Assembly: GCF_040782645.1 (NCBI RefSeq)
Contig: NZ_CP160403.1
Location: 992,001 to 1,056,000 of the forward strand
DNA from: Streptomyces sp. HUAS ZL42
GTDB taxonomy: Bacteria > Actinomycetota > Actinomycetes > Streptomycetales > Streptomycetaceae
Direction of reading: 5' to 3'
DNA length: 64,000 nt
Shown: positions 1 through 64,000 of the stretch, piece after piece
Layout of the letters: each line of letters starts with the position of its first letter
How positions within the stretch are numbered: position 1 is the first letter of the stretch
Made by a program: the position numbers and the translations under genes
Notes under the pieces: generated by a model
Seen by the model: only the letters and a program-made list of their open reading frames with translations
Databases searched by the model: none
What the model was told of the DNA's origin: nothing

Positions 1-621
1 ACGGCCGTGCATGGAGGAACGGTCGCGGGAGGGATGGACGACGATCGGCTCGTCCGCGAGGGCTGCGAGAGGGATCTCGCGGCGGCCCGCCAGCGGATGC
101 CCGGTGGGCAGGACGGCCACCAGGCGTTCGGACCGGAGGGCGGTGACCTCGACGGCGGCGTCCACCGGAGTGCCGCTCCGCAACAGGGCGAGGTCGTAGG
201 TGCCCTGGAGCAGGCCTTCGACCAGCTCGGGGTTCAGCAGCTCGCCGCGCAGCTCCAGGGACACGCCCGGCAGTTGCGCCCGTACCGTACGAGCGATCTG
301 CGGCAGGACGTCGTAGGTGGCGGTTCCGACGAACCCGACGGACACGCGTCCGGCCCGGCCGGTGGCGAGCAGTGCCATCTGGTCCTCCGCCCGCTCCACT
401 TCGGCCAGGATCGACCGCGCGTGGGGGACCAGATGACGGCCGGCCTCGGTGAGCTCCACGCGGCGTGTGGACCGGGTGAAGAGCGGCGTCCCGAGCTGTC
501 GCTCCAGCTGTTTGAGCTGCTGGGAGAGGGCCGACTGGGCCACGTGCAGACGCTGGGCGGCGCGGCCGAAGTGGCGTTCCTCGACGAGAGCGAGGAAGTA
601 GCGGACATGCCGGAGTTCCAT
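1..621 (-). CDS. LysR-family transcriptional regulator (3' end cut by window edge)
   Basis: The protein starts MELRHVRYFLALVEE, with the winged helix-turn-helix in residues 1-60 (AAQRLHVAQSALSQQLKQLE) followed by the start of the periplasmic-binding-like effector domain. I chose the ATG at 621 because it gives the canonical LysR N-terminus. Only about 207 of the usual 300 residues are present, and the frame stays open to base 1. It is divergent from the thiolase/CoA-transferase operon, the usual arrangement for a LysR activator of an aromatic catabolic operon, so it probably controls that operon. The effector is not visible, but a beta-ketoadipate pathway intermediate is a reasonable guess. 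Confidence 0.93.
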   Translation of the reverse strand, partial: MELRHVRYFLALVEERHFGRAAQRLHVAQSALSQQLKQLERQLGTPLFTRSTRRVELTEAGRHLVPHARSILAEVERAEDQMALLATGRAGRVSVGFVGTATYDVLPQIARTVRAQLPGVSLELRGELLNPELVEGLLQGTYDLALLRSGTPVDAAVEVTALRSERLVAVLPTGHPLAGRREIPLAALADEPIVVHPSRDRSSMHGR

Positions 622-643
622 GACCACATCTTATCTGTGTCAG

Positions 644-653
644 TGATTAATCA
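644..653. promoter_or_regulatory. TGATTAATCA palindrome in the lysR/thiolase divergent promoter
   Basis: The intergenic stretch 622-703 is strikingly A+T-rich for this genome. It holds the perfect 10-bp palindrome TGATTAATCA. LysR proteins bind dyads with a T-N11-A core in divergent promoters, so this is a likely operator core. The assignment is inferred from position and symmetry. Confidence 0.45.
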
Positions 654-703
654 AGCAGAACTGAATATTGGACGAGAACAATCCCGGAACCTACGTTGGG
701 ACC

Positions 704-1906
704 ATGGTTGCAAGCTTCGTTTACACCGCAGTGAGAACGCCTTTCGGGCGGTTCGGTGGAGCGCTCGCCGAGGTCCGGCCCGACGACCTCGCCGCCGTCG
801 CCCTCTCAGGAGCCCTGGCCAAGGCGCCGTCGCTGGACCCCGCGCTGATCGAAGACGTGGTCTGGGGCAACGCCAACGGCGCGGGCGAGGACAACCGGAA
901 CGTCGGTCGCATGGCGGTCCTTCTGGCGGGGCTGCCGACGTCGGTGCCGGCCACGACCGTCAACCGGCTGTGCGGCTCCTCGCTCGACGCGGCGATCATC
1001 GGCTCGCGCGCCGTCGAGAGCGGTGACGCCGACATCGTCCTCACCGGCGGGGTGGAGTCGATGACGCGTGCGCCGTGGGTCCTGCCCAAGCCGTCACGCG
1101 CCTTCCCCGCCGGCAACGTGACCGCCGTGTCGACCACCCTGGGATGGCGGCTGGTCAACGAACGCATGCCGAAGGAATGGACCGTCTCCCTGGGCGAGGC
1201 GAACGAGCAGCTGGCCGAGCGGTTCACCATCTCCCGGGAGAGACAGGACGAGTTCGCCGCCCGCTCGCACCAGCTCGCGGACGACGCCTGGAACTCCGGT
1301 TTCTACGACGACCTGGTGGTTCCCGTCGTACAGGACGGCGAGGCACTGCTCGCCCGCGACGAGGGCATCCGGCCCGGCTCCACGCCGCAGAAGCTGGCCG
1401 GCCTCAAGCCGGCGTTCCGCCCCGACGGAGTCATCACCGCCGGGAACGCCTCACCACTGAACGACGGTGCCTCTGCCGTGCTGATCGGCTCGGAGCAGGC
1501 GGCGTCCCGCATCGGCCTCGCACCGCTGGCTCGCATAGCGGGCCGCGGTGCATCGGCACTGGAACCGCAGATGTTCGGATTCGCGCCGGTCGAGGCGGCC
1601 GAGCGGGCGCTGAAGCGGGCCGGGATCTCCTGGTCGGAGGTGTCGGCGGTCGAACTCAACGAGGCTTTCGCCGTTCAGTCGTTGGCCTGCGTGGATGCCT
1701 GGAAGATCGATCCGGCCATCGTGAACGCCAAGGGCGGTGCGATCGCGATCGGCCATCCGCTCGGCGCCTCCGGCGGCCGCATCCTGAGCACCCTCGCCGC
1801 CCGGCTGCGCGAGTCGGGGCAGCGGTGGGGCGTCGCCGCGATCTGTATCGGTGTCGGACAGGCCCTGGCGGTCGTCCTGGAGAACGTTGCGGAGCAGGCC
1901 CGATGA
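704..1906 (+). CDS. pcaF: beta-ketoadipyl-CoA thiolase (acetyl-CoA acyltransferase)
   Basis: Thiolase of 400 residues, the normal family length. It should cleave 3-oxoadipyl-CoA with CoA to succinyl-CoA and acetyl-CoA. The catalytic triad is visible: Cys90 in NRLCGSSLDA, His351 in GHPLGASGGR and Cys381 in CIGVGQ. The N-terminus (YTAVRTPFGRFGGAL) and the AGEDNRNVGRMA segment resemble PcaF more than PhaA/AtoB, and the CoA-transferase pair next door supports this. I chose the ATG at 704 rather than the longer open frame from 668 because the family starts there. The stop overlaps the next start (ATGA), indicating translational coupling. No other pca genes lie in the window, so a general acetoacetyl-CoA role is not excluded. 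Confidence 0.85.
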   Translation: MVASFVYTAVRTPFGRFGGALAEVRPDDLAAVALSGALAKAPSLDPALIEDVVWGNANGAGEDNRNVGRMAVLLAGLPTSVPATTVNRLCGSSLDAAIIGSRAVESGDADIVLTGGVESMTRAPWVLPKPSRAFPAGNVTAVSTTLGWRLVNERMPKEWTVSLGEANEQLAERFTISRERQDEFAARSHQLADDAWNSGFYDDLVVPVVQDGEALLARDEGIRPGSTPQKLAGLKPAFRPDGVITAGNASPLNDGASAVLIGSEQAASRIGLAPLARIAGRGASALEPQMFGFAPVEAAERALKRAGISWSEVSAVELNEAFAVQSLACVDAWKIDPAIVNAKGGAIAIGHPLGASGGRILSTLAARLRESGQRWGVAAICIGVGQALAVVLENVAEQAR

Positions 1907-2574
1907 CTGTTCAGGTGTGCGCGGATGCGGACGAGGCCGTGGCGGGGATCAAGGACGGCTCAACGGTGCTGGTCGGAGGGTTCGGCATGGCCGGCATGCC
2001 CGTCGAGTTGATCGACGCGCTCATCCGGCAGGGTGCGACCGATCTGACCGTGGTGTCGAACAACGCCGGCAACGGCGACACGGGGCTGGCCGCGCTGCTG
2101 GCCAAGGGACGGGTGCGCAGGATCGTGTGCTCCTTCCCCCGCCAGTCCGACTCGTGGGTCTTCGACCGGCTCTACCGCGAGGGTCGGATCGAGCTCGAGG
2201 TCGTGCCACAGGGCACCCTCGCCGAACGGATGCGCGCGGCCGGTGCCGGCATCGGTGCGTTCTTCTCGCCCACGGGCGTCGGCACCCCCCTGGCGGAGGG
2301 GAAGGAGACCCGGGAGATAAACGGCCGCACCTACGTCCTGGAGTACCCGATCAAGGGTGACGTGGCGCTGATCGGCGCCCACAGAGCCGACCGGATGGGC
2401 AACCTCGTCTACCGCAAGACCGCCCGCAACTTCGGACCGGTCATGGCCACCGCCGCGACGACGGTCGTGGCACAGGTCCGCGAGATCGTCGAGATCGGAG
2501 AGATCGACCCGGAGGCCGTCGTGACGCCGAGCATCTACGTCGACCGTGTCGTTCAGGCGGGAGCGGCAGCATGA
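1903..2574 (+). CDS. pcaI: 3-oxoacid (beta-ketoadipate) CoA-transferase, subunit A
   Basis: Alpha subunit, 223 residues, of a family I CoA-transferase that moves CoA from succinyl-CoA to a 3-oxoacid, here probably 3-oxoadipate. The N-terminal GGFGMAGMPVELIDAL and the NNAGNGDTGLAALL segment are typical of subunit A. The start overlaps the thiolase stop and the stop overlaps the subunit B start, both as ATGA, so the three genes form one tightly coupled operon. SIMILAR scoA-type enzymes use acetoacetate, and sequence alone cannot separate the substrates; the PcaF-like partner favours 3-oxoadipate. Confidence 0.85.
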   Translation: MTVQVCADADEAVAGIKDGSTVLVGGFGMAGMPVELIDALIRQGATDLTVVSNNAGNGDTGLAALLAKGRVRRIVCSFPRQSDSWVFDRLYREGRIELEVVPQGTLAERMRAAGAGIGAFFSPTGVGTPLAEGKETREINGRTYVLEYPIKGDVALIGAHRADRMGNLVYRKTARNFGPVMATAATTVVAQVREIVEIGEIDPEAVVTPSIYVDRVVQAGAAA

Positions 2575-3248
2575 ACTCGATTACCGCACTGGTGGAGAAC
2601 CTCGGCCGGGGGCCGCTGGGCAAGGACGAGATGGCCGCCATGGTGGCGCGCGACATCCCGCACGGCTCCTACGTCAACCTGGGCATCGGCCAGCCGACGC
2701 TGGTCGCCGATCACCTGGCGGCGGGATCCGGGGTGGTGCTGCACACCGAGAACGGCATGCTCAACATGGGCCCCGCAGCCAAGCCCGGTCAAGTGGACCC
2801 CGATCTCACCAACGCGGGGAAGATCGCGGTCACGGAGCTGCCGGGAGCGGCCTACTTCCATCACGCCGACTCCTTCGCGATGATGCGCGGCGGCCACCTC
2901 GACATCTGCGTGCTCGGCGCCTTCCAGGTCTCGGCCGTCGGTGACCTGGCGAACTGGCACACCGGCGCGCCCGACGCGATCCCTGCTGTCGGCGGCGCCA
3001 TGGACCTCGCGATCGGCGCCAAGAAGGTCTTCGTCATGATGACGCTCTTCGCGAAGGACGGCTCGCCCAAACTGGTGCCGGAATGCAGTTACCCGCTGAC
3101 CGGGCTGGGGTGCGTCGACCGCGTCTACACCGACCTCGCGACGTTCCGTGTCGGCCCCGAAGGCGCCACGGTGCTCGAAACCTTCGGGATCACCTACGAC
3201 GAGCTCGTGGCCCGTCTCGACGTACCTCTGGCACCGGCGATCGCATAG
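2571..3248 (+). CDS. pcaJ: 3-oxoacid (beta-ketoadipate) CoA-transferase, subunit B
   Basis: Beta subunit, 225 residues, of the same heteromeric CoA-transferase. It carries the catalytic glutamate in HTENGMLNMGP, which forms the covalent glutamyl-CoA intermediate in this family, and the NLGIGQPTLVADHL segment of the beta fold. It is the last gene of the pcaFIJ-like operon and is followed by a strong stem-loop at 3286-3326. Confidence 0.87.
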   Translation: MNSITALVENLGRGPLGKDEMAAMVARDIPHGSYVNLGIGQPTLVADHLAAGSGVVLHTENGMLNMGPAAKPGQVDPDLTNAGKIAVTELPGAAYFHHADSFAMMRGGHLDICVLGAFQVSAVGDLANWHTGAPDAIPAVGGAMDLAIGAKKVFVMMTLFAKDGSPKLVPECSYPLTGLGCVDRVYTDLATFRVGPEGATVLETFGITYDELVARLDVPLAPAIA

Positions 3249-3285
3249 AGGAGTCTGCCGCCCGATTTTCCGCATGACGCTCGGC

Positions 3286-3326
3286 GATCAGTGACTGGGG
3301 GAGGCCCCCTCCCCCGGTCACTGATC
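3286..3326. terminator. Bidirectional stem-loop after the CoA-transferase operon
   Basis: Arms 3286-3304 and 3308-3326 pair over 19 positions with a single T/G wobble-type mismatch around a 3-base loop. It lies 37 bases after the subunit B stop, and its distal arm contains the stop codon of the esterase remnant that runs toward it, so it can serve both directions. There is no T-tract, which is common for terminators in this group. Confidence 0.75.
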
Positions 3327-3572
3327 CAGGAGCCGGCGCAGCCAGCGCAGCCGGGCGGCGCGGGCATCCACGGACAGCGCGGCCCGCGGCACCAGACCGT
3401 CGAACCCGTGGTAGCCGCCCGGCCATTCGGTCGTCATGAGCGCGAGCAGGTCGTTGAGCTGCTCCCTCGCCGCTGGGATGCCGTCCGGGACAGCCGTGGT
3501 CGGCGCCTGGCCGCCGACTTCCCCAAGCGCGGCGGCCAGCTCCGGATCGAAGGGCGGAGGGGGTGTGGTCAT
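3318..3572 (-). pseudogene. Internally deleted alpha/beta-hydrolase (lipase/esterase) remnant
   Basis: An 84-residue open frame whose start (MTTPPPPFDPELAAALGEV) matches the beginning of HSL-type alpha/beta hydrolases and whose end (WPGGYHGFDGLVPRAALS, then an Arg-rich helix) matches their C-terminus with the catalytic His in HGF. The central roughly 200 residues, including the HGGG and GDSAGG motifs, are missing, yet the frame is unbroken. It is therefore an in-frame internal deletion that cannot be an active esterase. A tiny functional protein is possible but unlikely. Confidence 0.65.
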
Positions 3573-3691
3573 CGGGGCCTCGTCGGGGATCGGTCGTCAC
3601 ACCTGCGTGCGGCCCGCTGTGGAAGTGCGGCGGCATCGCGGAACGGTGGGACCGGGGCAACGTGGTCGTGGAGCGCCGGGCGAAGACGTCC

Positions 3692-4294
3692 TCATACGTC
3701 GACGAGCATTCCGGGGTCCCCCGTCCGGGCACGGCGTACCCCTTCGCAGGGCGGAACAGCCCGTCGGGCGGATTCCCGGACGTGGATCCGAAGCGCGTCC
3801 TGGACGGGGTCGCCCGGGATCTCCTTCCCGTCCAGCGTGTCGACGATCCGGCGGGCCAGTCCCCGCGCGATGACGTCGGTGTCGCGGACGACCGTGGTCA
3901 GCGGTGGCCGGGCCAGGGCCCCGCCGGGGATGTCGTCGACGCCGATCACGGCGAGGTCGTGCGGCGCGCGCAGCCCGAGGGACGGCAAGGCGCCCAGCAC
4001 GGCCAGGGCGATGTCGTCGTTGAACGCGCAGATGCCCGTCACCGGCGGGTCGGCGGCGAGCCAGGCCTTCACCGCCTCCGCGGCGCCGTTCGGCTCGAGG
4101 GGGACGGTGCGGACCTCCGGTTCCGGGAGGCCGCGTTCGGCGCAGACCTTGCGCACCCCGTCCAGGCGCGGCCGGGCCAGGACACCGAGCCTCGTCAGGT
4201 CCGGGTAGGCGTAGCCGAGCCGGCGGTGTGATTCGGCGAGGTGGCGGGCCTGCATCGCGCCGATCGGCTCCTCGGACACCTGGTACTGATCCAC
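3692..4294 (-). pseudogene. LacI-family regulator remnant without its DNA-binding domain
   Basis: About 200 residues align with the C-terminal effector half of LacI/GalR regulators: an ARHLAESHRRLGYAYPD segment, GICAFNDDIALAVLGAL, then DLAVIGVDDIPGGALARPPLTTV. The helix-turn-helix and first sugar-binding subdomain are absent. The 5' end overlaps a TetR fragment on the other strand, so the break is a rearrangement, not a late start. It lies directly beyond the rhamnosidase gene, whose promoter still carries a LacI-type operator, so this may be that gene's former repressor. Confidence 0.75.
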
Positions 4295-4456
4295 ATGGCC
4301 AACGCCGGCGTCGTCAACGCCACCGGCGATGCCGCCCCCGACGCCTGGCGACGCGTCGTCGCCCTGCTGATCCAGTCCTTGGAGACCCCGGCCCGCGGCC
4401 CCCTGCCCGCCTCACCCGAGCACGACGCCCTCCACAGGGCCATGCTCCGCGGGCAT
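4280..4456 (+). pseudogene. TetR-family regulator C-terminal fragment
   Basis: The + strand frame reads HMANAGVVNATGDAAPDAW, then RRVVALLIQSLE and ASPEHDALHRAMLRG. This matches the C-terminal ligand domain of a group of actinomycete TetR regulators. No N-terminal DNA-binding part is present; the fragment begins inside the LacI remnant on the opposite strand. It is a recombination scar with no likely function. Confidence 0.6.
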
Positions 4457-4511
4457 CACGTCGCCGGAGCGCGGACCCGAGCAGCTGACCTCCTTGTGGC
4501 CGCACCGGTCC

Positions 4512-4545
4512 ATGCCGTCCAGGCGCAAGGTGCCCTGGACGGCAT
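4512..4545. terminator. Stem-loop after the rhamnosidase gene
   Basis: Perfect 12-bp arms (ATGCCGTCCAGG at 4512-4523 and its complement at 4534-4545) flank a 10-base loop, 19 bases beyond the rhamnosidase stop. Position and symmetry fit a terminator for the minus-strand gene. Confidence 0.7.
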
Positions 4546-4563
4546 CGACGTAGCCGCGCCCCG

Positions 4564-7500
4564 TCAGCCGACGCGGATCTCAGCGAGCTGGAGACGGTAC
4601 TTGGACGTCTCGTCGGAAGCGGGTGCCCCAAGCCTCGTGGCGCGCAGGCGCAGGTAGCGGCCGGTGGCAGAGGTGAGCGTGTACGTCTGGGCGGCTCCAC
4701 TGGGGTTGCTCTGTCCGGTGACGGTACGGGCGGTGGTGTACGTGCTCGCGCCCTCCGCACGGGTCTGCAGGGCGAAGTCGACGGGGAAGCCGGCCGTGCC
4801 GCCCCCGGCCGCCGCAGTGTCGGTGCGCGGGTGAAGGACGACGGAGCCGATGGCCCGGTCGGCGCCCAGGTCGACCTCGATCCACACGGGCGTGCCGCTG
4901 ACGTCGGCGGAGGAAAAGTCGATGCTGGTGAAGCCCTTGGCGCCGGTCACACTGGTGAGGGTGCCGTCCAGGACCCGGGTCTTGCCCCAGTCACCGTTCT
5001 CCAGTGTGTAGTTGCTGGTGACGGTGGTCGCGGCGGTGGGGACGGTGAGTTCGGCGAGCTGGAGGCGGTACTTGGTCGTCTCGTCCGAAGCGGGAGTCCC
5101 GAGCCTGGTGGCCTGCACACGGACGTAGCGGGCGGTCGTCGTCCTGAAACCGTACGTCTGCACCAGTCCGCTGGGATTCGGCTGGCCGCTGACGGTACGT
5201 ACGGTGGTGTAGGTGCTGGATCCGTCGGGGCGGGTCTGGATCGTGAAGTCGACGGGGAAGCCGGCCGTGCCACCGCCCGCTGCCGGGGTGTCGGTGCGCG
5301 GGAAAAGGCGCACGGCGTCGAGATCGGTGTCCACGCCCAGGTCGATCTCCACCCACACGGGGTTCGCGCTGACATCGGCGGAGGTGAACTCGTTGCTGGT
5401 GTAGCCCCTGGCGCCGGTCACGCTGGTCAGCGTGCCGTCGGTGAGCCGGCTCCGGCCCCAGTTGCTGTTCTCCAGGCTGTTGTTGCTGGAAACGGGCTTG
5501 CCCAGGGCGAGGTTGTCGAGACGGCCCGTGCCGGTGGCCGTGAACGTCCAGGTGCCCGGCTGGACCGTGAAGTAGACGTACGAGGAGTCCCTGCTCACGT
5601 ACGTCAGGCCGCTGACGCTGCCGGTGGCGGAGCCGTTCGTGTAGACGGTGGTGCCGTTGGCGTTGATGACCGGCTGGGCGCCGCCGTAGGTGGGCACACC
5701 CACACGAGCGGTCGTCCCGCCCGGCGAGGTGAGCGTCAGAGTCACGTTGCCGCCGTCACGTGTGATGCCGAGGCGGATGTCGCCCTTGACCGTGGGCACG
5801 ACGGTGTTGATCTTCGTGAGCGTGCCTGTCTGAGGTACGACGTCGTACGTCGTCCAACCCGGCTGCGTGGGACGGACACCGGCGGCGTAGGCGGACAGCG
5901 CGTACAGCGGGCCGCCGTTCCATGCATGGTTGTCGGTGCCGTCGGCCTTGGCCCACAGCTCCCACAGCGTGTAGCAGGCGGGGTCGGCGACCTGGGCGGC
6001 GTAGCGGTTGCGCATCCGCTCCTCGGCGACGGTGGCCGCGCCCATCAGATACAGCGCCTCGATGACGTAGAACTCCATGTAGGGGCTGGCGTTGAGGTGA
6101 GTGCGCAGCACCTCGGTCACCGCGCGGTAGCGGGAGGCGGGAGCCAGGCCCGCGACGACGGCGAGGGCGCCTGCGCGGTCGTCGGTGTCCCTGGTGTAGC
6201 CGGGCGAGCGGTACTCGTTCCTGGAGGCGTTCCACAGCACGCGGTCGAAGTTGGCCTTGATGCTGTCGCGCCTGGCCTGCCATCCGGCCGTGTCGCCGCT
6301 GTTGCCGCTGAGGTCGGCCAGCTTGGCGGCGGTGTCCAGGGCCAGGTAGTACCAGCAGTTGTCCAGAACGCGGGCGTCGATGTTGCTGCCCCAGTCCTCC
6401 CAGTCCCAGTCCCCGGCGCGGTGGTTGACCAGGCCGTCGCTGTCCAGGCTCCACAGGTTCAGGTACTTCTTCACCGCCGGGTAGGCGCCGGTGACGGCGC
6501 TCGCGTTGCCGGTGTAGAGGTAGTACGTCCAGAACGACCACACCGAGGCGAGCATCTGCACGGGCAGTTCGGCGGTCCAGATCGTCGCCGGAACCGGTGA
6601 GTACAGCGCTCCGCTGTCCTTCTGCCAGGCGGCCAGCTGGGCGATGGCCTTCTTGCCGAGTGCGTGGGAGCGGGTGTCGAAGGTGTAGAAGCCCTCCTTG
6701 AGCTGGTTGACGACATCACCCCACCACTGGGCCCGCTCACGGGTGGGGCAGTCCATGTAGTTGTCGCGCATGTTGACGTACATCGTGCGCGCAGCCTTGG
6801 TCCACAGGGTGTCCAGGAAAGCGTCACTGCTGCTGAACGAGCCCGCGAAGTCGGTGTCATAGCCCGACTCCCGGTACTTCAGGTCGAGGATGGTGACACC
6901 CGCCGGGATCGTGTACCGCACAGCCGTACCGCTCATCCACGCCAGGGGCTCGAACTCCTGGACACCGCCGGTGCAGACGTAGGTGGCGCGCATGTTGTAC
7001 TGAGTTCCCGGCTCGATCCCGGTCAGACCCGCGCCGTCGTCGTAGTGATCGGTGTGGATGCCGATCACCGCACCGGCCGGCGCGTCCACCTTCAGGAACG
7101 GGGTCACCTGGATGTTGGACGGCAAGGTGGCCGAGATCGCGGTGGAGCCCTGACCCGTGGACGGCAGTGAGGCGGCGTTGGTGTAGGACTTCAGACCGGA
7201 GTAGCGGAACAGCGGGATCGGCCGCTCGGCGAGGGCGTTCCAGGGCGCGGCGCCTGCGGCACCGTAATCGGTCGGCGCCGTCCAGCCGCCGTCGTTGAAG
7301 CCCGGGGAGCGCCAGCCCGACACGACGGCGGCGGCTCGGGCGTCGTAGTAGATGTTCGACTCGGGCAGCCGGAAGTTCACCTGCGTACCGCTGGTGTTGT
7401 TCGAGTAGCCCGGGTGGACGGTGTGCTTCCAACTGGTGTCGCTGATCAGCCGGGTGGTCGACGAGCCGACCTGGATGTCGGACTGGAACAGGAGCCCGCC

Positions 7501-7926
7501 CCTGCCGCTGCTGCTGTGCGAGAAACCCTGCTTGCCGAAGTACCACACCAGCAGGGCCACCGTGTTGCTGCCGCTGGTCAGGTAGGGGGCGAGGTCGATC
7601 TCGTCGTAGTAGGTGTCCGTGCGGTTGGGGCCGCGCTTGAGCTGACCGTCGAAGACCACCAGCGTGCCGTTCACCCAGAGCCAGTACTTGGAGTCCGCCG
7701 CGATCTGCGTCACGGCCTTGGACGGCGCGGAGCCCAGGGTGAACGATCTGCGGAAAGCCACCCACTGGTTGGTCGTGCTCGACGGCGCCCAGATCCACTT
7801 CGCACTCCAGGAGACGGCGGCCGAGGCCGTGGGGGCGAGCCCTGGCACGAGCATCGAACCAAGGGTGGGCGCGAGGGCGACGGCGATGGCGGAACGCAGG
7901 GCGGAGCGGCGTGAGATGAGCTGCAT
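4564..7926 (-). CDS. Secreted GH78 alpha-L-rhamnosidase with two C-terminal discoidin domains
   Basis: A 1120-residue exported glycosidase expected to release alpha-L-rhamnose from plant or microbial rhamnosides. The N-terminus has a twin-arginine-type signal (SRRSALRSAIAVAL, cleavage near ASA-AVSW at residue 36). It is followed by carbohydrate-binding beta domains and an (alpha/alpha)6 barrel with the GH78 signature CPTRERAQWWGDV near residue 395. Residues about 802-962 and 965-1120 are two closely similar F5/8 type C (discoidin) modules, probably sugar-binding. I took the ATG at 7926 because the signal peptide starts there and AAGG lies upstream; an in-frame extension of 28 residues was rejected. 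A LacI-type palindrome sits 32 bases upstream. Confidence 0.92.
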   Translation of the reverse strand: MQLISRRSALRSAIAVALAPTLGSMLVPGLAPTASAAVSWSAKWIWAPSSTTNQWVAFRRSFTLGSAPSKAVTQIAADSKYWLWVNGTLVVFDGQLKRGPNRTDTYYDEIDLAPYLTSGSNTVALLVWYFGKQGFSHSSSGRGGLLFQSDIQVGSSTTRLISDTSWKHTVHPGYSNNTSGTQVNFRLPESNIYYDARAAAVVSGWRSPGFNDGGWTAPTDYGAAGAAPWNALAERPIPLFRYSGLKSYTNAASLPSTGQGSTAISATLPSNIQVTPFLKVDAPAGAVIGIHTDHYDDGAGLTGIEPGTQYNMRATYVCTGGVQEFEPLAWMSGTAVRYTIPAGVTILDLKYRESGYDTDFAGSFSSSDAFLDTLWTKAARTMYVNMRDNYMDCPTRERAQWWGDVVNQLKEGFYTFDTRSHALGKKAIAQLAAWQKDSGALYSPVPATIWTAELPVQMLASVWSFWTYYLYTGNASAVTGAYPAVKKYLNLWSLDSDGLVNHRAGDWDWEDWGSNIDARVLDNCWYYLALDTAAKLADLSGNSGDTAGWQARRDSIKANFDRVLWNASRNEYRSPGYTRDTDDRAGALAVVAGLAPASRYRAVTEVLRTHLNASPYMEFYVIEALYLMGAATVAEERMRNRYAAQVADPACYTLWELWAKADGTDNHAWNGGPLYALSAYAAGVRPTQPGWTTYDVVPQTGTLTKINTVVPTVKGDIRLGITRDGGNVTLTLTSPGGTTARVGVPTYGGAQPVINANGTTVYTNGSATGSVSGLTYVSRDSSYVYFTVQPGTWTFTATGTGRLDNLALGKPVSSNNSLENSNWGRSRLTDGTLTSVTGARGYTSNEFTSADVSANPVWVEIDLGVDTDLDAVRLFPRTDTPAAGGGTAGFPVDFTIQTRPDGSSTYTTVRTVSGQPNPSGLVQTYGFRTTTARYVRVQATRLGTPASDETTKYRLQLAELTVPTAATTVTSNYTLENGDWGKTRVLDGTLTSVTGAKGFTSIDFSSADVSGTPVWIEVDLGADRAIGSVVLHPRTDTAAAGGGTAGFPVDFALQTRAEGASTYTTARTVTGQSNPSGAAQTYTLTSATGRYLRLRATRLGAPASDETSKYRLQLAEIRVG

Positions 7927-7957
7927 CGCGGGACCTTCTGAGGGAGGGGGGGTGGGG

Positions 7958-7971
7958 TTGAATCGATTCAA
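7958..7971. promoter_or_regulatory. LacI-type operator in the rhamnosidase promoter
   Basis: TTGAATCGATTCAA is a perfect 14-bp palindrome with the central CG of LacI/GalR operators, just upstream of the rhamnosidase start. A second smaller palindrome, TCGATCGA, follows at 7973-7980. The site implies sugar-responsive repression. The only LacI gene nearby is the truncated one at 3692-4294. Confidence 0.75.
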
Positions 7972-8090
7972 TTCGATCGATGCAGCGGAGATACTTGACC
8001 CTCCACACAATCGCTGTCAATGGCCTGGACACAGGAAACCCACAAGTTTCGTGCCATCGGGTGGGCCCTGAGGCCTCACAACGGTACGGC

Positions 8091-8156
8091 TCAGTTCAAG
8101 CCGAACAGCGACCGGGCGTTGCCGTGCGCTATCCGTCGAGGCTGGTCCGTTGATCT
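8091..8156 (-). pseudogene. C-terminal relic of an amidohydrolase-2 family protein
   Basis: The minus strand reads QPRRIAHGNARSLFGLN followed by a stop. The HGNAR-LFGL ending is the usual C-terminus of amidohydrolase-2 (TIM-barrel metal hydrolase) proteins. Only about 20 residues are recognisable; upstream of them the frame does not continue as a protein. It looks like the stump of a gene lost when DNA to the right was inserted or rearranged. Confidence 0.4.
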
Positions 8157-8351
8157 GCGGAACCCATGCTGTCCTCCGCGGTCTTGGAATCCGGCTAGCC
8201 TTCCGGCCAGGATCACCTAGTGCTGTGACCGCGAAGGTTCACCGGGTTCGCTGGCCGCTGCGACCGCTGGACTGGTTGGATTACGGCCGACAATGAGGTA
8301 TTCGGTCCGGGGCGTGCAAGGTTCCCCCGCGATCCTGCGTCGGGAGGGCAG

Positions 8352-8705
8352 ATGCAGCGCGGCGAGGTCTGGTTGGCGGACTTTGACGAGCGGCGGCCGG
8401 TAGTACTGCTGTCAGGAGACGAAGCGTCCGGGTTCCGAGCGATGCAGGTCGTCGCTCCTGCGGGGACCGAGATCAGCGGTGTGGCCGTCGAGGTGGCAGT
8501 GGGGGCGCCCGAGGGGCTGCCTCTCGAGGGCGTCCTTCGAGTGGCGCTGCCACGTCCCGGTCTTATCCCGTGCACTTGGCTGGTCACGCTGGCCCAGGAA
8601 GATCTGACCGAGCAGGTGGGAGTCTTGTCGTCAGCGAAGCTCGGCGAGATCGAGGATGCCCTCCGTGCCGGTGGACTCGAGCAGGCGGCGCACCAGGCTG
8701 CTTGA
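8352..8705 (+). CDS. PemK/MazF-family toxin-like protein
   Basis: A 117-residue protein beginning MQRGEVWLADFDERRPVVLLS, matching the PemK/MazF ribonuclease fold start (GEVWxxDF...RPVVLLS), with CTWLVTLAQEDLTEQVGVL in the second half and a final helix KLGEIEDALR. Members of this family cleave mRNA and are normally paired with a small antitoxin. No antitoxin ORF is visible immediately upstream, so it may be solitary. The stop codon directly abuts the stop of the IS630 transposase on the other strand. Confidence 0.75.
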   Translation: MQRGEVWLADFDERRPVVLLSGDEASGFRAMQVVAPAGTEISGVAVEVAVGAPEGLPLEGVLRVALPRPGLIPCTWLVTLAQEDLTEQVGVLSSAKLGEIEDALRAGGLEQAAHQAA

Positions 8706-9824
8706 TCAGGCAACGAGCGGGGGTCGGCCTCCCCAGCGAAGGCCCTTCTCGCTGCGGATGCGGGCGCGTTCCTTGCGCTGGGCGGCCAGGACGTCAGGGT
8801 GGCGCGCATTCTTGTTCCGCCAGCGCAGGAAGGCGTGCAGGGCCCGGGTCTGGATCGAGTGGTTCGGATGATGCGAGTTGGCCAGGGTGAACTGCCGCAG
8901 CGGCCCGAAGTGGGCCTCGATGGGGTTCGCCCAGGATGCGTGGGTCGGGGTGAAGCACAGTTCGACCTTGTTCTTTGCCGCCCACCTGCGGATTCTCCAG
9001 TTCAGGTGGGCGGAGAGGTTGTCGAGGATCACGTAGATGGGGCCGCCGTCCGGGCGGGTGGCCCGGATCGATCGCAGGGCTGCCCAGGTGTGGTCGATGC
9101 CTTTGCGTCTGCGGTTGACGCCCCACAGTTTGTCGTCGCCGACCGAGTAGCAGCCGTGGAAGTAGGTGATCCCGTGGGTGCGGCGGAAGGTGGCCGGCAG
9201 CCGGTTCGGTTTGCCCTGCTTGGCCCAGCAGGATCCGGCGACGGGACGGATGCCGAGGGGGCCGAACTCGTCGAACGCGAACGTGCGGTCCGGTCTTTCG
9301 TTGATCGCGTACTCGATCCTGGCGAGCTCGGCATCGAAGGCCTGGTCCGGGGACTCCTTCCAGGTCTTCGTGCGCTCGAAGGAGATCCCCCGGCGGGGCA
9401 GCAGACAGCGCAGGGCTTCCCGGCCGATCAGCACTGGCCGGGAGACGTTGCGCCGCAGGTGGTCGGCGAGCTTTCGGACCGACCAGCGGGTGAAGGGCTT
9501 GCCCAGCAGGGTTGGGCGGGTGGCGGCCGTCTGGATGACGAAGTCCTCGTCGTCACGATTCAGCAGGCGGGGACGGCCTCCCGCCCACCGAGGGTCCAGG
9601 CATGCGAGCCCGATCTCGTTGAAGCGGTGGATCACGTCGCGGACGGTGTCCTCATCCGCCTGGACCAACCGCGCGATCACCGGGACCGTGCTGCCGCCGG
9701 CCGAGGCCAGCACCATCATCGCCCCCCGAAACCGCACCGAACTGGTGCTGCCCCTCCGAACGATCTGCTGCAGCTTCTGCCCCTCCTGCTCGGTCAGCCC
9801 ACGGACCCTGACCGGTAACGCCAT
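8706..9824 (-). CDS. IS630-family transposase
   Basis: Full-length DDE transposase of 372 residues. The N-terminal helix-turn-helix region contains ARLVQADEDTVRDVIHRFNE, and the catalytic acids lie in FAFDEFGPLG, YVILDNLSAH and WANPIEAHFG, in the D-D-E order of IS630/Tc1-mariner-like enzymes. The frame is intact, so it may be active. Family members insert at TA and carry short terminal inverted repeats; I could not find convincing ends here. Its 3' end touches the toxin gene with no spacer, so the left end of the element must lie inside or beyond that gene. Confidence 0.92.
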   Translation of the reverse strand: MALPVRVRGLTEQEGQKLQQIVRRGSTSSVRFRGAMMVLASAGGSTVPVIARLVQADEDTVRDVIHRFNEIGLACLDPRWAGGRPRLLNRDDEDFVIQTAATRPTLLGKPFTRWSVRKLADHLRRNVSRPVLIGREALRCLLPRRGISFERTKTWKESPDQAFDAELARIEYAINERPDRTFAFDEFGPLGIRPVAGSCWAKQGKPNRLPATFRRTHGITYFHGCYSVGDDKLWGVNRRRKGIDHTWAALRSIRATRPDGGPIYVILDNLSAHLNWRIRRWAAKNKVELCFTPTHASWANPIEAHFGPLRQFTLANSHHPNHSIQTRALHAFLRWRNKNARHPDVLAAQRKERARIRSEKGLRWGGRPPLVA

Positions 9825-9879
9825 CCCGCCTCCCCATGCCCACCCGCTGCCACCTCAACGCTCAATCACACTGTCGCGG

Positions 9880-9915
9880 CTCTGTAGAGAACCTCTGTAG
9901 AAGTACCGTAGAAAC
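9880..9915. repeat. Three short iterated units CTCTGTAGA
   Basis: CTCTGTAGA occurs at 9880-9888 and 9893-9901, followed by the degenerate copy CCGTAGAA, giving a 13-14 bp period. The array lies 56 bases upstream of the transposase start. It could be part of the transposon end, where transposase would bind, or a regulator site. The rest of 9825-10308 shows no convincing gene on either strand. Confidence 0.4.
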
Positions 9916-10308
9916 ACGGATGCGGGGCGGGCTCTTGTGGCACAGAGTGGGGCAAGGCCTCGCCGGCGCGACGTGCACAGGCGGGGAAGAATCCGCCCCA
10001 GGTGAGGATGGCCGTGCTGTTGGGTTCCCCGTCGAAAGCAGCCTGGCTGAGGTCGGCTGAGGACCAGTCTCCTTCTCTTGAGCGAACGACTCGCCGCCTC
10101 ACCGACCGCAAGAGGTCGTCGCAGGCTCGCTGTCCCGTTGAGCGCCGGAGCGTTCGAGGGCCGAGTTGACGCGGTCCCGGTCCGACAAGCCGCTCCGCAG
10201 TGCTGGTGACGATTCGTGAATAACGCTGATTCCGCCGTCCTGCGCGCATTGCAGGGCAATCACTGGGAAACCCTACCTACGTATCAGACATGGAGATGTA
10301 CCCCAACC

Positions 10309-11349
10309 ATGACGTCCCCTCAAGCCAGGGCCTTCCCCACGCGCCGGCAGGGCGCACACCTCATCGCGCTCGGTATGGCGGCGGCCGTCATACTCACCGC
10401 GTGCCGCTCGGGCTCCGACGAGCGTGCCGCGGTCGGCGATGCCGGAAAGCCAAAGGCCTCCGGTGCCCCCGCACCCACCGGAGTCGTGACCCGCCAACAG
10501 GCGGCGGAGATCGTTGACCACTATGAGGCCGTCAACAACAAGGCGAACAAGGTCCGGGACAAGAAGCTGCTGGCCACCGTCGAGGCCGGGCAGACCTACG
10601 AGCAGTCGCAGGCCTGCTACGAGCAGTGGAAGGCCTGGTCGGCGAAGGACCAGAAAGAATTCGGAAAAGCGTTCTTCTATAGGGACCGACAGTACTTGAT
10701 TCCGGCTACCGGTACGGCCACATGGTTCGCGGTCAAGGCCACCAACTCCAACAGCACCGAGCAAGAAGTCCTGATGATCTTCGACAAATTCGGCAGCACC
10801 TACAAGATGGTGGCCTCTCTCTACGAGGGAGAGACACCGCTGCCCGAGGTCGCCACCGACAGCCAGGGTTTGGCCACGCCCGTCGACCCGGCCAAGCCCG
10901 TCGGAGCGCTTGCCCCCGACCAACTCGCTTTTGCCTATGAGGACTTGCTCGAAACCGGCGGCGCCAGGGAGGGCAAGGGGCTTGCCTCCACCCCGTCCAC
11001 CGAAAAGGCGCTCCACGACCACAACCAGCGCCTCACGGGCAACCTGGCCCCCTACTCGATCTTGAAGTTCTATGGCATGGAACCGGTGCACAAGGATGTG
11101 TACGCGCTGAGGCTCGCCAACGGCGGCGCACTCGCGGTCTTTCCGAGCGCGTACGCCCATGTGCGGATGCTCAAGCCTCAGTACATGAGCAGTTTCCACA
11201 TCAACCCGACCGAAGCGGAAGCGGTTTACGACCCCGCAGGCCGGGACTCGATCACCAACGAGGACCAGGGCCAGGGCCTCGCAGAGCTCACCCCGACAGG
11301 CAAGCCGAAGGTCATCGTCGTGCAGTTCACGATGGTGGACTCCCGCTGA
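10309..11349 (+). CDS. Putative lipoprotein of unknown function
   Basis: A 346-residue protein with a lipoprotein signal: a basic N-terminus (RRQ), the hydrophobic stretch LIALGMAAAVILTAC, and a lipobox cysteine at LTAC. The remainder is soluble, with no further membrane segments. Conserved-looking blocks (TYEQSQACYEQWKAWSAKD, HVRMLKPQYMSSFHINPTE) suggest an extracytoplasmic folded domain, but I do not recognise the family. The ATG at 10309 puts the signal at the start; the frame is open from 10216 but would add 31 residues before it. It stands alone between the IS630 copy and a TetR gene. Confidence 0.75.
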   Translation: MTSPQARAFPTRRQGAHLIALGMAAAVILTACRSGSDERAAVGDAGKPKASGAPAPTGVVTRQQAAEIVDHYEAVNNKANKVRDKKLLATVEAGQTYEQSQACYEQWKAWSAKDQKEFGKAFFYRDRQYLIPATGTATWFAVKATNSNSTEQEVLMIFDKFGSTYKMVASLYEGETPLPEVATDSQGLATPVDPAKPVGALAPDQLAFAYEDLLETGGAREGKGLASTPSTEKALHDHNQRLTGNLAPYSILKFYGMEPVHKDVYALRLANGGALAVFPSAYAHVRMLKPQYMSSFHINPTEAEAVYDPAGRDSITNEDQGQGLAELTPTGKPKVIVVQFTMVDSR

Positions 11350-11464
11350 TCTGAGAAGGATGCGGATCCGATGAGGGTGTTGTCGCTGGGCTCCGTCGGC
11401 GTGACCTCCGCCGTGTCGGACTGACTCCACACCGTCCACCTGGCTCAGGCGAGCGCCGGCTGCC

Positions 11465-12109
11465 TCAGGCGGCGCCGCCGTGGGTGACCAGCCGCTCCAA
11501 GAGCTCTTCCACACCCGCCTGCAGGTCGGCCGGGGCGCTCTCGAGACCGGTCAGGTACCTGAGCAGCGCCTGCTGGAACAGGCCGTCGAAGATCGCGTAC
11601 GCGACCGCGGAGGACACCGTGACGGGCGAGCCGACGAGTTCCGCGTACTGACTGACGATGCGCCAGATCATCTGTTCCAGGCTCTGATCGATCTCGAGGA
11701 CGTCGTCGCGGAACGACTCCTCGAACAAGCCCTGGTTGCGAAGGTCGTACCAAAGCCGGTGCATCGTCGCGTCCTCACGCAACGTTCCGGCCATCGCGGC
11801 GCCGAAGCCGTGCTTGAGCTCCTCGGCCGAGCCGGCGGTGATGACGATCCGGTCGTACCGCGTGACGCACTCCGCCTTGTACTGCCGCACGCAGTAAGTG
11901 ATCAGCTCCACCTTGTCGCGGAAGTAGTAGTGCAGGACGCCGTGGGAGAACTCGGAGTTCTGTGCGATCTCACGCAGGCTCGTACGGGCATAGCCGAGCT
12001 CCGACAGGGTCTGCAGCGCGGACGCGGCCAGCTGCGCCCGCCGCTCGCCGAACTTGTCGACCTGACGCCGGGAGATCCGATCCTGGTTCTTGCCCACGAC
12101 CTGGGTCAC
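11465..12109 (-). CDS. TetR-family transcriptional repressor
   Basis: A 214-residue protein with the TetR helix-turn-helix at residues 22-70 (ALQTLSELGYARTSLREIA, then HGVLHYYFRDKVELI) and an all-helical ligand domain (FGAAMAGTLREDATMHRLW). It is divergent from the SDR / saccharopine-dehydrogenase-like / acyl-CoA ligase operon, and the intergenic region holds three operator-like repeats, so it probably represses that operon and itself. An acyl-CoA or lipid-like ligand would suit the operon content, but this is inference. Confidence 0.9.
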   Translation of the reverse strand: MTQVVGKNQDRISRRQVDKFGERRAQLAASALQTLSELGYARTSLREIAQNSEFSHGVLHYYFRDKVELITYCVRQYKAECVTRYDRIVITAGSAEELKHGFGAAMAGTLREDATMHRLWYDLRNQGLFEESFRDDVLEIDQSLEQMIWRIVSQYAELVGSPVTVSSAVAYAIFDGLFQQALLRYLTGLESAPADLQAGVEELLERLVTHGGAA

Positions 12110-12203
12110 AGCACCTCTCCCCGCCTGCCTCGGCCCTTACACCCGCCCGCACCGTACGGGCCCCACCAGGTTATCGCGGCCCACGACCGGCACCCAGCAA
12201 AAT

Positions 12204-12263
12204 CTTGACAGTCGTCCAAGAAAGTTCTGACGACTGTCCAAGAAAGTCTTGACGAGTGTCAAG
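12204..12263. promoter_or_regulatory. Three tandem operator-like repeats between tetR and the SDR operon
   Basis: Three related units lie at 12204-12220 (CTTGACAGTCGTCCAAG), 12227-12242 (CTGACGACTGTCCAAG) and 12248-12263 (CTTGACGAGTGTCAAG), spaced 21-23 bases, about two helical turns. The third is a perfect dyad with 6-bp arms. GACAGTCGTC and GACGACTGTC in the first two are exact inverse complements. This is a convincing multi-site operator for the adjacent TetR protein. Confidence 0.75.
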
Positions 12264-12368
12264 ACTTCCAGGACGCTGGCGCTGCGTCCCACGGTCCCGG
12301 GCTGCTGGTCTGCGGCTGAGCGTGCGGCGCTGTCACGCGGTGCAGTCATCTCAACGAGGAGATGTTCC

Positions 12369-13172
12369 ATGAGTGTGTACGACCTGACCGGACGCAGGGC
12401 CCTGGTGACGGGCGGTGCTCGCGGACTGGGTGCGGGGATGGCCGAGGCGCTTGCCCGGGCCGGCGCCGCCGTCGTCATCGGCGACATCCAGGAGGAGCTG
12501 GGCAAGGCGACGGCCGATGCGCTGCGGGAGTCCGGCGCCACCGCCGGGTTCGTCTCGCTCGACGTGACCGAGGACGCGAGCTGGGAATCGGCCGTCTCAC
12601 AGACGATCGCCGAGTTGGGCGGTCTGGACATCGTCGTCAACAACGCCGGAGTCGAGATCTCCGGTCTGGTCGTCGACCTCGACCCCGCCGACGTCCGCCG
12701 GATGCTGGACGTGAACGTCCTCGGGACCGCGCTCGGCATCAAGCACGCGTTCCGCGCGATGCGGCCCGGCGGCCCGGCCGGCAACGGCGGTGCGGTCGTC
12801 AACATCGCGTCGGTCGCGGCCACCATCGCGTTCCCCGGCATCGCGGGCTACGCCGCGACGAAGTCGGCGGTCGACCGGCTCACCCGGGTGGCCGCGCTGG
12901 AATCCGGAAAGCTCGGCTACGGCGTACGCGTCAACTGTGTCTACCCCGGACTGGTACCGACCGAAATGGGCGCCCAACTCGCTGCCGACATGGTGACCCT
13001 CGGCCTGTGGCCCAGCGCGGAGGCAGCCGTCGGCGACGTCATCGGCCTGACCCCGCTCGGGCGACTCGGCGAGGTCGCCGACATGGCCGACGCAGTGGTC
13101 TTCCTCGCCTCCGACGGCGCCCGCTTCATCACCGGCGCCGGCCTGCCGGTCGACGGCGGCATGGGCATGTGA
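12369..13172 (+). CDS. Short-chain dehydrogenase/reductase
   Basis: Classical SDR of 267 residues. The NAD(P)-binding motif is TGGARGLGAGMAEAL near residues 14-30, NNAGVE follows, and the active site has Ser in NIASVAATIAFPG with Tyr-x-x-x-Lys in GYAATKSAV. Asp in VIGDIQEE after beta-2 suggests NAD preference. The overall pattern resembles steroid or 3-oxoacyl dehydrogenases. The start at 12369 is preceded by GAGGAGA. It is the first gene of a three-gene operon read away from the TetR gene. Confidence 0.9.
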   Translation: MSVYDLTGRRALVTGGARGLGAGMAEALARAGAAVVIGDIQEELGKATADALRESGATAGFVSLDVTEDASWESAVSQTIAELGGLDIVVNNAGVEISGLVVDLDPADVRRMLDVNVLGTALGIKHAFRAMRPGGPAGNGGAVVNIASVAATIAFPGIAGYAATKSAVDRLTRVAALESGKLGYGVRVNCVYPGLVPTEMGAQLAADMVTLGLWPSAEAAVGDVIGLTPLGRLGEVADMADAVVFLASDGARFITGAGLPVDGGMGM

Positions 13173-13208
13173 CGGGTCCCTGGATTTCTCCCTCCTCCGA
13201 AAGGACGC

Positions 13209-14336
13209 ATGACCATGAGCAATGACAAGCCCGTCGTCGTCTACGGCGCCTCCGGCTACACCGGCCGCCTCGTCTGCGAGTACCTGCGCGAGTACAACGT
13301 CCCCTTCATCGCCGCCGGACGCGACAAGGCGCGCATCCAGGAAGTCCTCGACAAGGTCCCCGGCATCGACACCGTGGACCACGAGGTCGTCGAGGTCGAG
13401 CACGCGGTCGGACCGCTGACCGAGCTGTTCCGCGGCGCCAGGGTCGTCTGCAACATGGTCGGCCCGTTCATCAAGTACGGGCCGGAGGTCGTGGCGGCAG
13501 CCCTCGCGGCCGGATGCCACTACCTCGACACCACCGGCGAGCAGGACTGGGTCCTCGACGCGCAGGCGCGATGGGGCGACCAGTACGCAGAGAAGGGGCT
13601 CCTGCTCTCCCCCGGTGTCGCGCAGATGTACACCACCGGGGAGATCGCGGCCAACATCTGCCTGGAGACCCCGGGACTGGACACCCTCGACATCCTCGTG
13701 CTGTGGAAGGGATTCCCGACGTACGCCTCGACGCAGACGATCTTCACCATCCTGAAGGCCGACTGGCACTACCTGGAGGAGAACCAGTACAAGAAGTGGG
13801 ACCCGCTCACCGCCGTCGAGGTCGCCGTCCCCGGACAGCACGCGACGGCGCTGGCCCTGCCGTGGGGCGGCACTAGCCACCCGGTGTGGTTCAGGAACGA
13901 CCCCAGGGTGGCGACGTGCAGGGTGCTCGGCGGGGTCATGGACCGCACCGTCATGCAGGGCGTCGTCGACACGGTGAAGATGGTCGAGTCGCAGATCAAG
14001 ACCCTCCCGGCCGGCCAACAGGACGCCGCCCTCGCCCAGGTGGCCGCCTCGGTCCAGGCCGGCATGCCGCCCCGGGAGAACCCGCGGATCAACACCTCGC
14101 TGGACTCCGTCCACGCCTCGGGCCCGCTGGGCCGTGCCCACTGCGTGATCCACGGCAACAGCAACTACAAGCAGACCGGGCTGCTCCAGGCGTACGCCGC
14201 GTACTCACTGCTCCAGCAGCCGCCCCGCCGCGTCGGCCTGGCTTCGGCCTGCCAGGCCTTCGGCCACCGCGAACTGCTCGGCGTACTCAAGAGTTTCGGG
14301 CTCGTGCTCGACCCGGTACTCACCGTCCACAGCTGA
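13209..14336 (+). CDS. Saccharopine-dehydrogenase-like NAD(P)-binding protein
   Basis: A 375-residue protein starting with a Rossmann motif, VVVYGASGYTGRLVCEYL, near residues 9-26. CNMVGPFIKYGPEVVAAAL and CHYLDTTGEQDWV are typical of the saccharopine dehydrogenase / trans-acting enoyl reductase superfamily (the group that includes DUF5938 proteins). It probably acts on a lipid-like or CoA-linked substrate supplied by its operon partners. The exact reaction is unknown. It lies 36 bases after the SDR and 11 bases before the ligase, with RBS GAAAGG. Confidence 0.8.
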   Translation: MTMSNDKPVVVYGASGYTGRLVCEYLREYNVPFIAAGRDKARIQEVLDKVPGIDTVDHEVVEVEHAVGPLTELFRGARVVCNMVGPFIKYGPEVVAAALAAGCHYLDTTGEQDWVLDAQARWGDQYAEKGLLLSPGVAQMYTTGEIAANICLETPGLDTLDILVLWKGFPTYASTQTIFTILKADWHYLEENQYKKWDPLTAVEVAVPGQHATALALPWGGTSHPVWFRNDPRVATCRVLGGVMDRTVMQGVVDTVKMVESQIKTLPAGQQDAALAQVAASVQAGMPPRENPRINTSLDSVHASGPLGRAHCVIHGNSNYKQTGLLQAYAAYSLLQQPPRRVGLASACQAFGHRELLGVLKSFGLVLDPVLTVHS

Positions 14337-14347
14337 AAGGTCCTGCC

Positions 14348-15892
14348 GTGCGTCTGACCGACTACCTCGACAAGGGCGCCTCGCTGGGGCCCGGAGCGCC
14401 CTGCCTCACCACAAGGGACCGCACCCTCACCTATGGCGAGGTCCAGGAACTCGCCTGGCGGGTGGCGCGAGCCCTGGACCGGTCAGGCGTACGACCGGGG
14501 GACAAAGTGGCGATCCTGTCCGCCAACGACCCCACCGCGTTCTCCTGCGTCTTCGGCATCTCCCGGGCGGGCGCCGTGTGGTGTCCGGTCAACCCCCGCA
14601 ACGAAGCCGCCGAGAACCGCGACCTGCTGGACCTCTTCGACTGCACCTGCCTGATCTTCCAGGAGGCCTACGCCCCCCTGGTCGCGAAGATCCTCCCGGA
14701 CCTGCCGAAGCTGACCACGCTGGTCTGCCTCGACGGATCACCGGACCTGGGCATCCCCTTCGCACGCTGGCTGGACGGCGTGAGCGCCGAGCCGTGGGAG
14801 GCATCGCCGGCCGACGACACCGTCATGCTCGTCGGCACCGGCGGCACCACCGGCAGCCCCAAGGGCGTCATGCTCACCGACCGGAACATCGAGACGATGT
14901 CGGCGCTGACGCTGATGAGTTACCCCTTCGGCAGCCGCCCGGTCTACCTGGCACTGGCCCCGCTGACCCATGCGGCCGGGGTGCTGTGCTTCCCCGTCAT
15001 GAACCTCGGCGGCGAGATCGTCATCATGCCGGCCCCCGACCTCACCGACTTCCTCGCGCACGTCGAACGCCACCGCGTCACCCACACCTTCCTGCCCCCG
15101 ACCCTGATCTACATGCTCCTCGGCCACCCCGGCCTGGCATCCACCGACCTGACGTCGCTGCGCTGCCTCTGGTACGGCGCGGCCCCCATGTCGGCGGCCC
15201 GGCTGGAGGAGGCCATCGACCGGATCGGCCCGGTATTGGCACAGCTCTTCGGTCAGTCCGAGGCGCCGATGATGATCTCGACGATGGCGCCCGAGGACCA
15301 TTTCCACGCCGACGGCTCGCTCGCCGTCGAGCGCTTCACCTCCGCCGGGCGCCCCGCCCCGCTGGTGACCGTGGCCATCATGGACAGCGAAGGCCGACTA
15401 CTGCCGACCGGCGAGCGCGGCGAGATCGTGGTGCGCGGCTCCCTGGTGATGGCCGGCTACTACAAGAACCCGTCAGCCACCGAGGAGGCCTCCCGGCACG
15501 GCTGGCACCACACCGGGGACATCGGCTACCTCGACGCCGACAACTACCTCTTCATCGTCGACCGCGCGAAAGACATGATCATCAGCGGTGGCTTCAACGT
15601 CTACTCCGCAGAAGTCGAGCAGGCGGTGATGGAACATCCGGCCGTCCAGGACTGTGCGGTCGTCGGACTGCCGGACGACAAGTGGGGCGAGCGGGTGACG
15701 GCGGTCGTGCAGCTGCACTCCCAACAGAGCGTCACCGACGACGACGTACGCGCCTTCGTGAGGGCCCGCATCGGCAGCGTCAAGGCCCCCAAGCAGGTCG
15801 AGGTGTGGCCGGACCTCCCCCGCTCCAAGGTCGGCAAGGTCCTCAAGAACGAGGTCAGATCCCGCTTGCTGCACGGGAGTTCGCAGATCTGA
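14348..15892 (+). CDS. Acyl-CoA ligase (AMP-forming), fatty-acid-CoA-ligase type
   Basis: ANL-superfamily ligase of 514 residues that should activate a carboxylic acid to acyl-CoA through an acyl-adenylate. Motifs: the ATP-binding loop GTGGTTGSPKGVML, LFGQSEAPMM, HHTGDIGYLD, VDRAKDMIISGGFNVY and the C-terminal catalytic lysine in SKVGKVLKNE. The start is GTG at 14348, eleven bases after the previous stop; the frame is open far upstream but that part is a shadow of the preceding gene. The terminator at 15977-16019 ends the operon. Confidence 0.9.
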   Translation: MRLTDYLDKGASLGPGAPCLTTRDRTLTYGEVQELAWRVARALDRSGVRPGDKVAILSANDPTAFSCVFGISRAGAVWCPVNPRNEAAENRDLLDLFDCTCLIFQEAYAPLVAKILPDLPKLTTLVCLDGSPDLGIPFARWLDGVSAEPWEASPADDTVMLVGTGGTTGSPKGVMLTDRNIETMSALTLMSYPFGSRPVYLALAPLTHAAGVLCFPVMNLGGEIVIMPAPDLTDFLAHVERHRVTHTFLPPTLIYMLLGHPGLASTDLTSLRCLWYGAAPMSAARLEEAIDRIGPVLAQLFGQSEAPMMISTMAPEDHFHADGSLAVERFTSAGRPAPLVTVAIMDSEGRLLPTGERGEIVVRGSLVMAGYYKNPSATEEASRHGWHHTGDIGYLDADNYLFIVDRAKDMIISGGFNVYSAEVEQAVMEHPAVQDCAVVGLPDDKWGERVTAVVQLHSQQSVTDDDVRAFVRARIGSVKAPKQVEVWPDLPRSKVGKVLKNEVRSRLLHGSSQI

Positions 15893-15976
15893 CAAGGTGC
15901 GGGTGGCCGGGTCGGCGGTCGGCAGGTTGCCGGCGTCGGCTTCGAGCAGAGGCGTCCAGGTGCCCTGGCGAGGCGG

Positions 15977-16019
15977 GGACGAGGCAAGTCCGTTCGAGGA
16001 ACCGGGACTTGCCTCGTCC
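15977..16019. terminator. Strong stem-loop ending the SDR/ligase operon
   Basis: A perfect 15-bp stem (GGACGAGGCAAGTCC at 15977-15991, complement at 16005-16019) with a 13-base loop lies 85 bases after the ligase stop. No T-tract follows. The remaining 15893-16053 holds no gene I can support. Confidence 0.85.
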
Positions 16020-16100
16020 GGAAACCGAGGCGGGTGTGCTGGGAGGGAGCAGCGGCCCGGACGCCGGGCCCTGTCGACTACCAGGCGGTGAATGCCAGGG

Positions 16101-17450
16101 TCATGGGATCGGGGGCGCCTGCGACATGCGGTGCTGTTCTCCTTGGCGCAGGGCGGACGGGCTGCGCGGGGTCGCGGATCGGATCGTTGACGTGCTCCCT
16201 GGCCTAAGGTCCAGGGATTCCGGCCTGGGTCGGCTGACCCTTCCGGGGGCTTCCTGCTTCACCGCGCTGTGCCGGGACTTTCGTCCTGGTCTTACCGGCG
16301 CTCCACAGGCGTTTGGCGTCTCCGCCCGTCCGGCGGCGACTTTTCGGCGTCCTTCGAAGAGGACGTTGCGGGCTGCGTTGTGGTCGCGGTCGTGCACGGT
16401 GCCGCATTCGCCGCACGTCCACGCCCGGACGGGCAGGGGCTTGGGGCCGTCCCGGAATCCGCAGGCCGAGCAGACCTGCGAGGACGGGAAAGCGCGGTCC
16501 ACCTTGGCGAAGGTGCGGCCGTGCAGAGCCGCCTTGTACTCCAGCATGCCGACGAACGCGGACCATCCTGCATCGTGCACGGACTTGGCAAGCCGGGTAC
16601 GGCCGAGGCCGGACACCGCGAGGTCCTCCACGTACACCGCTTGGTTGTCGCGAATGATCTGTGTGGATGCCTTGTGGTGGAAGTCCCGGCGCCGGTCGGC
16701 CACCTTGGCGTGCTGGCGTGCGACCTTGATGCGGGCCTTGGCCCGGTTCTTCGATCCCTTGGCCTTGCGGGACAGCTCCCGCTGAAGGCGCTTGAGTTTC
16801 TTCTCCGCCCGGCGCAGGAAGCGCGGGCTGACGATCTTGCTGCCGTCGGAGAGGACGGCGAAGGCGGACAGGCCGAGGTCGATACCGGACTGCGCTTCCA
16901 CCTCTGGGAGGGTGTCCGGCTCGGTGTCCACGACGAAGCTGAGGAAGTACCGGCCGCAGCTGTCCTTGGTGACGGTCAGGGACGTGGGTGCGGCCGGAAG
17001 CCTGCGGGACCACGTGACCTTGAGGTCGCCGACCTTGGCCACGTACACCGTGCCGTCGTCCTTCAGGCAGAAGGCGTTGGTGTTCAGGCGGATCGACTGC
17101 CGGGTGTCCTTCTTCGACTTGTAGCGGGGAGGGCCGACCTTGCGGCCCTGCCGCTTGCCCGTGAGGCTGTCGAAGAAGTTTCTGTAGGCGGTGTCGAGGT
17201 CCCGCAGGGACTGTTGCAGGACGACCGCTGACACGTCGGCGAGCCAGGCGCGTTCCCCGGTGCGCTTGGCCTGGGTGATGCGAAACCGGGACAGCTCGGC
17301 CGACGTCACGTACGGCAGCCCTGCAGCGTGTGCTTCTTTGCGGTCGCGCAGGCAGTCGTTCCACACCACGCGGGCACAGCCGAACGCACTGGCCAGCGCG
17401 CGGCGCTGGGAGGCGTCCGGGTAGGCCCGGTAGTTGTAGCGGAGCTGCAC
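16101..17450 (-). CDS. tnpB: TnpB, RNA-guided endonuclease of IS200/IS605
   Basis: TnpB of about 449 residues, ancestor-type relative of Cas12. The RuvC residues are visible as Asp in GIDLGLSAFAVLSDG, Glu in VYVEDLAVSGLG and Asp in DRDHNAARN, and the C4 zinc finger as CSACGF ... CGECG. The start is taken as GTG at 17450, since VQLRYNYRAYPDASQ is the usual N-terminus and AGGA lies 6 bases upstream; TTG two codons earlier is an alternative. The C-terminal tail is longer than usual. All catalytic residues are present, so it may be active. Confidence 0.9.
   Translation of the reverse strand: MQLRYNYRAYPDASQRRALASAFGCARVVWNDCLRDRKEAHAAGLPYVTSAELSRFRITQAKRTGERAWLADVSAVVLQQSLRDLDTAYRNFFDSLTGKRQGRKVGPPRYKSKKDTRQSIRLNTNAFCLKDDGTVYVAKVGDLKVTWSRRLPAAPTSLTVTKDSCGRYFLSFVVDTEPDTLPEVEAQSGIDLGLSAFAVLSDGSKIVSPRFLRRAEKKLKRLQRELSRKAKGSKNRAKARIKVARQHAKVADRRRDFHHKASTQIIRDNQAVYVEDLAVSGLGRTRLAKSVHDAGWSAFVGMLEYKAALHGRTFAKVDRAFPSSQVCSACGFRDGPKPLPVRAWTCGECGTVHDRDHNAARNVLFEGRRKVAAGRAETPNACGAPVRPGRKSRHSAVKQEAPGRVSRPRPESLDLRPGSTSTIRSATPRSPSALRQGEQHRMSQAPPIP
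16196..16217. ncRNA. Possible omegaRNA-region hairpin at the tnpB 3' end
   Basis: TCCCTGG (16196-16202) pairs with CCAGGGA (16211-16217) around an 8-base loop inside the last part of tnpB. In IS605 elements the guide (omega) RNA is made from the tnpB 3' end and the element's right end, so this hairpin and that at 16054-16070 could belong to it. This is inference from family knowledge; no transcript boundaries are visible. Confidence 0.3.
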
Positions 17451-17477
17451 ACCCAAGATCCTACTACGATTGGTCTC

Positions 17478-17894
17478 ATGGATGGGCAGGACGATTACAG
17501 GCGTGGAAGACATGTTGTTTCGGCGATGCATGTGCACTTGGTCTTCGTGACGAAGTACCGGCGCGGGGTGTTCAACGACGAGATGCTGACGCGCTGCGAA
17601 GAGATCATGCGCAAGGTCTGCGAGGACTTCGAAGCGGAGCTGAAGGAGTTCAACGGCGAACGCGATCACGTCCACCTCCTGGTGCACTACCCGCCCAAGG
17701 TCGCCGTCTCCAAGCTGGTGGGCAGCCTCAAGGGCGTCTCCGCCCGCCGGATACGGCAGGAGTTCACCGGCCGGATCAACCGTGCCATCATGCACGGGCA
17801 CCTGTGGTCGCCCTCGTATTTCTCCGCATCGTGCGGCGGAGCACCCCTGGCAATCGTCCGCCAGTACATCGAGCAGCAACAACGTCCGCTCTAA
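17478..17894 (+). CDS. tnpA: IS200/IS605 TnpA, Y1 single-strand transposase
   Basis: A 138-residue HUH transposase, the usual length. The HUH pair is HVH in ERDHVHLLVHYPP and the nucleophilic tyrosine lies in VRQYIEQQ; HVHLVFVTKYRRGVF is the standard N-terminal strand. The ATG at 17478 removes about 50 residues of shadow sequence from tnpB. It is intact and should cut and rejoin single-stranded DNA at the element ends. Confidence 0.92.
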   Translation: MDGQDDYRRGRHVVSAMHVHLVFVTKYRRGVFNDEMLTRCEEIMRKVCEDFEAELKEFNGERDHVHLLVHYPPKVAVSKLVGSLKGVSARRIRQEFTGRINRAIMHGHLWSPSYFSASCGGAPLAIVRQYIEQQQRPL

Positions 17895-17927
17895 CGTGCA
17901 CGTCAGAACAGCCTTGAGATGCATTCA

Positions 17928-17949
17928 GCCCCGGCGTGAACGCCGGGGC
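17928..17949. repeat. Terminal hairpin of the IS605 element
   Basis: GCCCCGGCG / CGCCGGGGC forms a perfect 9-bp stem with a TGAA loop, 34 bases after tnpA. This is the expected recognition hairpin for a Y1 transposase. The following 17950-18198 contains no gene I can support. Confidence 0.8.
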
Positions 17950-18198
17950 ATTCTGCAAGAGTCCCGGTAACCGGTCCATGTTCGCAGGCGTGATCGTTCC
18001 GACGGCGCGAGGGTACGGCCCCGCGGCCTCGCCTCGGACATGCTCTTGTGCTCACGGGGCACGTTGGCAGGAGATCGTCGAGACGACGGCCACTCGTACG
18101 AACTCCGCACCTGTGATGGCATATTGGTGACCAGCATGCCGCGGCGGGAGGTCCCGTACCGCGCGACTCGTTGGGCGCGCGCGATCGGAGAGAGACGG

Positions 18199-19404
18199 AT
18201 GCCGAGTGGACTCATCGCACTGGCACTCGGCGGTTTCGGCATCGGTCTGACGGAGTTTCTGATCGCCGGGCTGCTGCCGCAGGTGGCGTCGAGTTTCGCG
18301 GTGTCAGAGGCGGCCGCGGGCCGGCTGATCTCCGGGTATGCGTTGAGTGTCGCGATCGGCGCGATCGCGCTGACCGCGGCGACGGCGCGGCTGCCCCGCA
18401 AACAGGTCCTGGTCGGCCTGGTGGCCTTGTTCGTCATCGGCAACCTGTTGTCCGCTCTCGCGCCGAGCTATCCGGTGATGCTGCTCGGGCGGATCGTCGC
18501 GGCACTCTGTCACGGTTCGTTCTTCGGTATCGGCTCGCTGGTCGCCCGCAGTCTGGTCGCGCCGGAGAAGAAGTCCCGTGCGGTGGCGGTGATGTTCGCC
18601 GGGCTGACGGTTGCGAACGTCCTGGGCGTGCCGTTCGGCGCGCTGGTCGGTGAGCGCTGGGGCTGGAGAGCGGCCTTCTGGGCGGTCACCGCCGTCGGCG
18701 TACTCGCGCTGGCGGGAATCGTCACCCTCGTCCCCGGTTGGGCGGGCCGGACGCGGCCTCCGACGGTGACGGGCCGCTCCGATCCGATACCGGCCGTCGG
18801 TTTGCGGGCTCAGTTCCGTGCTTTCCGGTCCTGGCAGGTCTGGCTGACCCTGACGGCCACCGCACTCGGCTACGGCGGGATGTTCGGTGCGTTCAGCTAC
18901 ATCGCCTACACGTTCACCGAGGTCGGCGGCTTCTCCCCGGCGGATGTCGCCTGGTTGCTGATGGTGTACGGCGTCGGCCTGGTCGTCGGGAACCTGGTCG
19001 GAGGGCGCGCGGCCGACCGTGACCGCGACCGGGCTTTGATCCTCGCCCTGCTCGGACTGACCGTCACCTTGGCCGTGTTCGGTCTGCTGGCCGCCAGCCC
19101 CGCCGCCTCGGTGATACTCGTCTTCCTGATGGGGGTGTCCGGGTTCGCCGGCGTGCCCGGAATGATCACTCGCGTCACCGACTTCGCCCACGGGTCGGCA
19201 CTGGCGGCAAGCGCCAACGTGTCCGCATCCAACATCGGCAACGCCCTTGGTGCCTGGCTCGGAGGCCTGGCCATCAGCGAGGGTCTCGGCTACGCCGCGC
19301 CGCTCTACGTCGGCGCAGGCATCGCCCTGGCCTCGGTCATCGTCATGGCCGTTGCCGCACACCGAGCCAGGTCTCTCCCCCTGCAGGCCGAACACTCCGT
19401 GTGA
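18199..19404 (+). CDS. MFS transporter (AraJ/drug-efflux type)
   Basis: A 401-residue major facilitator protein with about 12 membrane helices. MPSGLIALALGGFGIGLTEF begins helix 1, GRIVAALCHGSFFGIGSL is the helix 4-5 region with the GR motif, and VGGRAADRDRDRALI is the loop between helices 8 and 9. It is similar to Streptomyces chloramphenicol or arabinose-type efflux pumps; the substrate is unknown. I chose the ATG at 18199 (RBS GGAGAGAG) over 18136, since the family begins with MPSG. No regulator gene is adjacent. Confidence 0.88.
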   Translation: MPSGLIALALGGFGIGLTEFLIAGLLPQVASSFAVSEAAAGRLISGYALSVAIGAIALTAATARLPRKQVLVGLVALFVIGNLLSALAPSYPVMLLGRIVAALCHGSFFGIGSLVARSLVAPEKKSRAVAVMFAGLTVANVLGVPFGALVGERWGWRAAFWAVTAVGVLALAGIVTLVPGWAGRTRPPTVTGRSDPIPAVGLRAQFRAFRSWQVWLTLTATALGYGGMFGAFSYIAYTFTEVGGFSPADVAWLLMVYGVGLVVGNLVGGRAADRDRDRALILALLGLTVTLAVFGLLAASPAASVILVFLMGVSGFAGVPGMITRVTDFAHGSALAASANVSASNIGNALGAWLGGLAISEGLGYAAPLYVGAGIALASVIVMAVAAHRARSLPLQAEHSV

Positions 19405-19479
19405 AGGGACACCATCCGGTTCCCGCTTGACCGGGCATGTGGCCGTATCCCACGCGGAGTCGCGCCGAGATCGGATGCC

Positions 19480-19725
19480 ATGCGTCCACTGTCCCCCGAT
19501 GGCCCGTCACACATAGGCGCGTACCGGCTGATCTGCCGGCTCGGGCCCGGCGGGATGCGGCGGGTTCGTCTCGGGCGGGTGCCGGGTGGGCGGATCGTGC
19601 CGGTCGAGTTGGTGCCGGGGGGACTGGCGCGGCAGGGTGCTCTCCCACCCCCCGCCACCGAGGCGCACGGCGAGGCGATGACGGAAGTCGTGCGCCACCG
19701 GAACAGCCAGGGTCGGCGTCGATGA
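19480..19725 (+). pseudogene. N-terminal relic of a serine/threonine protein kinase
   Basis: The frame starts MRPLSPDGPSHIGAYRLICR, then LGPGGMRRVRLGRVPGGRIV, which is the glycine-rich loop start of actinomycete PknB-type kinases (SHIGAYRL-x-x-LG-x-GGMG-V-LGR). The catalytic lysine position reads Glu (PVELV), the glycine loop is altered, and after about 45 residues similarity ends and a stop follows. It is a decayed fragment. The rest of the 19405-19876 gap holds nothing else I can support. Confidence 0.6.
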
Positions 19726-19876
19726 CCCGGCGCGCCCGCAAGGAGTTGCTGCGGTTTCTTCGAGCGTGGACCTGGGCGTTCTCAACCTGGGAGATCAGGT
19801 AACGGTCGACGTGCGGTGCCCCGTCCGGGTGGGCGAGGCAGACCACCTCACGCCTGCCCTGTCCCAGGCGGTGCGC

Positions 19877-20707
19877 CTACGCGGTGTGCTGCTCCGCCTC
19901 GCCGAAGCGGGCCAGCGTCAGCGCGCCGGCGATCGAGAGTGCGAACCCGGCCGCCGCGAGCGGCGCGAGCCCGTGCCGGGTGGTGTCGCCCAGCCAGACG
20001 ATGCCGAAGATCGCGGGCCCGACCGTCTGGCCGATGACCATCGCGGCGGTGGCGGCGGTGACCGCACCCGACTGGAGGGCCCCGATCAGCAGCAGATAGC
20101 CGGAGAGCCCGGAGAGGACCACGGCGTACGCCGCCGGCTCGGCGAGGATGTGCGGCACGGCCAGGCCCGGCAGCAACCGGGCGGCGACGGCCACCACACC
20201 GAAACTGACCCCCGCCATACCGCCCAGCACCGCGGCACGGTGACCCACGCGGCCCCATCGGGTGCTCACCCCCCAGCCCAGCACCGCGAGCCCGACCGAG
20301 GCCGCCAGCACAGCAAGACGCATCGTGTCGTCGCCGTCCCCGCCCTTCTCACGGCCTGCCGCGATCGCCATCAGCGCCAGCCCGCAGCACACAGCGCCGA
20401 CCGCCGCCCACTCCATCCGCCGCAGCCGGATGCGGAGCATGCCCGCCGCGACGACCGCGGTGACCGCCAGGGACCCGGCGACCGCCGCTTCCACCAGGAA
20501 GAGCGGGACCGAGCGCAGAGAGAGCAGTTCGGACACGAAGCCCAGCGTGTCGAGAGCGATCCCGACGAGGAACGGCCACTGCCATGTGGCCCGCACCGCC
20601 GCACCCGGCCCCCCGGCGGCCACCGCCCGCGCGCCGAGCGCCTGGAAGACGGTCGCCGTTCCCATCAGGACGCAGGCGCAGAGCGCGAGAAGCAGGCCAA
20701 GTGCCAT
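19877..20707 (-). CDS. DMT-type (EamA-like) multi-span membrane protein
   Basis: A 276-residue protein with nine or ten hydrophobic helices, starting LGLLLALCACVLMGTATVFQALGAR, and two related halves, as in drug/metabolite transporters. GYLLLIGALQSGAVTAATAAM and VGPAIFGIVWLGD are typical late helices. Magnesium-transporter-like NIPA proteins are an alternative relative. The substrate is unknown. It is read toward the kinase relic and away from the crystallin-J1-like gene. Confidence 0.75.
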   Translation of the reverse strand: MALGLLLALCACVLMGTATVFQALGARAVAAGGPGAAVRATWQWPFLVGIALDTLGFVSELLSLRSVPLFLVEAAVAGSLAVTAVVAAGMLRIRLRRMEWAAVGAVCCGLALMAIAAGREKGGDGDDTMRLAVLAASVGLAVLGWGVSTRWGRVGHRAAVLGGMAGVSFGVVAVAARLLPGLAVPHILAEPAAYAVVLSGLSGYLLLIGALQSGAVTAATAAMVIGQTVGPAIFGIVWLGDTTRHGLAPLAAAGFALSIAGALTLARFGEAEQHTA

Positions 20708-20776
20708 GACCGCACGCTAATGGTCCGGGAGCGTGTCGCTCGGGAAGCGGACGGGGCGTGGCGCAGAGTGTTCAGC

Positions 20777-21130
20777 TCAGCGAAACTCGTGAACGACCTG
20801 GATCTTGCCGACGATGTGGGCGTTGAACTCGTCGAGCTCCTCAGCCGGTACCCACAGCTCGAGGATCGTCCGTCCGCCTGCCTGCTGGACGGGGTACCTC
20901 TGAAGGAACTCCGATTCGACCTCGAACCGGGTGACGAAGCCGGCGCCGTCGTGCTTGACGTTCCAGTCACGCGCGATCTTGATGGCGTAGTCCTCGTTGA
21001 GGACCGGGTAGAAGATCGGCTGCTCCGGGAGCCGGGGCGGCCAGGCACGCCAGTCCAACTCGCGCACCAGCTGGAGTTCCTTGGGGCCGGTGGGACGCCA
21101 CAGGGTCGTTGTCGCTTGCTGGCTGGTCAC
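20777..21130 (-). CDS. Small protein annotated elsewhere as ADP-ribosylation/crystallin J1-like
   Basis: A 117-residue soluble protein (TTTLWRPTGPKELQLVREL, then FYPVLNEDYAIKIARDW and FVTRFEVESEFLQRYPVQQA). It matches a small bacterial family often labelled ADP-ribosylation/crystallin J1, though it lacks the catalytic parts of true ADP-ribosylglycohydrolases. The function is unknown. The start is GTG at 21130. It lies 69 bases from the DMT protein and may share its transcript. Confidence 0.65.
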   Translation of the reverse strand: MTSQQATTTLWRPTGPKELQLVRELDWRAWPPRLPEQPIFYPVLNEDYAIKIARDWNVKHDGAGFVTRFEVESEFLQRYPVQQAGGRTILELWVPAEELDEFNAHIVGKIQVVHEFR

Positions 21131-21542
21131 GGGAATGGCTCTCTGGATCTGATGGCCGCCGAGCGGCCGGCCGGGAACCCCGACAGTACCGGCAGCCCCC
21201 TCACGACAGCCACGGAGTTTCGGGAGTGGGCCGCCCGGGCGCGGCCTGGTCGCACGGGCAGGCCGGCCTGGGGTGATTGACCTGATAGCTCGTCATCGTC
21301 CTGCGGGGACCACGTCGGTGGCTCGCCGGGTGACCAGGGTTCTGGGGCTGCTTGCCGCTGCGACGACGGCACTGCGGGTGGTGCTGTTGTCGCCTTTCGC
21401 ACGGAAGGAGATTTCCGGCTCCCGGAGCGTGGGCGTCGCGGCGGGCATCGCGTCGATGGCGGGCCTCGGTCGGCGTCTTGATCGGCCTGGGTACCGGGAC
21501 TGGCCCTCGGGTCGTTTCTTCGTAGTCGACGCCAGGAACGGG
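21131..21542. other. Gene-free stretch
   Basis: Open frames exist on both strands, but none has a plausible start with RBS, a recognisable motif, or the composition of its neighbours. I see no repeat or strong hairpin in it. Confidence 0.4.
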
Positions 21543-22934
21543 CTAGCGGAGCGTGTGCAGCACGTCGATCACGTCGCCCGCGCGGGTGTCGGGGTTGACG
21601 AACGCCATGCGAAGAACCGTTGCGCCGTTCCACTGGGTCGGCACGCACAGCATGGCGCCCGTCTCCGCGGCGCGCGCGGACCACCTCCCGTAGTCGTCGG
21701 CACTCCAGCCCGGCCGTTCGAAGAGGACGACGGACAACTCGGGTTCAATCACCAGGCGGAGATGGTCACTTGTGCGTATGGCATCGGTTACCTGCCGGGT
21801 GGTCGTCAGGGTCTGTTCCACGGCACGCGAGTACCGCTCGGTTCCATGGACGGCCAGGCTGAACCAGAACGGCAGACCGCGGGCGCGGCGGCTGAGGTGG
21901 AGGGCCAGGTCCGCGGGGTTGTGGGCGTCGCGGTCGATGGCGTCGAGGTAATGGGCCGACTGGCTGTGTGCGGCACGTGCGGGTGCGGGATCCCGGTAGA
22001 GCAGTGCGCAGCAGTCGTACGGCGCGAAGAGCCATTTGTGCGGATCGACGATGAAGCTGTCGGCGCGCTCGATGCCGTTGAAGCGGTGCCGCACCCCGGG
22101 AGCCGCCAGCCCGGCTCCGCCGTAGGCACCGTCGATGTGCAGCCACACGGCGTGACGCTCGCAGGCGTCGGCGATGTCGTCGAGGTCGTCGATCAGACCG
22201 GCATTCGTGGTCCCGGCGGTCGCCACCACGGCGAAGACGCCGGGGGTGGCGTCGAGAACCGCGCTCACGGCGGCTCCGGTGAGGTGCCCGCGCCGGTCCA
22301 CGGGGGCGGTGACGACCTCGACGTCCATGGCGCGTGCCGCGGACGCGATCGAGGAGTGGGCGCTGTCGGCGCACACGATCTTCCAGCCGTTCGCCGGCCG
22401 GGGACGGGAGGTGGCGACGGAGGCGCGGGCCGCGACGAGAGCGGAGAGGTTGCCCATGGTGCCGCCGCTGACGAAGCACCCCGCCGCGGTGCCGGGCCAT
22501 CCGAGCAGGCGCGTGAGCCACGCCAGCGCCTCGTTCTCGGCGTGAATGGCACCGGCCCCGGACTCCCAGGTTCCCGCGAAGATGTTCGCCGCGCCGGTGA
22601 CGGCTTCGAAGGCGCGTGCGGCACGGGTGGGAGCCGCGGGGATGTACGCGAGGTTCGTCGGCCCGTTCTGGGCACGGGTGGCGGGTGCGAGGACCCGGTC
22701 GAACAGCTCGAGGGCTGCGGCGCCGCCGATTCCCCGGGGGGTGATGGCTGCGCCGGCCGCGTGGGCGAGGTCGGGAGCGGGGCGGGCGCCGGTCCTCGGA
22801 TCGGGAGCCTCCTTGAGGCGCCGCCACGCGTAGTCCAGGGCAGCGGCCACCACCTCGCCCTCGTCACCCCACACAGGGCGATCCGCCGCAGGGACGCTGC
22901 CCGCTGAAATTCTGTCGCACTGAGCTTTCTGCAT
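21543..22934 (-). CDS. PLP-dependent aromatic-L-amino-acid-decarboxylase-like enzyme
   Basis: Group II PLP decarboxylase of 463 residues. The PLP lysine lies in VDPHKWLFAPYDC, the PLP-stacking and binding segments are CFVSGGTMGNLSAL, ATAGTTNAGLIDDL and HIDGAYGG. Such enzymes decarboxylate aromatic amino acids or glutamate to amines; some relatives are aldehyde synthases. It is divergent from an Lrp/AsnC gene, and the gap carries repeated ATGCKCAATATC elements, so the amino acid substrate probably controls its expression. Confidence 0.9.
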   Translation of the reverse strand: MQKAQCDRISAGSVPAADRPVWGDEGEVVAAALDYAWRRLKEAPDPRTGARPAPDLAHAAGAAITPRGIGGAAALELFDRVLAPATRAQNGPTNLAYIPAAPTRAARAFEAVTGAANIFAGTWESGAGAIHAENEALAWLTRLLGWPGTAAGCFVSGGTMGNLSALVAARASVATSRPRPANGWKIVCADSAHSSIASAARAMDVEVVTAPVDRRGHLTGAAVSAVLDATPGVFAVVATAGTTNAGLIDDLDDIADACERHAVWLHIDGAYGGAGLAAPGVRHRFNGIERADSFIVDPHKWLFAPYDCCALLYRDPAPARAAHSQSAHYLDAIDRDAHNPADLALHLSRRARGLPFWFSLAVHGTERYSRAVEQTLTTTRQVTDAIRTSDHLRLVIEPELSVVLFERPGWSADDYGRWSARAAETGAMLCVPTQWNGATVLRMAFVNPDTRAGDVIDVLHTLR

Positions 22935-22961
22935 GGCTGGAACCTAAGAACACTCATCGAA

Positions 22962-23034
22962 ATGCGCAATATCAAGCCCCAGACATGAGCAGAATGCTCA
23001 ATATCGTTCGCGGGAGGCATGTCATACTGAGCAT
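22962..23034. promoter_or_regulatory. Lrp/AsnC operator array
   Basis: ATGCGCAATATC (22962-22973) and ATGCTCAATATC (22994-23005) are direct copies 32 bases apart, and ATACTGAGCAT (23024-23034) is a near inverse copy (complement ATGCTCAGTAT). Spacing near three helical turns suits an octameric Lrp/AsnC protein wrapping DNA. The array fills the divergent promoter between the decarboxylase and asnC-like genes. Confidence 0.7.
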
Positions 23035-23035
23035 C

Positions 23036-23506
23036 ATGCGAAACGTGGATGCCGTCGACGCCCGAATCCTCCTGGCACTCGACTCGGACCCCCAGGCCAC
23101 GACAGTTGCCCTGGCCGACCGGCTGGGTCTTGCCCGTAACACGGTGCAGAGTCGGCTGAAGCGACTCGAGGAGAGCGGTCAACTCAGGGAACCCAGCCGG
23201 CGCGTGGACCCCGCGGCTCTCGGCTATCCACTGCTGGCCCTGATCACCATGTCGATCAGCCAGCGCGTGGGACAGTCCACACGTGAGGGGATCCTCCGCA
23301 TTCCCGAAGTGGTCGAACTGCTCGTCACCACCGGTGACGCCGATCTGCTGGCCCGGGTCGTCGCCCGGGACACCGAGCACCTTCACCGCATCACAAACAG
23401 CTTGCTGGAAGTGCCCGGCGTCGTCCGGTCCAACACCGCCATCGTCCTGCAGGAGATGCAGCCGTTCAGCGTGCGGCCCTTGCTCGAGCGACACGCCGGC
23501 CCCTGA
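23036..23506 (+). CDS. Lrp/AsnC-family transcriptional regulator
   Basis: A 156-residue protein with the N-terminal helix-turn-helix (VDARILLALDSDPQATTVAL, ADRLGLARNTVQSRLKRLEE) and a C-terminal RAM ligand-binding domain (VVELLVTTGDADLLARVV ... GVVRSNTAIVL). The start at 23036 gives the usual N-terminus; the frame is open 17 codons further. It is divergent from the decarboxylase and probably senses its amino acid substrate. Confidence 0.93.
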   Translation: MRNVDAVDARILLALDSDPQATTVALADRLGLARNTVQSRLKRLEESGQLREPSRRVDPAALGYPLLALITMSISQRVGQSTREGILRIPEVVELLVTTGDADLLARVVARDTEHLHRITNSLLEVPGVVRSNTAIVLQEMQPFSVRPLLERHAGP

Positions 23507-23639
23507 GGAGGGACACGGGCAGCGAAGCGGGCACGGTCCGAGCGAGCCCGGGCAGGATCACAGCCCCTGCCTTGGCCAAAAACGCCTCTGCCTGCGGAAA
23601 TGCATTGTCGACACGGGCGCGTTCGGTCACGGAATGCAT
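23466..23639 (-). CDS. Possible 57-residue ORF
   Basis: An ORF antisense to the end of the asnC-like gene, starting at 23639 with AGGAGA four bases upstream. The sequence (MHSVTERARVDNAFPQAEAF, then LAKAGAVILPGLARTVPASL) has no recognised domain, and its Arg-rich tail is shadow-like. The ribosome-binding site is the only evidence for it. Confidence 0.22.
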   Translation of the reverse strand: MHSVTERARVDNAFPQAEAFLAKAGAVILPGLARTVPASLPVSLLRGRRVARARAAR

Positions 23640-23731
23640 GACGTCTCCTGTGGTCATCGAGCCGCGACTGCCGGTAAAAAGTCGGCACCAACCCGAACGG
23701 ACCGGGTTCTGCCACTGCACTGGAGTCAGCC

Positions 23732-25102
23732 GTGCCCATCCGAAGAATCGCCCGTGCGAGGAGACGCACTCGTGTTGTGCTCACCGCCGCGACCGCCGGG
23801 TCCATGCTGGTCGCGTGCGGCGGGGCCTTCGGTACGGACTCCGGGAACGAGGGCCGGACGATCAACGTGCTGATGGTGGGCAACCCGCAGATGGACGACA
23901 TCGCGAAGCTCACGGAGAGCACCTTCACGAAGGACACCGGCATCAAGGTGAACTTCACGGTCCTGCCCGAGAACGAGCTGCGCGAAAAAGTCGCCCAGGA
24001 CATCGCCACTCATGCCGGCCGGTACGACGTCGTCACCATCGGCGCCTACGAGGCGTGGATCTGGCACTTGAACAGGTGGCTGCGCAACCTGGACGGTGAG
24101 ATCACGATGGACCGGGACTTCGACAGAAACGACCTGCTGGAGCCGGTGGTGCAGTCGCTGTCAGGCCTGGACGGCGATCCGTATGCCCTGCCGTTCTACG
24201 GCGAGTCGTCCTTTCTCATGTACCGCAAGGACGTTTTCGCGGACATGGGCCTGAAGATGCCCGAGCGCCCGACGTGGCGGCAGGTGGCCGACCTCGCCGC
24301 CAAGGCCGACGGCGCCAAGCCGGGGATGAGGGGAATCTGCCTGCGCGGTCTCCCAGGCTGGGGGGAGCTCGGGGCCCCACTGACGAGCATGGTCAACACC
24401 TTCGGTGGCACCTGGTTCACCAAGGACTGGAAGCCACAGGTCAACAGCGGCGGCTTTGAGAAGGCCACCAAATTCTACGTCGATCTCGTCCGCAACCACG
24501 GTGAGGCCGGTGCCGCGCAGGCCGGATTCACCGAGTGCCTGAACGCGATGCGCCAGGGCAAGGTCGCGATGTGGTATGACGCCACCAGCGCGGCCGGTGC
24601 GCTGGAGGACCCCGAAACCAGCAGGGTCGCGGGCAGGATCGGGTACGCGTACGCGCCCGTGGAGAAGACCAGGAACAGCGGCTGGCTGTGGGCGTGGGCA
24701 TGGGCGATGCCGAAGACCACGCTGAAGTCCGGCCCGGCCTCGAAGTTCATGCTCTGGGCGTCCAGCAAGGAGTACGAGCAGCTGGTCGGTGAGAGGCTCG
24801 GCTGGTCGCGGGTGCCCGCAGGGAAGCGGGCCAGCACGTATCAGATCCCCGAATACCGTAAAGCGGCCGCCTCGTTCGGTGACATCACCCTGAAGTCCAT
24901 CCAGCAGGCCGACCCGGCCAACCCCGGCACCCAGCCGCGGCCCACGGTCGGCATCCAGTACGTGGGCATCCCCGAGTTCGAGGACCTCGGCACCGAGGTG
25001 ACACGGGAGATATCCGCCGCCATCGCCGGAAAGACCAGCGTGGACAAGGCACTCGAAGACGGCCAGAAGCTTGCGCAGGACGTCGCCAGAAACTACCCGT
25101 GA
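23732..25102 (+). CDS. Sugar/polyol ABC transporter substrate-binding lipoprotein (orphan)
   Basis: Family 1 solute-binding protein of 456 residues with a lipoprotein signal (RRTRVVLTAATAGSMLVACG, lipobox LVAC). YDVVTIGAYEAWIWHLNRWL, DGDPYALPFYGESSFLMYRK and GKVAMWYDATSAAG resemble sorbitol/mannitol-binding proteins of the SmoE type. No permease or ATPase genes are adjacent on either side, so it is either an orphan sharing a distant permease or the remainder of a deleted operon. The start is GTG at 23732. Confidence 0.85.
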   Translation: MPIRRIARARRRTRVVLTAATAGSMLVACGGAFGTDSGNEGRTINVLMVGNPQMDDIAKLTESTFTKDTGIKVNFTVLPENELREKVAQDIATHAGRYDVVTIGAYEAWIWHLNRWLRNLDGEITMDRDFDRNDLLEPVVQSLSGLDGDPYALPFYGESSFLMYRKDVFADMGLKMPERPTWRQVADLAAKADGAKPGMRGICLRGLPGWGELGAPLTSMVNTFGGTWFTKDWKPQVNSGGFEKATKFYVDLVRNHGEAGAAQAGFTECLNAMRQGKVAMWYDATSAAGALEDPETSRVAGRIGYAYAPVEKTRNSGWLWAWAWAMPKTTLKSGPASKFMLWASSKEYEQLVGERLGWSRVPAGKRASTYQIPEYRKAAASFGDITLKSIQQADPANPGTQPRPTVGIQYVGIPEFEDLGTEVTREISAAIAGKTSVDKALEDGQKLAQDVARNYP

Positions 25103-25360
25103 CAGCGGCAGGGCGGGTTCGGCAGCCCAGGTGACGGCGTTCCGGTCGCGATGCGGGTCTCCCACAACGGGGGGTGCAGGTACTCGGTCCCGGTGTCCCT
25201 GACGGCGACGTTGTGGGCGGCCCACCACTGGGGGCGGGGTCGCCCCGCGCATCATCCCGGACGAACACCTCACACCGGCCTTGGCGTTCTGGCCGCCGGC
25301 CACCTTCATCATCAAAACGGGGCGCATCGCCCGGCTCAGGAAGCAGTGCGGGACCCTTCC
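25103..25360. other. Gap with a possible protein relic
   Basis: Around 25247-25340 the + strand can be read RIIPDEHLTPALAFWPPATF followed by IIKTGRIARLRK, which looks protein-like, but it has no start, no family I recognise, and no continuity. It may be what is left of downstream genes of the orphan binding-protein operon. No terminator for urtE is evident here. Confidence 0.25.
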
Positions 25361-26062
25361 TCACACGCTGAGCGCCGCCCGTACCGTCTGTTCGGCTCCC
25401 GTTCCGCCCTCGCCGGAGGAGGTCACCCGGCCCGCCTCCAGGACGTAGTAGTGCTGCGCGGCCCGCGCGGCGAAGGCGACGTGCTGTTCGACGAGGAGGA
25501 CGGAGAGTCCACCGCGTCGGGCGAGGGCCAGGATCGTCTCCTCGATCTCCGCGACGACGGACGGCTGGATGCCCTCGGTCGGTTCGTCGAGCAGGAGCAG
25601 CCGTGGCCGGGTGACCAGGGCGCGGGCGATGGCGAGTTGCTGGCGCTGGCCACCGGAGAGCAGGCCGGCGCGGCGGCCGGACAGCTCGCGCAGAACGGGG
25701 AAGAGGTCCAGTGCCTCGGCGACGGCTTCCTGGCCGTCGCGGCGGCCGTCGGCGACGAGTTGGAGGTTCTCGGCGGTGGTGAGGTGCGGGAAGGACTGCT
25801 GGCCCTGTGGCACGTACGCCATCCCGCGGGCGACCCGCTGGTGCGGGGCGAGGCGGGAGATGTCCTCGCCGTCCAGCAGGACGGACCCGTCGGTGGGCCT
25901 GAGCAGTCCCATGGCCGCGCGCAGGAGGGTGCTCTTGCCTGCGCCGTTGTGGCCGAGGACGGCCGCGACACCGTCCTCGGGTACCGCGACGGTCACGTCG
26001 TGCAGCACGGTGGTGCGGTCGTAGCCCGCCCGGACGTTGTTGATCTCAAGCACTGGCGTCAC
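25361..26062 (-). CDS. urtE: Urea ABC transporter ATPase UrtE
   Basis: LivF-type ATPase of 233 residues. Walker A is GHNGAGKSTLL, the signature is LLSGGQRQQLAIARAL, Walker B is LLLLDEPTEGIQP, and the switch histidine lies in VEQHV. The EGIQPS segment is typical of UrtE. The GTG start at 26062 overlaps the urtD stop and is preceded by GAGGAGG; the longer frame from 26383 is a shadow of urtD. It is the last gene of the operon. Confidence 0.9.
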   Translation of the reverse strand: MTPVLEINNVRAGYDRTTVLHDVTVAVPEDGVAAVLGHNGAGKSTLLRAAMGLLRPTDGSVLLDGEDISRLAPHQRVARGMAYVPQGQQSFPHLTTAENLQLVADGRRDGQEAVAEALDLFPVLRELSGRRAGLLSGGQRQQLAIARALVTRPRLLLLDEPTEGIQPSVVAEIEETILALARRGGLSVLLVEQHVAFAARAAQHYYVLEAGRVTSSGEGGTGAEQTVRAALSV

Positions 26063-26832
26063 GCCTCCTCGGTGACGGGTACGGCAGCGGGCTCGGGTTC
26101 GGAGGCGCGCCCGAGGTAGACCTCTTGGACCTTGGTGTCTGCCTGGACCTCGGCGACCGAGCCCTCGCTGAGGACCCGGCCGGCGTGCAGGACGGTGACG
26201 CTGCGGGCGAAGGAGCGCATGAAGTCCATGTCGTGTTCGATGACGACGACCGTGTGCTCCGCGCTGACGCGCTGCAACAGCTCGCCGGTTGCCTCGCGTT
26301 CGTCGTGGCTCATACCGGCGACGGGTTCGTCGAGCAGCAGCAGCCTCACGTCCTGGACGAGCAGCATTCCGATCTCCAGCCACTGTTTCTGCCCGTGGGC
26401 CAGCACCCCGGCGGGGCGGTCGCGCAGGTCGGTCAGGCCGGTGGTCTCCAGCGCTTTCGTGACCGGCTCCGGTACGCCCTTGCGGCGGCGGATCAGGGTG
26501 AGCGGCCCTCGGCCCGCGCCCGCCGCGATGTCGAGGTTCTGCAGGACGGTCAGCTCCTCGAACACGGTTGCGGTCTGGAAGGTGCGGCCGATGCCCATGC
26601 GGGCGATGCGGTGCACGGGCTTGCCCAGGAGTTCCTCTCCTCCGAAGAGGACCGATCCGGTGGCCTTCACCAGGCCGGTGACCGCGTCGACCAGGGTGGT
26701 CTTGCCCGCGCCGTTGGGGCCGATGAGGAAGCGCAGGTCGCCTGGGCCGATGTCGAGGTCGACGCCGTCGACGGCGATGAACCCGTCGAACGTCACGCGC
26801 AGATCGCGGACGGTCAGTCCCTCGCCGCTCAT
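26059..26832 (-). CDS. urtD: Urea ABC transporter ATPase UrtD
   Basis: LivG-type ATPase of 257 residues. Walker A is GPNGAGKTTLVDAVTG, Walker B is LLLLDEPVAGMSHDE, the switch histidine is in IEHDMDFM, and GIGRTFQTATVF is the Q-loop region. The usual signature LSGGQ reads LAHGQKQWLEIGMLL, as is normal for UrtD proteins. The gene overlaps both urtC and urtE by four bases. Confidence 0.9.
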   Translation of the reverse strand: MSGEGLTVRDLRVTFDGFIAVDGVDLDIGPGDLRFLIGPNGAGKTTLVDAVTGLVKATGSVLFGGEELLGKPVHRIARMGIGRTFQTATVFEELTVLQNLDIAAGAGRGPLTLIRRRKGVPEPVTKALETTGLTDLRDRPAGVLAHGQKQWLEIGMLLVQDVRLLLLDEPVAGMSHDEREATGELLQRVSAEHTVVVIEHDMDFMRSFARSVTVLHAGRVLSEGSVAEVQADTKVQEVYLGRASEPEPAAVPVTEEA

Positions 26833-27935
26833 GCTGTCTCTCCAGTCGTACGGTTACGGGTGCGACGCCTGCTCAAGGCGCCGAGGGACGCCAGGCCGCC
26901 GGGCAGGAAGCCGACCGCCACGACGAACAACAGGCCTTGGAGGTAGGTCCACGCGGCAGGGAAGGCGTCCGACAGCGTGCTCTGCGCCCAGGCCACGGCG
27001 ATCGCGCCGAGCACCGCGCCCACCAGCGAGGCCCGGCCGCCGACCGCCGCGCCGATGACGAAGCCGATGGACGGCACGATCCCGATCAGCGCAGGCGAGA
27101 TGATCCCGACCGCCGGGACGAAGAGGGCGCCGGCCAGCCCCGCCATCCCCGCCGCGATCACATACGCCACGATCTTGACGTTGGCCGGGTCGTAGCCGAG
27201 GAAGCGCACCCGCTCCTCGGAGTCCCGTACCGCGATGAGCAGTTCGCCGTAGCGGCTGACGAACAGCTGGCGGGCGCCTGCCATCAGCAGCAGGAGTACG
27301 GCGGCGATGATGAAGTACACCGTCCGCTGGTTGACCGGGTCGTCGAGCGAGTAGCCGAAGAAGCCCTGGATGTCGGTGAGGCCGTTGGTGCCGCCGGTGG
27401 TGGCCTGCTGGCCGATCAGCCAGATGGACAGGGCGGCGGCCAGAGCCTGGCTCAGGATGGCGAAGTAGGCACCCTTCACCCGGCGTCGGAAGACAAGGAA
27501 GCCGAGCAGTGCGGCGACCGCCATGGGCAGCAGTACGGTCATGGCAAGCGCGAAGGCCGGGTCGGCGAAGGGCTTCCACCACCAGGGCAGCGCGTCGCCC
27601 GTGCCGTACAACTGCATGAAGTCGGGCAGCTTCTCGCCGTTCGCGGCGGCATCGGCGAGCTTGAGGTGCATGGCCATGGCGTAGCCGCCGAGGCCGAAGA
27701 AGACGCCCTGGCCCAGCACCATGAGTCCGCCCCGGCCCCAGGCGAGGCTTACGCCGACGGCGACGATCGCGTAGCACAGGTACTTGGCGAGCAGGGAGAG
27801 ACGGAAGTCGGAGAGGACGAGCGGGGCGACGCCGAAGAGGAGGACGGCTCCGAGGGCGAACCCCATAGGCGCACGCAAGCGTTCCGACAGCGGGACGGAC
27901 GCCGGGGTCACAGCGGTAGGGGTCGTTGTCGTCAT
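26829..27935 (-). CDS. urtC: Urea ABC transporter permease UrtC
   Basis: LivM-type permease of 368 residues with eight to ten membrane helices (GVSLAWGRGGLMVLGQGVFF, GGYAMAMHLKLAD, VKGAYFAILSQALAAALSIW). The long extracytoplasmic loop rich in Asp, Gly and Trp after helix 3 is usual for UrtC. I chose the ATG at 27935, which overlaps the urtB stop as ATGA, over the open frame from 27980. Confidence 0.9.
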   Translation of the reverse strand: MTTTTPTAVTPASVPLSERLRAPMGFALGAVLLFGVAPLVLSDFRLSLLAKYLCYAIVAVGVSLAWGRGGLMVLGQGVFFGLGGYAMAMHLKLADAAANGEKLPDFMQLYGTGDALPWWWKPFADPAFALAMTVLLPMAVAALLGFLVFRRRVKGAYFAILSQALAAALSIWLIGQQATTGGTNGLTDIQGFFGYSLDDPVNQRTVYFIIAAVLLLLMAGARQLFVSRYGELLIAVRDSEERVRFLGYDPANVKIVAYVIAAGMAGLAGALFVPAVGIISPALIGIVPSIGFVIGAAVGGRASLVGAVLGAIAVAWAQSTLSDAFPAAWTYLQGLLFVVAVGFLPGGLASLGALSRRRTRNRTTGETA

Positions 27936-28819
27936 GCCAGGCTCCGGGTGCGCAGTGTGTACAGGCCCTGGGGTCGCCACTGGAGGAAGGCGACGATCGC
28001 CACGAGCACGATGACCTTCGCGACGCTGACGGTCGTGGAGTACTCGAGGACGGACTGGAGCACACCGAGTGCGAAGGCGGTGATCACGCTGCCCTTGAGC
28101 TGCCCGATGCCGCCCACGACGACGACCAGGAAGGCGTCCACGATGTAGTTGGTGCCCATCGTCGGGCCGATCGGGCCGACCAGGGTGAGCCCGACGCCCG
28201 CGACGCCCGCCAGGCCGGAGCCGATGAAGAAGGTCATCCGGTCGACCTGGCCGGTGGCGATGCCTGACACCTCGGCGAGGTCCCGGTTCTGTACGACGGC
28301 CCGGATGCGGCGTCCCAACGGGGTGAGCCGCAGGATGAGTGTGAGGGCGAGGACGCAGAGCAGGGCGAGGCCGAGGATGAACAGCCGGCTGTTGGCGAGG
28401 GTGATGCCGCCGCCCGGCGAGATGTTGCCGGTGAGCAGGTCCGGGGCGTGGGTCTGCACGTTGGGGGCGCCGAAGATGTCACGGGCCAGCTGCTGGAGCA
28501 TCAGGGAGACGCCCCACGTGACCAGCAGGGTGTCCAGCGGGCGCGTGTACAGGCGCCGGATGAGCAGCCACTCCAGGAGGGCCCCCATGGCTCCGGCGAC
28601 GACGAAGGCCACCGGCAGGGCGACGAGCAGCGAGACCCCGGCGCTGCTGATGGACTTCTGCAGGACGTACGTCGTGTAGGCACCGGCCATGATGAACTCG
28701 CCGTGCGCCATGTTGATCACGCCCATCTGACCGAAGGTCAGGGTGAGGCCGAGCGCGATGAGCAGGAGGACGGCACCGATGCTGATGCCGGTGAAGGACT
28801 GGTTGAGGATGACCGTCAT
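27932..28819 (-). CDS. urtB: Urea ABC transporter permease UrtB
   Basis: LivH-type permease of 295 residues with about eight helices. GLTLTFGQMGVINMAHGEFI is the conserved first membrane block and NRDLAEVSGIATGQVDRMTF is the cytoplasmic EAA-like loop that contacts the ATPases. It follows urtA after 93 bases that include a strong hairpin, and overlaps urtC by four bases. Confidence 0.9.
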   Translation of the reverse strand: MTVILNQSFTGISIGAVLLLIALGLTLTFGQMGVINMAHGEFIMAGAYTTYVLQKSISSAGVSLLVALPVAFVVAGAMGALLEWLLIRRLYTRPLDTLLVTWGVSLMLQQLARDIFGAPNVQTHAPDLLTGNISPGGGITLANSRLFILGLALLCVLALTLILRLTPLGRRIRAVVQNRDLAEVSGIATGQVDRMTFFIGSGLAGVAGVGLTLVGPIGPTMGTNYIVDAFLVVVVGGIGQLKGSVITAFALGVLQSVLEYSTTVSVAKVIVLVAIVAFLQWRPQGLYTLRTRSLA

Positions 28820-28864
28820 GAAGCGGCTCCGGGTCGGTCGGGGACGGTGGTGCGGGCGCGTGGC

Positions 28865-28892
28865 TGACCCGGCCTGTGAGGAGGCCGGGTCA
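28865..28892. terminator. Stem-loop between urtA and urtB
   Basis: TGACCCGGCCT (28865-28875) pairs perfectly with AGGCCGGGTCA (28882-28892) around a 6-base loop. Within an operon this is likely a partial terminator or RNA-stabilising hairpin giving more binding protein than permease, a common design after solute-binding-protein genes. Confidence 0.75.
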
Positions 28893-28912
28893 CACCACGA
28901 GAGGGCTCGGGA

Positions 28913-30166
28913 TCAGGACAGGCCGGAGGCCCAGTCGTAGCCCTTCAGATACGGGTCGGGCTTGATCGGACCGCCCGAGTTCCACACCTCGGTGATCAGC
29001 CCGTCCGCGCCGACCTTGCCGATACGGGCCGTCTTGTGGACGTGCTGTGTCGCGCCGTCGACCGTGACCTTGCCTTCGGGTGCGTCGAAGGTGATGCCGT
29101 CGGAGGCCGCCTTGACCTTGGTGACGTCGAAGGAACCCGCCTTCTCGACCATCGCCTTCCACAGGTAGACCGAGATGTAGGCGGCCTCCATCGGGTCGCT
29201 GGTCGGCTTGTCCTTGCCGTACTCGGCCTGATAGGCCGCCACGAACTTCTCGTTCGCCGCACCGGGGGTCGTCTCGTAGTAGTTCCACGCCGTCAACTGG
29301 CCCTCCAGATACTGGGTTCCGATGCTCTTCACCTCCTCCTCGGCGATGGAGACCGACAGCACCGGCATGCTCTTCGCGGTGAGCCCGGAGGACTTGTACT
29401 CCTTGAAGAAGGCCACGTTGCTGTCGCCGTTGAGGGTGTTGAACACGGCGTCCGCGCCGGAGTCCTTGACCTTGTTGACGATGGTGCCGAACTCCGTCGA
29501 ACCGAGCGGCGCGTAGTCCTCGCCGACCACCGTCATGCCCTTGGCCTTCGCGTACGCCTTGATGATCTTGTTGGCGGTGCGAGGAAAGACGTAGTCGCTT
29601 CCGACCAGGTAGAGCTTGGTCAGGCCCTGCTTCTTGAGGTAGTCGAGGGCGGGGACGATCTGCTGGTTGGTGGTGGCGCCGATGTAGAAGATGTACGGGG
29701 ACTGCTCCAGGCCCTCGTACTGCACCGGGTAGAAGAGCGGCGACTTGTACCGCTCGAAGACCGGCTTGACGGCCTTCCGGCTGGCCGAGGTCCAGCAGCC
29801 GAAGGTGGCCGCGACCTTGTCGTCCTTGATCAGGGCCTCCGCCTTCTCCGCGAACGTCGGCCAGTCGGAGGCGCCGTCCTGGCTCACCGCCTTGAGCTTC
29901 TTGCCCAGCACACCACCGGCGGCGTTGATCTCCTTGATGGCGAGCAGCAGCGCGTTGTGGACCGTGACCTCACTGATGGCCATCGTGCCCGACAGCGAGT
30001 TGAGCAGACCGACCTTGACCGTGCTGCCGGAGGTGTCGGCCTTGGCGGCGGAGTCCGATGACGTGTCGCTGCCGGTCTTGGCGCCACAGGCGCTGAGGGC
30101 CGCGGAAGCGCCGACCGCGGAAATGCCGGCCAACAGGCCACGTCTGCTGATGCTGAGCCCGGACAT
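28913..30166 (-). CDS. urtA: Urea (or short-amide) ABC transporter substrate-binding lipoprotein UrtA
   Basis: A 417-residue binding protein with a Tat-type lipoprotein signal ([20 protein letters not shown], lipobox LSAC at about residue 27). [18 protein letters not shown] and [20 protein letters not shown], with [13 protein letters not shown], are hallmarks of UrtA. It heads urtABCDE. No urease genes lie in the window. An amide-specific relative (FmdD type) is an alternative because an AmiC-like protein is encoded nearby. Nitrogen control by GlnR is suggested by a site at 30339-30354. Confidence 0.9.
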
Positions 30167-30338
30167 ACAAAACCTCCATTGCCCCGAAGGGCGGTGCGAA
30201 GAGAGCGGAAGGACTCTGGGGAGGGAATGGATGGAGCGCGCTTCAGAATCGGCGGCGTTGACGCACGGATGCCCCAGCCGTACCGGGGTGGCCGTCCGGG
30301 CTGGTCACTGAAGTGCGTCCACAGCCTGCGAGGGAACT

Positions 30339-30354
30339 GTTTCCGGTGCGTTGC
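30339..30354 (-). promoter_or_regulatory. Candidate GlnR box upstream of urtA
   Basis: On the urtA strand the sequence reads GCAAC-GCACCG-GAAAC, matching the actinomycete GlnR half-sites GTnAC-n6-GAAAC at all but one conserved base. It lies about 173 bases upstream of the start. A second GAAAC occurs on the same strand at 30372-30376. The 30167-30577 gap is otherwise promoter DNA with no gene. Confidence 0.45.
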
Positions 30355-30577
30355 GGCCCAGTTGAAGAACAGTTTCTGGTGGAAGTAAGAATGCCGGTCA
30401 AAAAGACGAAGCCGGGGTGAGATGCATAGTTGGCCTGGCACTTCAGCGACGGAAATTAATGCTTCCTGCGGAAAGGATCTGTTTTCTTCGGTTCCTCTTG
30501 GCAAGGGTGCGGTGGTCGACGGTAGGCTCAACGGCCGACCCCGCACGGGGAACCACGGCTTCGAGCGGAGGAGTGCG

Positions 30578-31060
30578 ATGGCGAGGCGGCCCCAGGAACT
30601 GCTCCGTCTGCTGACGCGGGCCGAGCGTCTCTCCGTGCGCCGAGTCCAGTCCGTACTGGACGAGTTCGACTGTTCCGTGGAGGCTTGGCGGGTCCTCGAC
30701 CTGCTCTCGGACGGGCAGGGGCACAACATGACGGCCCTCGCCGACCACGCCTTCCTGCCGGCTCCCAGCCTCACCAAGCTGATCGACCAACTCGTCGACC
30801 AGAACCTGGTTTACCGCCGCATCGACCCTGCCGACCGCCGCCGCGTCCTCGCCCATCTCACGCCACGGGGCATGGAGCGATGGCAGCAGTTGGTGCGCGA
30901 AGTGCGGGCCGACTGGGCCGAGTTGGAACATGTCCTCGCGGACGAGGACGGGGAGCGACTGCACGTCCTGCTGAACCGGCTGGCCGATGCGGTGAAAGGC
31001 ACGGAGGCAGACCGGGTCACAACAGGTCGTGGGGGGCGTGCAGTTGAGCGAGGACGTTGA
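30578..31060 (+). CDS. MarR-family transcriptional regulator
   Basis: A 160-residue winged-helix protein: LLTRAERLSVRRVQSVLDEF, then GQGHNMTALADHAFLPAPSL-TKLIDQLVDQNLVYRR (recognition helix) and DPADRRRVLAHLTPRG (wing). The ATG at 30578 has GGAGGA upstream. It is divergent from the urt operon and convergent with the AmiC-like gene, whose 3' end it overlaps by 44 bases. It may regulate urt genes. Confidence 0.9.
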   Translation: MARRPQELLRLLTRAERLSVRRVQSVLDEFDCSVEAWRVLDLLSDGQGHNMTALADHAFLPAPSLTKLIDQLVDQNLVYRRIDPADRRRVLAHLTPRGMERWQQLVREVRADWAELEHVLADEDGERLHVLLNRLADAVKGTEADRVTTGRGGRAVERGR

Positions 31061-32132
31061 AGTCCAGCCCGTCCGCCTCCGCCAGGTAGATGCGCTGACG
31101 CACATGCCGGTCGTGGAGACGGAGCAGCCCGCGCGGTCCTTCGTACGAGACCGTCTCGGCGGCGGCTGCGATCGCGGAGACATCGAACGTGCGGGCCTGT
31201 TCGACGAGCGCCGCCAGGAGCAGCACACCTTCGTAGCAGGACTCTCCGAGGCTGCCCGGGGCAGGCGCCTCGATCCCGAACCGGGCGGCGTACTGAGCGT
31301 GGAAGTCGAGGGTGTCCTGGTTGGCCAGTGACGCGAAGAACCCGGCCGTACTGAACAGGTCGCCGGTCGCCTCGGGGCCGCTGGCCATCAGCATGTTCTC
31401 GTCCATCAGCGTACTCAGCCGCAGGCACCGCCGGTCGAGCCCGGAGGAGGCGAAGGCCCGGTTGAAGCGGACCGCGTCGCTGCCGACCAGCAGCATCAGC
31501 ACGCCGTCCGCGTCCGCGTGCTCGATCCGCCGCAGCACAGCCTCGAAGTCCTCGGTATCCAGCGGGAGATACGACTCGCCGCAGACCCGGCCCCGGCTTG
31601 CGCGCGCGTAGCGGCGGGCGGCCCGGGCCGTGCGCCGGGGCCAGACGTAGTTGTTGCCGACGACGAACCAGCGGCGCACGCCGCGCGTCTCGGCGAGCAG
31701 CCGCATGGCCGGCAGCAGCTGCCACTCGGGAGTCTCGCTGGTCATGAAGACGCCCTCGGTGCGCTCGCCACCCTCGTACAGGGCTGTGTAGACGTACGGC
31801 ACCCGGTGGGCGACCCGCGGCGCGAGGGCCTCGCGCACGGACGAGATGTGCCATCCGGTCACGCCGTGCACCGCTCCGGTCGCGACCAGCGCCTCCACGT
31901 CCCGCGCCACGGTCTGCGGGTCCCGGCCGCCGTCCACCTCGAGCAGCCGCAGCTCCCTGCCGAGGACGCCACCCGCCTTGTTGACCTCCTCGGCGGCCAG
32001 CCGTGCGCACGCCTCACAGGTGGGCCCGAAGATCCCGGCAGGCCCCTGCATCGGGTACACGAGCGCGACGTTCAGAACCGAATCGTCGGCCGTTACCCAC
32101 TCGGGGGCGTGGAGGCGGAGCGGCCGGTGCAT
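31017..32132 (-). CDS. Cytoplasmic UrtA/AmiC-like ligand-binding protein
   Basis: A 371-residue periplasmic-binding-like protein (NVALVYPMQGPAGIFGPTCE, GVTGWHISSVREALAP, FVVGNNYVWPRRTARAARRY) related to UrtA and AmiC, but with no signal peptide or lipobox. In Pseudomonas AmiC senses amides in the cytoplasm and controls an antiterminator. A sensing role beside the urt operon is therefore likely, possibly with the MarR protein. I started it at the ATG at 32132, though the frame is open to 32222. There is no ANTAR-type partner in the window. Confidence 0.78.
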   Translation of the reverse strand: MHRPLRLHAPEWVTADDSVLNVALVYPMQGPAGIFGPTCEACARLAAEEVNKAGGVLGRELRLLEVDGGRDPQTVARDVEALVATGAVHGVTGWHISSVREALAPRVAHRVPYVYTALYEGGERTEGVFMTSETPEWQLLPAMRLLAETRGVRRWFVVGNNYVWPRRTARAARRYARASRGRVCGESYLPLDTEDFEAVLRRIEHADADGVLMLLVGSDAVRFNRAFASSGLDRRCLRLSTLMDENMLMASGPEATGDLFSTAGFFASLANQDTLDFHAQYAARFGIEAPAPGSLGESCYEGVLLLAALVEQARTFDVSAIAAAAETVSYEGPRGLLRLHDRHVRQRIYLAEADGLDFNVLAQLHAPHDLL

Positions 32133-32289
32133 GGCCCCATGATTCCGGCACCGCCCTCGGTTCCCAAGCGACGGCATGGATCGAGACCGATTCGTAGACC
32201 GGGGGGCCGGCACCGCGAGCATCCCCGACGACCATGAAACCGCTCTCGCGCTCGTCGCTCAGGACGCCGTCGAACCTCGAAGCCGCTAT

Positions 32290-32425
32290 TCAGGAGGCTG
32301 CTGCCGCGGGGATACCCAGGCCGCCTTCGACGTACTGGGCGCGGCCGAAGCCGAAGGACCAGTCGGCCGGGGTGTTCTCGACGTATCCGATGAAGACGTT
32401 CTCGCCGGGGGTTCCGATGGAGGGT
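32290..32425 (-). pseudogene. C-terminal fragment of a tautomerase-family protein
   Basis: The minus strand reads SIGTPGENVFIGYVENTPAD, then WSFGFGRAQYVEGGLGIP and a stop. The pattern VFI-x-x-VE-x-x-x-x-x-WSFG-x-G-AQY is characteristic of 4-oxalocrotonate-tautomerase-like proteins. The N-terminal half with the catalytic Pro1 is missing. It abuts the LysR fragment on the opposite strand. Confidence 0.55.
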
Positions 32426-32436
32426 CTCGCGCCGGG

Positions 32437-32725
32437 ATTCGGGCACCGGGTCCTCGTCCGCGACGAGATCGTGGCGCTCGTCGCCTCCGGCCGACCGCAG
32501 GCACGACGGCCGGCACTGTCGCTGGACGAGCTCTCCGCCACCCCGCTGATCACCTACGGCCGCGACAGCGGTCTGTATCCCCGGCTGCGTACGGCCTTCC
32601 CGGAGACCGGCGTCCCCTTCCAGCCCGCCTACGCCACGAACCACGTCGCGCTGCAGCTGGAACTCGTCGCCGCCGGTGTCGGTATCGCCCTCGCGGCGGG
32701 AGCATCCGCGGCATCACGACGACTG
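32437..32725 (+). pseudogene. LysR-family effector-domain fragment
   Basis: HRVLVRDEIVALVASGRP, then ALSLDELSATPLITYGRDSG, LYPRLRTAFPETGVPF and ELVAAGVGIALAAG match the C-terminal half of a LysR effector domain. The DNA-binding domain is absent. The frame runs without a stop from 32234 through this fragment into the GH35 fragment, so the three pieces form one artificial open frame. Confidence 0.7.
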
Positions 32726-32733
32726 CTGCCCGT

Positions 32734-33490
32734 CGTGACGAGCTACGACTCCGACGCGCCGATCGCCGAGGACGGCAGCCTCACCGGGAAGTTCTTCGCC
32801 GTACGGAAGGCGCTCGGCGCCCGTGAACCACTCCGCTCATCCGAACGGCTGCCGACGCTGCCACCGACCCGCGTCCCGCTCTCCCACCGCGCCGACCTGC
32901 TCGCCGGCCTGCGCGCCGTGCCGTCTCCCACCTCGGCCGCCCCGCACCCCGCGTCATTCGAACACCTCGGACTGGACGCGGGCATGGTTCTGCACACCGC
33001 ACACCCGCGCATTCCGGCAGGCGAACACCGGCTGATCCTCACCGACGTACGAGACCGGGCAACGGTCTTCAGCGACGGCACCCTCCTCGGCGTCGCCGGC
33101 CCCGACACCCCGGAACTCCCCGTTCACGGAACCGGAGACGTCGTACGACTGGAGATCCTGGTCGAGAACCTCGGGCGCGTGGACTACGGCCCGGGCATCG
33201 GCCGGCACAAAGGCCTGCTCGGTCCCGTCCTCGTCGACCGGCGCATCGTGCAGGGCTGGGACAGCACGCCGGTCGCACTGCAGGAGTGGTCCGCCGCGGA
33301 GCTGGCCGGCGCGGTCGCCGCCGGTCCCACGACCACGCACGCCGGATTCGCCGCGGCGACGTTCCATGTCGACACGCCTGCGGACAACACCGTGACGGCC
33401 CTCGAACTGGAACGGCTCGGTGCAGTCCTGGAATTGCGGGATCGTCCCGAGCTGGGACCGCCGGAGGAGTACGTCGAGGAGTTCGACTGA
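32734..33490 (+). pseudogene. C-terminal fragment of a GH35 beta-galactosidase
   Basis: About 250 residues match the beta-sandwich end of GH35 beta-galactosidases: SYDSDAPIAEDGSLTGKF, DRATVFSDGTLLGV, LEILVENLGRVDYGPGIG and KGLLGPVLVDRRIVQGWDS. The catalytic (beta/alpha)8 barrel is gone. The fragment keeps its frame and natural stop, so the deletion removed the 5' part only. It is not expected to be active. Confidence 0.75.
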
Positions 33491-33669
33491 CGAAGTCCGC
33501 TCACCACCGAGATCAGACGACCGGTCGACACTCACCGGTTGACACTCCCTCAAATACTGTTAGTCAAAAGGGCGTTGACGGTCATGTTCCGGAAGTGAAA
33601 GGGCGCACACAACTCCTCCATGCGGTGTAGCTTCTACCCGTCAGTAGGGGCTTGAGCAAGGGTGGATGT

Positions 33670-34737
33670 GTGGTTGCCTCTCCGCAAACCGAAAAGTTCG
33701 CAGCCTGTCTTCGGATGCTGAAGGACCGCAGTGGCCGGGGCTACGACCGCCTCGGCAAGGAGGCGGGCGTCAGTGGTTCCAGTCTGCATCGGTACTGCTC
33801 CGGCCTCAGCGTCCCGACGGACTACCGGGTGGTGCACGCCTTCGCCAAGGTGTGCGGAGCCAGTGCGGAGGAGCTCCGCGAACTCCACCGGCTGTGGGCG
33901 CTGGCGGACACCGACCGGGACGTACCGGCCGTGACCGCCGAGGAGAACCCGGAACCAGAACCGGAGGAGCCTGCCGTGCCCGCGCAGGTGAGCCCCGGAC
34001 CGGACGACGTCACCCCGCCGGAGATCACCCCCGACGAGGCCGAGAAGCCGCGACGCTCCCGCGTGCCCCAGAAGCTGTCCTCCCGTATCGCGATACTGAC
34101 CGCCGTCGCCGCGGTGGCGCTGGTGGCCGGCTTCGTGTGGCTGCCCTTGGGGCGCCCCGCCGGTGCCTCACCGGCGGACGACGACAGACTGCTGTACTCC
34201 CCCGCGTGCCAGTCGGTGAGCATGGGCCAGCACGACGAGTGCGTGCGGGAGGTCCAGACCCTGTTGGCGCGGGCGAAGGGCAGGCTCGCCGTCGACGGGG
34301 ACTTCGGGCCGGAGACCCTGCGCAGACTCACCGCGTTCCAGGTGCTGGCGGGCGTGCCGGCGAGAAGCGCGGTCGACGACGCCACCAAGAAGGCGCTCTA
34401 CGCGCAGAAGGTGAGCATGGCGACCTGGTCGCCGGCCGAGGTGGAGAAGCGGATCCGTCAGGTGTTCGTCGAGGATCCCGACACCGCCGTGGCCATCGCC
34501 CGCTGTGCCTCGTTCCTCGACCCGCTGTGGGTGCTGCCCAACACCAACGGCAGCCGCAACTGGGGCGTGTTCCAGATCTCCGACGCCCGCCTGCGGGAGC
34601 TCGACGGCACGCCACTGCGGGCGTTCGACCCGGAGTGGAACATCAAGGCGGCCCACCGTCTGTGGAGCGCCCAACGTGACTTCCACGACTGGCCCTCCTG
34701 CGAGGCGGCGCTGAAGAAGGACTCACCGAAGAGCTGA
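33670..34737 (+). CDS. Membrane-anchored HTH protein with external peptidoglycan-binding and lysozyme-like domains
   Basis: A 355-residue bitopic protein. Residues about 5-70 form an XRE-like helix-turn-helix (YDRLGKEAGVSGSSLHRYCS, then HAFAKVCGASAEELRELHRL). An acidic Pro/Glu linker follows, then one membrane helix near 139-158 (IAILTAVAAVALVAGFVW), a PG_binding_1 domain near 175-243 (DGDFGPETLRRLTAFQV), and a lysozyme-like domain near 255-350 (NTNGSRNWGVFQISDA). In related domains the catalytic Glu sits in an ARCES motif; here Ala280 replaces it (ARCAS), so the domain probably binds but does not cut. This suggests a wall sensor signalling to DNA. The GTG at 33670 was preferred to TTG at 33652. 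Confidence 0.85.
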   Translation: MVASPQTEKFAACLRMLKDRSGRGYDRLGKEAGVSGSSLHRYCSGLSVPTDYRVVHAFAKVCGASAEELRELHRLWALADTDRDVPAVTAEENPEPEPEEPAVPAQVSPGPDDVTPPEITPDEAEKPRRSRVPQKLSSRIAILTAVAAVALVAGFVWLPLGRPAGASPADDDRLLYSPACQSVSMGQHDECVREVQTLLARAKGRLAVDGDFGPETLRRLTAFQVLAGVPARSAVDDATKKALYAQKVSMATWSPAEVEKRIRQVFVEDPDTAVAIARCASFLDPLWVLPNTNGSRNWGVFQISDARLRELDGTPLRAFDPEWNIKAAHRLWSAQRDFHDWPSCEAALKKDSPKS

Positions 34738-34744
34738 AGCCCGC

Positions 34745-34778
34745 AGCCCCGGGTACCGCCGCAGCGGTACCCGGGGCT
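34745..34778. terminator. Bidirectional terminator between two wall genes
   Basis: A perfect 15-bp stem (AGCCCCGGGTACCGC at 34745-34759, complement at 34764-34778) closes a 4-base CGCA loop between the convergent HTH-lysozyme-like gene and the M15 peptidase gene. Confidence 0.88.
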
Positions 34779-34812
34779 GGGACTTCCGGCTCCGGATCAC
34801 CCCGGGACGGCC

Positions 34813-35562
34813 TCAGATGGTGCCGCTCTCCCACCACCAGTCACGACCGAGGTCGGCCCTGCTGTCCACGTGCTGGTGGTCGACGGTGTACCTCTCCAGC
34901 CCGGAGAACCCGCAGGTCTCCGCCTTCTGGTAGACGGTCCTGTTGGCCACGCCGGGCACGTCGAGGTCGGCCGCGGTGCCGTACAGGTGCATGCTGTCGC
35001 TGGCCCCGCCGATCTCGGCGTTGTGCGCGATGCTGCGGAAGCCGGAGTTGACCGTGATCGGCTTGTCGCCCAGCTTCTTGCGCAGCGCCTCCAGCTTGTA
35101 CATGCAGCGGCGGACGTTCTCCTTCACCTGCGCCGCGCTCAGCTTGCCGCCGTTGAAGGTGCCGCTCGCCTGGTCCACGAACTCGCTCCAGTTGAAGTGG
35201 GCCGTGGAGCCGTCCGACTGCTCCAGCGCGTTGAGCTTCGCCTGGGTGTTGGGTCCGACGCTGGCGTCGGCGGCGAGACCGTACGCCGTCTGGAACCGGC
35301 GAACGGCCGCCGCCGTACCGGGGCCGAAGTCCCCGTCGATGCTGACCCGGGTGTGGCTTGCGCTGTCCGCCGCCCAGCCCGCGACCCGGATCTGCAGCTC
35401 GGTCACGTCGGCGCCGCTGTCGCCCTGTTCCAGAGTGCGCGACCACGAATAGGCCTGTGCGACGCCCGAGAACAGCAGCTGTCCGAACGCGACGCCCGCG
35501 CCGGCGGCCAGCGTGCCACGCAGCATGGTGCGGCGGTTGATGGGGCGGAAGGAGGAAGTCAT
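34813..35562 (-). CDS. Secreted zinc D-Ala-D-Ala carboxypeptidase (M15A) with peptidoglycan-binding domain
   Basis: A 249-residue exported peptidase with a twin-arginine signal (NRRTMLRGTLAAGAGVAF, cleavage near AQA-YSW), a PG_binding_1 domain at about 40-110 (SIDGDFGPGTAAAVRRFQTA) and an M15A catalytic domain. The zinc ligands are seen as His and Asp in SMHLYGTAADLDV and His in DHQHVDS; SGFRS is also conserved. It resembles the Streptomyces albus G enzyme and should trim the terminal D-Ala of peptidoglycan stems. It is the last gene of a four-gene minus-strand cluster. Confidence 0.92.
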   Translation of the reverse strand: MTSSFRPINRRTMLRGTLAAGAGVAFGQLLFSGVAQAYSWSRTLEQGDSGADVTELQIRVAGWAADSASHTRVSIDGDFGPGTAAAVRRFQTAYGLAADASVGPNTQAKLNALEQSDGSTAHFNWSEFVDQASGTFNGGKLSAAQVKENVRRCMYKLEALRKKLGDKPITVNSGFRSIAHNAEIGGASDSMHLYGTAADLDVPGVANRTVYQKAETCGFSGLERYTVDHQHVDSRADLGRDWWWESGTI

Positions 35563-35598
35563 CGTCGTCCTTTCGGGGAACGGTGAGGTGGGAAGAGG

Positions 35599-36015
35599 TC
35601 AGTAGGCGATCTGGAACTTGACGTTCTGAGCGTCCTGGTCATAAGGGCCCACGCGCAGAACGAAGTGGGTGCCGTCCTTGACGTCGGTGGCGACGGTCGC
35701 CCACTCGGTGCCGTGGAGGGAGTAGGTGTCGTCGTGGTTGCACTTGGTGGTGTGGTCGACGAACACCACACAGGCGTAGAGGAACACCCCCGGCTCGTCC
35801 GTGATGAGCCGCATGTTGATGTCGTTGCACCGCGAGGACGTGGTGTAGGTGCCGTACGACACGGGGGACGTGGAGTAGTGGTACGTCAGGGTCTTGGCTC
35901 CGCCGTAGCAGCTGACGGCGGCGGCCGAGGACTGTGCCGAGGCGGGCGCGACGCCCGCGCCCAGCAGTGCGGCCGCGGTGAACAGAGCCGAGGCGAACGT
36001 CCTGCTCCGGATCAT
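35599..36015 (-). CDS. Small secreted four-cysteine protein A
   Basis: A 138-residue protein with a Sec signal (RTFASALFTAAALLGAGVAP, cleavage near ASA-QSS). The mature part has four cysteines (SCYGGAKTL, SSRCNDINMRL, LYACVVF, TKCNHDD), suggesting two disulfides, and ends DGTHFVLRVGP. It is paralogous to the next upstream gene (shared CYGG, RCxDINMR, ATDV-DG-x-F). I do not recognise the family. It lies 36 bases upstream of the carboxypeptidase and probably shares its transcript, implying a wall- or lysis-related job such as inhibitor, toxin or wall-binding protein. Confidence 0.8.
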   Translation of the reverse strand: MIRSRTFASALFTAAALLGAGVAPASAQSSAAAVSCYGGAKTLTYHYSTSPVSYGTYTTSSRCNDINMRLITDEPGVFLYACVVFVDHTTKCNHDDTYSLHGTEWATVATDVKDGTHFVLRVGPYDQDAQNVKFQIAY

Positions 36016-36040
36016 GGTGGTCTCCGTTCGGTGAGGGGGG

Positions 36041-36430
36041 TCAGAAGGCGATCTGCATGACGGCGTCGTCGCCCTCGAGGGGGATGCCGGCGGACACCGT
36101 GAACTTGCTGCCGTCCAGGACGTCGGTGGCGATGGTCGTCCAGCTCCGGCCGACCTTGGTCCAGCGGTTGCAGGTGCCGTACTTCGCGAACTTCACGCAG
36201 GCGTCCACGTAGTCCGCGGTTCCGCTGATCACGCGCATGTTGATGTCGTGGCAGCGGCTCGTGGTCCAGTACGGGCCGAAGTCGACTGCGTCCCCGTAGC
36301 GCACCGTGACCGCCCCGCCGTAACAGGTCGTCGCGGCCGTGGCGGCCGAGGCGGAGGTGGGCGCCGGAGCGGTGAAGCCCAGGGTGACGAGCAGTGCGAC
36401 GAGGGACGCGCGTGCGAACCGGATGGTCAT
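36041..36430 (-). CDS. Small secreted four-cysteine protein B (paralogue)
   Basis: A 129-residue protein with a Sec signal (RFARASLVALLVTLGFTAPA, cleavage near ASA-ATA). Four cysteines in the same order as its neighbour (TCYGGAVTV, TSRCHDINMRV, VDACVKF, GTCNRWT), then SWTTIATDVLDGSKFTV. The start is the ATG at 36430. It lies 25 bases from protein A and 26 from the lysozyme, so the pair arose by tandem duplication and is co-transcribed with the lytic enzymes. The function is unknown. Confidence 0.8.
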   Translation of the reverse strand: MTIRFARASLVALLVTLGFTAPAPTSASAATAATTCYGGAVTVRYGDAVDFGPYWTTSRCHDINMRVISGTADYVDACVKFAKYGTCNRWTKVGRSWTTIATDVLDGSKFTVSAGIPLEGDDAVMQIAF

Positions 36431-36456
36431 GGGGGTCCTCCTTGGTCCTGCCGGGA

Positions 36457-37803
36457 TCAGCGGTTGGCCAGACGGTCCAGATCGGCCTGGGAGCCGTTGA
36501 ACACGTCCGCGGTCGCCGGTGCCTGGATGCCCGGGAAAAGCGCGGCGTCGGTGTACTGCCACATCGCCCAGGTCGTCGAGCCGTTCGGCAGCGGTGGCCG
36601 GCTGATCGACTGGCGGTAGTCCGCGAGTTGCAGCGGATACCGGGCGAACGCGGTGGTCGAACCCAGGCAGTCGTCAAGGAAGGACTTCTGGGTGTAGATG
36701 ATCGGAGTGCGGCCGAAGGCCGCCTCCACCCGGTCGAGCCAGGCCTTGGCGTCGGCCACCGTGCCGTAGGTGGGACAGCGTCCGCTGCCGTCGTCCATGC
36801 GTTCCAGGTCGAAGACGGGCGGCAGGTCGCCCGCACGCTGTCCGGTGTAGCCGGTCGCTCGTGCGGCGGTGATGAACCGGTCGGCCTGCGCGGTACCCGT
36901 GTCGGGCGACGTGCCCGTGTAGAAGTGGTAGGGCGCGACGGCCAGCCCCGCCGCCCTGGCCGCGGGGAGGTCGGTGGCAAGGTATTCGTCGGTGACGTTC
37001 AGGCCCCGGGTGGCCTTGACCGTCGCGAACTCGACACCCGAGGCCCGTACGGCCTTCCAGTCGATCGGTGCGCCGCCGGGGTGCTGGTACTTGGCTGTGT
37101 CCAGGCCGTCGATCGGGTATCCGGCGGGGCGCGGTGGTGTGCAGTACGTGTTGCGGCCGGCCCAGTCCACCAGTTTCGCCCAGGTGTTGGGTCCCACGAC
37201 CCCGTCGGCGCTGAGGTTGGCGCAGTGCTGGAGCTCGATGACCCGGCCCTCGGTCCCGCCCCCGAAGTTCCCGTCGATGGCCAGGGGCGGATAGTGGAAC
37301 GGCTCCATGGCCAGGTTCAGACGGCACTGCAGTTCCTTGACCTCAGTGCCCGTCACACCCCGACGCAGCGTCGGGCGTGCGTCGGTGTGGCCGCACACGG
37401 TCGTCTGCGCCGTGCTCGACGTGCCCTGGTTCGCGCAGGAGTGCGGCCCCGCGGCCCAGGTGTTCAGCGCCGCCCAGGTCTGCGGGCCGAGCACACCGTC
37501 CACGTCCAGCCCGGCACACCGCTGGAACTCCTTGACACGCGTCTCCGTCGCCGGCCCGAACGAGCCGTCCGCCGCGATCGGCGTGTAACGGCTCGGCTTC
37601 GTCGCCAGATTGAGCTCGCACTGCGCCTCGACCGTCGAGTCCCCCGTCGATCCCCGCTGCAGCGTGGGCTGTGCGCTCGTATGCCCGCAGACCGCGACGG
37701 CGGTGGCTGCGGACTCCGCCGCCTGCACCACCATGGGCCCGTACAGGGGCAGGACCGCTGCCACGGCGAGGGTCAGACCCCGCAGAAGCGTCCTCTGTCC
37801 CAT
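36457..37803 (-). CDS. Secreted GH25 lysozyme with two peptidoglycan-binding domains
   Basis: A 448-residue exported muramidase. A Sec signal (LRGLTLAVAAVLPLYGPMVV, cleavage near VQA-AES) is followed by two PG_binding_1 domains at about 45-125 (DGSFGPATETRVKEFQRCA) and 130-215 (DGNFGGGTEGRVIELQHCA), and a GH25 domain from about 225 (DGLDTAKYQHPGG, with catalytic Asp/Glu in PPVFDLERMD). Many cysteines in the binding domains suggest disulfides. The ATG at 37803 has GGGGGA eight bases upstream. It is the first gene of the cluster with the two small secreted proteins and the carboxypeptidase. Confidence 0.92.
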   Translation of the reverse strand: MGQRTLLRGLTLAVAAVLPLYGPMVVQAAESAATAVAVCGHTSAQPTLQRGSTGDSTVEAQCELNLATKPSRYTPIAADGSFGPATETRVKEFQRCAGLDVDGVLGPQTWAALNTWAAGPHSCANQGTSSTAQTTVCGHTDARPTLRRGVTGTEVKELQCRLNLAMEPFHYPPLAIDGNFGGGTEGRVIELQHCANLSADGVVGPNTWAKLVDWAGRNTYCTPPRPAGYPIDGLDTAKYQHPGGAPIDWKAVRASGVEFATVKATRGLNVTDEYLATDLPAARAAGLAVAPYHFYTGTSPDTGTAQADRFITAARATGYTGQRAGDLPPVFDLERMDDGSGRCPTYGTVADAKAWLDRVEAAFGRTPIIYTQKSFLDDCLGSTTAFARYPLQLADYRQSISRPPLPNGSTTWAMWQYTDAALFPGIQAPATADVFNGSQADLDRLANR

Positions 37804-38094
37804 CTGGTGTTCCCCCTCATGTGAGTGGCCGGGAGCCCCCGGCACGGATCACGCTGGCAGCGGGTTTCCCCGAAGTGGATCCTCCTGCCCCGGATTGGGA
37901 CGCCGGGACAGTCACGCGCCTGTGACCTGCGGGGACGGATCACCGCTGGGATGAACATGGGATACGGACGACGGCCCTCGACGATGGGCGGAGGCCGTCG
38001 TGGTCGAGGCAGGCCGCCCGCCGGGTCAGCCTCGGGTGCGCCTCAGGTCGCAAGTCGGTGGGCAAGAGATGTGTGACACCGCAGGATTGGAGCT

Positions 38095-38541
38095 GTGACA
38101 GCTCGTGGTTTCGACGTGGACACCTTCTTGCGGCAGCCGCTCACCGCTCGCCTCGCCACCGATGGGCCCACGGTGCGCCCGGTCTGGTTCCTCTGGGAGG
38201 ACGGCGCATTCTGGGTGCTGACGGGTCCGTGGACCCGGTTGTTCCACCGTGTGAAGGACGATCCGGGCGTCGCGCTCGTGGTGGACGAATGCGATCTCGT
38301 GACGGGACGCGTTCAGCAGGTGATCGCCCGGGGGCAGGCTGAGCTCGTACCGTTCGACGTGCCGAGAGGGCGGCGCAAGCTGGCCCGCTATCTGGGAGCG
38401 GACGAGGCTCTGTGGGATGAACGGTTCGTGCACTACCTGTACGACGATCCGAGCGAACGAGGCACGATGTGGCTGCGCTTGACGCCCGCCTCACTCACGG
38501 CCCAGGACCTGAGCTACTCCGTCGCCCGTAACGTTCTGTGA
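38095..38541 (+). CDS. Pyridoxamine-5'-phosphate-oxidase-fold flavin/F420 protein
   Basis: A 148-residue split-barrel protein: FLRQPLTARLATDGPTVRPV, then WFLWEDGAFWVLTGPWTRLF and DPGVALVVDECDL. This is the start of PNPOx-like proteins that bind FMN or F420. The specific substrate is unknown. The start is GTG at 38095. It lies four bases before the next gene, with which it probably forms an operon. The preceding 37804-38094 shows no other gene. Confidence 0.8.
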   Translation: MTARGFDVDTFLRQPLTARLATDGPTVRPVWFLWEDGAFWVLTGPWTRLFHRVKDDPGVALVVDECDLVTGRVQQVIARGQAELVPFDVPRGRRKLARYLGADEALWDERFVHYLYDDPSERGTMWLRLTPASLTAQDLSYSVARNVL

Positions 38542-38545
38542 GACT

Positions 38546-38935
38546 GTGCGGATGGAACTCCATGTGTCCCACATCGTCATGGACTGCGCGGACCCGGAGC
38601 GGCTCGCGGCATTCTGGTCGGACTTCCTCGGCGTACAGATCAAGACGAGATGGAGGCAGTACGTCCTCTTGGAGCCCTCCCGAGACGGCGCCTCGGCACT
38701 TGCCTTCCAGCGTGTCGGCGAGGCCAAGACGGGCAAGAACCGCGCGCACGTCGATCTGACCGTGCCGGATCTGGAGGCGGCGACACGTCACGCCGTGAGT
38801 TTCGGCGCCGTCGTCATCGACGAGACGACCGAAGACGGTGTCACCGTACGGGTCATGGCCGATCCCGAAGGGAACGAGTTCTGCCTCGTCCGCCTTCCGC
38901 CGCACGAGGGTACGTCTTCACAGGTCACCTCGTGA
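38546..38935 (+). CDS. VOC/glyoxalase-superfamily protein
   Basis: A 129-residue protein with two beta-alpha-beta-beta-beta units: ELHVSHIVMDCADPERLAAF, WSDFLGVQIKTRW, AHVDLTVPDLEAATRH and VMADPEGNEFCLVRLP. The closing DPEGNEF-LVR is the typical VOC ending with a metal-ligand Glu. The enzyme activity cannot be told from sequence. The GTG at 38546 or the ATG two codons later may be the start. A stem-loop follows it. Confidence 0.85.
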   Translation: MRMELHVSHIVMDCADPERLAAFWSDFLGVQIKTRWRQYVLLEPSRDGASALAFQRVGEAKTGKNRAHVDLTVPDLEAATRHAVSFGAVVIDETTEDGVTVRVMADPEGNEFCLVRLPPHEGTSSQVTS

Positions 38936-38942
38936 TGGACTG

Positions 38943-38988
38943 GTCGAGAAGATCCGCACCGGGATCTCCGACTGCGGACCTTCTCGAC
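38943..38988. terminator. Stem-loop between the VOC gene and pgm
   Basis: Arms 38943-38958 and 38973-38988 pair over 16 positions with one mismatch around a 14-base loop, between two convergent genes. Confidence 0.8.
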
Positions 38989-38994
38989 AGCGCG

Positions 38995-40635
38995 TCAGCT
39001 TCCCAGTGCCCGCTGCACCACGAGCTTGGCCTCGTCCTGGACCTGACGCAGGTGGTCGGGGCCCCGGAACGACTCCGCGTAGATCTTGTACACGTCCTCG
39101 GTGCCCGAGGGTCGGGCCGCGAACCACGCGTTCTCGGTGGTCACCTTGATGCCGCCGATGGAGGCGCCGTTGCCCGGCGCTTCGGTGAGTACGGCGGTGA
39201 CCGGCTCCCCGGCGAGGGTGTCGGCGCTGACCTGTGCCGGGGACAGCTTGGCCAGGAGGGCCTTTTCCTCTCGGGACGCCGGTGCGTCGATGCGGGCGTA
39301 GGCCGGTTCGCCGAAGCGTGCCGTGAGCGCGGCGTAGTGCTCGGACGGTGTCTTGCCGGTGACGGCCGTGATCTCGGAGGCGAGCAGGGCCAGAATGATG
39401 CCGTCCTTGTCGGTGGTCCACACCGAACCGTCCCGGCGCAGGAACGACGCTCCGGCCGACTCCTCGCCTCCGAAGCCGAGCGATCCGTCGACCAGTCCGT
39501 CCACGAACCACTTGAATCCCACCGGCACTTCGACCAGTCGGCGGCCCAGGTCGGCGGCGACCCGGTCGATCATGCCGGACGACACCAGCGTCTTGCCCAC
39601 GCCCGCACCCGCGGGCCACTCCTTGCGGTGCCCGTACAGGTAGGAGATGGCGACGGCAAGGTAGTGATTGGGGTTCATCAGGCCGGCGTCCGGAGTGACG
39701 ATGCCGTGCCGGTCGGCGTCGGCGTCGTTGCCCGTCGCGATCTGGAAACGGTCGCGCTGCTCGATCAACGAGGCCATCGCATGCGGCGAGGAGCAGTCCA
39801 TGCGGATCTTGCCGTCCCAGTCCAGCGTCATGAAGCGCCAGGTCGGGTCGGTCAGCGGATTGACCACCGTCAGGTCGAGGCGGTGCTGCTCGGCGATGCG
39901 CCCCCAGTAGGCCACCGAGGCCCCTCCGAGCGGGTCGGCACCGATCCGTACGCCGGCCGTCCGGATCGCGTCCAGGTCCAGCACGTTCGGCAGGTCGGAC
40001 ACATACGAGTCCAGGAAGTCGTAGCGTGCGGTGCCGGGTGCGGCGAGCGCCCGGGTGTAGGAGACGCGCCGTACGTCCTTCAGGCCGGCTGCGATGATCT
40101 CGTTCGCCCGGTCCTGGATCCAGGAGGTCGCGTCGGAGCCTGCCGGACCGCCGCTGGGCGGGTTGTACTTGAAGCCGCCGTCGGCAGGCGGGTTGTGCGA
40201 GGGGGTCACGACCACGCCGTCCGCCGGCCCGGAGGTGCGGCCCCGGTTGTGGGTCAGGATGGCGTGCGAGACCGCCGGGGTGGGCGAGTAACCGTCCGCG
40301 GTGTCGATGAGCACCGTCACGTCGTTGGCCGCGAACACCTCCAGCGCGGTGACCCTCGCGGGCTCGGACAGGGCGTGCGTGTCCGCTCCCAGGAAGAGGG
40401 GGCCGTCGGTGCCCTGTTCCGCGCGATACTCGCAGATGGCCTGGCTTGTCGCGGCGATGTGGTCCTCGTTGAACGCCGCCGCCAGCGACGATCCGCGATG
40501 CCCTGACGTGCCGAACGCGACGCGCTGCTCCGGCGCGGCCGGGTCGGGGTGCAACGCGTAGTACGCCGTCACCAGCCTGGCGACGTCGATCAGGTCCTCG
40601 GGTCCGGCCGGCTTGCCCGCTCGCTCAGAGTGCAT
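38995..40635 (-). CDS. pgm: Phosphoglucomutase (alpha-D-glucose-specific)
   Basis: A 546-residue enzyme interconverting glucose-1-phosphate and glucose-6-phosphate. The phosphoserine loop is [19 protein letters not shown], the metal loop [11 protein letters not shown], the sugar-binding segment [17 protein letters not shown], and the phosphate-binding end [19 protein letters not shown]. Length and motif order are those of bacterial Pgm. It is transcribed alone. Confidence 0.95.
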
Positions 40636-40728
40636 GACACCCGCTCCTCGTGTCGATCACGCATTCACTCGCGACTATCTTCCCCCTTTCGGGGTGCGGG
40701 CCGCGCCGCGTGGCCGGCTCGGGCTCGG

Positions 40729-40968
40729 TCAGGTGGTCTTCCTGTCGGTGAACACCGTCAGGACGCGCAGGGCGGCCGCGCCGGTGTCCGTCAGCAGGCC
40801 GACCGCCGGCGTCGTCCACCGGTCCAGGATGCGCTGCACCTCCGGATCGACCTCGATGGTGATCCGGACGTATCTGGTTCTCAGCGTGGTCGCCCTGGGG
40901 GTATGGGGGCCCGGCTCCGCCTGACCGCGCAGCAAGGCCGCGCGGTAGTTGTCCTTGCGCTGGTTCAT
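40729..40968 (-). CDS. Small ribbon-helix-helix-like partner of ParA
   Basis: A 79-residue protein with a basic N-terminus and a central block TRYVRITIEVDPEVQRILDR that looks like the beta-strand plus helix of ribbon-helix-helix DNA-binding proteins. Its start overlaps the parA stop (ATGA), as in parA-parB-like partition pairs with small partners. The family assignment is inferred from pattern and context only. Confidence 0.6.
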   Translation of the reverse strand: MNQRKDNYRAALLRGQAEPGPHTPRATTLRTRYVRITIEVDPEVQRILDRWTTPAVGLLTDTGAAALRVLTVFTDRKTT

Positions 40969-41609
40969 TCGCCTGCCTGACGTTTGAGGAGTTCGTTCGC
41001 GAGGTCCATGTAGGCGGTTCCCTGGACGCGGACCGGACCGCCGAACGACTGGGAGTACAGGTCGAGGCGGGCGATCTGGGTGTCGAGGACGTCGAATCCC
41101 CGTTCCGCGAGCACCTCCCGGGCGTCGGAGTCGGGACCGGTACGGGTGGTGCCGGGACGGTTGGTGCGGTTGAGCAACACCGCGGTGCGGGCCGGCTGCG
41201 GGCGAAGCGACTGCACATCGCCCATCTCGTTCTGGATGGGTGCCATCCGGTCCAGCTCGATCGGGGCCGGGGTCACCGGCACGATCCACTCGTTCGCATG
41301 GCGCATGACGCTGCGCGCGATGCGGGCGTGATCCTCCAGCTGCGGGGCGTCGAGCACCACGGCCTGCCGTCTTCCGAGGAAGTCGTCGACCCGGTGGTGC
41401 ACGTCGCCGACGGGAAGGGCGATCACGGGAAAGGGAAAGCCGCCGGCGAGCTCGCTCCAGCGCAGCGCGGAGCCGGCCGGGTCGCTGTCGACCAGCAGCG
41501 GGGGCAGTCCCAGCTCATTCAGCGCATGGGCCAGCCAGACAGCGCTGGTCGTCTTCCCGACACCAGGCTTCAGATTGATGAACGCACAGCTCAGCAACAC
41601 GTCCGCCAC
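40965..41609 (-). CDS. ParA/MinD-type ATPase (orphan)
   Basis: A 214-residue deviant-Walker ATPase. The Walker A motif INLKPGVGKTTSAVWLAHAL has the signature lysine, DSDPAGSALRW is the A' region, and VVLDAPQLEDHARIARSVM is Walker B. It is short, like the ParA proteins of plasmids and integrated elements, not the chromosomal Soj. It starts with GTG at 41609 and is coupled to the small gene downstream. No replication or transfer genes are near. Confidence 0.82.
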   Translation of the reverse strand: MADVLLSCAFINLKPGVGKTTSAVWLAHALNELGLPPLLVDSDPAGSALRWSELAGGFPFPVIALPVGDVHHRVDDFLGRRQAVVLDAPQLEDHARIARSVMRHANEWIVPVTPAPIELDRMAPIQNEMGDVQSLRPQPARTAVLLNRTNRPGTTRTGPDSDAREVLAERGFDVLDTQIARLDLYSQSFGGPVRVQGTAYMDLANELLKRQAGE

Positions 41610-41717
41610 CGTATGGAGTCCGGCCGGTCCGCGCTGCCCGGCACGCGGGGCGGGTCCACGGGTTCACCCGAGCCGCACAACGACGAGTTCCGATGTGACC
41701 CCTGCGCCGAGTCGTGC

Positions 41718-42560
41718 TCAGCCCTTGACCGCAGAGCTGGCCACTCCTTGGACGAACCAGCGCTGGAAGAAGGCGAAGACCACCAGCACGGGCAGGACGA
41801 GCAGGACACCGAAGGCGAGGATCTGACCCCAGTCCGGGGGCTGCTGGCCCTGGAAGACGCTCATCTCCAGGGGGAGCGGGCGTGCGGCGGGGTCGGAAAC
41901 CATCAGGACCGGCCACAGGAACGAGCCCCACTGGGTGAGGAAGGTGAGGATCGCGACCGAGGCGAACACCGGCTTCGACATCGGCACGATGATCGCGAAG
42001 AAGGTGCGCCAGGGGCCCGCGCCGTCCAGCCGGGCGGCCTCCTCGATGCTGGGCGGGATCGTGCGGAAGAACGTGTGGAACTGGTAGACCGAGAAGGCGT
42101 TGGCGATGAACGGGATCGCCTGGATGTAGATCGTGTTGCGCTGGTCGTTGAACATGTAGAAGAGCGGTACGGCCACCGACTCGAAGGGCACCAGCATCAG
42201 CAGCAGGACGAGCGTGAAAAGGGCTCCCCGGCCGCGCCACTTCAGCCGTGACATGCCGTACGCCGCCATCGAGTTGACGAAGAGGCCGCCGGTCACGACC
42301 ACGAACGCGACGAGTAGCGAGACACCCATGAAGCGCCAGAAATAGCCGGTGCTGTCGGAGTTCAGGGCGTCGAGGACGTGCGTGTAGTTGTCGAAGGACA
42401 GGTGGGTGGGGAGGAATCCGCTCAGGCCGTTCAGTACCTGGTCGGAGGGCTTGAGGCTGCCGAGGAGGAGGTAGAGGACGGGCAGTACGAAGATGAAGGC
42501 GAGCACGCTCAGGACGGCGTAGTCGGCGAAGCGGCGCAGGGGCGCGCGGGTCGTGGCCAT
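41718..42560 (-). CDS. Sugar ABC transporter permease, MalG-type
   Basis: A 280-residue permease with six membrane helices. The EAA loop reads IEEAARLDGAGPWRTFFAII, which docks the shared ATPase. It is the last gene of the binding protein-permease-permease operon. No ATPase gene is present; in Streptomyces such importers commonly share the MsiK ATPase encoded elsewhere. Confidence 0.9.
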   Translation of the reverse strand: MATTRAPLRRFADYAVLSVLAFIFVLPVLYLLLGSLKPSDQVLNGLSGFLPTHLSFDNYTHVLDALNSDSTGYFWRFMGVSLLVAFVVVTGGLFVNSMAAYGMSRLKWRGRGALFTLVLLLMLVPFESVAVPLFYMFNDQRNTIYIQAIPFIANAFSVYQFHTFFRTIPPSIEEAARLDGAGPWRTFFAIIVPMSKPVFASVAILTFLTQWGSFLWPVLMVSDPAARPLPLEMSVFQGQQPPDWGQILAFGVLLVLPVLVVFAFFQRWFVQGVASSAVKG

Positions 42561-42568
42561 GGTGGGTT

Positions 42569-43510
42569 TCAGTCCTCGTTGTCGGGCCGGACGACGCGGC
42601 GCTGGATGAGAGTCAGGGCGACGACGATCAGGAAGAAGACGACGGTGATCGCGGACGCCTGGCCGATGTTGTTCTGGTCGAAGGCGGTGGTGACGGCCTG
42701 GTACATCACCGTGCGGGTGGCGTCCTCGTCGAGACCGCCGCCGTGGACGAGGACGTAGACCTGGTCGAAGACGCGGAAGGCGAGCACCGAGGTGAGCATG
42801 GCGACGAAGACGAGGGTGCCGCGGATGCCCGGCAGGGTGACGTGACGGAACTGCTGCCAGCGGGAGGCCCGGTCGAGCTCGGCGGCCTCGTAGAGCTCGC
42901 CGGGTATCTGCTGGAGGCCGGCCAGCAGGATGACCATCTGGAAGCCGACGCCCTGCCAGACGGACAGCACGATGATCGACGCCATGGCGGTGGCGGCGTC
43001 GCCGAGCCAGTCGAAGGCCCCCCAGTTGCCGAAACTCACCGCGTGCAGCGCGGAGTTGAGCAGGCCCTGGTCGCTGCGGGCGAGGATGAGACGCCAGATG
43101 ACGGCGACCAGCGTCATGGGGAAGACGACCGGCATGAAGAACAGGGACCGGAACAGGCCGATGGCCTTGAGCTTGCGGTTGAGGAGGATCGCGAGGGCGA
43201 GCGCGAGGCCCGTCTGGAGCGGTACGACGACCACGGCGAAGGTCAGGTTGTTGAGCAGCGCCCGCAGGAACGGGCCCGACAGATCCGGGTCGGTGAACAG
43301 GCGCCGGTACTGCTCCACGCCGAAGAAGGACGGCGCGAGCGGGGAGCCCAGGCGCACGTTGTAGAAGGAGAGGACGACGGCGTAACCGAACGGGATGCCG
43401 ACGAAGGCGATGAGTCCGGCGACGGCGGGCGTGGACATGAGCAGTCCGTGCAGCCAGTCGCGGTTCCTGGGCTTTGAACGCGCCGGCCGCGCGGGCTGCG
43501 CTGAGGTCAC
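42569..43510 (-). CDS. Sugar ABC transporter permease, MalF-type
   Basis: A permease with six helices and the EAA loop LYEAAELDRASRWQQFRHVT. I placed the start at the GTG at 43510, giving 313 residues, because GAAGAAGG lies 8 bases upstream. The ATG at 43615 would add 35 Pro/Ala-rich residues and has no clear RBS. The gene is eight bases from the MalG-type gene and follows the binding-protein gene. Confidence 0.88.
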   Translation of the reverse strand: MTSAQPARPARSKPRNRDWLHGLLMSTPAVAGLIAFVGIPFGYAVVLSFYNVRLGSPLAPSFFGVEQYRRLFTDPDLSGPFLRALLNNLTFAVVVVPLQTGLALALAILLNRKLKAIGLFRSLFFMPVVFPMTLVAVIWRLILARSDQGLLNSALHAVSFGNWGAFDWLGDAATAMASIIVLSVWQGVGFQMVILLAGLQQIPGELYEAAELDRASRWQQFRHVTLPGIRGTLVFVAMLTSVLAFRVFDQVYVLVHGGGLDEDATRTVMYQAVTTAFDQNNIGQASAITVVFFLIVVALTLIQRRVVRPDNED

Positions 43511-43651
43511 GGGCGGGCCTTCTTCCCTGCCGGAGGGCGCGGCGTGCGCGGGTTCCACGGTCTTCACGGGGAGTCCTGTTCCCGGCCGGGAGGGGCCCGC
43601 CGTCGTACGCGTCATACGCGTCGCAGGCGAGCCCGCCCCGGCCGAAGCGTC

Positions 43652-44995
43652 CTACTGGATCTTGTAACCGGCGTTGTCGGAGAAGTCCTGGTCGATGGCG
43701 CGGGCGGCCTTCTCCAGGGCGCTCTTCGGGTCGGCGCCGCCATAGACGGCGTTGAGGGCCTCACTGAACTTGGCGGTGACCGTGGGGTATCCGGCGGTGA
43801 GCGGGCGGGTCACGGCGACGCAGGTCTTGGTGATGTCGCTGTCGCCGCAGGGCTTGGCGAGCTGGTCGGCGTAGAGCTGGAGCGGGCCGCCCTGCTTGTA
43901 CAGCTCGCTCTTGGCCAGTGCGGTCCTGGTGGCGGGCGGTGCGCCGTTGGCCGTCGTCATCGCGGTGACGTTGGCGTCGTCGAGGAGGTAGTCGAGGAAG
44001 GTACCGGCGGCCTTGCCGTTCTTGGAGCCCGCGCCGATGCCCCAGGCCCAGGAGCCCTGGCCGGTCTTGGGGCCGTTGCCGAAGTCGGGCAGCGGCAGCA
44101 CGACGAGGTCGTCACCGAGGGCCTCGCTGTAGGTGGGGTACATCCAGTGGCCGACCCAGCTCAGCGCCACCCGGCCCTTGGCGAACGCGTTTCCGTCGGT
44201 GTTGGAGTCGACGTACGTCTTCCAGGACTGGAAGGTCTTCATCGCCGAGACCACGGCCGGGGCGTCGAGCGCGCCTTCCGCCTTGCCGTCCTTCAGCAGC
44301 GAACCGCCGGCCGACCAGACGACCGGTGCGAAGCCGTACGTGCCCCACTCGTTGGCGTAGCCGTTGTTCTCCTGAAGGTCCAGGCTCTTGCGGTCGGAGT
44401 CCTTGGCGGCCAGCTTCTGCACGGCCGCGGTGAACTCGGCCGCGGTCCAGTCGTCGGACAGACCGGTGGGGTACTTCACCCCGGCCGCGTCCAGCAGCTT
44501 CTTGTTGCCGTATATGCCGAGCCCCGAGTCGTACATGCCCAGGCCGTAGTGCTTGCCGTCGATCTCGCCCTGCGCCTTGGCGGCCGGGGTGGCGTTGGAC
44601 ATGGTCTTGACGGAGACGTAGTCGTCGATCGCGGCGAGCTTCTTGTTGTAGACGAAGTTCGCCATGGTCGGGCCGTCGAACTCCATCACGTCCGGCAGCT
44701 TGGAGGCGTCGGTGGCGGTGATGGTCTTGGTGTAGTCGTTGCCGGGGATCAGCTTCAGCTCGACCTTGATCTTGTCCTGGGAGGAGTTGAAGGACTTCAC
44801 CGCGTTCTGCAGGGCGGCGTCCTCGCTCTTCTGGCCCTGGTGGGCCCAGACGCTGATGGTGCCGCTGCCGCTGCCGGCGTCGGCGGAGGTGTCGCCGCCA
44901 CTGCCGCCGCCGCAGGCGGCCAGTGCCGCGAGCGGCAGGACGAGAGCCAGGCCCGTACAGGCCATGCGGCGGTACCTTCTGGTGGTCGAACTCAT
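43652..44995 (-). CDS. Sugar ABC transporter substrate-binding lipoprotein
   Basis: A family 1 binding protein of 447 residues with a lipoprotein signal (RRMACTGLALVLPLAALAAC, lipobox LAAC) and a Gly/Ser linker. SWVGHWMYPTYSEALGDDL and GQGSWAWGIGAGSKNGKAAG are late conserved blocks of sugar-binding proteins. I chose the ATG at 44995 since the frame, open to 46201, is otherwise a shadow of the LacI gene. With the LacI gene and the GH32-like gene it suggests uptake of fructan- or sucrose-derived sugars. Confidence 0.9.
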   Translation of the reverse strand: MSSTTRRYRRMACTGLALVLPLAALAACGGGSGGDTSADAGSGSGTISVWAHQGQKSEDAALQNAVKSFNSSQDKIKVELKLIPGNDYTKTITATDASKLPDVMEFDGPTMANFVYNKKLAAIDDYVSVKTMSNATPAAKAQGEIDGKHYGLGMYDSGLGIYGNKKLLDAAGVKYPTGLSDDWTAAEFTAAVQKLAAKDSDRKSLDLQENNGYANEWGTYGFAPVVWSAGGSLLKDGKAEGALDAPAVVSAMKTFQSWKTYVDSNTDGNAFAKGRVALSWVGHWMYPTYSEALGDDLVVLPLPDFGNGPKTGQGSWAWGIGAGSKNGKAAGTFLDYLLDDANVTAMTTANGAPPATRTALAKSELYKQGGPLQLYADQLAKPCGDSDITKTCVAVTRPLTAGYPTVTAKFSEALNAVYGGADPKSALEKAARAIDQDFSDNAGYKIQ

Positions 44996-45114
44996 GGTGC
45001 GTGCCTCCGTGCGGTGCGAGGGTTCGAAGTGCGCTGGTGCTGTCCGGTGTGGGGTTGTGGGGCTCAGGGGCCTGACAGGGCCTCGTGGGTTGCCGGGATC
45101 GGTCACTCGGGGCC

Positions 45115-46122
45115 TCACCGGCGCGGCGGGGCGGTGGTCTCGCGCAGGACGAGACGGATGGGCATCTGCACATGCCTGGGCGGCTCGGTGTCCGGCTCGT
45201 CGAGCTGTCGCAGCAGCAGCCGGGCGGCTTCTGCGCCCTGACCGGCGACAGGCTGGGCGACGGTGGTCAGCCCCAGCACGTCGGACAGTTCGTGATCGTC
45301 GAAGCCGACGACGGACACGTCGTCCGGAACCTTCAGCCGGTGGCGCCGCAGGGCGCGCAGCGCACCCATCGCCATCTCGTCGGACTGTGCGAACACGGCC
45401 GTCGGTGGCCGGGAGGCGGCCAGCAGTTCGGTCATGGCCCGCTCGCCGCCCTCGACGGTGTAGTCGCCGTCCGCCTCCAGCGCCGGGTCGTGTGCGATCC
45501 CGGCGTCGGCCAGCACGTCGAGGTACGCCTGACGGCGCTTGACGGGCGTGGTCCAGTGCAGCGGTCCGCTCGCCCCGCTGATCATGCCGATCCGGCGGTG
45601 GCCGAGGTTCACCAGATGCCGTACGGCGCTTTCCGCGCCGGCCCGGTCGTCGATGCCGACCACGGTGAAGCCGGGCCTGGCGTCGCCGACCGTGCCGGCC
45701 AGCGGCACCCCGAGTGAGCGCAGCGCGGCGGACTCCTCCTCGTCGGGGATGAGCAGCGACAGCACGGCGTCCACGCGCTTGCGGACCGGCATCCTGGTGA
45801 AGAAACGCTTGCGTGTCTCCGGCGATCCCAGGTTGTACAGCAGGACGTCGTAGCCCGCGGCACTGAACTCGCGCTCGGCGGCGTCCAGCACGGTGCCGAA
45901 GAACCAGCGGCCCACGTACGGGACCACGACACCGATGGTGAAGGTGCGTCCGCTGGCCAGGCTGGACGCCGAGCGGGACGCCGTGTAGCCGAGCTGTGTG
46001 GCGACGGCCGTGATCTGTGCCCGCACCTCGTCGGAGACGCCCGGCCGGCCGCGCAGGGCGCGGGACACGGTGGACGCTGAGACTCCGGCGGCGCGGGCGA
46101 CATCGGTGATGCTGACGGTCAC
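45115..46122 (-). CDS. LacI-family repressor of the sugar importer
   Basis: A 335-residue regulator with the LacI helix-turn-helix at residues 3-50 (TDVARAAGVSASTVSRALRG, hinge QLGYTASRSASSLASG) and a sugar-binding domain (AVFAQSDEMAMGALRAL, VSVVGFDDHELSDVL). It starts with GTG at 46122, sits upstream of the importer operon on the same strand, and is divergent from the GH32-like gene. An operator-like dyad lies in the divergent gap. Confidence 0.93.
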   Translation of the reverse strand: MTVSITDVARAAGVSASTVSRALRGRPGVSDEVRAQITAVATQLGYTASRSASSLASGRTFTIGVVVPYVGRWFFGTVLDAAEREFSAAGYDVLLYNLGSPETRKRFFTRMPVRKRVDAVLSLLIPDEEESAALRSLGVPLAGTVGDARPGFTVVGIDDRAGAESAVRHLVNLGHRRIGMISGASGPLHWTTPVKRRQAYLDVLADAGIAHDPALEADGDYTVEGGERAMTELLAASRPPTAVFAQSDEMAMGALRALRRHRLKVPDDVSVVGFDDHELSDVLGLTTVAQPVAGQGAEAARLLLRQLDEPDTEPPRHVQMPIRLVLRETTAPPRR

Positions 46123-46196
46123 AGCACTTTTCTCCCGTCGGTTTCACGTCGGTGTGATCTGTGGGTGACGTGACCGTAAACCCGACCTCGTTGTTG

Positions 46197-46210
46197 CGCA
46201 AGCGTTTGCG
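46197..46210. promoter_or_regulatory. LacI-type operator
   Basis: CGCAAGCGTTTGCG is a near-perfect dyad with the CG centre typical of LacI/GalR sites, between the LacI gene and the GH32-like gene. A related sequence, CACGCGTTTGAGCG, lies at 46266-46279. Together they can repress both divergent promoters. Confidence 0.7.
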
Positions 46211-46302
46211 TTCGGTTTTACTAGGGCCGATTCTTAAGTGAGACCTTTGAGGTCACTGGTCAGCGCACGCGTTTGAGCGCTGCGAGCCGACAGGAACTGT
46301 GC

Positions 46303-47652
46303 ATGCGATACGCCCCGCCCGGCCTCTGCGTGAACGACTTCGCCCTGCTCCGCGACGGCGACGGCACCTACGCGGTGTTGCATCTGCAGGGCCCGTGGAC
46401 GGCCGAGTTCGACCATCTGCGGATGGAGACCTCCTACGGCCGGGCCACCTCCACGGACCTGGTCGCCTGGCGGCCCGAGGGCACCGCCTTCGGCAACGGG
46501 CTGCCCGGCCGGTTCGACCAGCAGGCGGTGTGGACCATGCACCCCGTCCCGTACGGCGACGGAATGGCGATGTTCTACACGGGCGTGAGCCAACTGACCG
46601 GGGGCGGCTGGCCGTTGCAGTCGGTCGGGCTGGCCTACTCCGATCGCACCGACGGCACCGGCTGGCGGCGCCATGGCACCGGACCGGTAGTCGAGGCGGA
46701 CGCCCGCTGGTACCGCACCGGAGAACGCATGGGATGGCGCGACCCGTTCGTCGTACGCGACGACGAGTCGGACGGCTGGGTCATGGTCGTCTGCGCCGCC
46801 GACGCCTCCCTGCCCGTCGAGGTCAGCGGCTGTGTCGCATGGGCGACGTCCGACGACCTGGAGCACTGGACGGTGCATCCACCGCTCATCTCACCCGGTG
46901 ACGTGGACGAGTTGGAGTGCCCGGTCCTGGAACGCCTCGACGACGGCAGCTGGCTGCTGCTCGGCTCCATAGGAGCCACCCGCGGCTTCGAGGCATGGAC
47001 CGCCCCCCGACTGCGCGGCCCCTGGACCCGCCGTGGTCCCCTCGGCCCGACCGGCTCCTACGCCCCCCGCGTCATCGCCGCTCCCGACGGTTCCCGTGTC
47101 GTCCTGCACACCACCCCCCGCCGCGTCGATCTCACCGACTCCGGTGAGCGCTGCCGCGGCATGCTCGCCCAGCCCAAGTCCCTTGTCGTCCCGGACGGTT
47201 CGGCGCCGCGCCTGGAGTGGTGGCCCGGCCTGGACAGCTGGCTGGGCGAGGAGACCGAGCAGCCCGGTCTGCACGCGGTCGGCGACCTCACCCTCTCCGC
47301 CCGTGTCGAGATCACCCTGCGCACGGACGCGCCCGGGAGCGGCCGCCCCGCCCTCGTCCTCGGCTGTGACGGCAAGAACCTCTGGGTCACCGGCCCCGAC
47401 GGCGGTCGGCTCGGCGAGACCGTCCTGACCGAGCCCGCCGCGACCCTGCGCATTCTCACGATCGGCGAGTACGTCGAGGTCTACGCCGACGACGTCTTCG
47501 TCCTCACCACCCTGTCCTACTCGGGCCACCCCGCCCCGTGGACGGCGGTCTCGGAAGGACGCACCCACACGATCCCGGTCCGCCCGGTCCGCCTGCCCGA
47601 TCCCAGCCGCGACGACGCCTCCGCCGTATGGCCGGGACCGGCGTCGAACTGA
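46303..47652 (+). CDS. GH32-like beta-fructosidase (levanase/sucrose-hydrolase type)
   Basis: A 449-residue protein with a five-bladed propeller pattern. The likely nucleophile Asp is in LCVNDFALLRD, the transition-state Asp in MGWRDPFVVRD and the acid/base Glu in DELECPVLERLDD, matching the NDP, RDP and ECP triad of GH32. A C-terminal beta-sandwich follows from about residue 320. There is no signal peptide, so it acts in the cytoplasm on imported sugar. GH43/GH62-clan relatives are an alternative. AGGAA lies seven bases before the ATG at 46303. The start is set by that and the LacI operator upstream. Confidence 0.8.
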   Translation: MRYAPPGLCVNDFALLRDGDGTYAVLHLQGPWTAEFDHLRMETSYGRATSTDLVAWRPEGTAFGNGLPGRFDQQAVWTMHPVPYGDGMAMFYTGVSQLTGGGWPLQSVGLAYSDRTDGTGWRRHGTGPVVEADARWYRTGERMGWRDPFVVRDDESDGWVMVVCAADASLPVEVSGCVAWATSDDLEHWTVHPPLISPGDVDELECPVLERLDDGSWLLLGSIGATRGFEAWTAPRLRGPWTRRGPLGPTGSYAPRVIAAPDGSRVVLHTTPRRVDLTDSGERCRGMLAQPKSLVVPDGSAPRLEWWPGLDSWLGEETEQPGLHAVGDLTLSARVEITLRTDAPGSGRPALVLGCDGKNLWVTGPDGGRLGETVLTEPAATLRILTIGEYVEVYADDVFVLTTLSYSGHPAPWTAVSEGRTHTIPVRPVRLPDPSRDDASAVWPGPASN

Positions 47653-47707
47653 ACGGCGGTTCCGACCGCTCCCCGGAAGCAGCGCCGAACCCAGGCGCGC
47701 CAACTGC

Positions 47708-47742
47708 TCGCCCCGGCCATGCCCTGCGGCAGGCCGGGGCGA
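47708..47742. terminator. Stem-loop after the GH32-like gene
   Basis: A perfect 11-bp stem (TCGCCCCGGCC at 47708-47718, complement at 47732-47742) with a 13-base loop lies between the GH32-like gene and the convergent lipoprotein pseudogene. Confidence 0.82.
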
Positions 47743-47758
47743 ACGCCCCTCGATGCCC

Positions 47759-48240
47759 TCAGGTGTCCTGCCCATGGCGTGCCAGGAGTGGTTCCTGCTG
47801 GGTCCCGCTCGGGTGCAGGTTCCACGCTTCGACGGTGAGGTCGGTCCGGCCGGCGCCGTCCGTGGTGTGGGCTTGCAGCCGCCATGGTCCGTCGCCGGTC
47901 GGACAGAACCTGATCGTGAGCACCTGGCCGGAGGCCACGTAGATCTCCGCGATCGACCGATCGACCGATCGACCGATCGACCGATCGACCGATCGACGAT
48001 GACACGGAGTTCGACAGGTGTGCCTGGGCCGCCGGCGACTGGCAAGGGACGGTGCCGTTGGGGCCGTCAATCGCGGATGCGGCGGCGTTGCCGACGTTGT
48101 GCGTCCACGGGGTCAGCGTGTTGCCGTCGGCGCCCGACGAACCGGTGCCGCCACTGCTGCCCACCGCAGCCTGCCACCAGCACCGCAGCGGCAAGGGCGG
48201 CTATGCTCGACATCGCGAGGCGCCTGGTTCTCGATTCCAC
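47759..48240 (-). pseudogene. Frameshifted small lipoprotein gene containing an 8-bp tandem repeat
   Basis: A GTG start at 48240 with GGAGG upstream leads into a lipoprotein signal (SSIAALAAAVLVAGCGG, lipobox VAGC). A coherent mature sequence then continues in a second frame (SGADGNTLTPWTHNVGNAAA, GTVPCQSPAAQAHLSN), and, after the GATCGACC array, in a third frame (AEIYVASGQVLTIRFCPTGD, GPWRLQAHTTDGAGRTDLTV) to the stop at 47759. There are thus two frame breaks, one just after the lipobox and one in the repeat. Gain of one or loss of two repeat units would rejoin frames two and three. It is either a pseudogene, a sequencing error, or a switchable gene in its off state. The product family is unknown. 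Confidence 0.65.
47951..47997. repeat. Octanucleotide tandem array, about 5.9 copies of GATCGACC
   Basis: Five full copies plus seven bases of a sixth run without mismatch. The unit is not a multiple of three, so copy-number changes shift the reading frame of the surrounding lipoprotein gene. Confidence 0.95.
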
Positions 48241-48251
48241 CTGGGTTCCTC

Positions 48252-48889
48252 CAATTTCACTGGGCACGGTCCTGGCAGACCGTGCCGGCGGCCGATGCTG
48301 ACAGCCGCCTGTATCGGTGGTGCTTCGCCGTTCCGGGGTCAGAGTCGGGGCGGCGAAGCTACCGATGCCCCTACCACCAGCAGACAGGGCAGCATTTCCT
48401 GGGCAGCCGGACCGGGCTCCTGGCCCAGGGCGCCCACGAGCGCGAGTATCCGTGCGACAGCCCTTGCCCGTACCGCTGATCCCGGACCTGGGCCGCCTGT
48501 GGTTTCCCATGCCCCTCCCTGACGGCCCATCAGAACCCAGGTAATTCCAAGGTTCTCACAGCGTTTCTTTTCATCGGGCGGCGGGAGCGCAAGGCTCAGG
48601 CTCGCGCGGCCGAACACCTCGGGAAGAATCCGCCAAGGCCTGGTCGACGAGCAGAAGTTCGGGGTGGCAAGTGTCGATTTCGCCTGCCCGCCGATCAGCG
48701 GCAACCGCGTACGAGAGCAAGACGGGAGGCGGCGTGTACCCGGCGTCTTCCCATCCGTCAAGTCCCGAGCCCTCGGAACATGACCTGACCAGGCGATCCG
48801 GGCCTACTTGAAGTGCGGGCCTCACCGGAAACACCGGAAAGAGCAGGGCCCCGGGCACACAAAGAGTGCCTTTCACTTCAGGAGGAAAC
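48252..48889. other. Gap without a supportable gene
   Basis: Upstream regions of the lipoprotein pseudogene and of the PAPAD-repeat protein meet here. Several frames are open, but none has a start, RBS and recognisable content together. A short + strand reading near 48640-48720 (QKFGVASVDFACPPISGN) is protein-like, but has no family I know. Confidence 0.4.
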
Positions 48890-49657
48890 ATGAACCGCAT
48901 CATGCGAAAGCCCGAGTCCCAGGACGCCCGCCCCAAGCGTCGGCTGGGCGTGGCGACCGCAGTGGCCTCGGCCGTGGTGGTCGCCGGCGGCGTCATCCTG
49001 CCGGCCACCGCCGCCACCGCCGCCCCGATGTCCGAGCAGTCCGCGGCGACCATGGCCCCGGAGCATCAGCAGAAGAAGACCAAGAACTACTGCTGGAGCA
49101 AGCACCACAACAAGCACAAGAAGAACAAGAAGCACAAGAAGTACTACTGCTGGGGCAAGCACTACAAGTGGTACTGGGACGACCACTACGACTGCTACTA
49201 CATCGTGAAGCACCACCACAAGTGGTACTTCTGGGACAGCTACAACGACTACCACTACTGGGAGAACCACCACGACAAGCCCTGGGACCACAAGGACGAC
49301 GACCACTGGAAGGACGAGCACGAAGCCAAGGAGGAGAAGAAGGAGGAAGACAAGAAGGAGGAAGACAAGAAGCCCGACCACGGCAAGAAGCCGGACGACA
49401 AGAAGCCCGAGGAGAAGCCGGACGACAAGAAGGCCGAGGAGAAGCCGGCTCCGGCCGACCCGGCCCCGGCCGACCCCGCTCCGGCCGACCCGGCCCCGGC
49501 GGACCCCGCGCCCGCTGACCCGGCTCCGGCCGACCCGGCCCCGGCGGACCCGGCCCCGGCGGATCCCGCTCCGGCGGACCCCGCTCCCGCTGACCCGGCC
49601 CCCGCCGACCCGGCCCCGGCCGAGCCCGCACCCGCCGAGCCTGCCCCGGCCGTGTAG
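48890..49657 (+). CDS. Secreted low-complexity protein: His/Lys/Tyr/Trp-rich region plus PAPAD repeats
   Basis: A 255-residue protein. A long basic signal region (RPKRRLGVATAVASAVVVAG, cleavage near ATA-APM) precedes an unusual aromatic/His/Lys region with four Cys (NYCWSKHHNKHKKNKK, YYCWGKHYKWYWDDHYDCYY). A charged Lys/Glu/Asp helix-like stretch follows, and then a tail of eleven PAPAD and two PAPAE units. AGGAGGAA precedes the ATG at 48890. The tail could span the peptidoglycan layer; the His-rich head could bind metal or polyanions. There is no LPXTG sorting signal. I do not recognise a family. Confidence 0.8.
   Translation: MNRIMRKPESQDARPKRRLGVATAVASAVVVAGGVILPATAATAAPMSEQSAATMAPEHQQKKTKNYCWSKHHNKHKKNKKHKKYYCWGKHYKWYWDDHYDCYYIVKHHHKWYFWDSYNDYHYWENHHDKPWDHKDDDHWKDEHEAKEEKKEEDKKEEDKKPDHGKKPDDKKPEEKPDDKKAEEKPAPADPAPADPAPADPAPADPAPADPAPADPAPADPAPADPAPADPAPADPAPADPAPAEPAPAEPAPAV
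49446..49655. repeat. 15-bp coding repeats (PAPAD/PAPAE units)
   Basis: Thirteen in-frame 15-base units encode PAPAD (eleven times) and PAPAE (twice). Third-codon positions differ among units, so selection has kept the protein sequence and the array is not a fresh expansion. Confidence 0.9.
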
Positions 49658-49840
49658 GGCGCCACCGGCGAGGACGGTCACGGCACTGAGTCCATCGACC
49701 AGCCCTCGCCAGGGGCCGGACGGGTCCCTGACGCCCGGCCCCGCGACACCCCTCGCGACGGGGTGGAGGTCCACCTGGGCCTCCACCCCGTCGCCTTCTT
49801 CCACCTCCACGCCCAGAAAGGAACCCGGGGAGCCAGAGCC

Positions 49841-51079
49841 ATGAGCACCAACCCGCCGCCGTCCGACCGACCCACGGGACCCCCTGCAGGACCCGCAGGA
49901 CCCGCAGGTCCTCCGTCGGGACCCCTGTCGGGCCCGCAGTCGGGCCCGTCGGGAGCCTCCGGGCCAACCGCGCGACCCAGGCGCCTGCCAGGCAGGCGGG
50001 CCTCGCGCGTGGCCCTGATCGCCACTGTCGTCGCCGCAGTGCTGGCCCTGGCCCTGGTCGTCTCCCACGCCCCCGGCACGCCGCACCACCAAGGTGAGGT
50101 CTTCCTCGAGGCCGCCGGGACCACGGGCGCACACCCGTTCACGGAGGCGACCACGCCGGACGGCGATCCACCGCCGGCCGCGCCGTCACCGGCCGCCCCG
50201 GCCGCAGGCAACGCGCCGCGCAGCCTGGACGGCGACACGCCCGGCTTGTACGGCGGGACCCGCAGCGCCACCCGCTGCAACGTGAACCAGCAGATCACCG
50301 CCCTGCGCGCGGACGCGTCGAAGAAAACAGCCTTCGCCTCCGCGCTCGGCATCGAGCCCTCCACCGTCCCCCACTACCTGCGCACCCTCACCCCCCTGCG
50401 CCTGACCAGCGACACGCTGGTCACCAACCACGGCTACCAGAACGGCACCGCCACCAGCTACCCGTCCGTTCTGCAAGCCGGCTCCGCCGTCCTGGTCGAC
50501 GACCGCGGCGTCCCCCGCGTGCGCTGCGCCTGCGGCAACCCCCTCGCTCCGCCCGCGGCCGAGCAGGCCCCGCCCCGACCGGCGGCCCGCCCATGGCCCG
50601 GCTACCGTCCCTCACACGTCGTCGCCGTCACCCCGGCACCCCACCCCGTGCACACCTTCGTCACGGCAGACCTCTCGCCGACGGACCGGTCCACCCGCCG
50701 ACACGGCGACCACAGGGACAAGCACGAGAGCACGACCACGCCGCCGCCGACGCACACTCCGACCGCATCGGGCCAAGCCTCGACACCGCCGAAGGAGAAT
50801 CACTCGAAGGACACGTCCTCGAAGCCGCCGGAGAAGCGCTCGGAGGACACCTCCTCGCCAGGACCCAGCCGGCCGCCGTCGTCCTCCCCCGAGACTCCCT
50901 CGGCTCCGTCGTCGCAGTCCTCGAAGCCTCGAGCCCCGAACGTCGTACAACCGCCCTCGCCTCCAACGTCCCCGTCCCCCGCACCTGAGAGCGTCGCGCC
51001 CCCGGATTCCGCCTCCTCGCCGGCTCAAGTCGAGCCCGAGCAAGAGTCGCCCCCGCCGGACAGCCCGCCCTCCGGGTGA
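49841..51079 (+). CDS. DUF6777-type membrane-anchored or secreted protein with Pro/Ser-rich tail
   Basis: A 412-residue protein. A cytoplasmic Pro/Gly-rich N-terminus (residues 1-55) is followed by one membrane helix (VALIATVVAAVLALALVV), and then a conserved extracellular domain (GEVFLEAAGTTGAHPFTEAT, GLYGGTRSATRCNVNQQITA, TPLRLTSDTLVTNHGYQNG, AVLVDDRGVPRVRCACGNPL). The last 150 residues are Pro/Ser/Thr-rich and disordered. The domain matches what I know as DUF6777, common in Streptomyces, function unknown. The ATG at 49841 was chosen over the frame open from 49763. Confidence 0.75.
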   Translation: MSTNPPPSDRPTGPPAGPAGPAGPPSGPLSGPQSGPSGASGPTARPRRLPGRRASRVALIATVVAAVLALALVVSHAPGTPHHQGEVFLEAAGTTGAHPFTEATTPDGDPPPAAPSPAAPAAGNAPRSLDGDTPGLYGGTRSATRCNVNQQITALRADASKKTAFASALGIEPSTVPHYLRTLTPLRLTSDTLVTNHGYQNGTATSYPSVLQAGSAVLVDDRGVPRVRCACGNPLAPPAAEQAPPRPAARPWPGYRPSHVVAVTPAPHPVHTFVTADLSPTDRSTRRHGDHRDKHESTTTPPPTHTPTASGQASTPPKENHSKDTSSKPPEKRSEDTSSPGPSRPPSSSPETPSAPSSQSSKPRAPNVVQPPSPPTSPSPAPESVAPPDSASSPAQVEPEQESPPPDSPPSG

Positions 51080-51109
51080 CGTGCCGGCACAAGCGGCACC
51101 CGGCGTCAC
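51076..51109. terminator. Bulged stem-loop between convergent genes
   Basis: GTGACG-TG-CCGG at 51076-51087 pairs with CCGGCGTCAC at 51100-51109, with a 2-base bulge. It contains the stop codons of both the DUF6777-type gene and the minus-strand TPR remnant. Confidence 0.6.
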
Positions 51110-52385
51110 GTCGTCCACATGGAGGGAAAACGCGGGTCGGGGAGGTAGGCGCAGTACGTGCCTGTGCGGATGGTGCGGTCGAGGTGTTCGCCGAGCGGTG
51201 GGCAGGCCTCGCGGAGGCGGCCGATGGCCTTGCGCAGGGCTTGCGTCACGGCGGCCCGGGCCCGTTCGGACGCCGCTCCGGCACGGCGGTCGCGTCCACC
51301 GAGTCCGACCGCCCGCGCGAGTTCACTGATCAGGAAATCTCGTTCGAACTCGGCCTGTGCCTCACGGGCCGCGTCACCGGCACTGCGGGCTTCTTCGATG
51401 TCGTCGTCGATCTCGGCGAGCCGTCTGCGGTACATCCGCTTGGCCCGGTCGTCCAGGAGGGGACCCGCGTCGCCGGCGCGCAGAAGCCCTGCCGCGCGCG
51501 TGGGGTCGTCGCTCTCCGCGGCGACGAGGTCGAGGACGTGCAACTCCCGGCCCGGCGCGCCGAGCAGCCGGGCGAGGTGGTGCATGCCTTTGCTGTCGCG
51601 GACGGTCAAGCGCCGCCCGTCGAAGACGATCTTCCAGAAGTCGGCCTCCCGGACGAACGCGTTCGGCCCGGTCGTGGCCGGCTGCGCCGGGGGAACCGCG
51701 GGTGCGGTGGCGATCCGTTCGAACTCGGCACGTGCCGCCTCCCGCTCCAGCGTCTCGGCCCGCGTGCGGCCCAGGTCGTGCTGGGCATCGGCGAGGCGGA
51801 GCCGGCACTCCGCCGCCTCGTACGGCGCGCCGATCTCGTTCCAGGCGCGCACCGCGTCGGCGAACAACGCCGAGGCGCCGGCCGCGTCGCCCTCGGCAAG
51901 GAGGACATCGCCGTGCGCCTGGAGCGCCGACGCGGCGAGCGCGTTGCTGGCGAAGCGGGCGGCCACCTCGTCGAGTTCCCGGGCCGCGGCCCGGGCCGTC
52001 TGCGGGTCGAGACGGACCGCGGCGATCTTCACCTGCGCGTCCAGCAGCGGCGCCCGGCGCAACTCGGTGGTGGGGGGAAGCTCCTTCGACGGAACGGGTC
52101 GGGGCCGCATGAGCGCCTCGTCGATCGTCGCGGCTGCCGTGTCGGCGTCACCGTCGGCGAGTCGGACGAGCGAGAGCACCGGCTCGGGATCCCACCCGAG
52201 GCGATGGGCATCACGCAGTGCCTCCTCGGCGCCGGTCAGATCGCCGCGCCGCAGCCGGATACGGCCCAGCTCCGTCAGGGGCCAGCCCAGCTCGCGCCGG
52301 ACGTAGGGACGCAGTTCCTCGCAGGCGAGCAGGGCCGATTGGCGGTTCGGCCCCGATGAGGCCGCGGCGATCCGTCGGCCGACGC
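51106..52385 (-). pseudogene. C-terminal part of a large TPR-containing regulator/ATPase-like protein
   Basis: About 425 residues of helical TPR-like repeats (YVRRELGWPLTELGRIRLRR, GDLTGAEEALRDAHRLGWDP, ALFADAVRAWNEIGAPYEAA), then VREADFWKIVFDGRRLTVRD, SKGMHHLARLLGAPGRELHV and a charged C-terminus. These are the end of actinomycete adenylate-cyclase-like or LuxR-type ATPase/TPR proteins near 1000 residues long. The N-terminal catalytic or ATPase part is missing: at about 52385 the sequence runs into a hydrolase fragment on the other strand. It has no natural start. Confidence 0.65.
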
Positions 52386-52570
52386 TGTCCGTCGTCGGCG
52401 GCGACACCGGCCGTCTGTGGGTCGAGGTGGCCGAGCTCCTGCGCTCCGCCGTGCCGGACATCGAAGAGTGCGTCATCGAGGGCGTGGGGCATCTCCTGCA
52501 TGTCGAGCGAGCCCGGCCGGTCGCCGAGGCCATGGCCCGGTTCCTGGCCCGTCACCCGATCACGTCCTGA
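52382..52570 (+). pseudogene. C-terminal fragment of an alpha/beta hydrolase
   Basis: The + strand reads TLSVVGGDTGRLWVEVAELL, then SAVPDIEECVIEGVGHLLHV and ARPVAEAMARFLARHPITS to a stop. GHLLHVERA carries the catalytic-His region of alpha/beta hydrolases. Everything upstream is missing. It faces the TPR remnant at a shared breakpoint. Confidence 0.65.
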
Positions 52571-52615
52571 CCGAGCGCGCTCAGCAGAGGAGGTCTCAAG
52601 CCGGGAGGAAGGTGA

Positions 52616-55087
52616 TCACACATCGGGTTCGGCCACGAGGAACTGTTCGGCCCAGACCGTCTTGCCGGTGGCCGCGTGCCGGGTGCCCCAGCGCTGAGCG
52701 AGCTGGCCGACGAGCAGCAGGCCACGTCCTCCCTCGTCGAAGGTGCGGGCGCGGCGCATGTGCGGGGCGGTGCTGCTGGAGTCGAACACTTCGCAGATGA
52801 GGGTGTGGCCGGCGTGGATCAGTCGCAGCTGGATGGGCGGGCGGCCGTAGCGGAGGGCGTTGGTGACCAGTTCGCTGACGACGAGTTCGGTGATGAAGGC
52901 GGCCTCCTCCAGCTGCCAGGCGGTCAGCTGGTCGGTGGCGTGCCGGCGGGCCTCGGCGACCACGGTCGTGTCGAAGTCCAGGTCGTAGGTGGCGACCCGG
53001 TCGGCGGGAAGGGCCCGGGTGCGGGCGATCAGCAAAGCGACGTCGTCGTCGGGGCGATGGGACAGCATGGAGGTCAGGATCCGGTCGCACACCGTGTCCA
53101 GCCCCTTCGCGGGGCGGGCCAGGGCCTGGAACATCCTGTCCAGGGCGTCGTCGATGTCGTGGTCGCGGGCGGCGAGCAGCCCGTCGGTGTACAGGGCGAT
53201 CAGGCTGTCCTCGTCCAGCACGGTCTCGAAGGTCTCGAACGGCAGCCCGCCCAGGCCAAGTGGCGGCCCCGGCGGGACGTCCAGGAAGCGGACCGCGCCG
53301 TCCGGGGCCACCACCGCCGGCGGTGGATGACCGGCCCTGGCCAGGGTCAGGCGCCGTGATACGGGGTCGTAGACGGCGTACAGGCAGGTGGTGCCGATGC
53401 CCCCGGCGCTCTCCGCGGCACCCTCCGCGCCCGCCTCCTCCGCCGACAGATGCAGCACGAGATCGTCGAGATGGGTGAGCAGCTCGTCCGGCGGCAGATC
53501 GACGTCCGCAAGGGTGCGCACCGCGGTGCGCACCCTGCCCATGGTCGCCGAGGCACGGATACCGTGGCCGACCACGTCACCCACCACCAGTGCCACCCGC
53601 ATCCCGGACAGCGGGATCACATCGAACCAGTCCCCGCCCACCCCTGCCCGACCGCCGGCCGGCAGGTAGCGGGTGGCGATGTCCAGGGCCTGCTGATCGG
53701 GCAGCGTCTGCGGCAGCAGACTGCGCTGCAACGTCATCGTCGTGGTGTGCTCCCGGGTGTGGTGGCCGCGGCCGTGCATGGCCATGGCCGCTCTTGCCGT
53801 GAGCTCCTCGGCCGTCGCCAGGTCGTCCGCCCCGAAGGGCTCGGGGCGCCGGCTGCGGCTGAAGAGGGCCACGCCCAGAGTGCCGCCGCGGGCGCGCACC
53901 GGCACCACCATCACCGAATGGGTCCCCGCCACTCGCAGCCAACCGGCCTGCGGATCCTCGGCGGCCCACTGTGCGATGGCGGGATCTCTCACGCCGTACA
54001 CGGCGCCCCGCCCCTCGGTCAGGCACCGGGCCACCGGCGACGACCCCGGGTAGCGGCACGTCTCAGGGGCCGCGGCGGCGGGCTCCTCCCCCGCGACAAA
54101 GGAGACCGGTCCCTCCTCGCCGATCGACCGCACGGCCGTGCGCCCCAGGGTCACCGGCCCACCGGGAACCCCGGCGGGCACCTCCCCGCCCTCGGGGGCC
54201 GGCAGCAACTCGACGGCGGCGAAGTCCGCAAGGGCGGGGACCACGACGTCGGCCAGCTCCTGCGCGGTGCGCTGTACGTCCGAGGTGGTGCCGATCCGGG
54301 CTCTGACGTCGTCCAGCCACCGCATCCGCTGCCCGGCGAGTTGCTGGGGAAGCGCGTGGTGCGCCTCCAGACACACGGCGCGCACCCGGCCGCCCGCGTC
54401 CTTCAGCGGGGACAGCGACGTGGGCCGGCCGTGCTGGTCGCTGACACCCGTCGGGCCGAGGAAGGCCGGTATGTCCTGTACGCCACCGCCCTCAAGTACC
54501 AGGCGCATCCTCGACTCGACCTCGTCACTCACCGGATCCGGCGCGATCTCCGGCAGACGCAAGCCCCGCATCTCCTCCTCGGTCAGCGACAGCGCACCCT
54601 CCATGCCGCTGTTCGCCCGCACCAGCCGTAGATCCGTGTCGAAGACCGCAAGCGCGCAGGGCGACTGACGAAACACCCACTCCCCCAGCACCTCACCCCC
54701 CGGCAGACGCCCTGCGTCTGCGGGCAGGCGCGGGTCGGCCGCCGCCGCGGACAACAGCAACCACTCGGGGGCCAGGCCGTTCGGCCTGCGGCGGTGGGCG
54801 AGCAGACGCCGTTCGAGCCGGTGACCGTCCCGGTGCCGCAGCCCCACCGTGCCGCTCCACCTCTCCCGCCCGGCCGCCTCCCGCGCCCGCACGCCGACAT
54901 CCTCGGCCAGCAGCCACGCCGCGGGGCGCCCCACCACCTCCGACGAGCCGTAGCCCAGCAGCCGCCGTGCACCCTCACTCCACCCCGTCACCACGCCCCG
55001 CCCATCCACGGTGGCCGTCGCCGTGTACGCCGATCCCGGCGCAGCGTCCGCCTGCGCCTCATCGGGAGGAGTGGGACCTCGCACCAT
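52616..55087 (-). CDS. PAS-PAS-GAF-SpoIIE phosphatase-HATPase signalling protein
   Basis: An 823-residue cytoplasmic protein. PAS domains lie at about 20-110 (VDGRGVVTGWSEGARRLLGY) and 130-250 (CALAVFDTDLRLVRANSGME), a GAF domain at 265-440, a SpoIIE/PP2C domain at 465-680 (AGVGGDWFDVIPLSGMRVAL, VVGDVVGHGIRASATMGRVR, LIALYTDGLL) and an RsbW-like kinase domain at 695-815 (LVVSELVTNALRYGRPPIQL, DEGGRGLLLVGQLAQRWG). Such proteins act on anti-sigma-factor antagonists in stress and development. It is divergent from a small LuxR gene across a palindrome-bearing promoter. Confidence 0.93.
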   Translation of the reverse strand: MVRGPTPPDEAQADAAPGSAYTATATVDGRGVVTGWSEGARRLLGYGSSEVVGRPAAWLLAEDVGVRAREAAGRERWSGTVGLRHRDGHRLERRLLAHRRRPNGLAPEWLLLSAAAADPRLPADAGRLPGGEVLGEWVFRQSPCALAVFDTDLRLVRANSGMEGALSLTEEEMRGLRLPEIAPDPVSDEVESRMRLVLEGGGVQDIPAFLGPTGVSDQHGRPTSLSPLKDAGGRVRAVCLEAHHALPQQLAGQRMRWLDDVRARIGTTSDVQRTAQELADVVVPALADFAAVELLPAPEGGEVPAGVPGGPVTLGRTAVRSIGEEGPVSFVAGEEPAAAAPETCRYPGSSPVARCLTEGRGAVYGVRDPAIAQWAAEDPQAGWLRVAGTHSVMVVPVRARGGTLGVALFSRSRRPEPFGADDLATAEELTARAAMAMHGRGHHTREHTTTMTLQRSLLPQTLPDQQALDIATRYLPAGGRAGVGGDWFDVIPLSGMRVALVVGDVVGHGIRASATMGRVRTAVRTLADVDLPPDELLTHLDDLVLHLSAEEAGAEGAAESAGGIGTTCLYAVYDPVSRRLTLARAGHPPPAVVAPDGAVRFLDVPPGPPLGLGGLPFETFETVLDEDSLIALYTDGLLAARDHDIDDALDRMFQALARPAKGLDTVCDRILTSMLSHRPDDDVALLIARTRALPADRVATYDLDFDTTVVAEARRHATDQLTAWQLEEAAFITELVVSELVTNALRYGRPPIQLRLIHAGHTLICEVFDSSSTAPHMRRARTFDEGGRGLLLVGQLAQRWGTRHAATGKTVWAEQFLVAEPDV

Positions 55088-55188
55088 CGCCGCTCATCAC
55101 ACCCTTCACAAACCCACACAACCCGGGCCCACTCACCAGCATGATCCTGACAGCCGACCACCACCAACCCGGAGGCCTCGACGGTGGT

Positions 55189-55208
55189 CTGTCACACGCC
55201 TGTGACAG
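55189..55208. promoter_or_regulatory. CTGTCACA-n4-TGTGACAG dyad in a divergent promoter
   Basis: Perfect 8-bp arms around CGCC lie between the phosphatase gene and the small LuxR gene. TGTGA-type half-sites of this symmetry resemble Crp/Fnr operators, though other regulators use similar dyads. Confidence 0.55.
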
Positions 55209-55342
55209 TCGGCGGACACCGTCATGACGTCACCCAGGCAGCCTATTTCGAAAGGGGACAAAACGAGCCAATCAGGCATTTTGCTCTCTGCTTCCGAGGG
55301 TGTGAGCAGGGACGACCGAGCCGACACGCCGGAGAAGATCCC

Positions 55343-55600
55343 ATGCGCCACCTCACACCCGCCACGCCGACCGTCCAGGCCTCCGGGCCCGCCACGGCAA
55401 CCGGACCCGCATCCGCACTGGCACCGCGCGAGCTGGAAACGCTGCGCCACATCGCGTCGGGCTGCACCTATCTGCAGGCAGCCCGGCAGATGGGGCTCTC
55501 CAAACACACCGTCGACGCCTACCTCCGCCGCATCCGCACCAAACTCAACATCAACACCACAGCCGAACTCACCCGGCTTGCCATCGCCCTCGGGCTCTGA
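55343..55600 (+). CDS. Stand-alone LuxR-type (GerE) DNA-binding protein
   Basis: An 85-residue protein consisting of a short Ala/Pro/Thr leader and one LuxR helix-turn-helix (LAPRELETLRHIASGCTYLQ, AARQMGLSKHTVDAYLRRIR, TKLNINTTAELTRLAIALGL). GGAGAA lies six bases before the ATG at 55343. There is no receiver or other sensing domain. It is divergent from the SpoIIE-type phosphatase and may act in the same pathway. Confidence 0.9.
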   Translation: MRHLTPATPTVQASGPATATGPASALAPRELETLRHIASGCTYLQAARQMGLSKHTVDAYLRRIRTKLNINTTAELTRLAIALGL

Positions 55601-55720
55601 CGCCCTTGGCCGCCGGCCCTGCGCAACACGGCTCAGGTGCTCGGTGCAGTCGCCGTGCAAGCGGGGATCAGGGGCAGGACCGCTTGACGTCGTGCTCGAC
55701 GGTGACCCGAAGGGCGCCCG

Positions 55721-55897
55721 TCATGCGCTCCTGGTGTCGTCCACCCGCTCACCCTCCGCCTGGGACGGCTCGGTCCTCGGGACGTCCGGGTGCTGTTCCA
55801 CGGCCGCACGCTCGGTCGGATCGTCGCGCTCACCCTCGGCCTGGGAGGGGGTGTGGGAGTACAGCCAGGGTTCGTAGTCCGAGTCTCTCGTTTTCAT
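55721..55897 (-). CDS. Small acidic protein with duplicated PSQAEGER motif
   Basis: A 58-residue ORF (MKTRDSDYEPWLYSHTPSQA at the start) with AGGGAGG six bases before the ATG at 55897. PSQAEGERDD and PSQAEGERVDD recur about 30 residues apart; both copies are read in frame. It is hydrophilic and acidic, with no signal or membrane helix. I do not know the family. Confidence 0.5.
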   Translation of the reverse strand: MKTRDSDYEPWLYSHTPSQAEGERDDPTERAAVEQHPDVPRTEPSQAEGERVDDTRSA

Positions 55898-56076
55898 GGC
55901 GGGCCTCCCTTGCTCGCTCCTCTCCCATGGTCCTCCCTCCACCGGCGCGGAGCGAGGGGGCCGAAGTCGACGACGCCTGCGTGCGTCCCCCAGGAGACGG
56001 CGATGTTCACGGATACAGGTCGCCGGGGCACGGTCACCCAGTTCGCCGGGAACCACGCCGCGATCCCGACGCCACG

Positions 56077-56488
56077 TCACCGAGCGGGTTTCTCCCGGAT
56101 CAGCGAGTACCGGCCGAGCACATGCCGGCGGTGGCGCACACCGGGCAGCAGTCGCCATGCCGCAGCCCACACCTCCCCGTAGCTCAGCCTCGGGGTCGGC
56201 GACCGGCATGCCGCGGGCACCGCGCAGCACCTTTCGTGATCCGCACGACCGGGGCAGCCGCGATCAGCGTCGCCCACTGGGGGACGCCACGCTCGCGCCA
56301 GCTCACGCATGCGGGTGAGGGCCGCCTCGAACCTTCGCCCGTCCGGCGAGCTTCCGCGCCGGCGACCCGTCCCCGCAGCCGACGTCCAGCGCAGCGGCGC
56401 ACCCCTCGGGAACGGCGCGCAGGATGCCCGGATGCCGGGGGCGTACGAACCCGTCCACGGCGAACCGATACGCCCGCAGGTCCACCAC
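56077..56488 (-). pseudogene. Class I SAM methyltransferase with internal deletion and frameshift
   Basis: One frame from 56488 gives DGFVRPRHPGILRAVPEG, then AALDVGCGDGSPARKLAG, the SAM-binding motif I. A second frame continues with FEAALTRMRELARAWRPP and later RLSYGEVWAAAWRLLPGVRH-RRHVLGRYSLIREKPAR to the stop at 56077, a familiar end of actinomycete methyltransferases. The middle (about 50-100 residues) is missing and the frame changes, so it is inactive. Confidence 0.65.
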
Positions 56489-56538
56489 CGGTGGTGAGCC
56501 GCCGGGCCTTCCCGCCCGTCCGCGGGAAGAATGCCGGC

Positions 56539-57374
56539 GTGACGGAACACCACAGCAGCCGCCTCGACGACATGGCCCTGTACGACCTCCAGTACCTCCG
56601 CAACGCCCTGGCCCCTCTGCTGAGCCGTCCCGGCCCCCTCACACCGAACGATCTCGAACCGTACGACCAGCTGCACTACCTCGGTCACCAGGCCCTCGAC
56701 AACGCCGTCGTGCAACTGGGTCTCAGCCCGGGCGCGCGGATCGTGGACATCGGCGCCGGGCTCGGCGGCCCGGCCCGGTATCTCGCCGAGCGGTACGCCT
56801 GCCACCTCACGGCCGTCGAACTGCAGCCGGACTCCACAAGTTGAGCGAGGAACTCACTTCGCTGTGCCGGCTGACGCGGCGCGTCCGGACCGTCCGGGCC
56901 GACGCCCTGACCCTGTGCGGCGTGGAGTGGTCGCAGCGGTACGACCACCTGATCTCGCTCCTGGCAGTCCTGCACATCCCGCGCCGCGGCGCACTCCTCG
57001 GCGTGTGCGAAGACCTCCTGCGCCCCGGCGGCACCTTCTACGTCGAGGACTTCTACGCCCGTCGCCCCCTCACCACCGGCGAACGGGCCGCCCTCGCCGA
57101 CCTCGTCGCCTGCCCCAACCTCCCGGACGAGGCCCGATATCGCGAGGACCTCCACCGGGCGGGCTTCACGGACTTGGCATGGACCGACGCCACCGACCTG
57201 TGGCTGCCCTGGGTGCGCGAGCGGGCCCAGGCCTTCCGCAGCGGCTGTCCGGAGCGGGTACGGCTGCACGGTGAGCCGCTCGCCGGGCGGCTGATGCGGT
57301 TCTACGACACGGTGAACGCCCTGTTCGCGGGCGGCGGGGTCGGAGGGGTGCGGCTCTCGGGGCGGCGGAGCTGA
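56539..57374 (+). pseudogene. SAM-dependent methyltransferase with a single-base frameshift
   Basis: From a GTG at 56539 the frame reads QLHYLGHQALDNAVVQLGLS and ARIVDIGAGLGGPARYLAER (SAM motif I), up to TAVELQPDSTS and a stop near 56844. In another frame the protein continues from LHKLSEELTSLCRLTRRVRT through DHLISLLAVLHIPRRGALLG and LRPGGTFYVEDFYARRPL to 57374. One extra C after the GAC codon near 56835 would give VELQPDLHKLSEE and one intact 279-residue enzyme related to glycine/sarcosine-type N-methyltransferases. It is either a recent pseudogene or a sequencing error. Confidence 0.75.
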
Positions 57375-57562
57375 CACCGCACTCCTCACGCCGACGGCTC
57401 CGCTCACCCCGCTGAGGGCAGGTGTGCCTCCACCCCGAAGGGGAAGACGGTATTCCATTAGGCATATATGCGGCATTTCTGAGCGGCGCACCGCATCCGG
57501 CCGGCCCTTCCGCCACCTGGGCGGCGCACCCCGATCATGCCGGCCAGAGGAGCTGCGGACGC

Positions 57563-59872
57563 ATGAGCAAGGGGGAGAGCGAACCGACGGCGCCGGCGGG
57601 CGCCGACTGGCGCGAGCAGGTACGCAACGCGCGCCGGACCCGTACGCGCGCCCGGAACATCCGCAAGGCGGCGCGTCACGCGATGCCCTGGTGGCGAAGG
57701 GTGTTCCCCACCTGGCGCATGGTGCTCAGCACCTTGCTCACGATGGTCCTCCTCATCGTCGCCGCCTTCGTCGCCCTGTACGTGACCGTTCCGGTTCCCG
57801 GTCCCAACGCCGCCGCCGTGAGTCAGAGCAACATCTACTACTACGCCGACGGCACCGAAATCGGCCGTACCGGTCCGGTCAACCGCGCGTCACTGCCGCT
57901 GTCGGAAATCTCCGTCAACGTGCAGCACGCCGTGGTCGCGGCCGAGGACCGTACGTTCTACTCCAACCAAGGCGTGGATGCCCAGGGCATCCTGCGCGCG
58001 GCGTGGAACACCGTCACCGGCAAGGGGCTGCAGGGCGGATCCACGATCACCCAGCAGTACGTGCGCAGCTACTACCTCGATCCCGAGCAGACCCTCGAGC
58101 GGAAGCTGAAGGAGGCCGTCATCGCGATCAAGGTCAGCCAGACGCAGAGCAAGGACGCCATCATGGCCGGGTACCTCAACACCAGCTACTTCGGCCGCAA
58201 CGCCTACGGCATCAAAGCCGCCGCACAGGCCTACTTCGGCGTCCGCGCCTCGCAGTTGACCGTGGGCCAGAGCGCCTACCTCGCCGCTCTGCTCAAGGCC
58301 CCCAGCGTCTACGACGTCTCCACGGCGACACCGGCGCACCGGGCCGCGGCCGTCGCGCGCTGGAACTACGTGTTGGACGCCATGGCCGACCTGGGCTATC
58401 TCAGCAGCCGCGAGCGCGCCACGACGGTCTTCCCCGCGCTCAGGCCGCCAAGTCCCACCCCCGGAGTCGGCGGCCAGGCCGGATACCTGATCGACATCGC
58501 CCGCCGGTACCTGATCGACCACGACATCCTCGACGAAGCCATGCTCGGCGCCGGTGGCTGGCAGATCACGACCACCTTCGTCAAAAAGAACCAGGACGCG
58601 CTGGGCGCGGCGGTGACCAAGGTTCTGCGGCAACTGCCGGACACCCGCAAGGCCCGGTACATCCGCCTCGGCGCTGCCTCCGTGGACCCGTCCACCGGAA
58701 AGATCGTCGCCGCCTACGGCGGTCCCGACTACGCCGCGCGCCCCTACAACGACGCCACCCGGCACGACCTCCAGGCCGGTTCCACGTTCAAGCCGTTCGA
58801 CCTCGCCGCCGCGCTGCAGCACGGCGCCACCACCCAGGACCATCACGCCATCACCCCTCGGACCCGCTACGACGGCACCAGCCGCCGCTGCGTGACCGGC
58901 CTGCCCGCCCGGCTGCACTACTGCCCGCCCAACGAGGACGACGTCGACTACGGTCCCATCAGCCTGCGCACCGCCATGATGAAGTCCGTCAACGCCGTCT
59001 ACGCGCAAGTGGGCGCCGACGCCGGTCTCGCCGACGTCCGCCGAGCCGCCATCGCGGCCGGTCTGCCCGCCGACACACCCGACATGGGCGCCACCCCCGC
59101 CCTCACCCTCGGCGTGGCCACCCCCAGTCCACTCGACATGGCCGGGGCGTACGCCACCTTCGACAACCACGGCAAGCGCATCCTCCCGTGGTCGGTCCAG
59201 ACACTGACCCGGAACAACAAGACCTACGAACTGCCCCGCCACCGGGCCGTCCAGGCGTTCTCCCGCGCCACCGCCGACCAGGTCACCTCCGTACTCAAAG
59301 GCGTCGTCAGCGCGAACGGCACCGGCTATCTCGCCACGGCCCTGGGCAGGCCCGCCGCGGGCAAGACGGGTACCACGGACAGCAACCTCTCCGCGTGGTT
59401 CGTCGGCTACACCCCCCAACTGTCCACTTCTGTCGCAATGTTCGCCGAGAATCCCACCACCCACACCCGCATCCCTCTCGGGGAGGCCGCCGGCATCAGG
59501 CGCGTCAACGGTGGCTCGTACCCGACCCGGATATGGACCACGTACATGGCCGCCGCCCTCAAGGGCCGGCCGGTGCAGGACTTCCACCTGATCGTGCCCA
59601 CACCCGCCACCCACGCACCCCGAACCCCGGCCGGCACGCACGCCTCCCCCACGCCGGCACAGACCACCGCCCCCACCCACGAGTCCACATCAACGCCCCC
59701 GCCCTCCCCGACGGCTCCCGCCACACCGACACCCACCACCGTCACACCGTCCACGATCACACCGACCACGCCCCCGACAATCACCCCCGTCCCCACCACG
59801 ACGACGCCCCCACCGGATCCCACCAGCACCGCCCCGCCGGTCAGCGGGAACAGCACCGACGACACCGGCTGA
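57563..59872 (+). CDS. Class A penicillin-binding protein (transglycosylase/transpeptidase)
   Basis: A 769-residue bifunctional peptidoglycan synthase. A basic cytoplasmic N-terminus is followed by one membrane helix near 54-76. The GT51 domain has catalytic Glu in AAEDRTFYSNQGVD (about 128), GGSTITQQYVRSYYL and the TSYFGRNAYGI block. The transpeptidase domain has SxxK in AGSTFKPFDL (about 405), SxN in KSVNAVY (about 473) and KTGTT (about 601). The tail from about 680 is Pro/Thr-rich and probably threads the wall. The ATG at 57563 fits with GAGGAG upstream; the frame open from 57422 adds 47 unlikely residues. Confidence 0.94.
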   Translation: MSKGESEPTAPAGADWREQVRNARRTRTRARNIRKAARHAMPWWRRVFPTWRMVLSTLLTMVLLIVAAFVALYVTVPVPGPNAAAVSQSNIYYYADGTEIGRTGPVNRASLPLSEISVNVQHAVVAAEDRTFYSNQGVDAQGILRAAWNTVTGKGLQGGSTITQQYVRSYYLDPEQTLERKLKEAVIAIKVSQTQSKDAIMAGYLNTSYFGRNAYGIKAAAQAYFGVRASQLTVGQSAYLAALLKAPSVYDVSTATPAHRAAAVARWNYVLDAMADLGYLSSRERATTVFPALRPPSPTPGVGGQAGYLIDIARRYLIDHDILDEAMLGAGGWQITTTFVKKNQDALGAAVTKVLRQLPDTRKARYIRLGAASVDPSTGKIVAAYGGPDYAARPYNDATRHDLQAGSTFKPFDLAAALQHGATTQDHHAITPRTRYDGTSRRCVTGLPARLHYCPPNEDDVDYGPISLRTAMMKSVNAVYAQVGADAGLADVRRAAIAAGLPADTPDMGATPALTLGVATPSPLDMAGAYATFDNHGKRILPWSVQTLTRNNKTYELPRHRAVQAFSRATADQVTSVLKGVVSANGTGYLATALGRPAAGKTGTTDSNLSAWFVGYTPQLSTSVAMFAENPTTHTRIPLGEAAGIRRVNGGSYPTRIWTTYMAAALKGRPVQDFHLIVPTPATHAPRTPAGTHASPTPAQTTAPTHESTSTPPPSPTAPATPTPTTVTPSTITPTTPPTITPVPTTTTPPPDPTSTAPPVSGNSTDDTG

Positions 59873-60112
59873 GGATGTGGGGCGCCTGCGGCAGGAGGAA
59901 GCGCCGTGGCCGCCGGGACCGACGACTGATTGGCTGAGAGAGGGTCGGTTCTCCGGTCGAATCTTCGGCAGGACTCTCGAACCTCGCCCGGCCTGCGCTC
60001 GTTGAACACCCACGACGAGGTCCGGGGCATCACTTCCGACCAGCACGGCCAGGAGCTTCGGACCTACAGCCGACCTGCGCCACGCCGGTCATCGAAGAGA
60101 CACGAAAGAAGC

Positions 60113-60817
60113 ATGCAAGCTGACAAGGTCGGCACTGCCGCAGTGCCGTGTGTGGTGATCTCCCTGGCCCGGGAGCGAAGCGGTCCGTTGCTGAGGGACG
60201 CCCGCAGAACACAACTGCTGCCGCCGGTGGTCAACTCCTGGGGGACGCCGCAGGCCTATGGAGAGCTTCTGACCCAGCCGCGCCCGCTGGCGGTCATGGA
60301 CGTGCCGGACGAGGGCTGCCCGCAGGAACTGGCGCACCGCGTCGGCATTCTGCGGAGGCTGGCGCCCGTGACGGTGCTCGCACCGGACACCACGTGTCCC
60401 GCGGCGCTCCTCGAAGCGGGCGCGACCAACGTGCTGACCCGCAGCATGCCGATCGAGGAACTGGCTGCCCGGCTGGCCGCGGACCAGCGATGGGCCGCGA
60501 GAGGGCCGCACGCTCTCCGGTCCCGGCAGCGGCACCCGCTGCCTCCTCATCTGCTTCCCCGGCAGGCGTCGCAGCGAGTGCTCCTGCGTCTCGTCCTCGC
60601 CGACCCCGGCCCCTGGTGCTGTCACGACATGACCCGGCTACTGGGCCCGGCCGACCAGCCGTTGACCAGAGCTGCCCTCCGGGCCCGCATGCCCAGGCTG
60701 GAACCCCACCTCGGCCGCCTCGGGCTGACCCTGCGAAGAACCGGTGGCTGGGGGCGCTTCTCCTACACGGTCCTGCCCGCGTCCGGCCTCGGCACGGCCC
60801 CGATGCAGGCAGCCTGA
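60113..60817 (+). CDS. Unrecognised cytoplasmic protein with receiver-like N-terminus
   Basis: A 234-residue protein. The first 130 residues alternate strand and helix (CVVISLARERSGPLLRDARR, PRPLAVMDVPDEGCPQELAH, APVTVLAPDTTCPAALLEAG, ATNVLTRSMPIEELAARLAA), in a layout like a response-regulator receiver, but with no clear phospho-Asp site. The second half ends in a basic winged-helix-like part (HDMTRLLGPADQPLTRAALR, RLGLTLRRTGGWGRFSYTVL). A DNA-binding role is possible. I know no family. The ATG at 60113 has only a weak RBS (AAAGAAG); the frame is open from 59930. Confidence 0.6.
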   Translation: MQADKVGTAAVPCVVISLARERSGPLLRDARRTQLLPPVVNSWGTPQAYGELLTQPRPLAVMDVPDEGCPQELAHRVGILRRLAPVTVLAPDTTCPAALLEAGATNVLTRSMPIEELAARLAADQRWAARGPHALRSRQRHPLPPHLLPRQASQRVLLRLVLADPGPWCCHDMTRLLGPADQPLTRAALRARMPRLEPHLGRLGLTLRRTGGWGRFSYTVLPASGLGTAPMQAA

Positions 60818-60846
60818 AGCCTTTCGTCGGCAACCGCGGAGCCGCA

Positions 60847-62049
60847 TTACTCCGGTGCAGCCGGCGGGGACTCCTCACGCCCGCCGACCCTGGGATTGCG
60901 GACCGCCAGGAGGGCCGCGCCGATGTCCGCTGCCGTACGCGGGTCCGCGAGGGACCGGCCCGTCAACTCCTCGATGCGGCGCAGCCGGTAGCGGACGGTG
61001 TTGGGGTGGACGAAGAGGGTCTGGGCCGCGTCCGTGGCGGAGCCGGCCGCGGCGAACCAGTGCTCCAGGGTTTCGAGGAGGCGGGCACGCTCCGCGGCCG
61101 GGAGCTCGAGCAGGGGTCGCAGAGCCACCTCCACGAGGTGTGCCGCTTCGGTGGGAGCGGCGGCGACGACCATGGCCAGCGGATTGTCGTCGAACCGCGC
61201 CACGCCGGGGCCGGTGCCGCGCAGGCCGCCCAGGGCGAGACGGGCGAAGCGCAGCGCTTGCGGGGTGTCCCGCAACGAGTGAAAGCGCGGGCTGACGCCG
61301 ACCCGGGCGTGGGAGCGGTTCAGGATGCGCAGGCAGGTACTCTCCGCCGTCGACGCGGGCAGGGCGATCAAGCCGATCTGCTGGTCGGGCAACAGCCGCC
61401 AGGCCGAGGGCAGTCGGGCCTGGCGCAGGGCGGCCTCGATCCCCGTCAGCGGCTCCTCGCCGGGAGCGTCGGCCACCGCCGCGGCGACCGCGTAGGGGCC
61501 GCGCTCGGGCAGGCCCAGCTCGCGGGCGGCCTCCCACAGCGTGGTGCGGTCGGCGATGGCTCCGGTGAACAGCGCCTCCACCAGCGCCGACCGCCGAGCC
61601 TGACGCTGCGAGGTCAGCTCCGCGGCGGTCTCCCGGTAGGCCGCCGCCACCGCCTCCGCGTAGAGGCCGAACAGCGCCCAGATCTCCGCCGAGCGGGACA
61701 CGAGCTGGGCGTCGGAGACCTCGGGATGGGTGCGTGACTCGTCGACGATCTCCGACCACAGGAGCTCGAAGCCGATCCGGTACGCGTGCAGGGTGTCGGC
61801 CAGGGGCATGCCCTGCTCGGCGCGGATGCGGCCGGTCTCACGGGCCGGGGTGGGGTCCGGGGCGCCGGCACGGCGGAAGTGGCTCAGGATCAGGTCCGCG
61901 TTGGCGGTGCACGAGCGGCGCAGCGAGTCGAAGGGGATCAGCGACTCGTCCTTGTAGGCGTCGACGTCCGAGCGGATGCGCTGCGCCATCCGCTCACCCA
62001 GTTCCGGAAGCCTCGCATGAAGCGCCGAGGCCACCCCCGAGAGGTCCAT
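60847..62049 (-). CDS. PucR/CdaR-type transcriptional regulator
   Basis: A 400-residue protein with a helical N-terminal sensory part (ETGRIRAEQGMPLADTLHAY), a GGDEF-like central region (SHARVGVSPRFHSLRDTPQA) and the C-terminal PucR helix-turn-helix (TLEHWFAAAGSATDAAQTLF, VHPNTVRYRLRRIEELTGRS). It is divergent from an acyl-CoA ligase gene with a perfect palindrome between them, so it probably controls that ligase in response to a fatty or aromatic acid. Confidence 0.93.
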   Translation of the reverse strand: MDLSGVASALHARLPELGERMAQRIRSDVDAYKDESLIPFDSLRRSCTANADLILSHFRRAGAPDPTPARETGRIRAEQGMPLADTLHAYRIGFELLWSEIVDESRTHPEVSDAQLVSRSAEIWALFGLYAEAVAAAYRETAAELTSQRQARRSALVEALFTGAIADRTTLWEAARELGLPERGPYAVAAAVADAPGEEPLTGIEAALRQARLPSAWRLLPDQQIGLIALPASTAESTCLRILNRSHARVGVSPRFHSLRDTPQALRFARLALGGLRGTGPGVARFDDNPLAMVVAAAPTEAAHLVEVALRPLLELPAAERARLLETLEHWFAAAGSATDAAQTLFVHPNTVRYRLRRIEELTGRSLADPRTAADIGAALLAVRNPRVGGREESPPAAPE

Positions 62050-62072
62050 TCCCGCAGCTTAACGCCCTGATT

Positions 62073-62088
62073 TTGTTCCCGGGAACAA
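62073..62088. promoter_or_regulatory. Perfect 16-bp palindrome between pucR-like and ligase genes
   Basis: TTGTTCCCGGGAACAA is a fully symmetric dyad 23 bases upstream of the PucR-type gene and 111 bases upstream of the ligase gene. It is the best operator candidate for this divergent pair. Confidence 0.7.
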
Positions 62089-62199
62089 TCCGGGAGGGGA
62101 GACGCTGTCATGCCGCCCATAGGCCGTCGCCGTGGGTGGCAGCACCATGTCGTCCACGTGAACGGCGGATTTCAACGGTGACATTCGTGGAGGCGGGTC

Positions 62200-63687
62200 A
62201 TGGCCAATCTGGCTGAGTTCCTGGTGGAGACGGCAGGGCGGCAGCCGGGACGCCCGGCACTCCGCCTGGGAGAGCAGGTCACCGGCTACGCGGAGCTGAA
62301 CGAGCGCAGCGCCCGCGCCGCCGCGCTGCTGCGGGCCGAGGGGGTACGGCCGGGAGACCGGGTCGCCCTGATGCTGCCCAGTGTTCCCGAGTTCGTCGTG
62401 CTGTACTACGGCGTGCTGCGTGCCGGGGCCGTGGTCGTGCCGATGAACCCGCTGCTGAAGACGCGGGAGACCGAGTACCACCTGAACGACTCGGGGGCGG
62501 TGCTGCTGTTCGAATGGCATCAGGCGCCGGGCGAGGGTGCGCAGGGAGCGGCTGCCGCCGGCGTACGGCACATGCCGGTCGAGCCCGGGGCGTTCGCCGG
62601 GCTGCTGGCCGGGCACGAGCCGCTGTCCGGGGTCACGGACGTGGACGGCGAGGACGTGGCCGTACTGCTGTACACCTCCGGGACCACCGGCCGGCCCAAG
62701 GGTGCCGCGCTCACTCACGCCGGACTGCGGCACAACACCGAGGTCAACGCGGTTCACGTGCAGCAGATGACACCGGACGACGTGGTGGTGGGCTGTCTGC
62801 CGCTGTTCCACATCTTCGGCCAGATATGCACCATGAGTGTGGCCGTCCGCAGCGGCGCCTCCCTCACCCTGATCCCCCGTTTCGAGCCGCAGACCGTACT
62901 GGACGCCATCGCCCGCGACGGGGCCACGGTCTTCGAAGGTGTACCGACCATGTACGCGGCGCTGCTGCAGCACCCGTCGGAAGCGGACGTGTCGACGCTG
63001 CGGATGTGCATCTCCGGCGGTGCCTCGCTGCCGGTGGAGGTCCTGCACGGCTTCGAGCGGCGCTTCGGTTGCGCGGTGCTGGAGGGCTTCGGCATGTCCG
63101 AGACGAGTCCGGTGGTCACCTTCAACCACCCCGACCGGCCGCGGAAGGCCGGGTCCATCGGCACGCCGATCAAGGACGTGGAGGTGCGGCTCCTCGACGA
63201 GAAGGGTCAGGACGTGCCTCAGGGCGAGATAGGCGAACTGGTCGTCCGCGGGCCGAACGTGATGAAGGGGTACTGGAACCGTCCGCAGGAGACGGCGGCC
63301 ACCGTCCCGGACGGCTGGCTGCGCACCGGCGACCTCGCGCGGCAGGACGAGGACGGCTACCTGTACATCGTCGACCGCAAGAAGGACATGATCATCCGCG
63401 GTGGCTACAACGTCTATCCGCGGGAGATCGAGGAGGTTCTGCACGAGCACCCGGCCGTCGCGCTGGCCGCGGTGGTGGGTGTCCCGCACGATCATCTGGG
63501 TGAGGAGATAGCGGCCGCGGTGGTCCTGCGCCCGGGCGCACAGGCCGCGCCCGGGGAACTGCAGCAGTTCGTCAGGGACCGGGTCGCGGCGTACAAGTAC
63601 CCGCGTGAGGTGTGGCTCGTGGACAGTCTGCCGACCGGTCCCAGCGGCAAGATCCTCAAGCGGGAGATCACCGCGCCGGCGGGGTGA
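62200..63687 (+). CDS. Acyl-CoA ligase (long-chain fatty-acid/aromatic acid-CoA ligase type)
   Basis: ANL ligase of 495 residues. Motifs: LLYTSGTTGRPKGAALTH, CLPLFHIFGQICTM, GFGMSETSPVVTFNHP, WLRTGDLARQDEDGYLYIVD, RKKDMIIRGGYNVYPREIEE and the catalytic Lys in TGPSGKILKREI. It forms acyl-CoA from a carboxylic acid, ATP and CoA. The second ligase in the window (14348-15892) is only distantly similar. Control by the divergent PucR protein is likely. Confidence 0.92.
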   Translation: MANLAEFLVETAGRQPGRPALRLGEQVTGYAELNERSARAAALLRAEGVRPGDRVALMLPSVPEFVVLYYGVLRAGAVVVPMNPLLKTRETEYHLNDSGAVLLFEWHQAPGEGAQGAAAAGVRHMPVEPGAFAGLLAGHEPLSGVTDVDGEDVAVLLYTSGTTGRPKGAALTHAGLRHNTEVNAVHVQQMTPDDVVVGCLPLFHIFGQICTMSVAVRSGASLTLIPRFEPQTVLDAIARDGATVFEGVPTMYAALLQHPSEADVSTLRMCISGGASLPVEVLHGFERRFGCAVLEGFGMSETSPVVTFNHPDRPRKAGSIGTPIKDVEVRLLDEKGQDVPQGEIGELVVRGPNVMKGYWNRPQETAATVPDGWLRTGDLARQDEDGYLYIVDRKKDMIIRGGYNVYPREIEEVLHEHPAVALAAVVGVPHDHLGEEIAAAVVLRPGAQAAPGELQQFVRDRVAAYKYPREVWLVDSLPTGPSGKILKREITAPAG

Positions 63688-63705
63688 ACACCGCTACGGC
63701 GGCCG

Positions 63706-64000
63706 TCACCCGTGCGCCGCGGCCTTCCTGATCGCTTCGCGGATCCGGGAGTACGTACCGCAGCGGCACACGTTCTCGATCCGGTCGATGTCGGCGTCGG
63801 TGGGCCGGGCCGTCCGCTTCAGCAGGGCCACCGCGGCCATGATCTGGCCCGGCTGGCAGAAGCCGCACTGCGCGACGTCGCAGTCCAGCCAGGCCTGCTG
63901 CACGGGGTGCAGGGCGTCCCCGTCGGCCAGGCCCTCGATCGTGGTGACCTTGCGGTCCGCGCACTCCTCGACGGGCACGACACAGGGCTGGATCTCTTCG
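63706..64000 (-). CDS. 2Fe-2S subunit of a xanthine-dehydrogenase-family oxidoreductase (5' part outside window)
   Basis: The C-terminal 98 residues are present and the frame is open to the window end. They show the second 2Fe-2S cluster pattern CGFCQPGQIM ... CRCGTYSRIREAI and TTIEGLADGDALHPVQQAWL, as in isoquinoline 1-oxidoreductase alpha subunits. These subunits pass electrons from a molybdopterin partner, probably encoded just beyond the right edge. The stop is at 63706, 18 bases from the convergent ligase stop. Confidence 0.9.
   Translation of the reverse strand, partial: EEIQPCVVPVEECADRKVTTIEGLADGDALHPVQQAWLDCDVAQCGFCQPGQIMAAVALLKRTARPTDADIDRIENVCRCGTYSRIREAIRKAAAHG

Follow-up and report, generated by a model that had tools for sequence, protein, structure and literature searches.

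Analysis of a 64,000-nucleotide stretch of DNA from Streptomyces sp. HUAS ZL42 (contig NZ_CP160403.1; the whole stretch is called the window) has identified a compact locus of five genes at positions 33670-37803, all confirmed as present. With somewhat more confidence than doubt, we read this locus as a portable lytic cassette that has its own membrane-tethered regulator, the latter reading peptidoglycan by means of a dead lysozyme. The gene set is not a chance assembly, because the same set recurs in other genomes.

Organization of the locus

The features of the locus are as follows.

33538..33669, plus strand: conserved region upstream of the HTH gene (alignment of 19 upstream regions; edge set by eye)
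33670..34737, plus strand: gene for a membrane-tethered HTH_31 protein (Pfam, hydropathy, alignments)
34741..34781, no strand: stem-loop between the convergent genes, 16 consecutive pairs (folding)
34813..35562, minus strand: gene for an M15 zinc peptidase with an N-terminal PG_binding_1 domain and a Tat-like start (Pfam, structure-profile match)
35599..36015, minus strand: SP1 gene, a small predicted secreted protein with four invariant cysteines (alignment, model)
36041..36430, minus strand: SP2 gene, a paralogue of SP1 (start codon 36428-36430)
36457..37803, minus strand: gene for a GH25 muramidase with two PG_binding_1 stretches (Pfam, DxE motif)
37804..37966, minus strand: conserved region upstream of the GH25 operon (alignment of 22 upstream regions; edge set by eye)

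The minus-strand genes lie in the order GH25-SP2-SP1-M15 with gaps of 26, 25 and 36 bases, in agreement with the 25-37 bases given by an earlier, sequence-only reading of this DNA, and the HTH gene converges on the M15 end of the cluster. The region between the convergent genes (34738-34812) folds at -51.9 kcal/mol with a z of -4.25, and none of 200 shuffles folded as well. The stem-loop within it is perhaps a two-way terminator, at which both transcripts may end. A gene for a Peripla_BP_6 protein (290 bits, Pfam) is found nearby on the minus strand at 31017-32222. No RNA element reached the gathering thresholds within the window. Identity as a defence system was dropped, since none of the five proteins matched the PADLOC anti-phage models at E<=0.01, as was phage or plasmid carriage, SP1 having no match in either collection.

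Both enzymes look active by their motifs. The GH25 domain (129.6 bits, Pfam) is related in its catalytic part to the solved muramidase 1jfx (E 1.6e-24), and its DxE active site reads FDLE in the window and in 21 of 21 loci. The M15 protein matches Peptidase_M15_3 at 78.3 bits, and its residues 37-242 align with the solved muramoyl-pentapeptide carboxypeptidase 1lbu (E 2.2e-46). Its zinc motifs are present in the window and across the loci with M15 (S.HLYG.AAD in 20/21, DH.HV in 21/21), and its start scores 21.5 bits against a TAT_signal cut-off of 22.7. Unlike 1lbu and 1jfx, the M15 and GH25 enzymes described here sit with SP genes and a facing regulator gene. In Streptomyces stelliscabiei the M15 copy (L043:6432-7013) is short and split, and its cassette neighbours have full-length frames. 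The sequence-only reading had placed PG_binding_1 domains in three proteins, which holds for GH25 (two) and M15 (one), while the copy in the HTH protein falls just below the cut-off.

The HTH protein and its lysozyme-like domain

The HTH protein combines a DNA-binding-type domain, one span and an outer domain in a single chain of 355 residues. An HTH_31 domain (residues 10-72, 52.5 bits against a Pfam cut-off of 27), strongly conserved among orthologs, is followed by a variable linker and a hydrophobic segment at about 135-153, exactly one such segment being found by hydropathy scan in all 52 full-length homologues. Next come a PG_binding_1 domain (residues 192-243, 22.2 bits, cut-off 23), to which weak PHROG endolysin and PDB profile matches add support, and an SLT_3 lysozyme-like domain (residues about 251-352, 27.2 bits, cut-off 27). 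This arrangement would place the HTH domain inside the cell and the PG_binding_1 and lysozyme-like domains outside. The window's genome is missing a second full-length homologue, and two further matches there span the HTH and membrane part only.

By model, and with moderate confidence, the outer domain has a lysozyme-like fold. Its Foldseek list is weak and headed by lytic transglycosylases; a second look is topped by C-type lysozyme entries, with 1iiz, 1gd6 and 2rsc matching weakly (E 0.12-0.34). The modelled fold may be closest to C-type lysozyme. The catalytic Glu and Asp positions hold A280 and N297 in the window's protein, and both are substituted in 52 of 52 full-length homologues, neither residue being kept in any of them. 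For comparison, the catalytic Glu is retained in all 24 readable SLT_3 domains of enzymatic relatives. The alignments show that both carboxylates are lost, so that the domain is, judged by its residues, catalytically dead. Together with the SLT_3 match, this lends good support to the earlier description of the protein as carrying a pseudo-lysozyme.

The dead lysozyme may be a decoy or a receptor for a protein (a lysozyme inhibitor, for instance, or SP1/SP2), or may shield the cell's own glycan from the cassette muramidase. A precedent comes from RsiV of B. subtilis (PMC4183432), a membrane regulator that is set off by contact with the lysozyme protein itself, and the SP genes are for the most part conserved together with the HTH gene. 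However, the cleft loop PNTNGSRNWGVFQ is almost invariant across aligned orthologs despite the lost catalysis, which suits retained sugar binding, and a PG-binding domain adjoins the dead lysozyme. Additionally, two genomes (G084 and G586) have the HTH gene and enzyme genes with no SP gene within the stretch read. We consider a decoy or protein receptor unlikely, though not negligibly so, and prefer a domain that binds glycan.

Conservation of the cassette in Streptomyces

A scan of one genome per species across 84,980 species, using two peptide patterns derived from SP1 and SP2, returned 23 loci, 22 from Streptomyces and one from Couchioplanes. Co-occurrence of the gene families, which the sequence-only reading had proposed as a check, is evident in the Streptomyces loci. 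GH25 adjoins SP1 in 21 of the 22 (the exception is L056), M15 adjoins in 21 (L055 ends at a contig edge, and the L043 copy is broken), and a convergent HTH gene is present in 18. The HTH gene is missing from L038, L054 and L056 and cut off in L055, in whose genome M15 and HTH are adjacent on a separate contig. SP2 stands as a gene of its own in 13 loci, is fused to the C-terminus of GH25 in five (L037, L039, L041, L047, L052) and is absent from four (L038, L040, L044, L046). The same reading named, as a result that would contradict it, SP genes lying mostly away from muralytic genes. For the close family this is false, and it is true for the distant relatives examined, in which blastp found a PG-binding neighbour in 3 of 19 regions from Streptomyces and in none of 12 from the family of Couchioplanes. 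In L056, L220 and L222, M15 is followed by a gene with Amidase_2 and PG_binding_1 domains, an alternative lytic pair.

The cassette is conserved as a unit with changing flanks. A flanking gene is common to only 8 of 231 locus pairs, in a comparison of 22 loci (L035-L055 and the window, with L056 and L057 left out and some flanks short) that counted genes of 90 residues or longer lying no further than about 4 kb away, at an identity of 50% or more. As judged by eye from alignments, the upstream DNA stays conserved for about 165 bases ahead of GH25 and for some 130 bases ahead of HTH, and conservation fades beyond these points. Because of these limits and the changing flanks, we delimit the putative portable block as the roughly 4.4 kb from 33538 to 37966.

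In 150 Streptomyces genomes the cassette is sparse, by searches that scored the best first-look candidates (27 per genome for SP and 13 for HTH in Streptomyces; for HTH, 5 in the class and 9 in the family of Couchioplanes) and in which an absence is no proof. SP was matched at E<1e-40 in seven genomes (any match in 25), an HTH ortholog at E<1e-190 in seven, GH25 at E<1e-60 in nine and M15 at E<1e-60 in 14, ten of the latter at 81% identity or above. All seven HTH orthologs adjoin at least one enzyme gene. Five accompany the full gene set (G000, G108, G107, G095 and G011, the last with SP2 in frame with GH25); in G024, HTH and M15 share one contig and GH25-SP2-SP1 lies at the end of another; and in G084 the ortholog is beside GH25 alone, without SP or M15 there. 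Two genomes have GH25 without a linked HTH gene (G091, G013), and three M15 copies of 81-83% identity are located elsewhere (G087, G045, G052).

That the cluster merely co-secretes lytic enzymes, the convergent HTH gene being a passenger without regulatory link, would account for L038, L054 and L056, where enzymes and SPs occur between uncut flanks without an HTH neighbour. A distant HTH homologue lies elsewhere in the genomes of L038 and L054 and in G091, and the genome of L056 has none at E<=1e-40. The stem-loop, which hints at separate transcripts, points the same way, as does the upstream DNA: a search with words of 6-8 bases and short palindromes gave no convincing operator common to both upstream regions, the best shared word being CCCGTC (11 of 22 and 19 of 19 regions). 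Upstream of the HTH gene, an exact TTGA-N7-TCAA is present in 11 of 19 loci. A passenger is nonetheless hard to reconcile with an HTH gene that, in 18 loci with mostly different flanks, stays convergent with M15 at a spacing of 57-124 bases, with its nearness to peptidase genes in a second order or with its place by GH25 in G084. We judge this explanation quite unlikely and favour an HTH protein that belongs functionally to the cassette.

A second order and the wider HTH family

Couchioplanes is a member of the Micromonosporaceae, order Micromonosporales. Among 200 genomes around it there are 12 HTH matches at E<=1e-40, the four strongest of which (G535, G715, G586, G545; E<1e-136) are surrounded by PG_binding_1 genes, recognisable peptidases among them. 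The neighbours in Couchioplanes include a Peptidase_M74 (32.5 bits, cut-off 25), a weak Extensin-like_C below cut-off and a third with PG_binding_1 only that is M15-like by eye; those in the other three genomes were assigned by blastp to the Couchioplanes genes and the window's M15. Three of these four loci have an SP gene; no frame in the stretch read from G586 encodes one. In G545 the HTH gene faces an M15 gene (82% identical to the catalytic part of the window's M15) followed by SP, the order seen in Streptomyces. A protein of 131-135 residues recurs beside the cassette in this family (L057:5217-5624, L169, L171), the L057 copy being without a Pfam match. The remaining eight of the 12 matches are unlinked. 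Across the class, 394 genomes gave HTH matches outside Streptomyces in three, covering residues 4-179 at most and not the outer domains.

The idea that the HTH family is always linked to wall enzymes was dropped, as 25 rows of a 52-row tree, from which repeat entries for one gene and G026 (L124; match on the outer part only) had been removed, are not linked to wall-enzyme genes. The opposite case, an HTH gene never linked to the operon, which the sequence-only reading named as contradicting it, describes those 25 and fails in the ortholog clade, where 18 of 22 loci are linked, and for the four closest homologues from the family of Couchioplanes. Two changes of the linked label suffice on this tree, where shuffled labels require 17.7 on average and none of 500 shuffles went as low; the label was assigned from neighbours, near-copies favour a low count and the tree flags long branches.

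The 25 homologues in other contexts are what a general wall factor might show, and the topology is that of RodZ. The HTH protein could then be a RodZ-like wall-growth factor, one that links peptidoglycan to the cytoskeleton or to the synthesis machinery and has no part in controlling how the neighbouring genes are transcribed. Yet its HTH_31 match is far over the cut-off in a strongly conserved region, the link of the ortholog clade to enzyme genes persists across two orders although the flanks change, and its sparse spread (7 of the 150 Streptomyces genomes) fits a core growth factor poorly. This role is distinctly improbable compared with that of a dedicated regulator.

The small secreted proteins

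SP1 and SP2 were first noticed as tandem paralogues with signal peptides and four conserved cysteines, and this description holds: they are 44% identical, the cysteines are invariant among 42 aligned family members, and the N-termini resemble signal peptides as judged by eye. Neither protein matches a Pfam family at cut-off. Both are modelled as a beta-sandwich, a fold that fits, without proving, a wall-binding role. Among the functions proposed earlier, the fusion of SP2 to GH25 in five loci favours a wall-binding or accessory module, and the toxin proposal has lost its sole weak support. SP1 and SP2 are probably binding modules for the operon enzymes or their substrate.

The lost support was a likeness to lactococcin 972 (NCBIfam), with weak matches in 8 of 42 members (best E 0.0012) and 16.5 bits for the window's SP2 against a cut-off of 32.1, but since none of ten mature SP2 proteins matches at E<=1 once the signal peptide is removed, and given the GH25 fusions, a bacteriocin-like toxin of this type exported with the lytic enzymes is scarcely credible. 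Matches to APH_9_Ib (6/42, best E 0.0023) and DUF7933 (2/42, best E 0.0025) were taken as chance. An apparent M15-SP fusion in L220 was also set aside; a short SP-like piece precedes the M15 start and resembles a decayed SP1.

Several SP relatives lie in other surroundings. In L142 (G104, 129-8138), two SP-family genes are found between two Ser/Thr-kinase-like genes with PG_binding_1-type tails (one by Pfam, the other by blastp and sequence), another sensor-like neighbourhood. SP homologues of the family of Couchioplanes (L224-L233, L235) occupy a neighbourhood that is seemingly recurrent by gene sizes, and that of L225 is near Peripla_BP_6 and DUF2786 genes.

Proposed mechanism

We propose that the operon makes a secreted GH25 muramidase and an M15 zinc peptidase that would cut glycan and peptide, respectively, with SP1/SP2 modules aiding binding of the enzymes or their substrate. 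The facing gene would code for a one-component membrane regulator with its HTH inside, one span, and PG-binding and lysozyme-like domains outside. The lysozyme-like domain, retaining its sugar-cleft loop without the catalytic carboxylates, may act with PG_binding_1 to bind glycan strands or fragments, which would change how the HTH part clusters or is shaped, and through it transcription of the operon, either by activation or by repression, presumably through DNA binding at the operon. Products of lysis would then report to the regulator in a feedback loop. It is plausible that the HTH protein is a peptidoglycan sensor with control over the operon; such control is supported by the facing arrangement and the linked clade, and argued against by the lack of a shared operator, by cassettes without a linked HTH gene and by unlinked homologues. 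The reading as a whole is also weakened by the distant SP relatives, most of which, among those examined, do not neighbour wall enzymes. From its sparse occurrence, its changing flanks and the free secretion of its products, the cassette would seem to be used on the walls of other bacteria or at a special growth stage, not in core wall growth.

A broader proposal, which we hold tentatively and at somewhat less than even confidence, is that the HTH protein represents a new class of one-component regulator, in which a dead lysozyme is the glycan-strand receptor driving a self-signalling mobile bacteriolytic cassette, and that SP1/SP2 form a new free-standing wall-binding family. Few proteins are known by which bacteria monitor the condition of the peptidoglycan beyond their membrane and translate it into gene expression. 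If the proposal is true, a dead lysozyme as receptor is a directly testable new sensor, Streptomyces gains an inducible switch for lytic enzymes, and a function is suggested for a family of small secreted proteins that has no Pfam entry.

Comparison with known systems

Full-text literature searches, judged by title and abstract beginning and covering few subscription papers, gave no description of such a regulator or cassette, which is weak evidence of novelty. RodZ and proteins of the ToxR/CadC type have, as does the HTH protein, a DNA-binding-type domain inside, a single span and an outer domain; among such one-component membrane proteins we know of none with a lysozyme-like outer domain. 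In BlaR1/MecR1 the sensor domain resembles the enzyme class that is induced, a likeness to the enzyme-like sensor described here, but BlaR1 signals through a protease to a separate repressor and its ligand is a drug.

RsiV of B. subtilis binds C-type lysozyme, muramidase activity not being required (PMC4183432). RsiV and the HTH protein are alike as membrane regulators tied to a lysozyme or a domain of that kind, but RsiV takes lysozyme as its ligand, whereas the HTH protein itself carries the lysozyme-like domain. The RsgI anti-sigma factors of Clostridium thermocellum (PMC12203970, PMC4711584) are membrane proteins that respond to a polysaccharide outside the cell and govern the genes of the secreted enzymes that degrade it. 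RsgI acts via a sigma factor and proteolysis on plant polysaccharide, whereas the HTH protein carries its own DNA-binding domain and outer domains suited to peptidoglycan. By analogy, the cassette regulator would work similarly to RsgI and BlaR1 and yet is probably best filed under neither.
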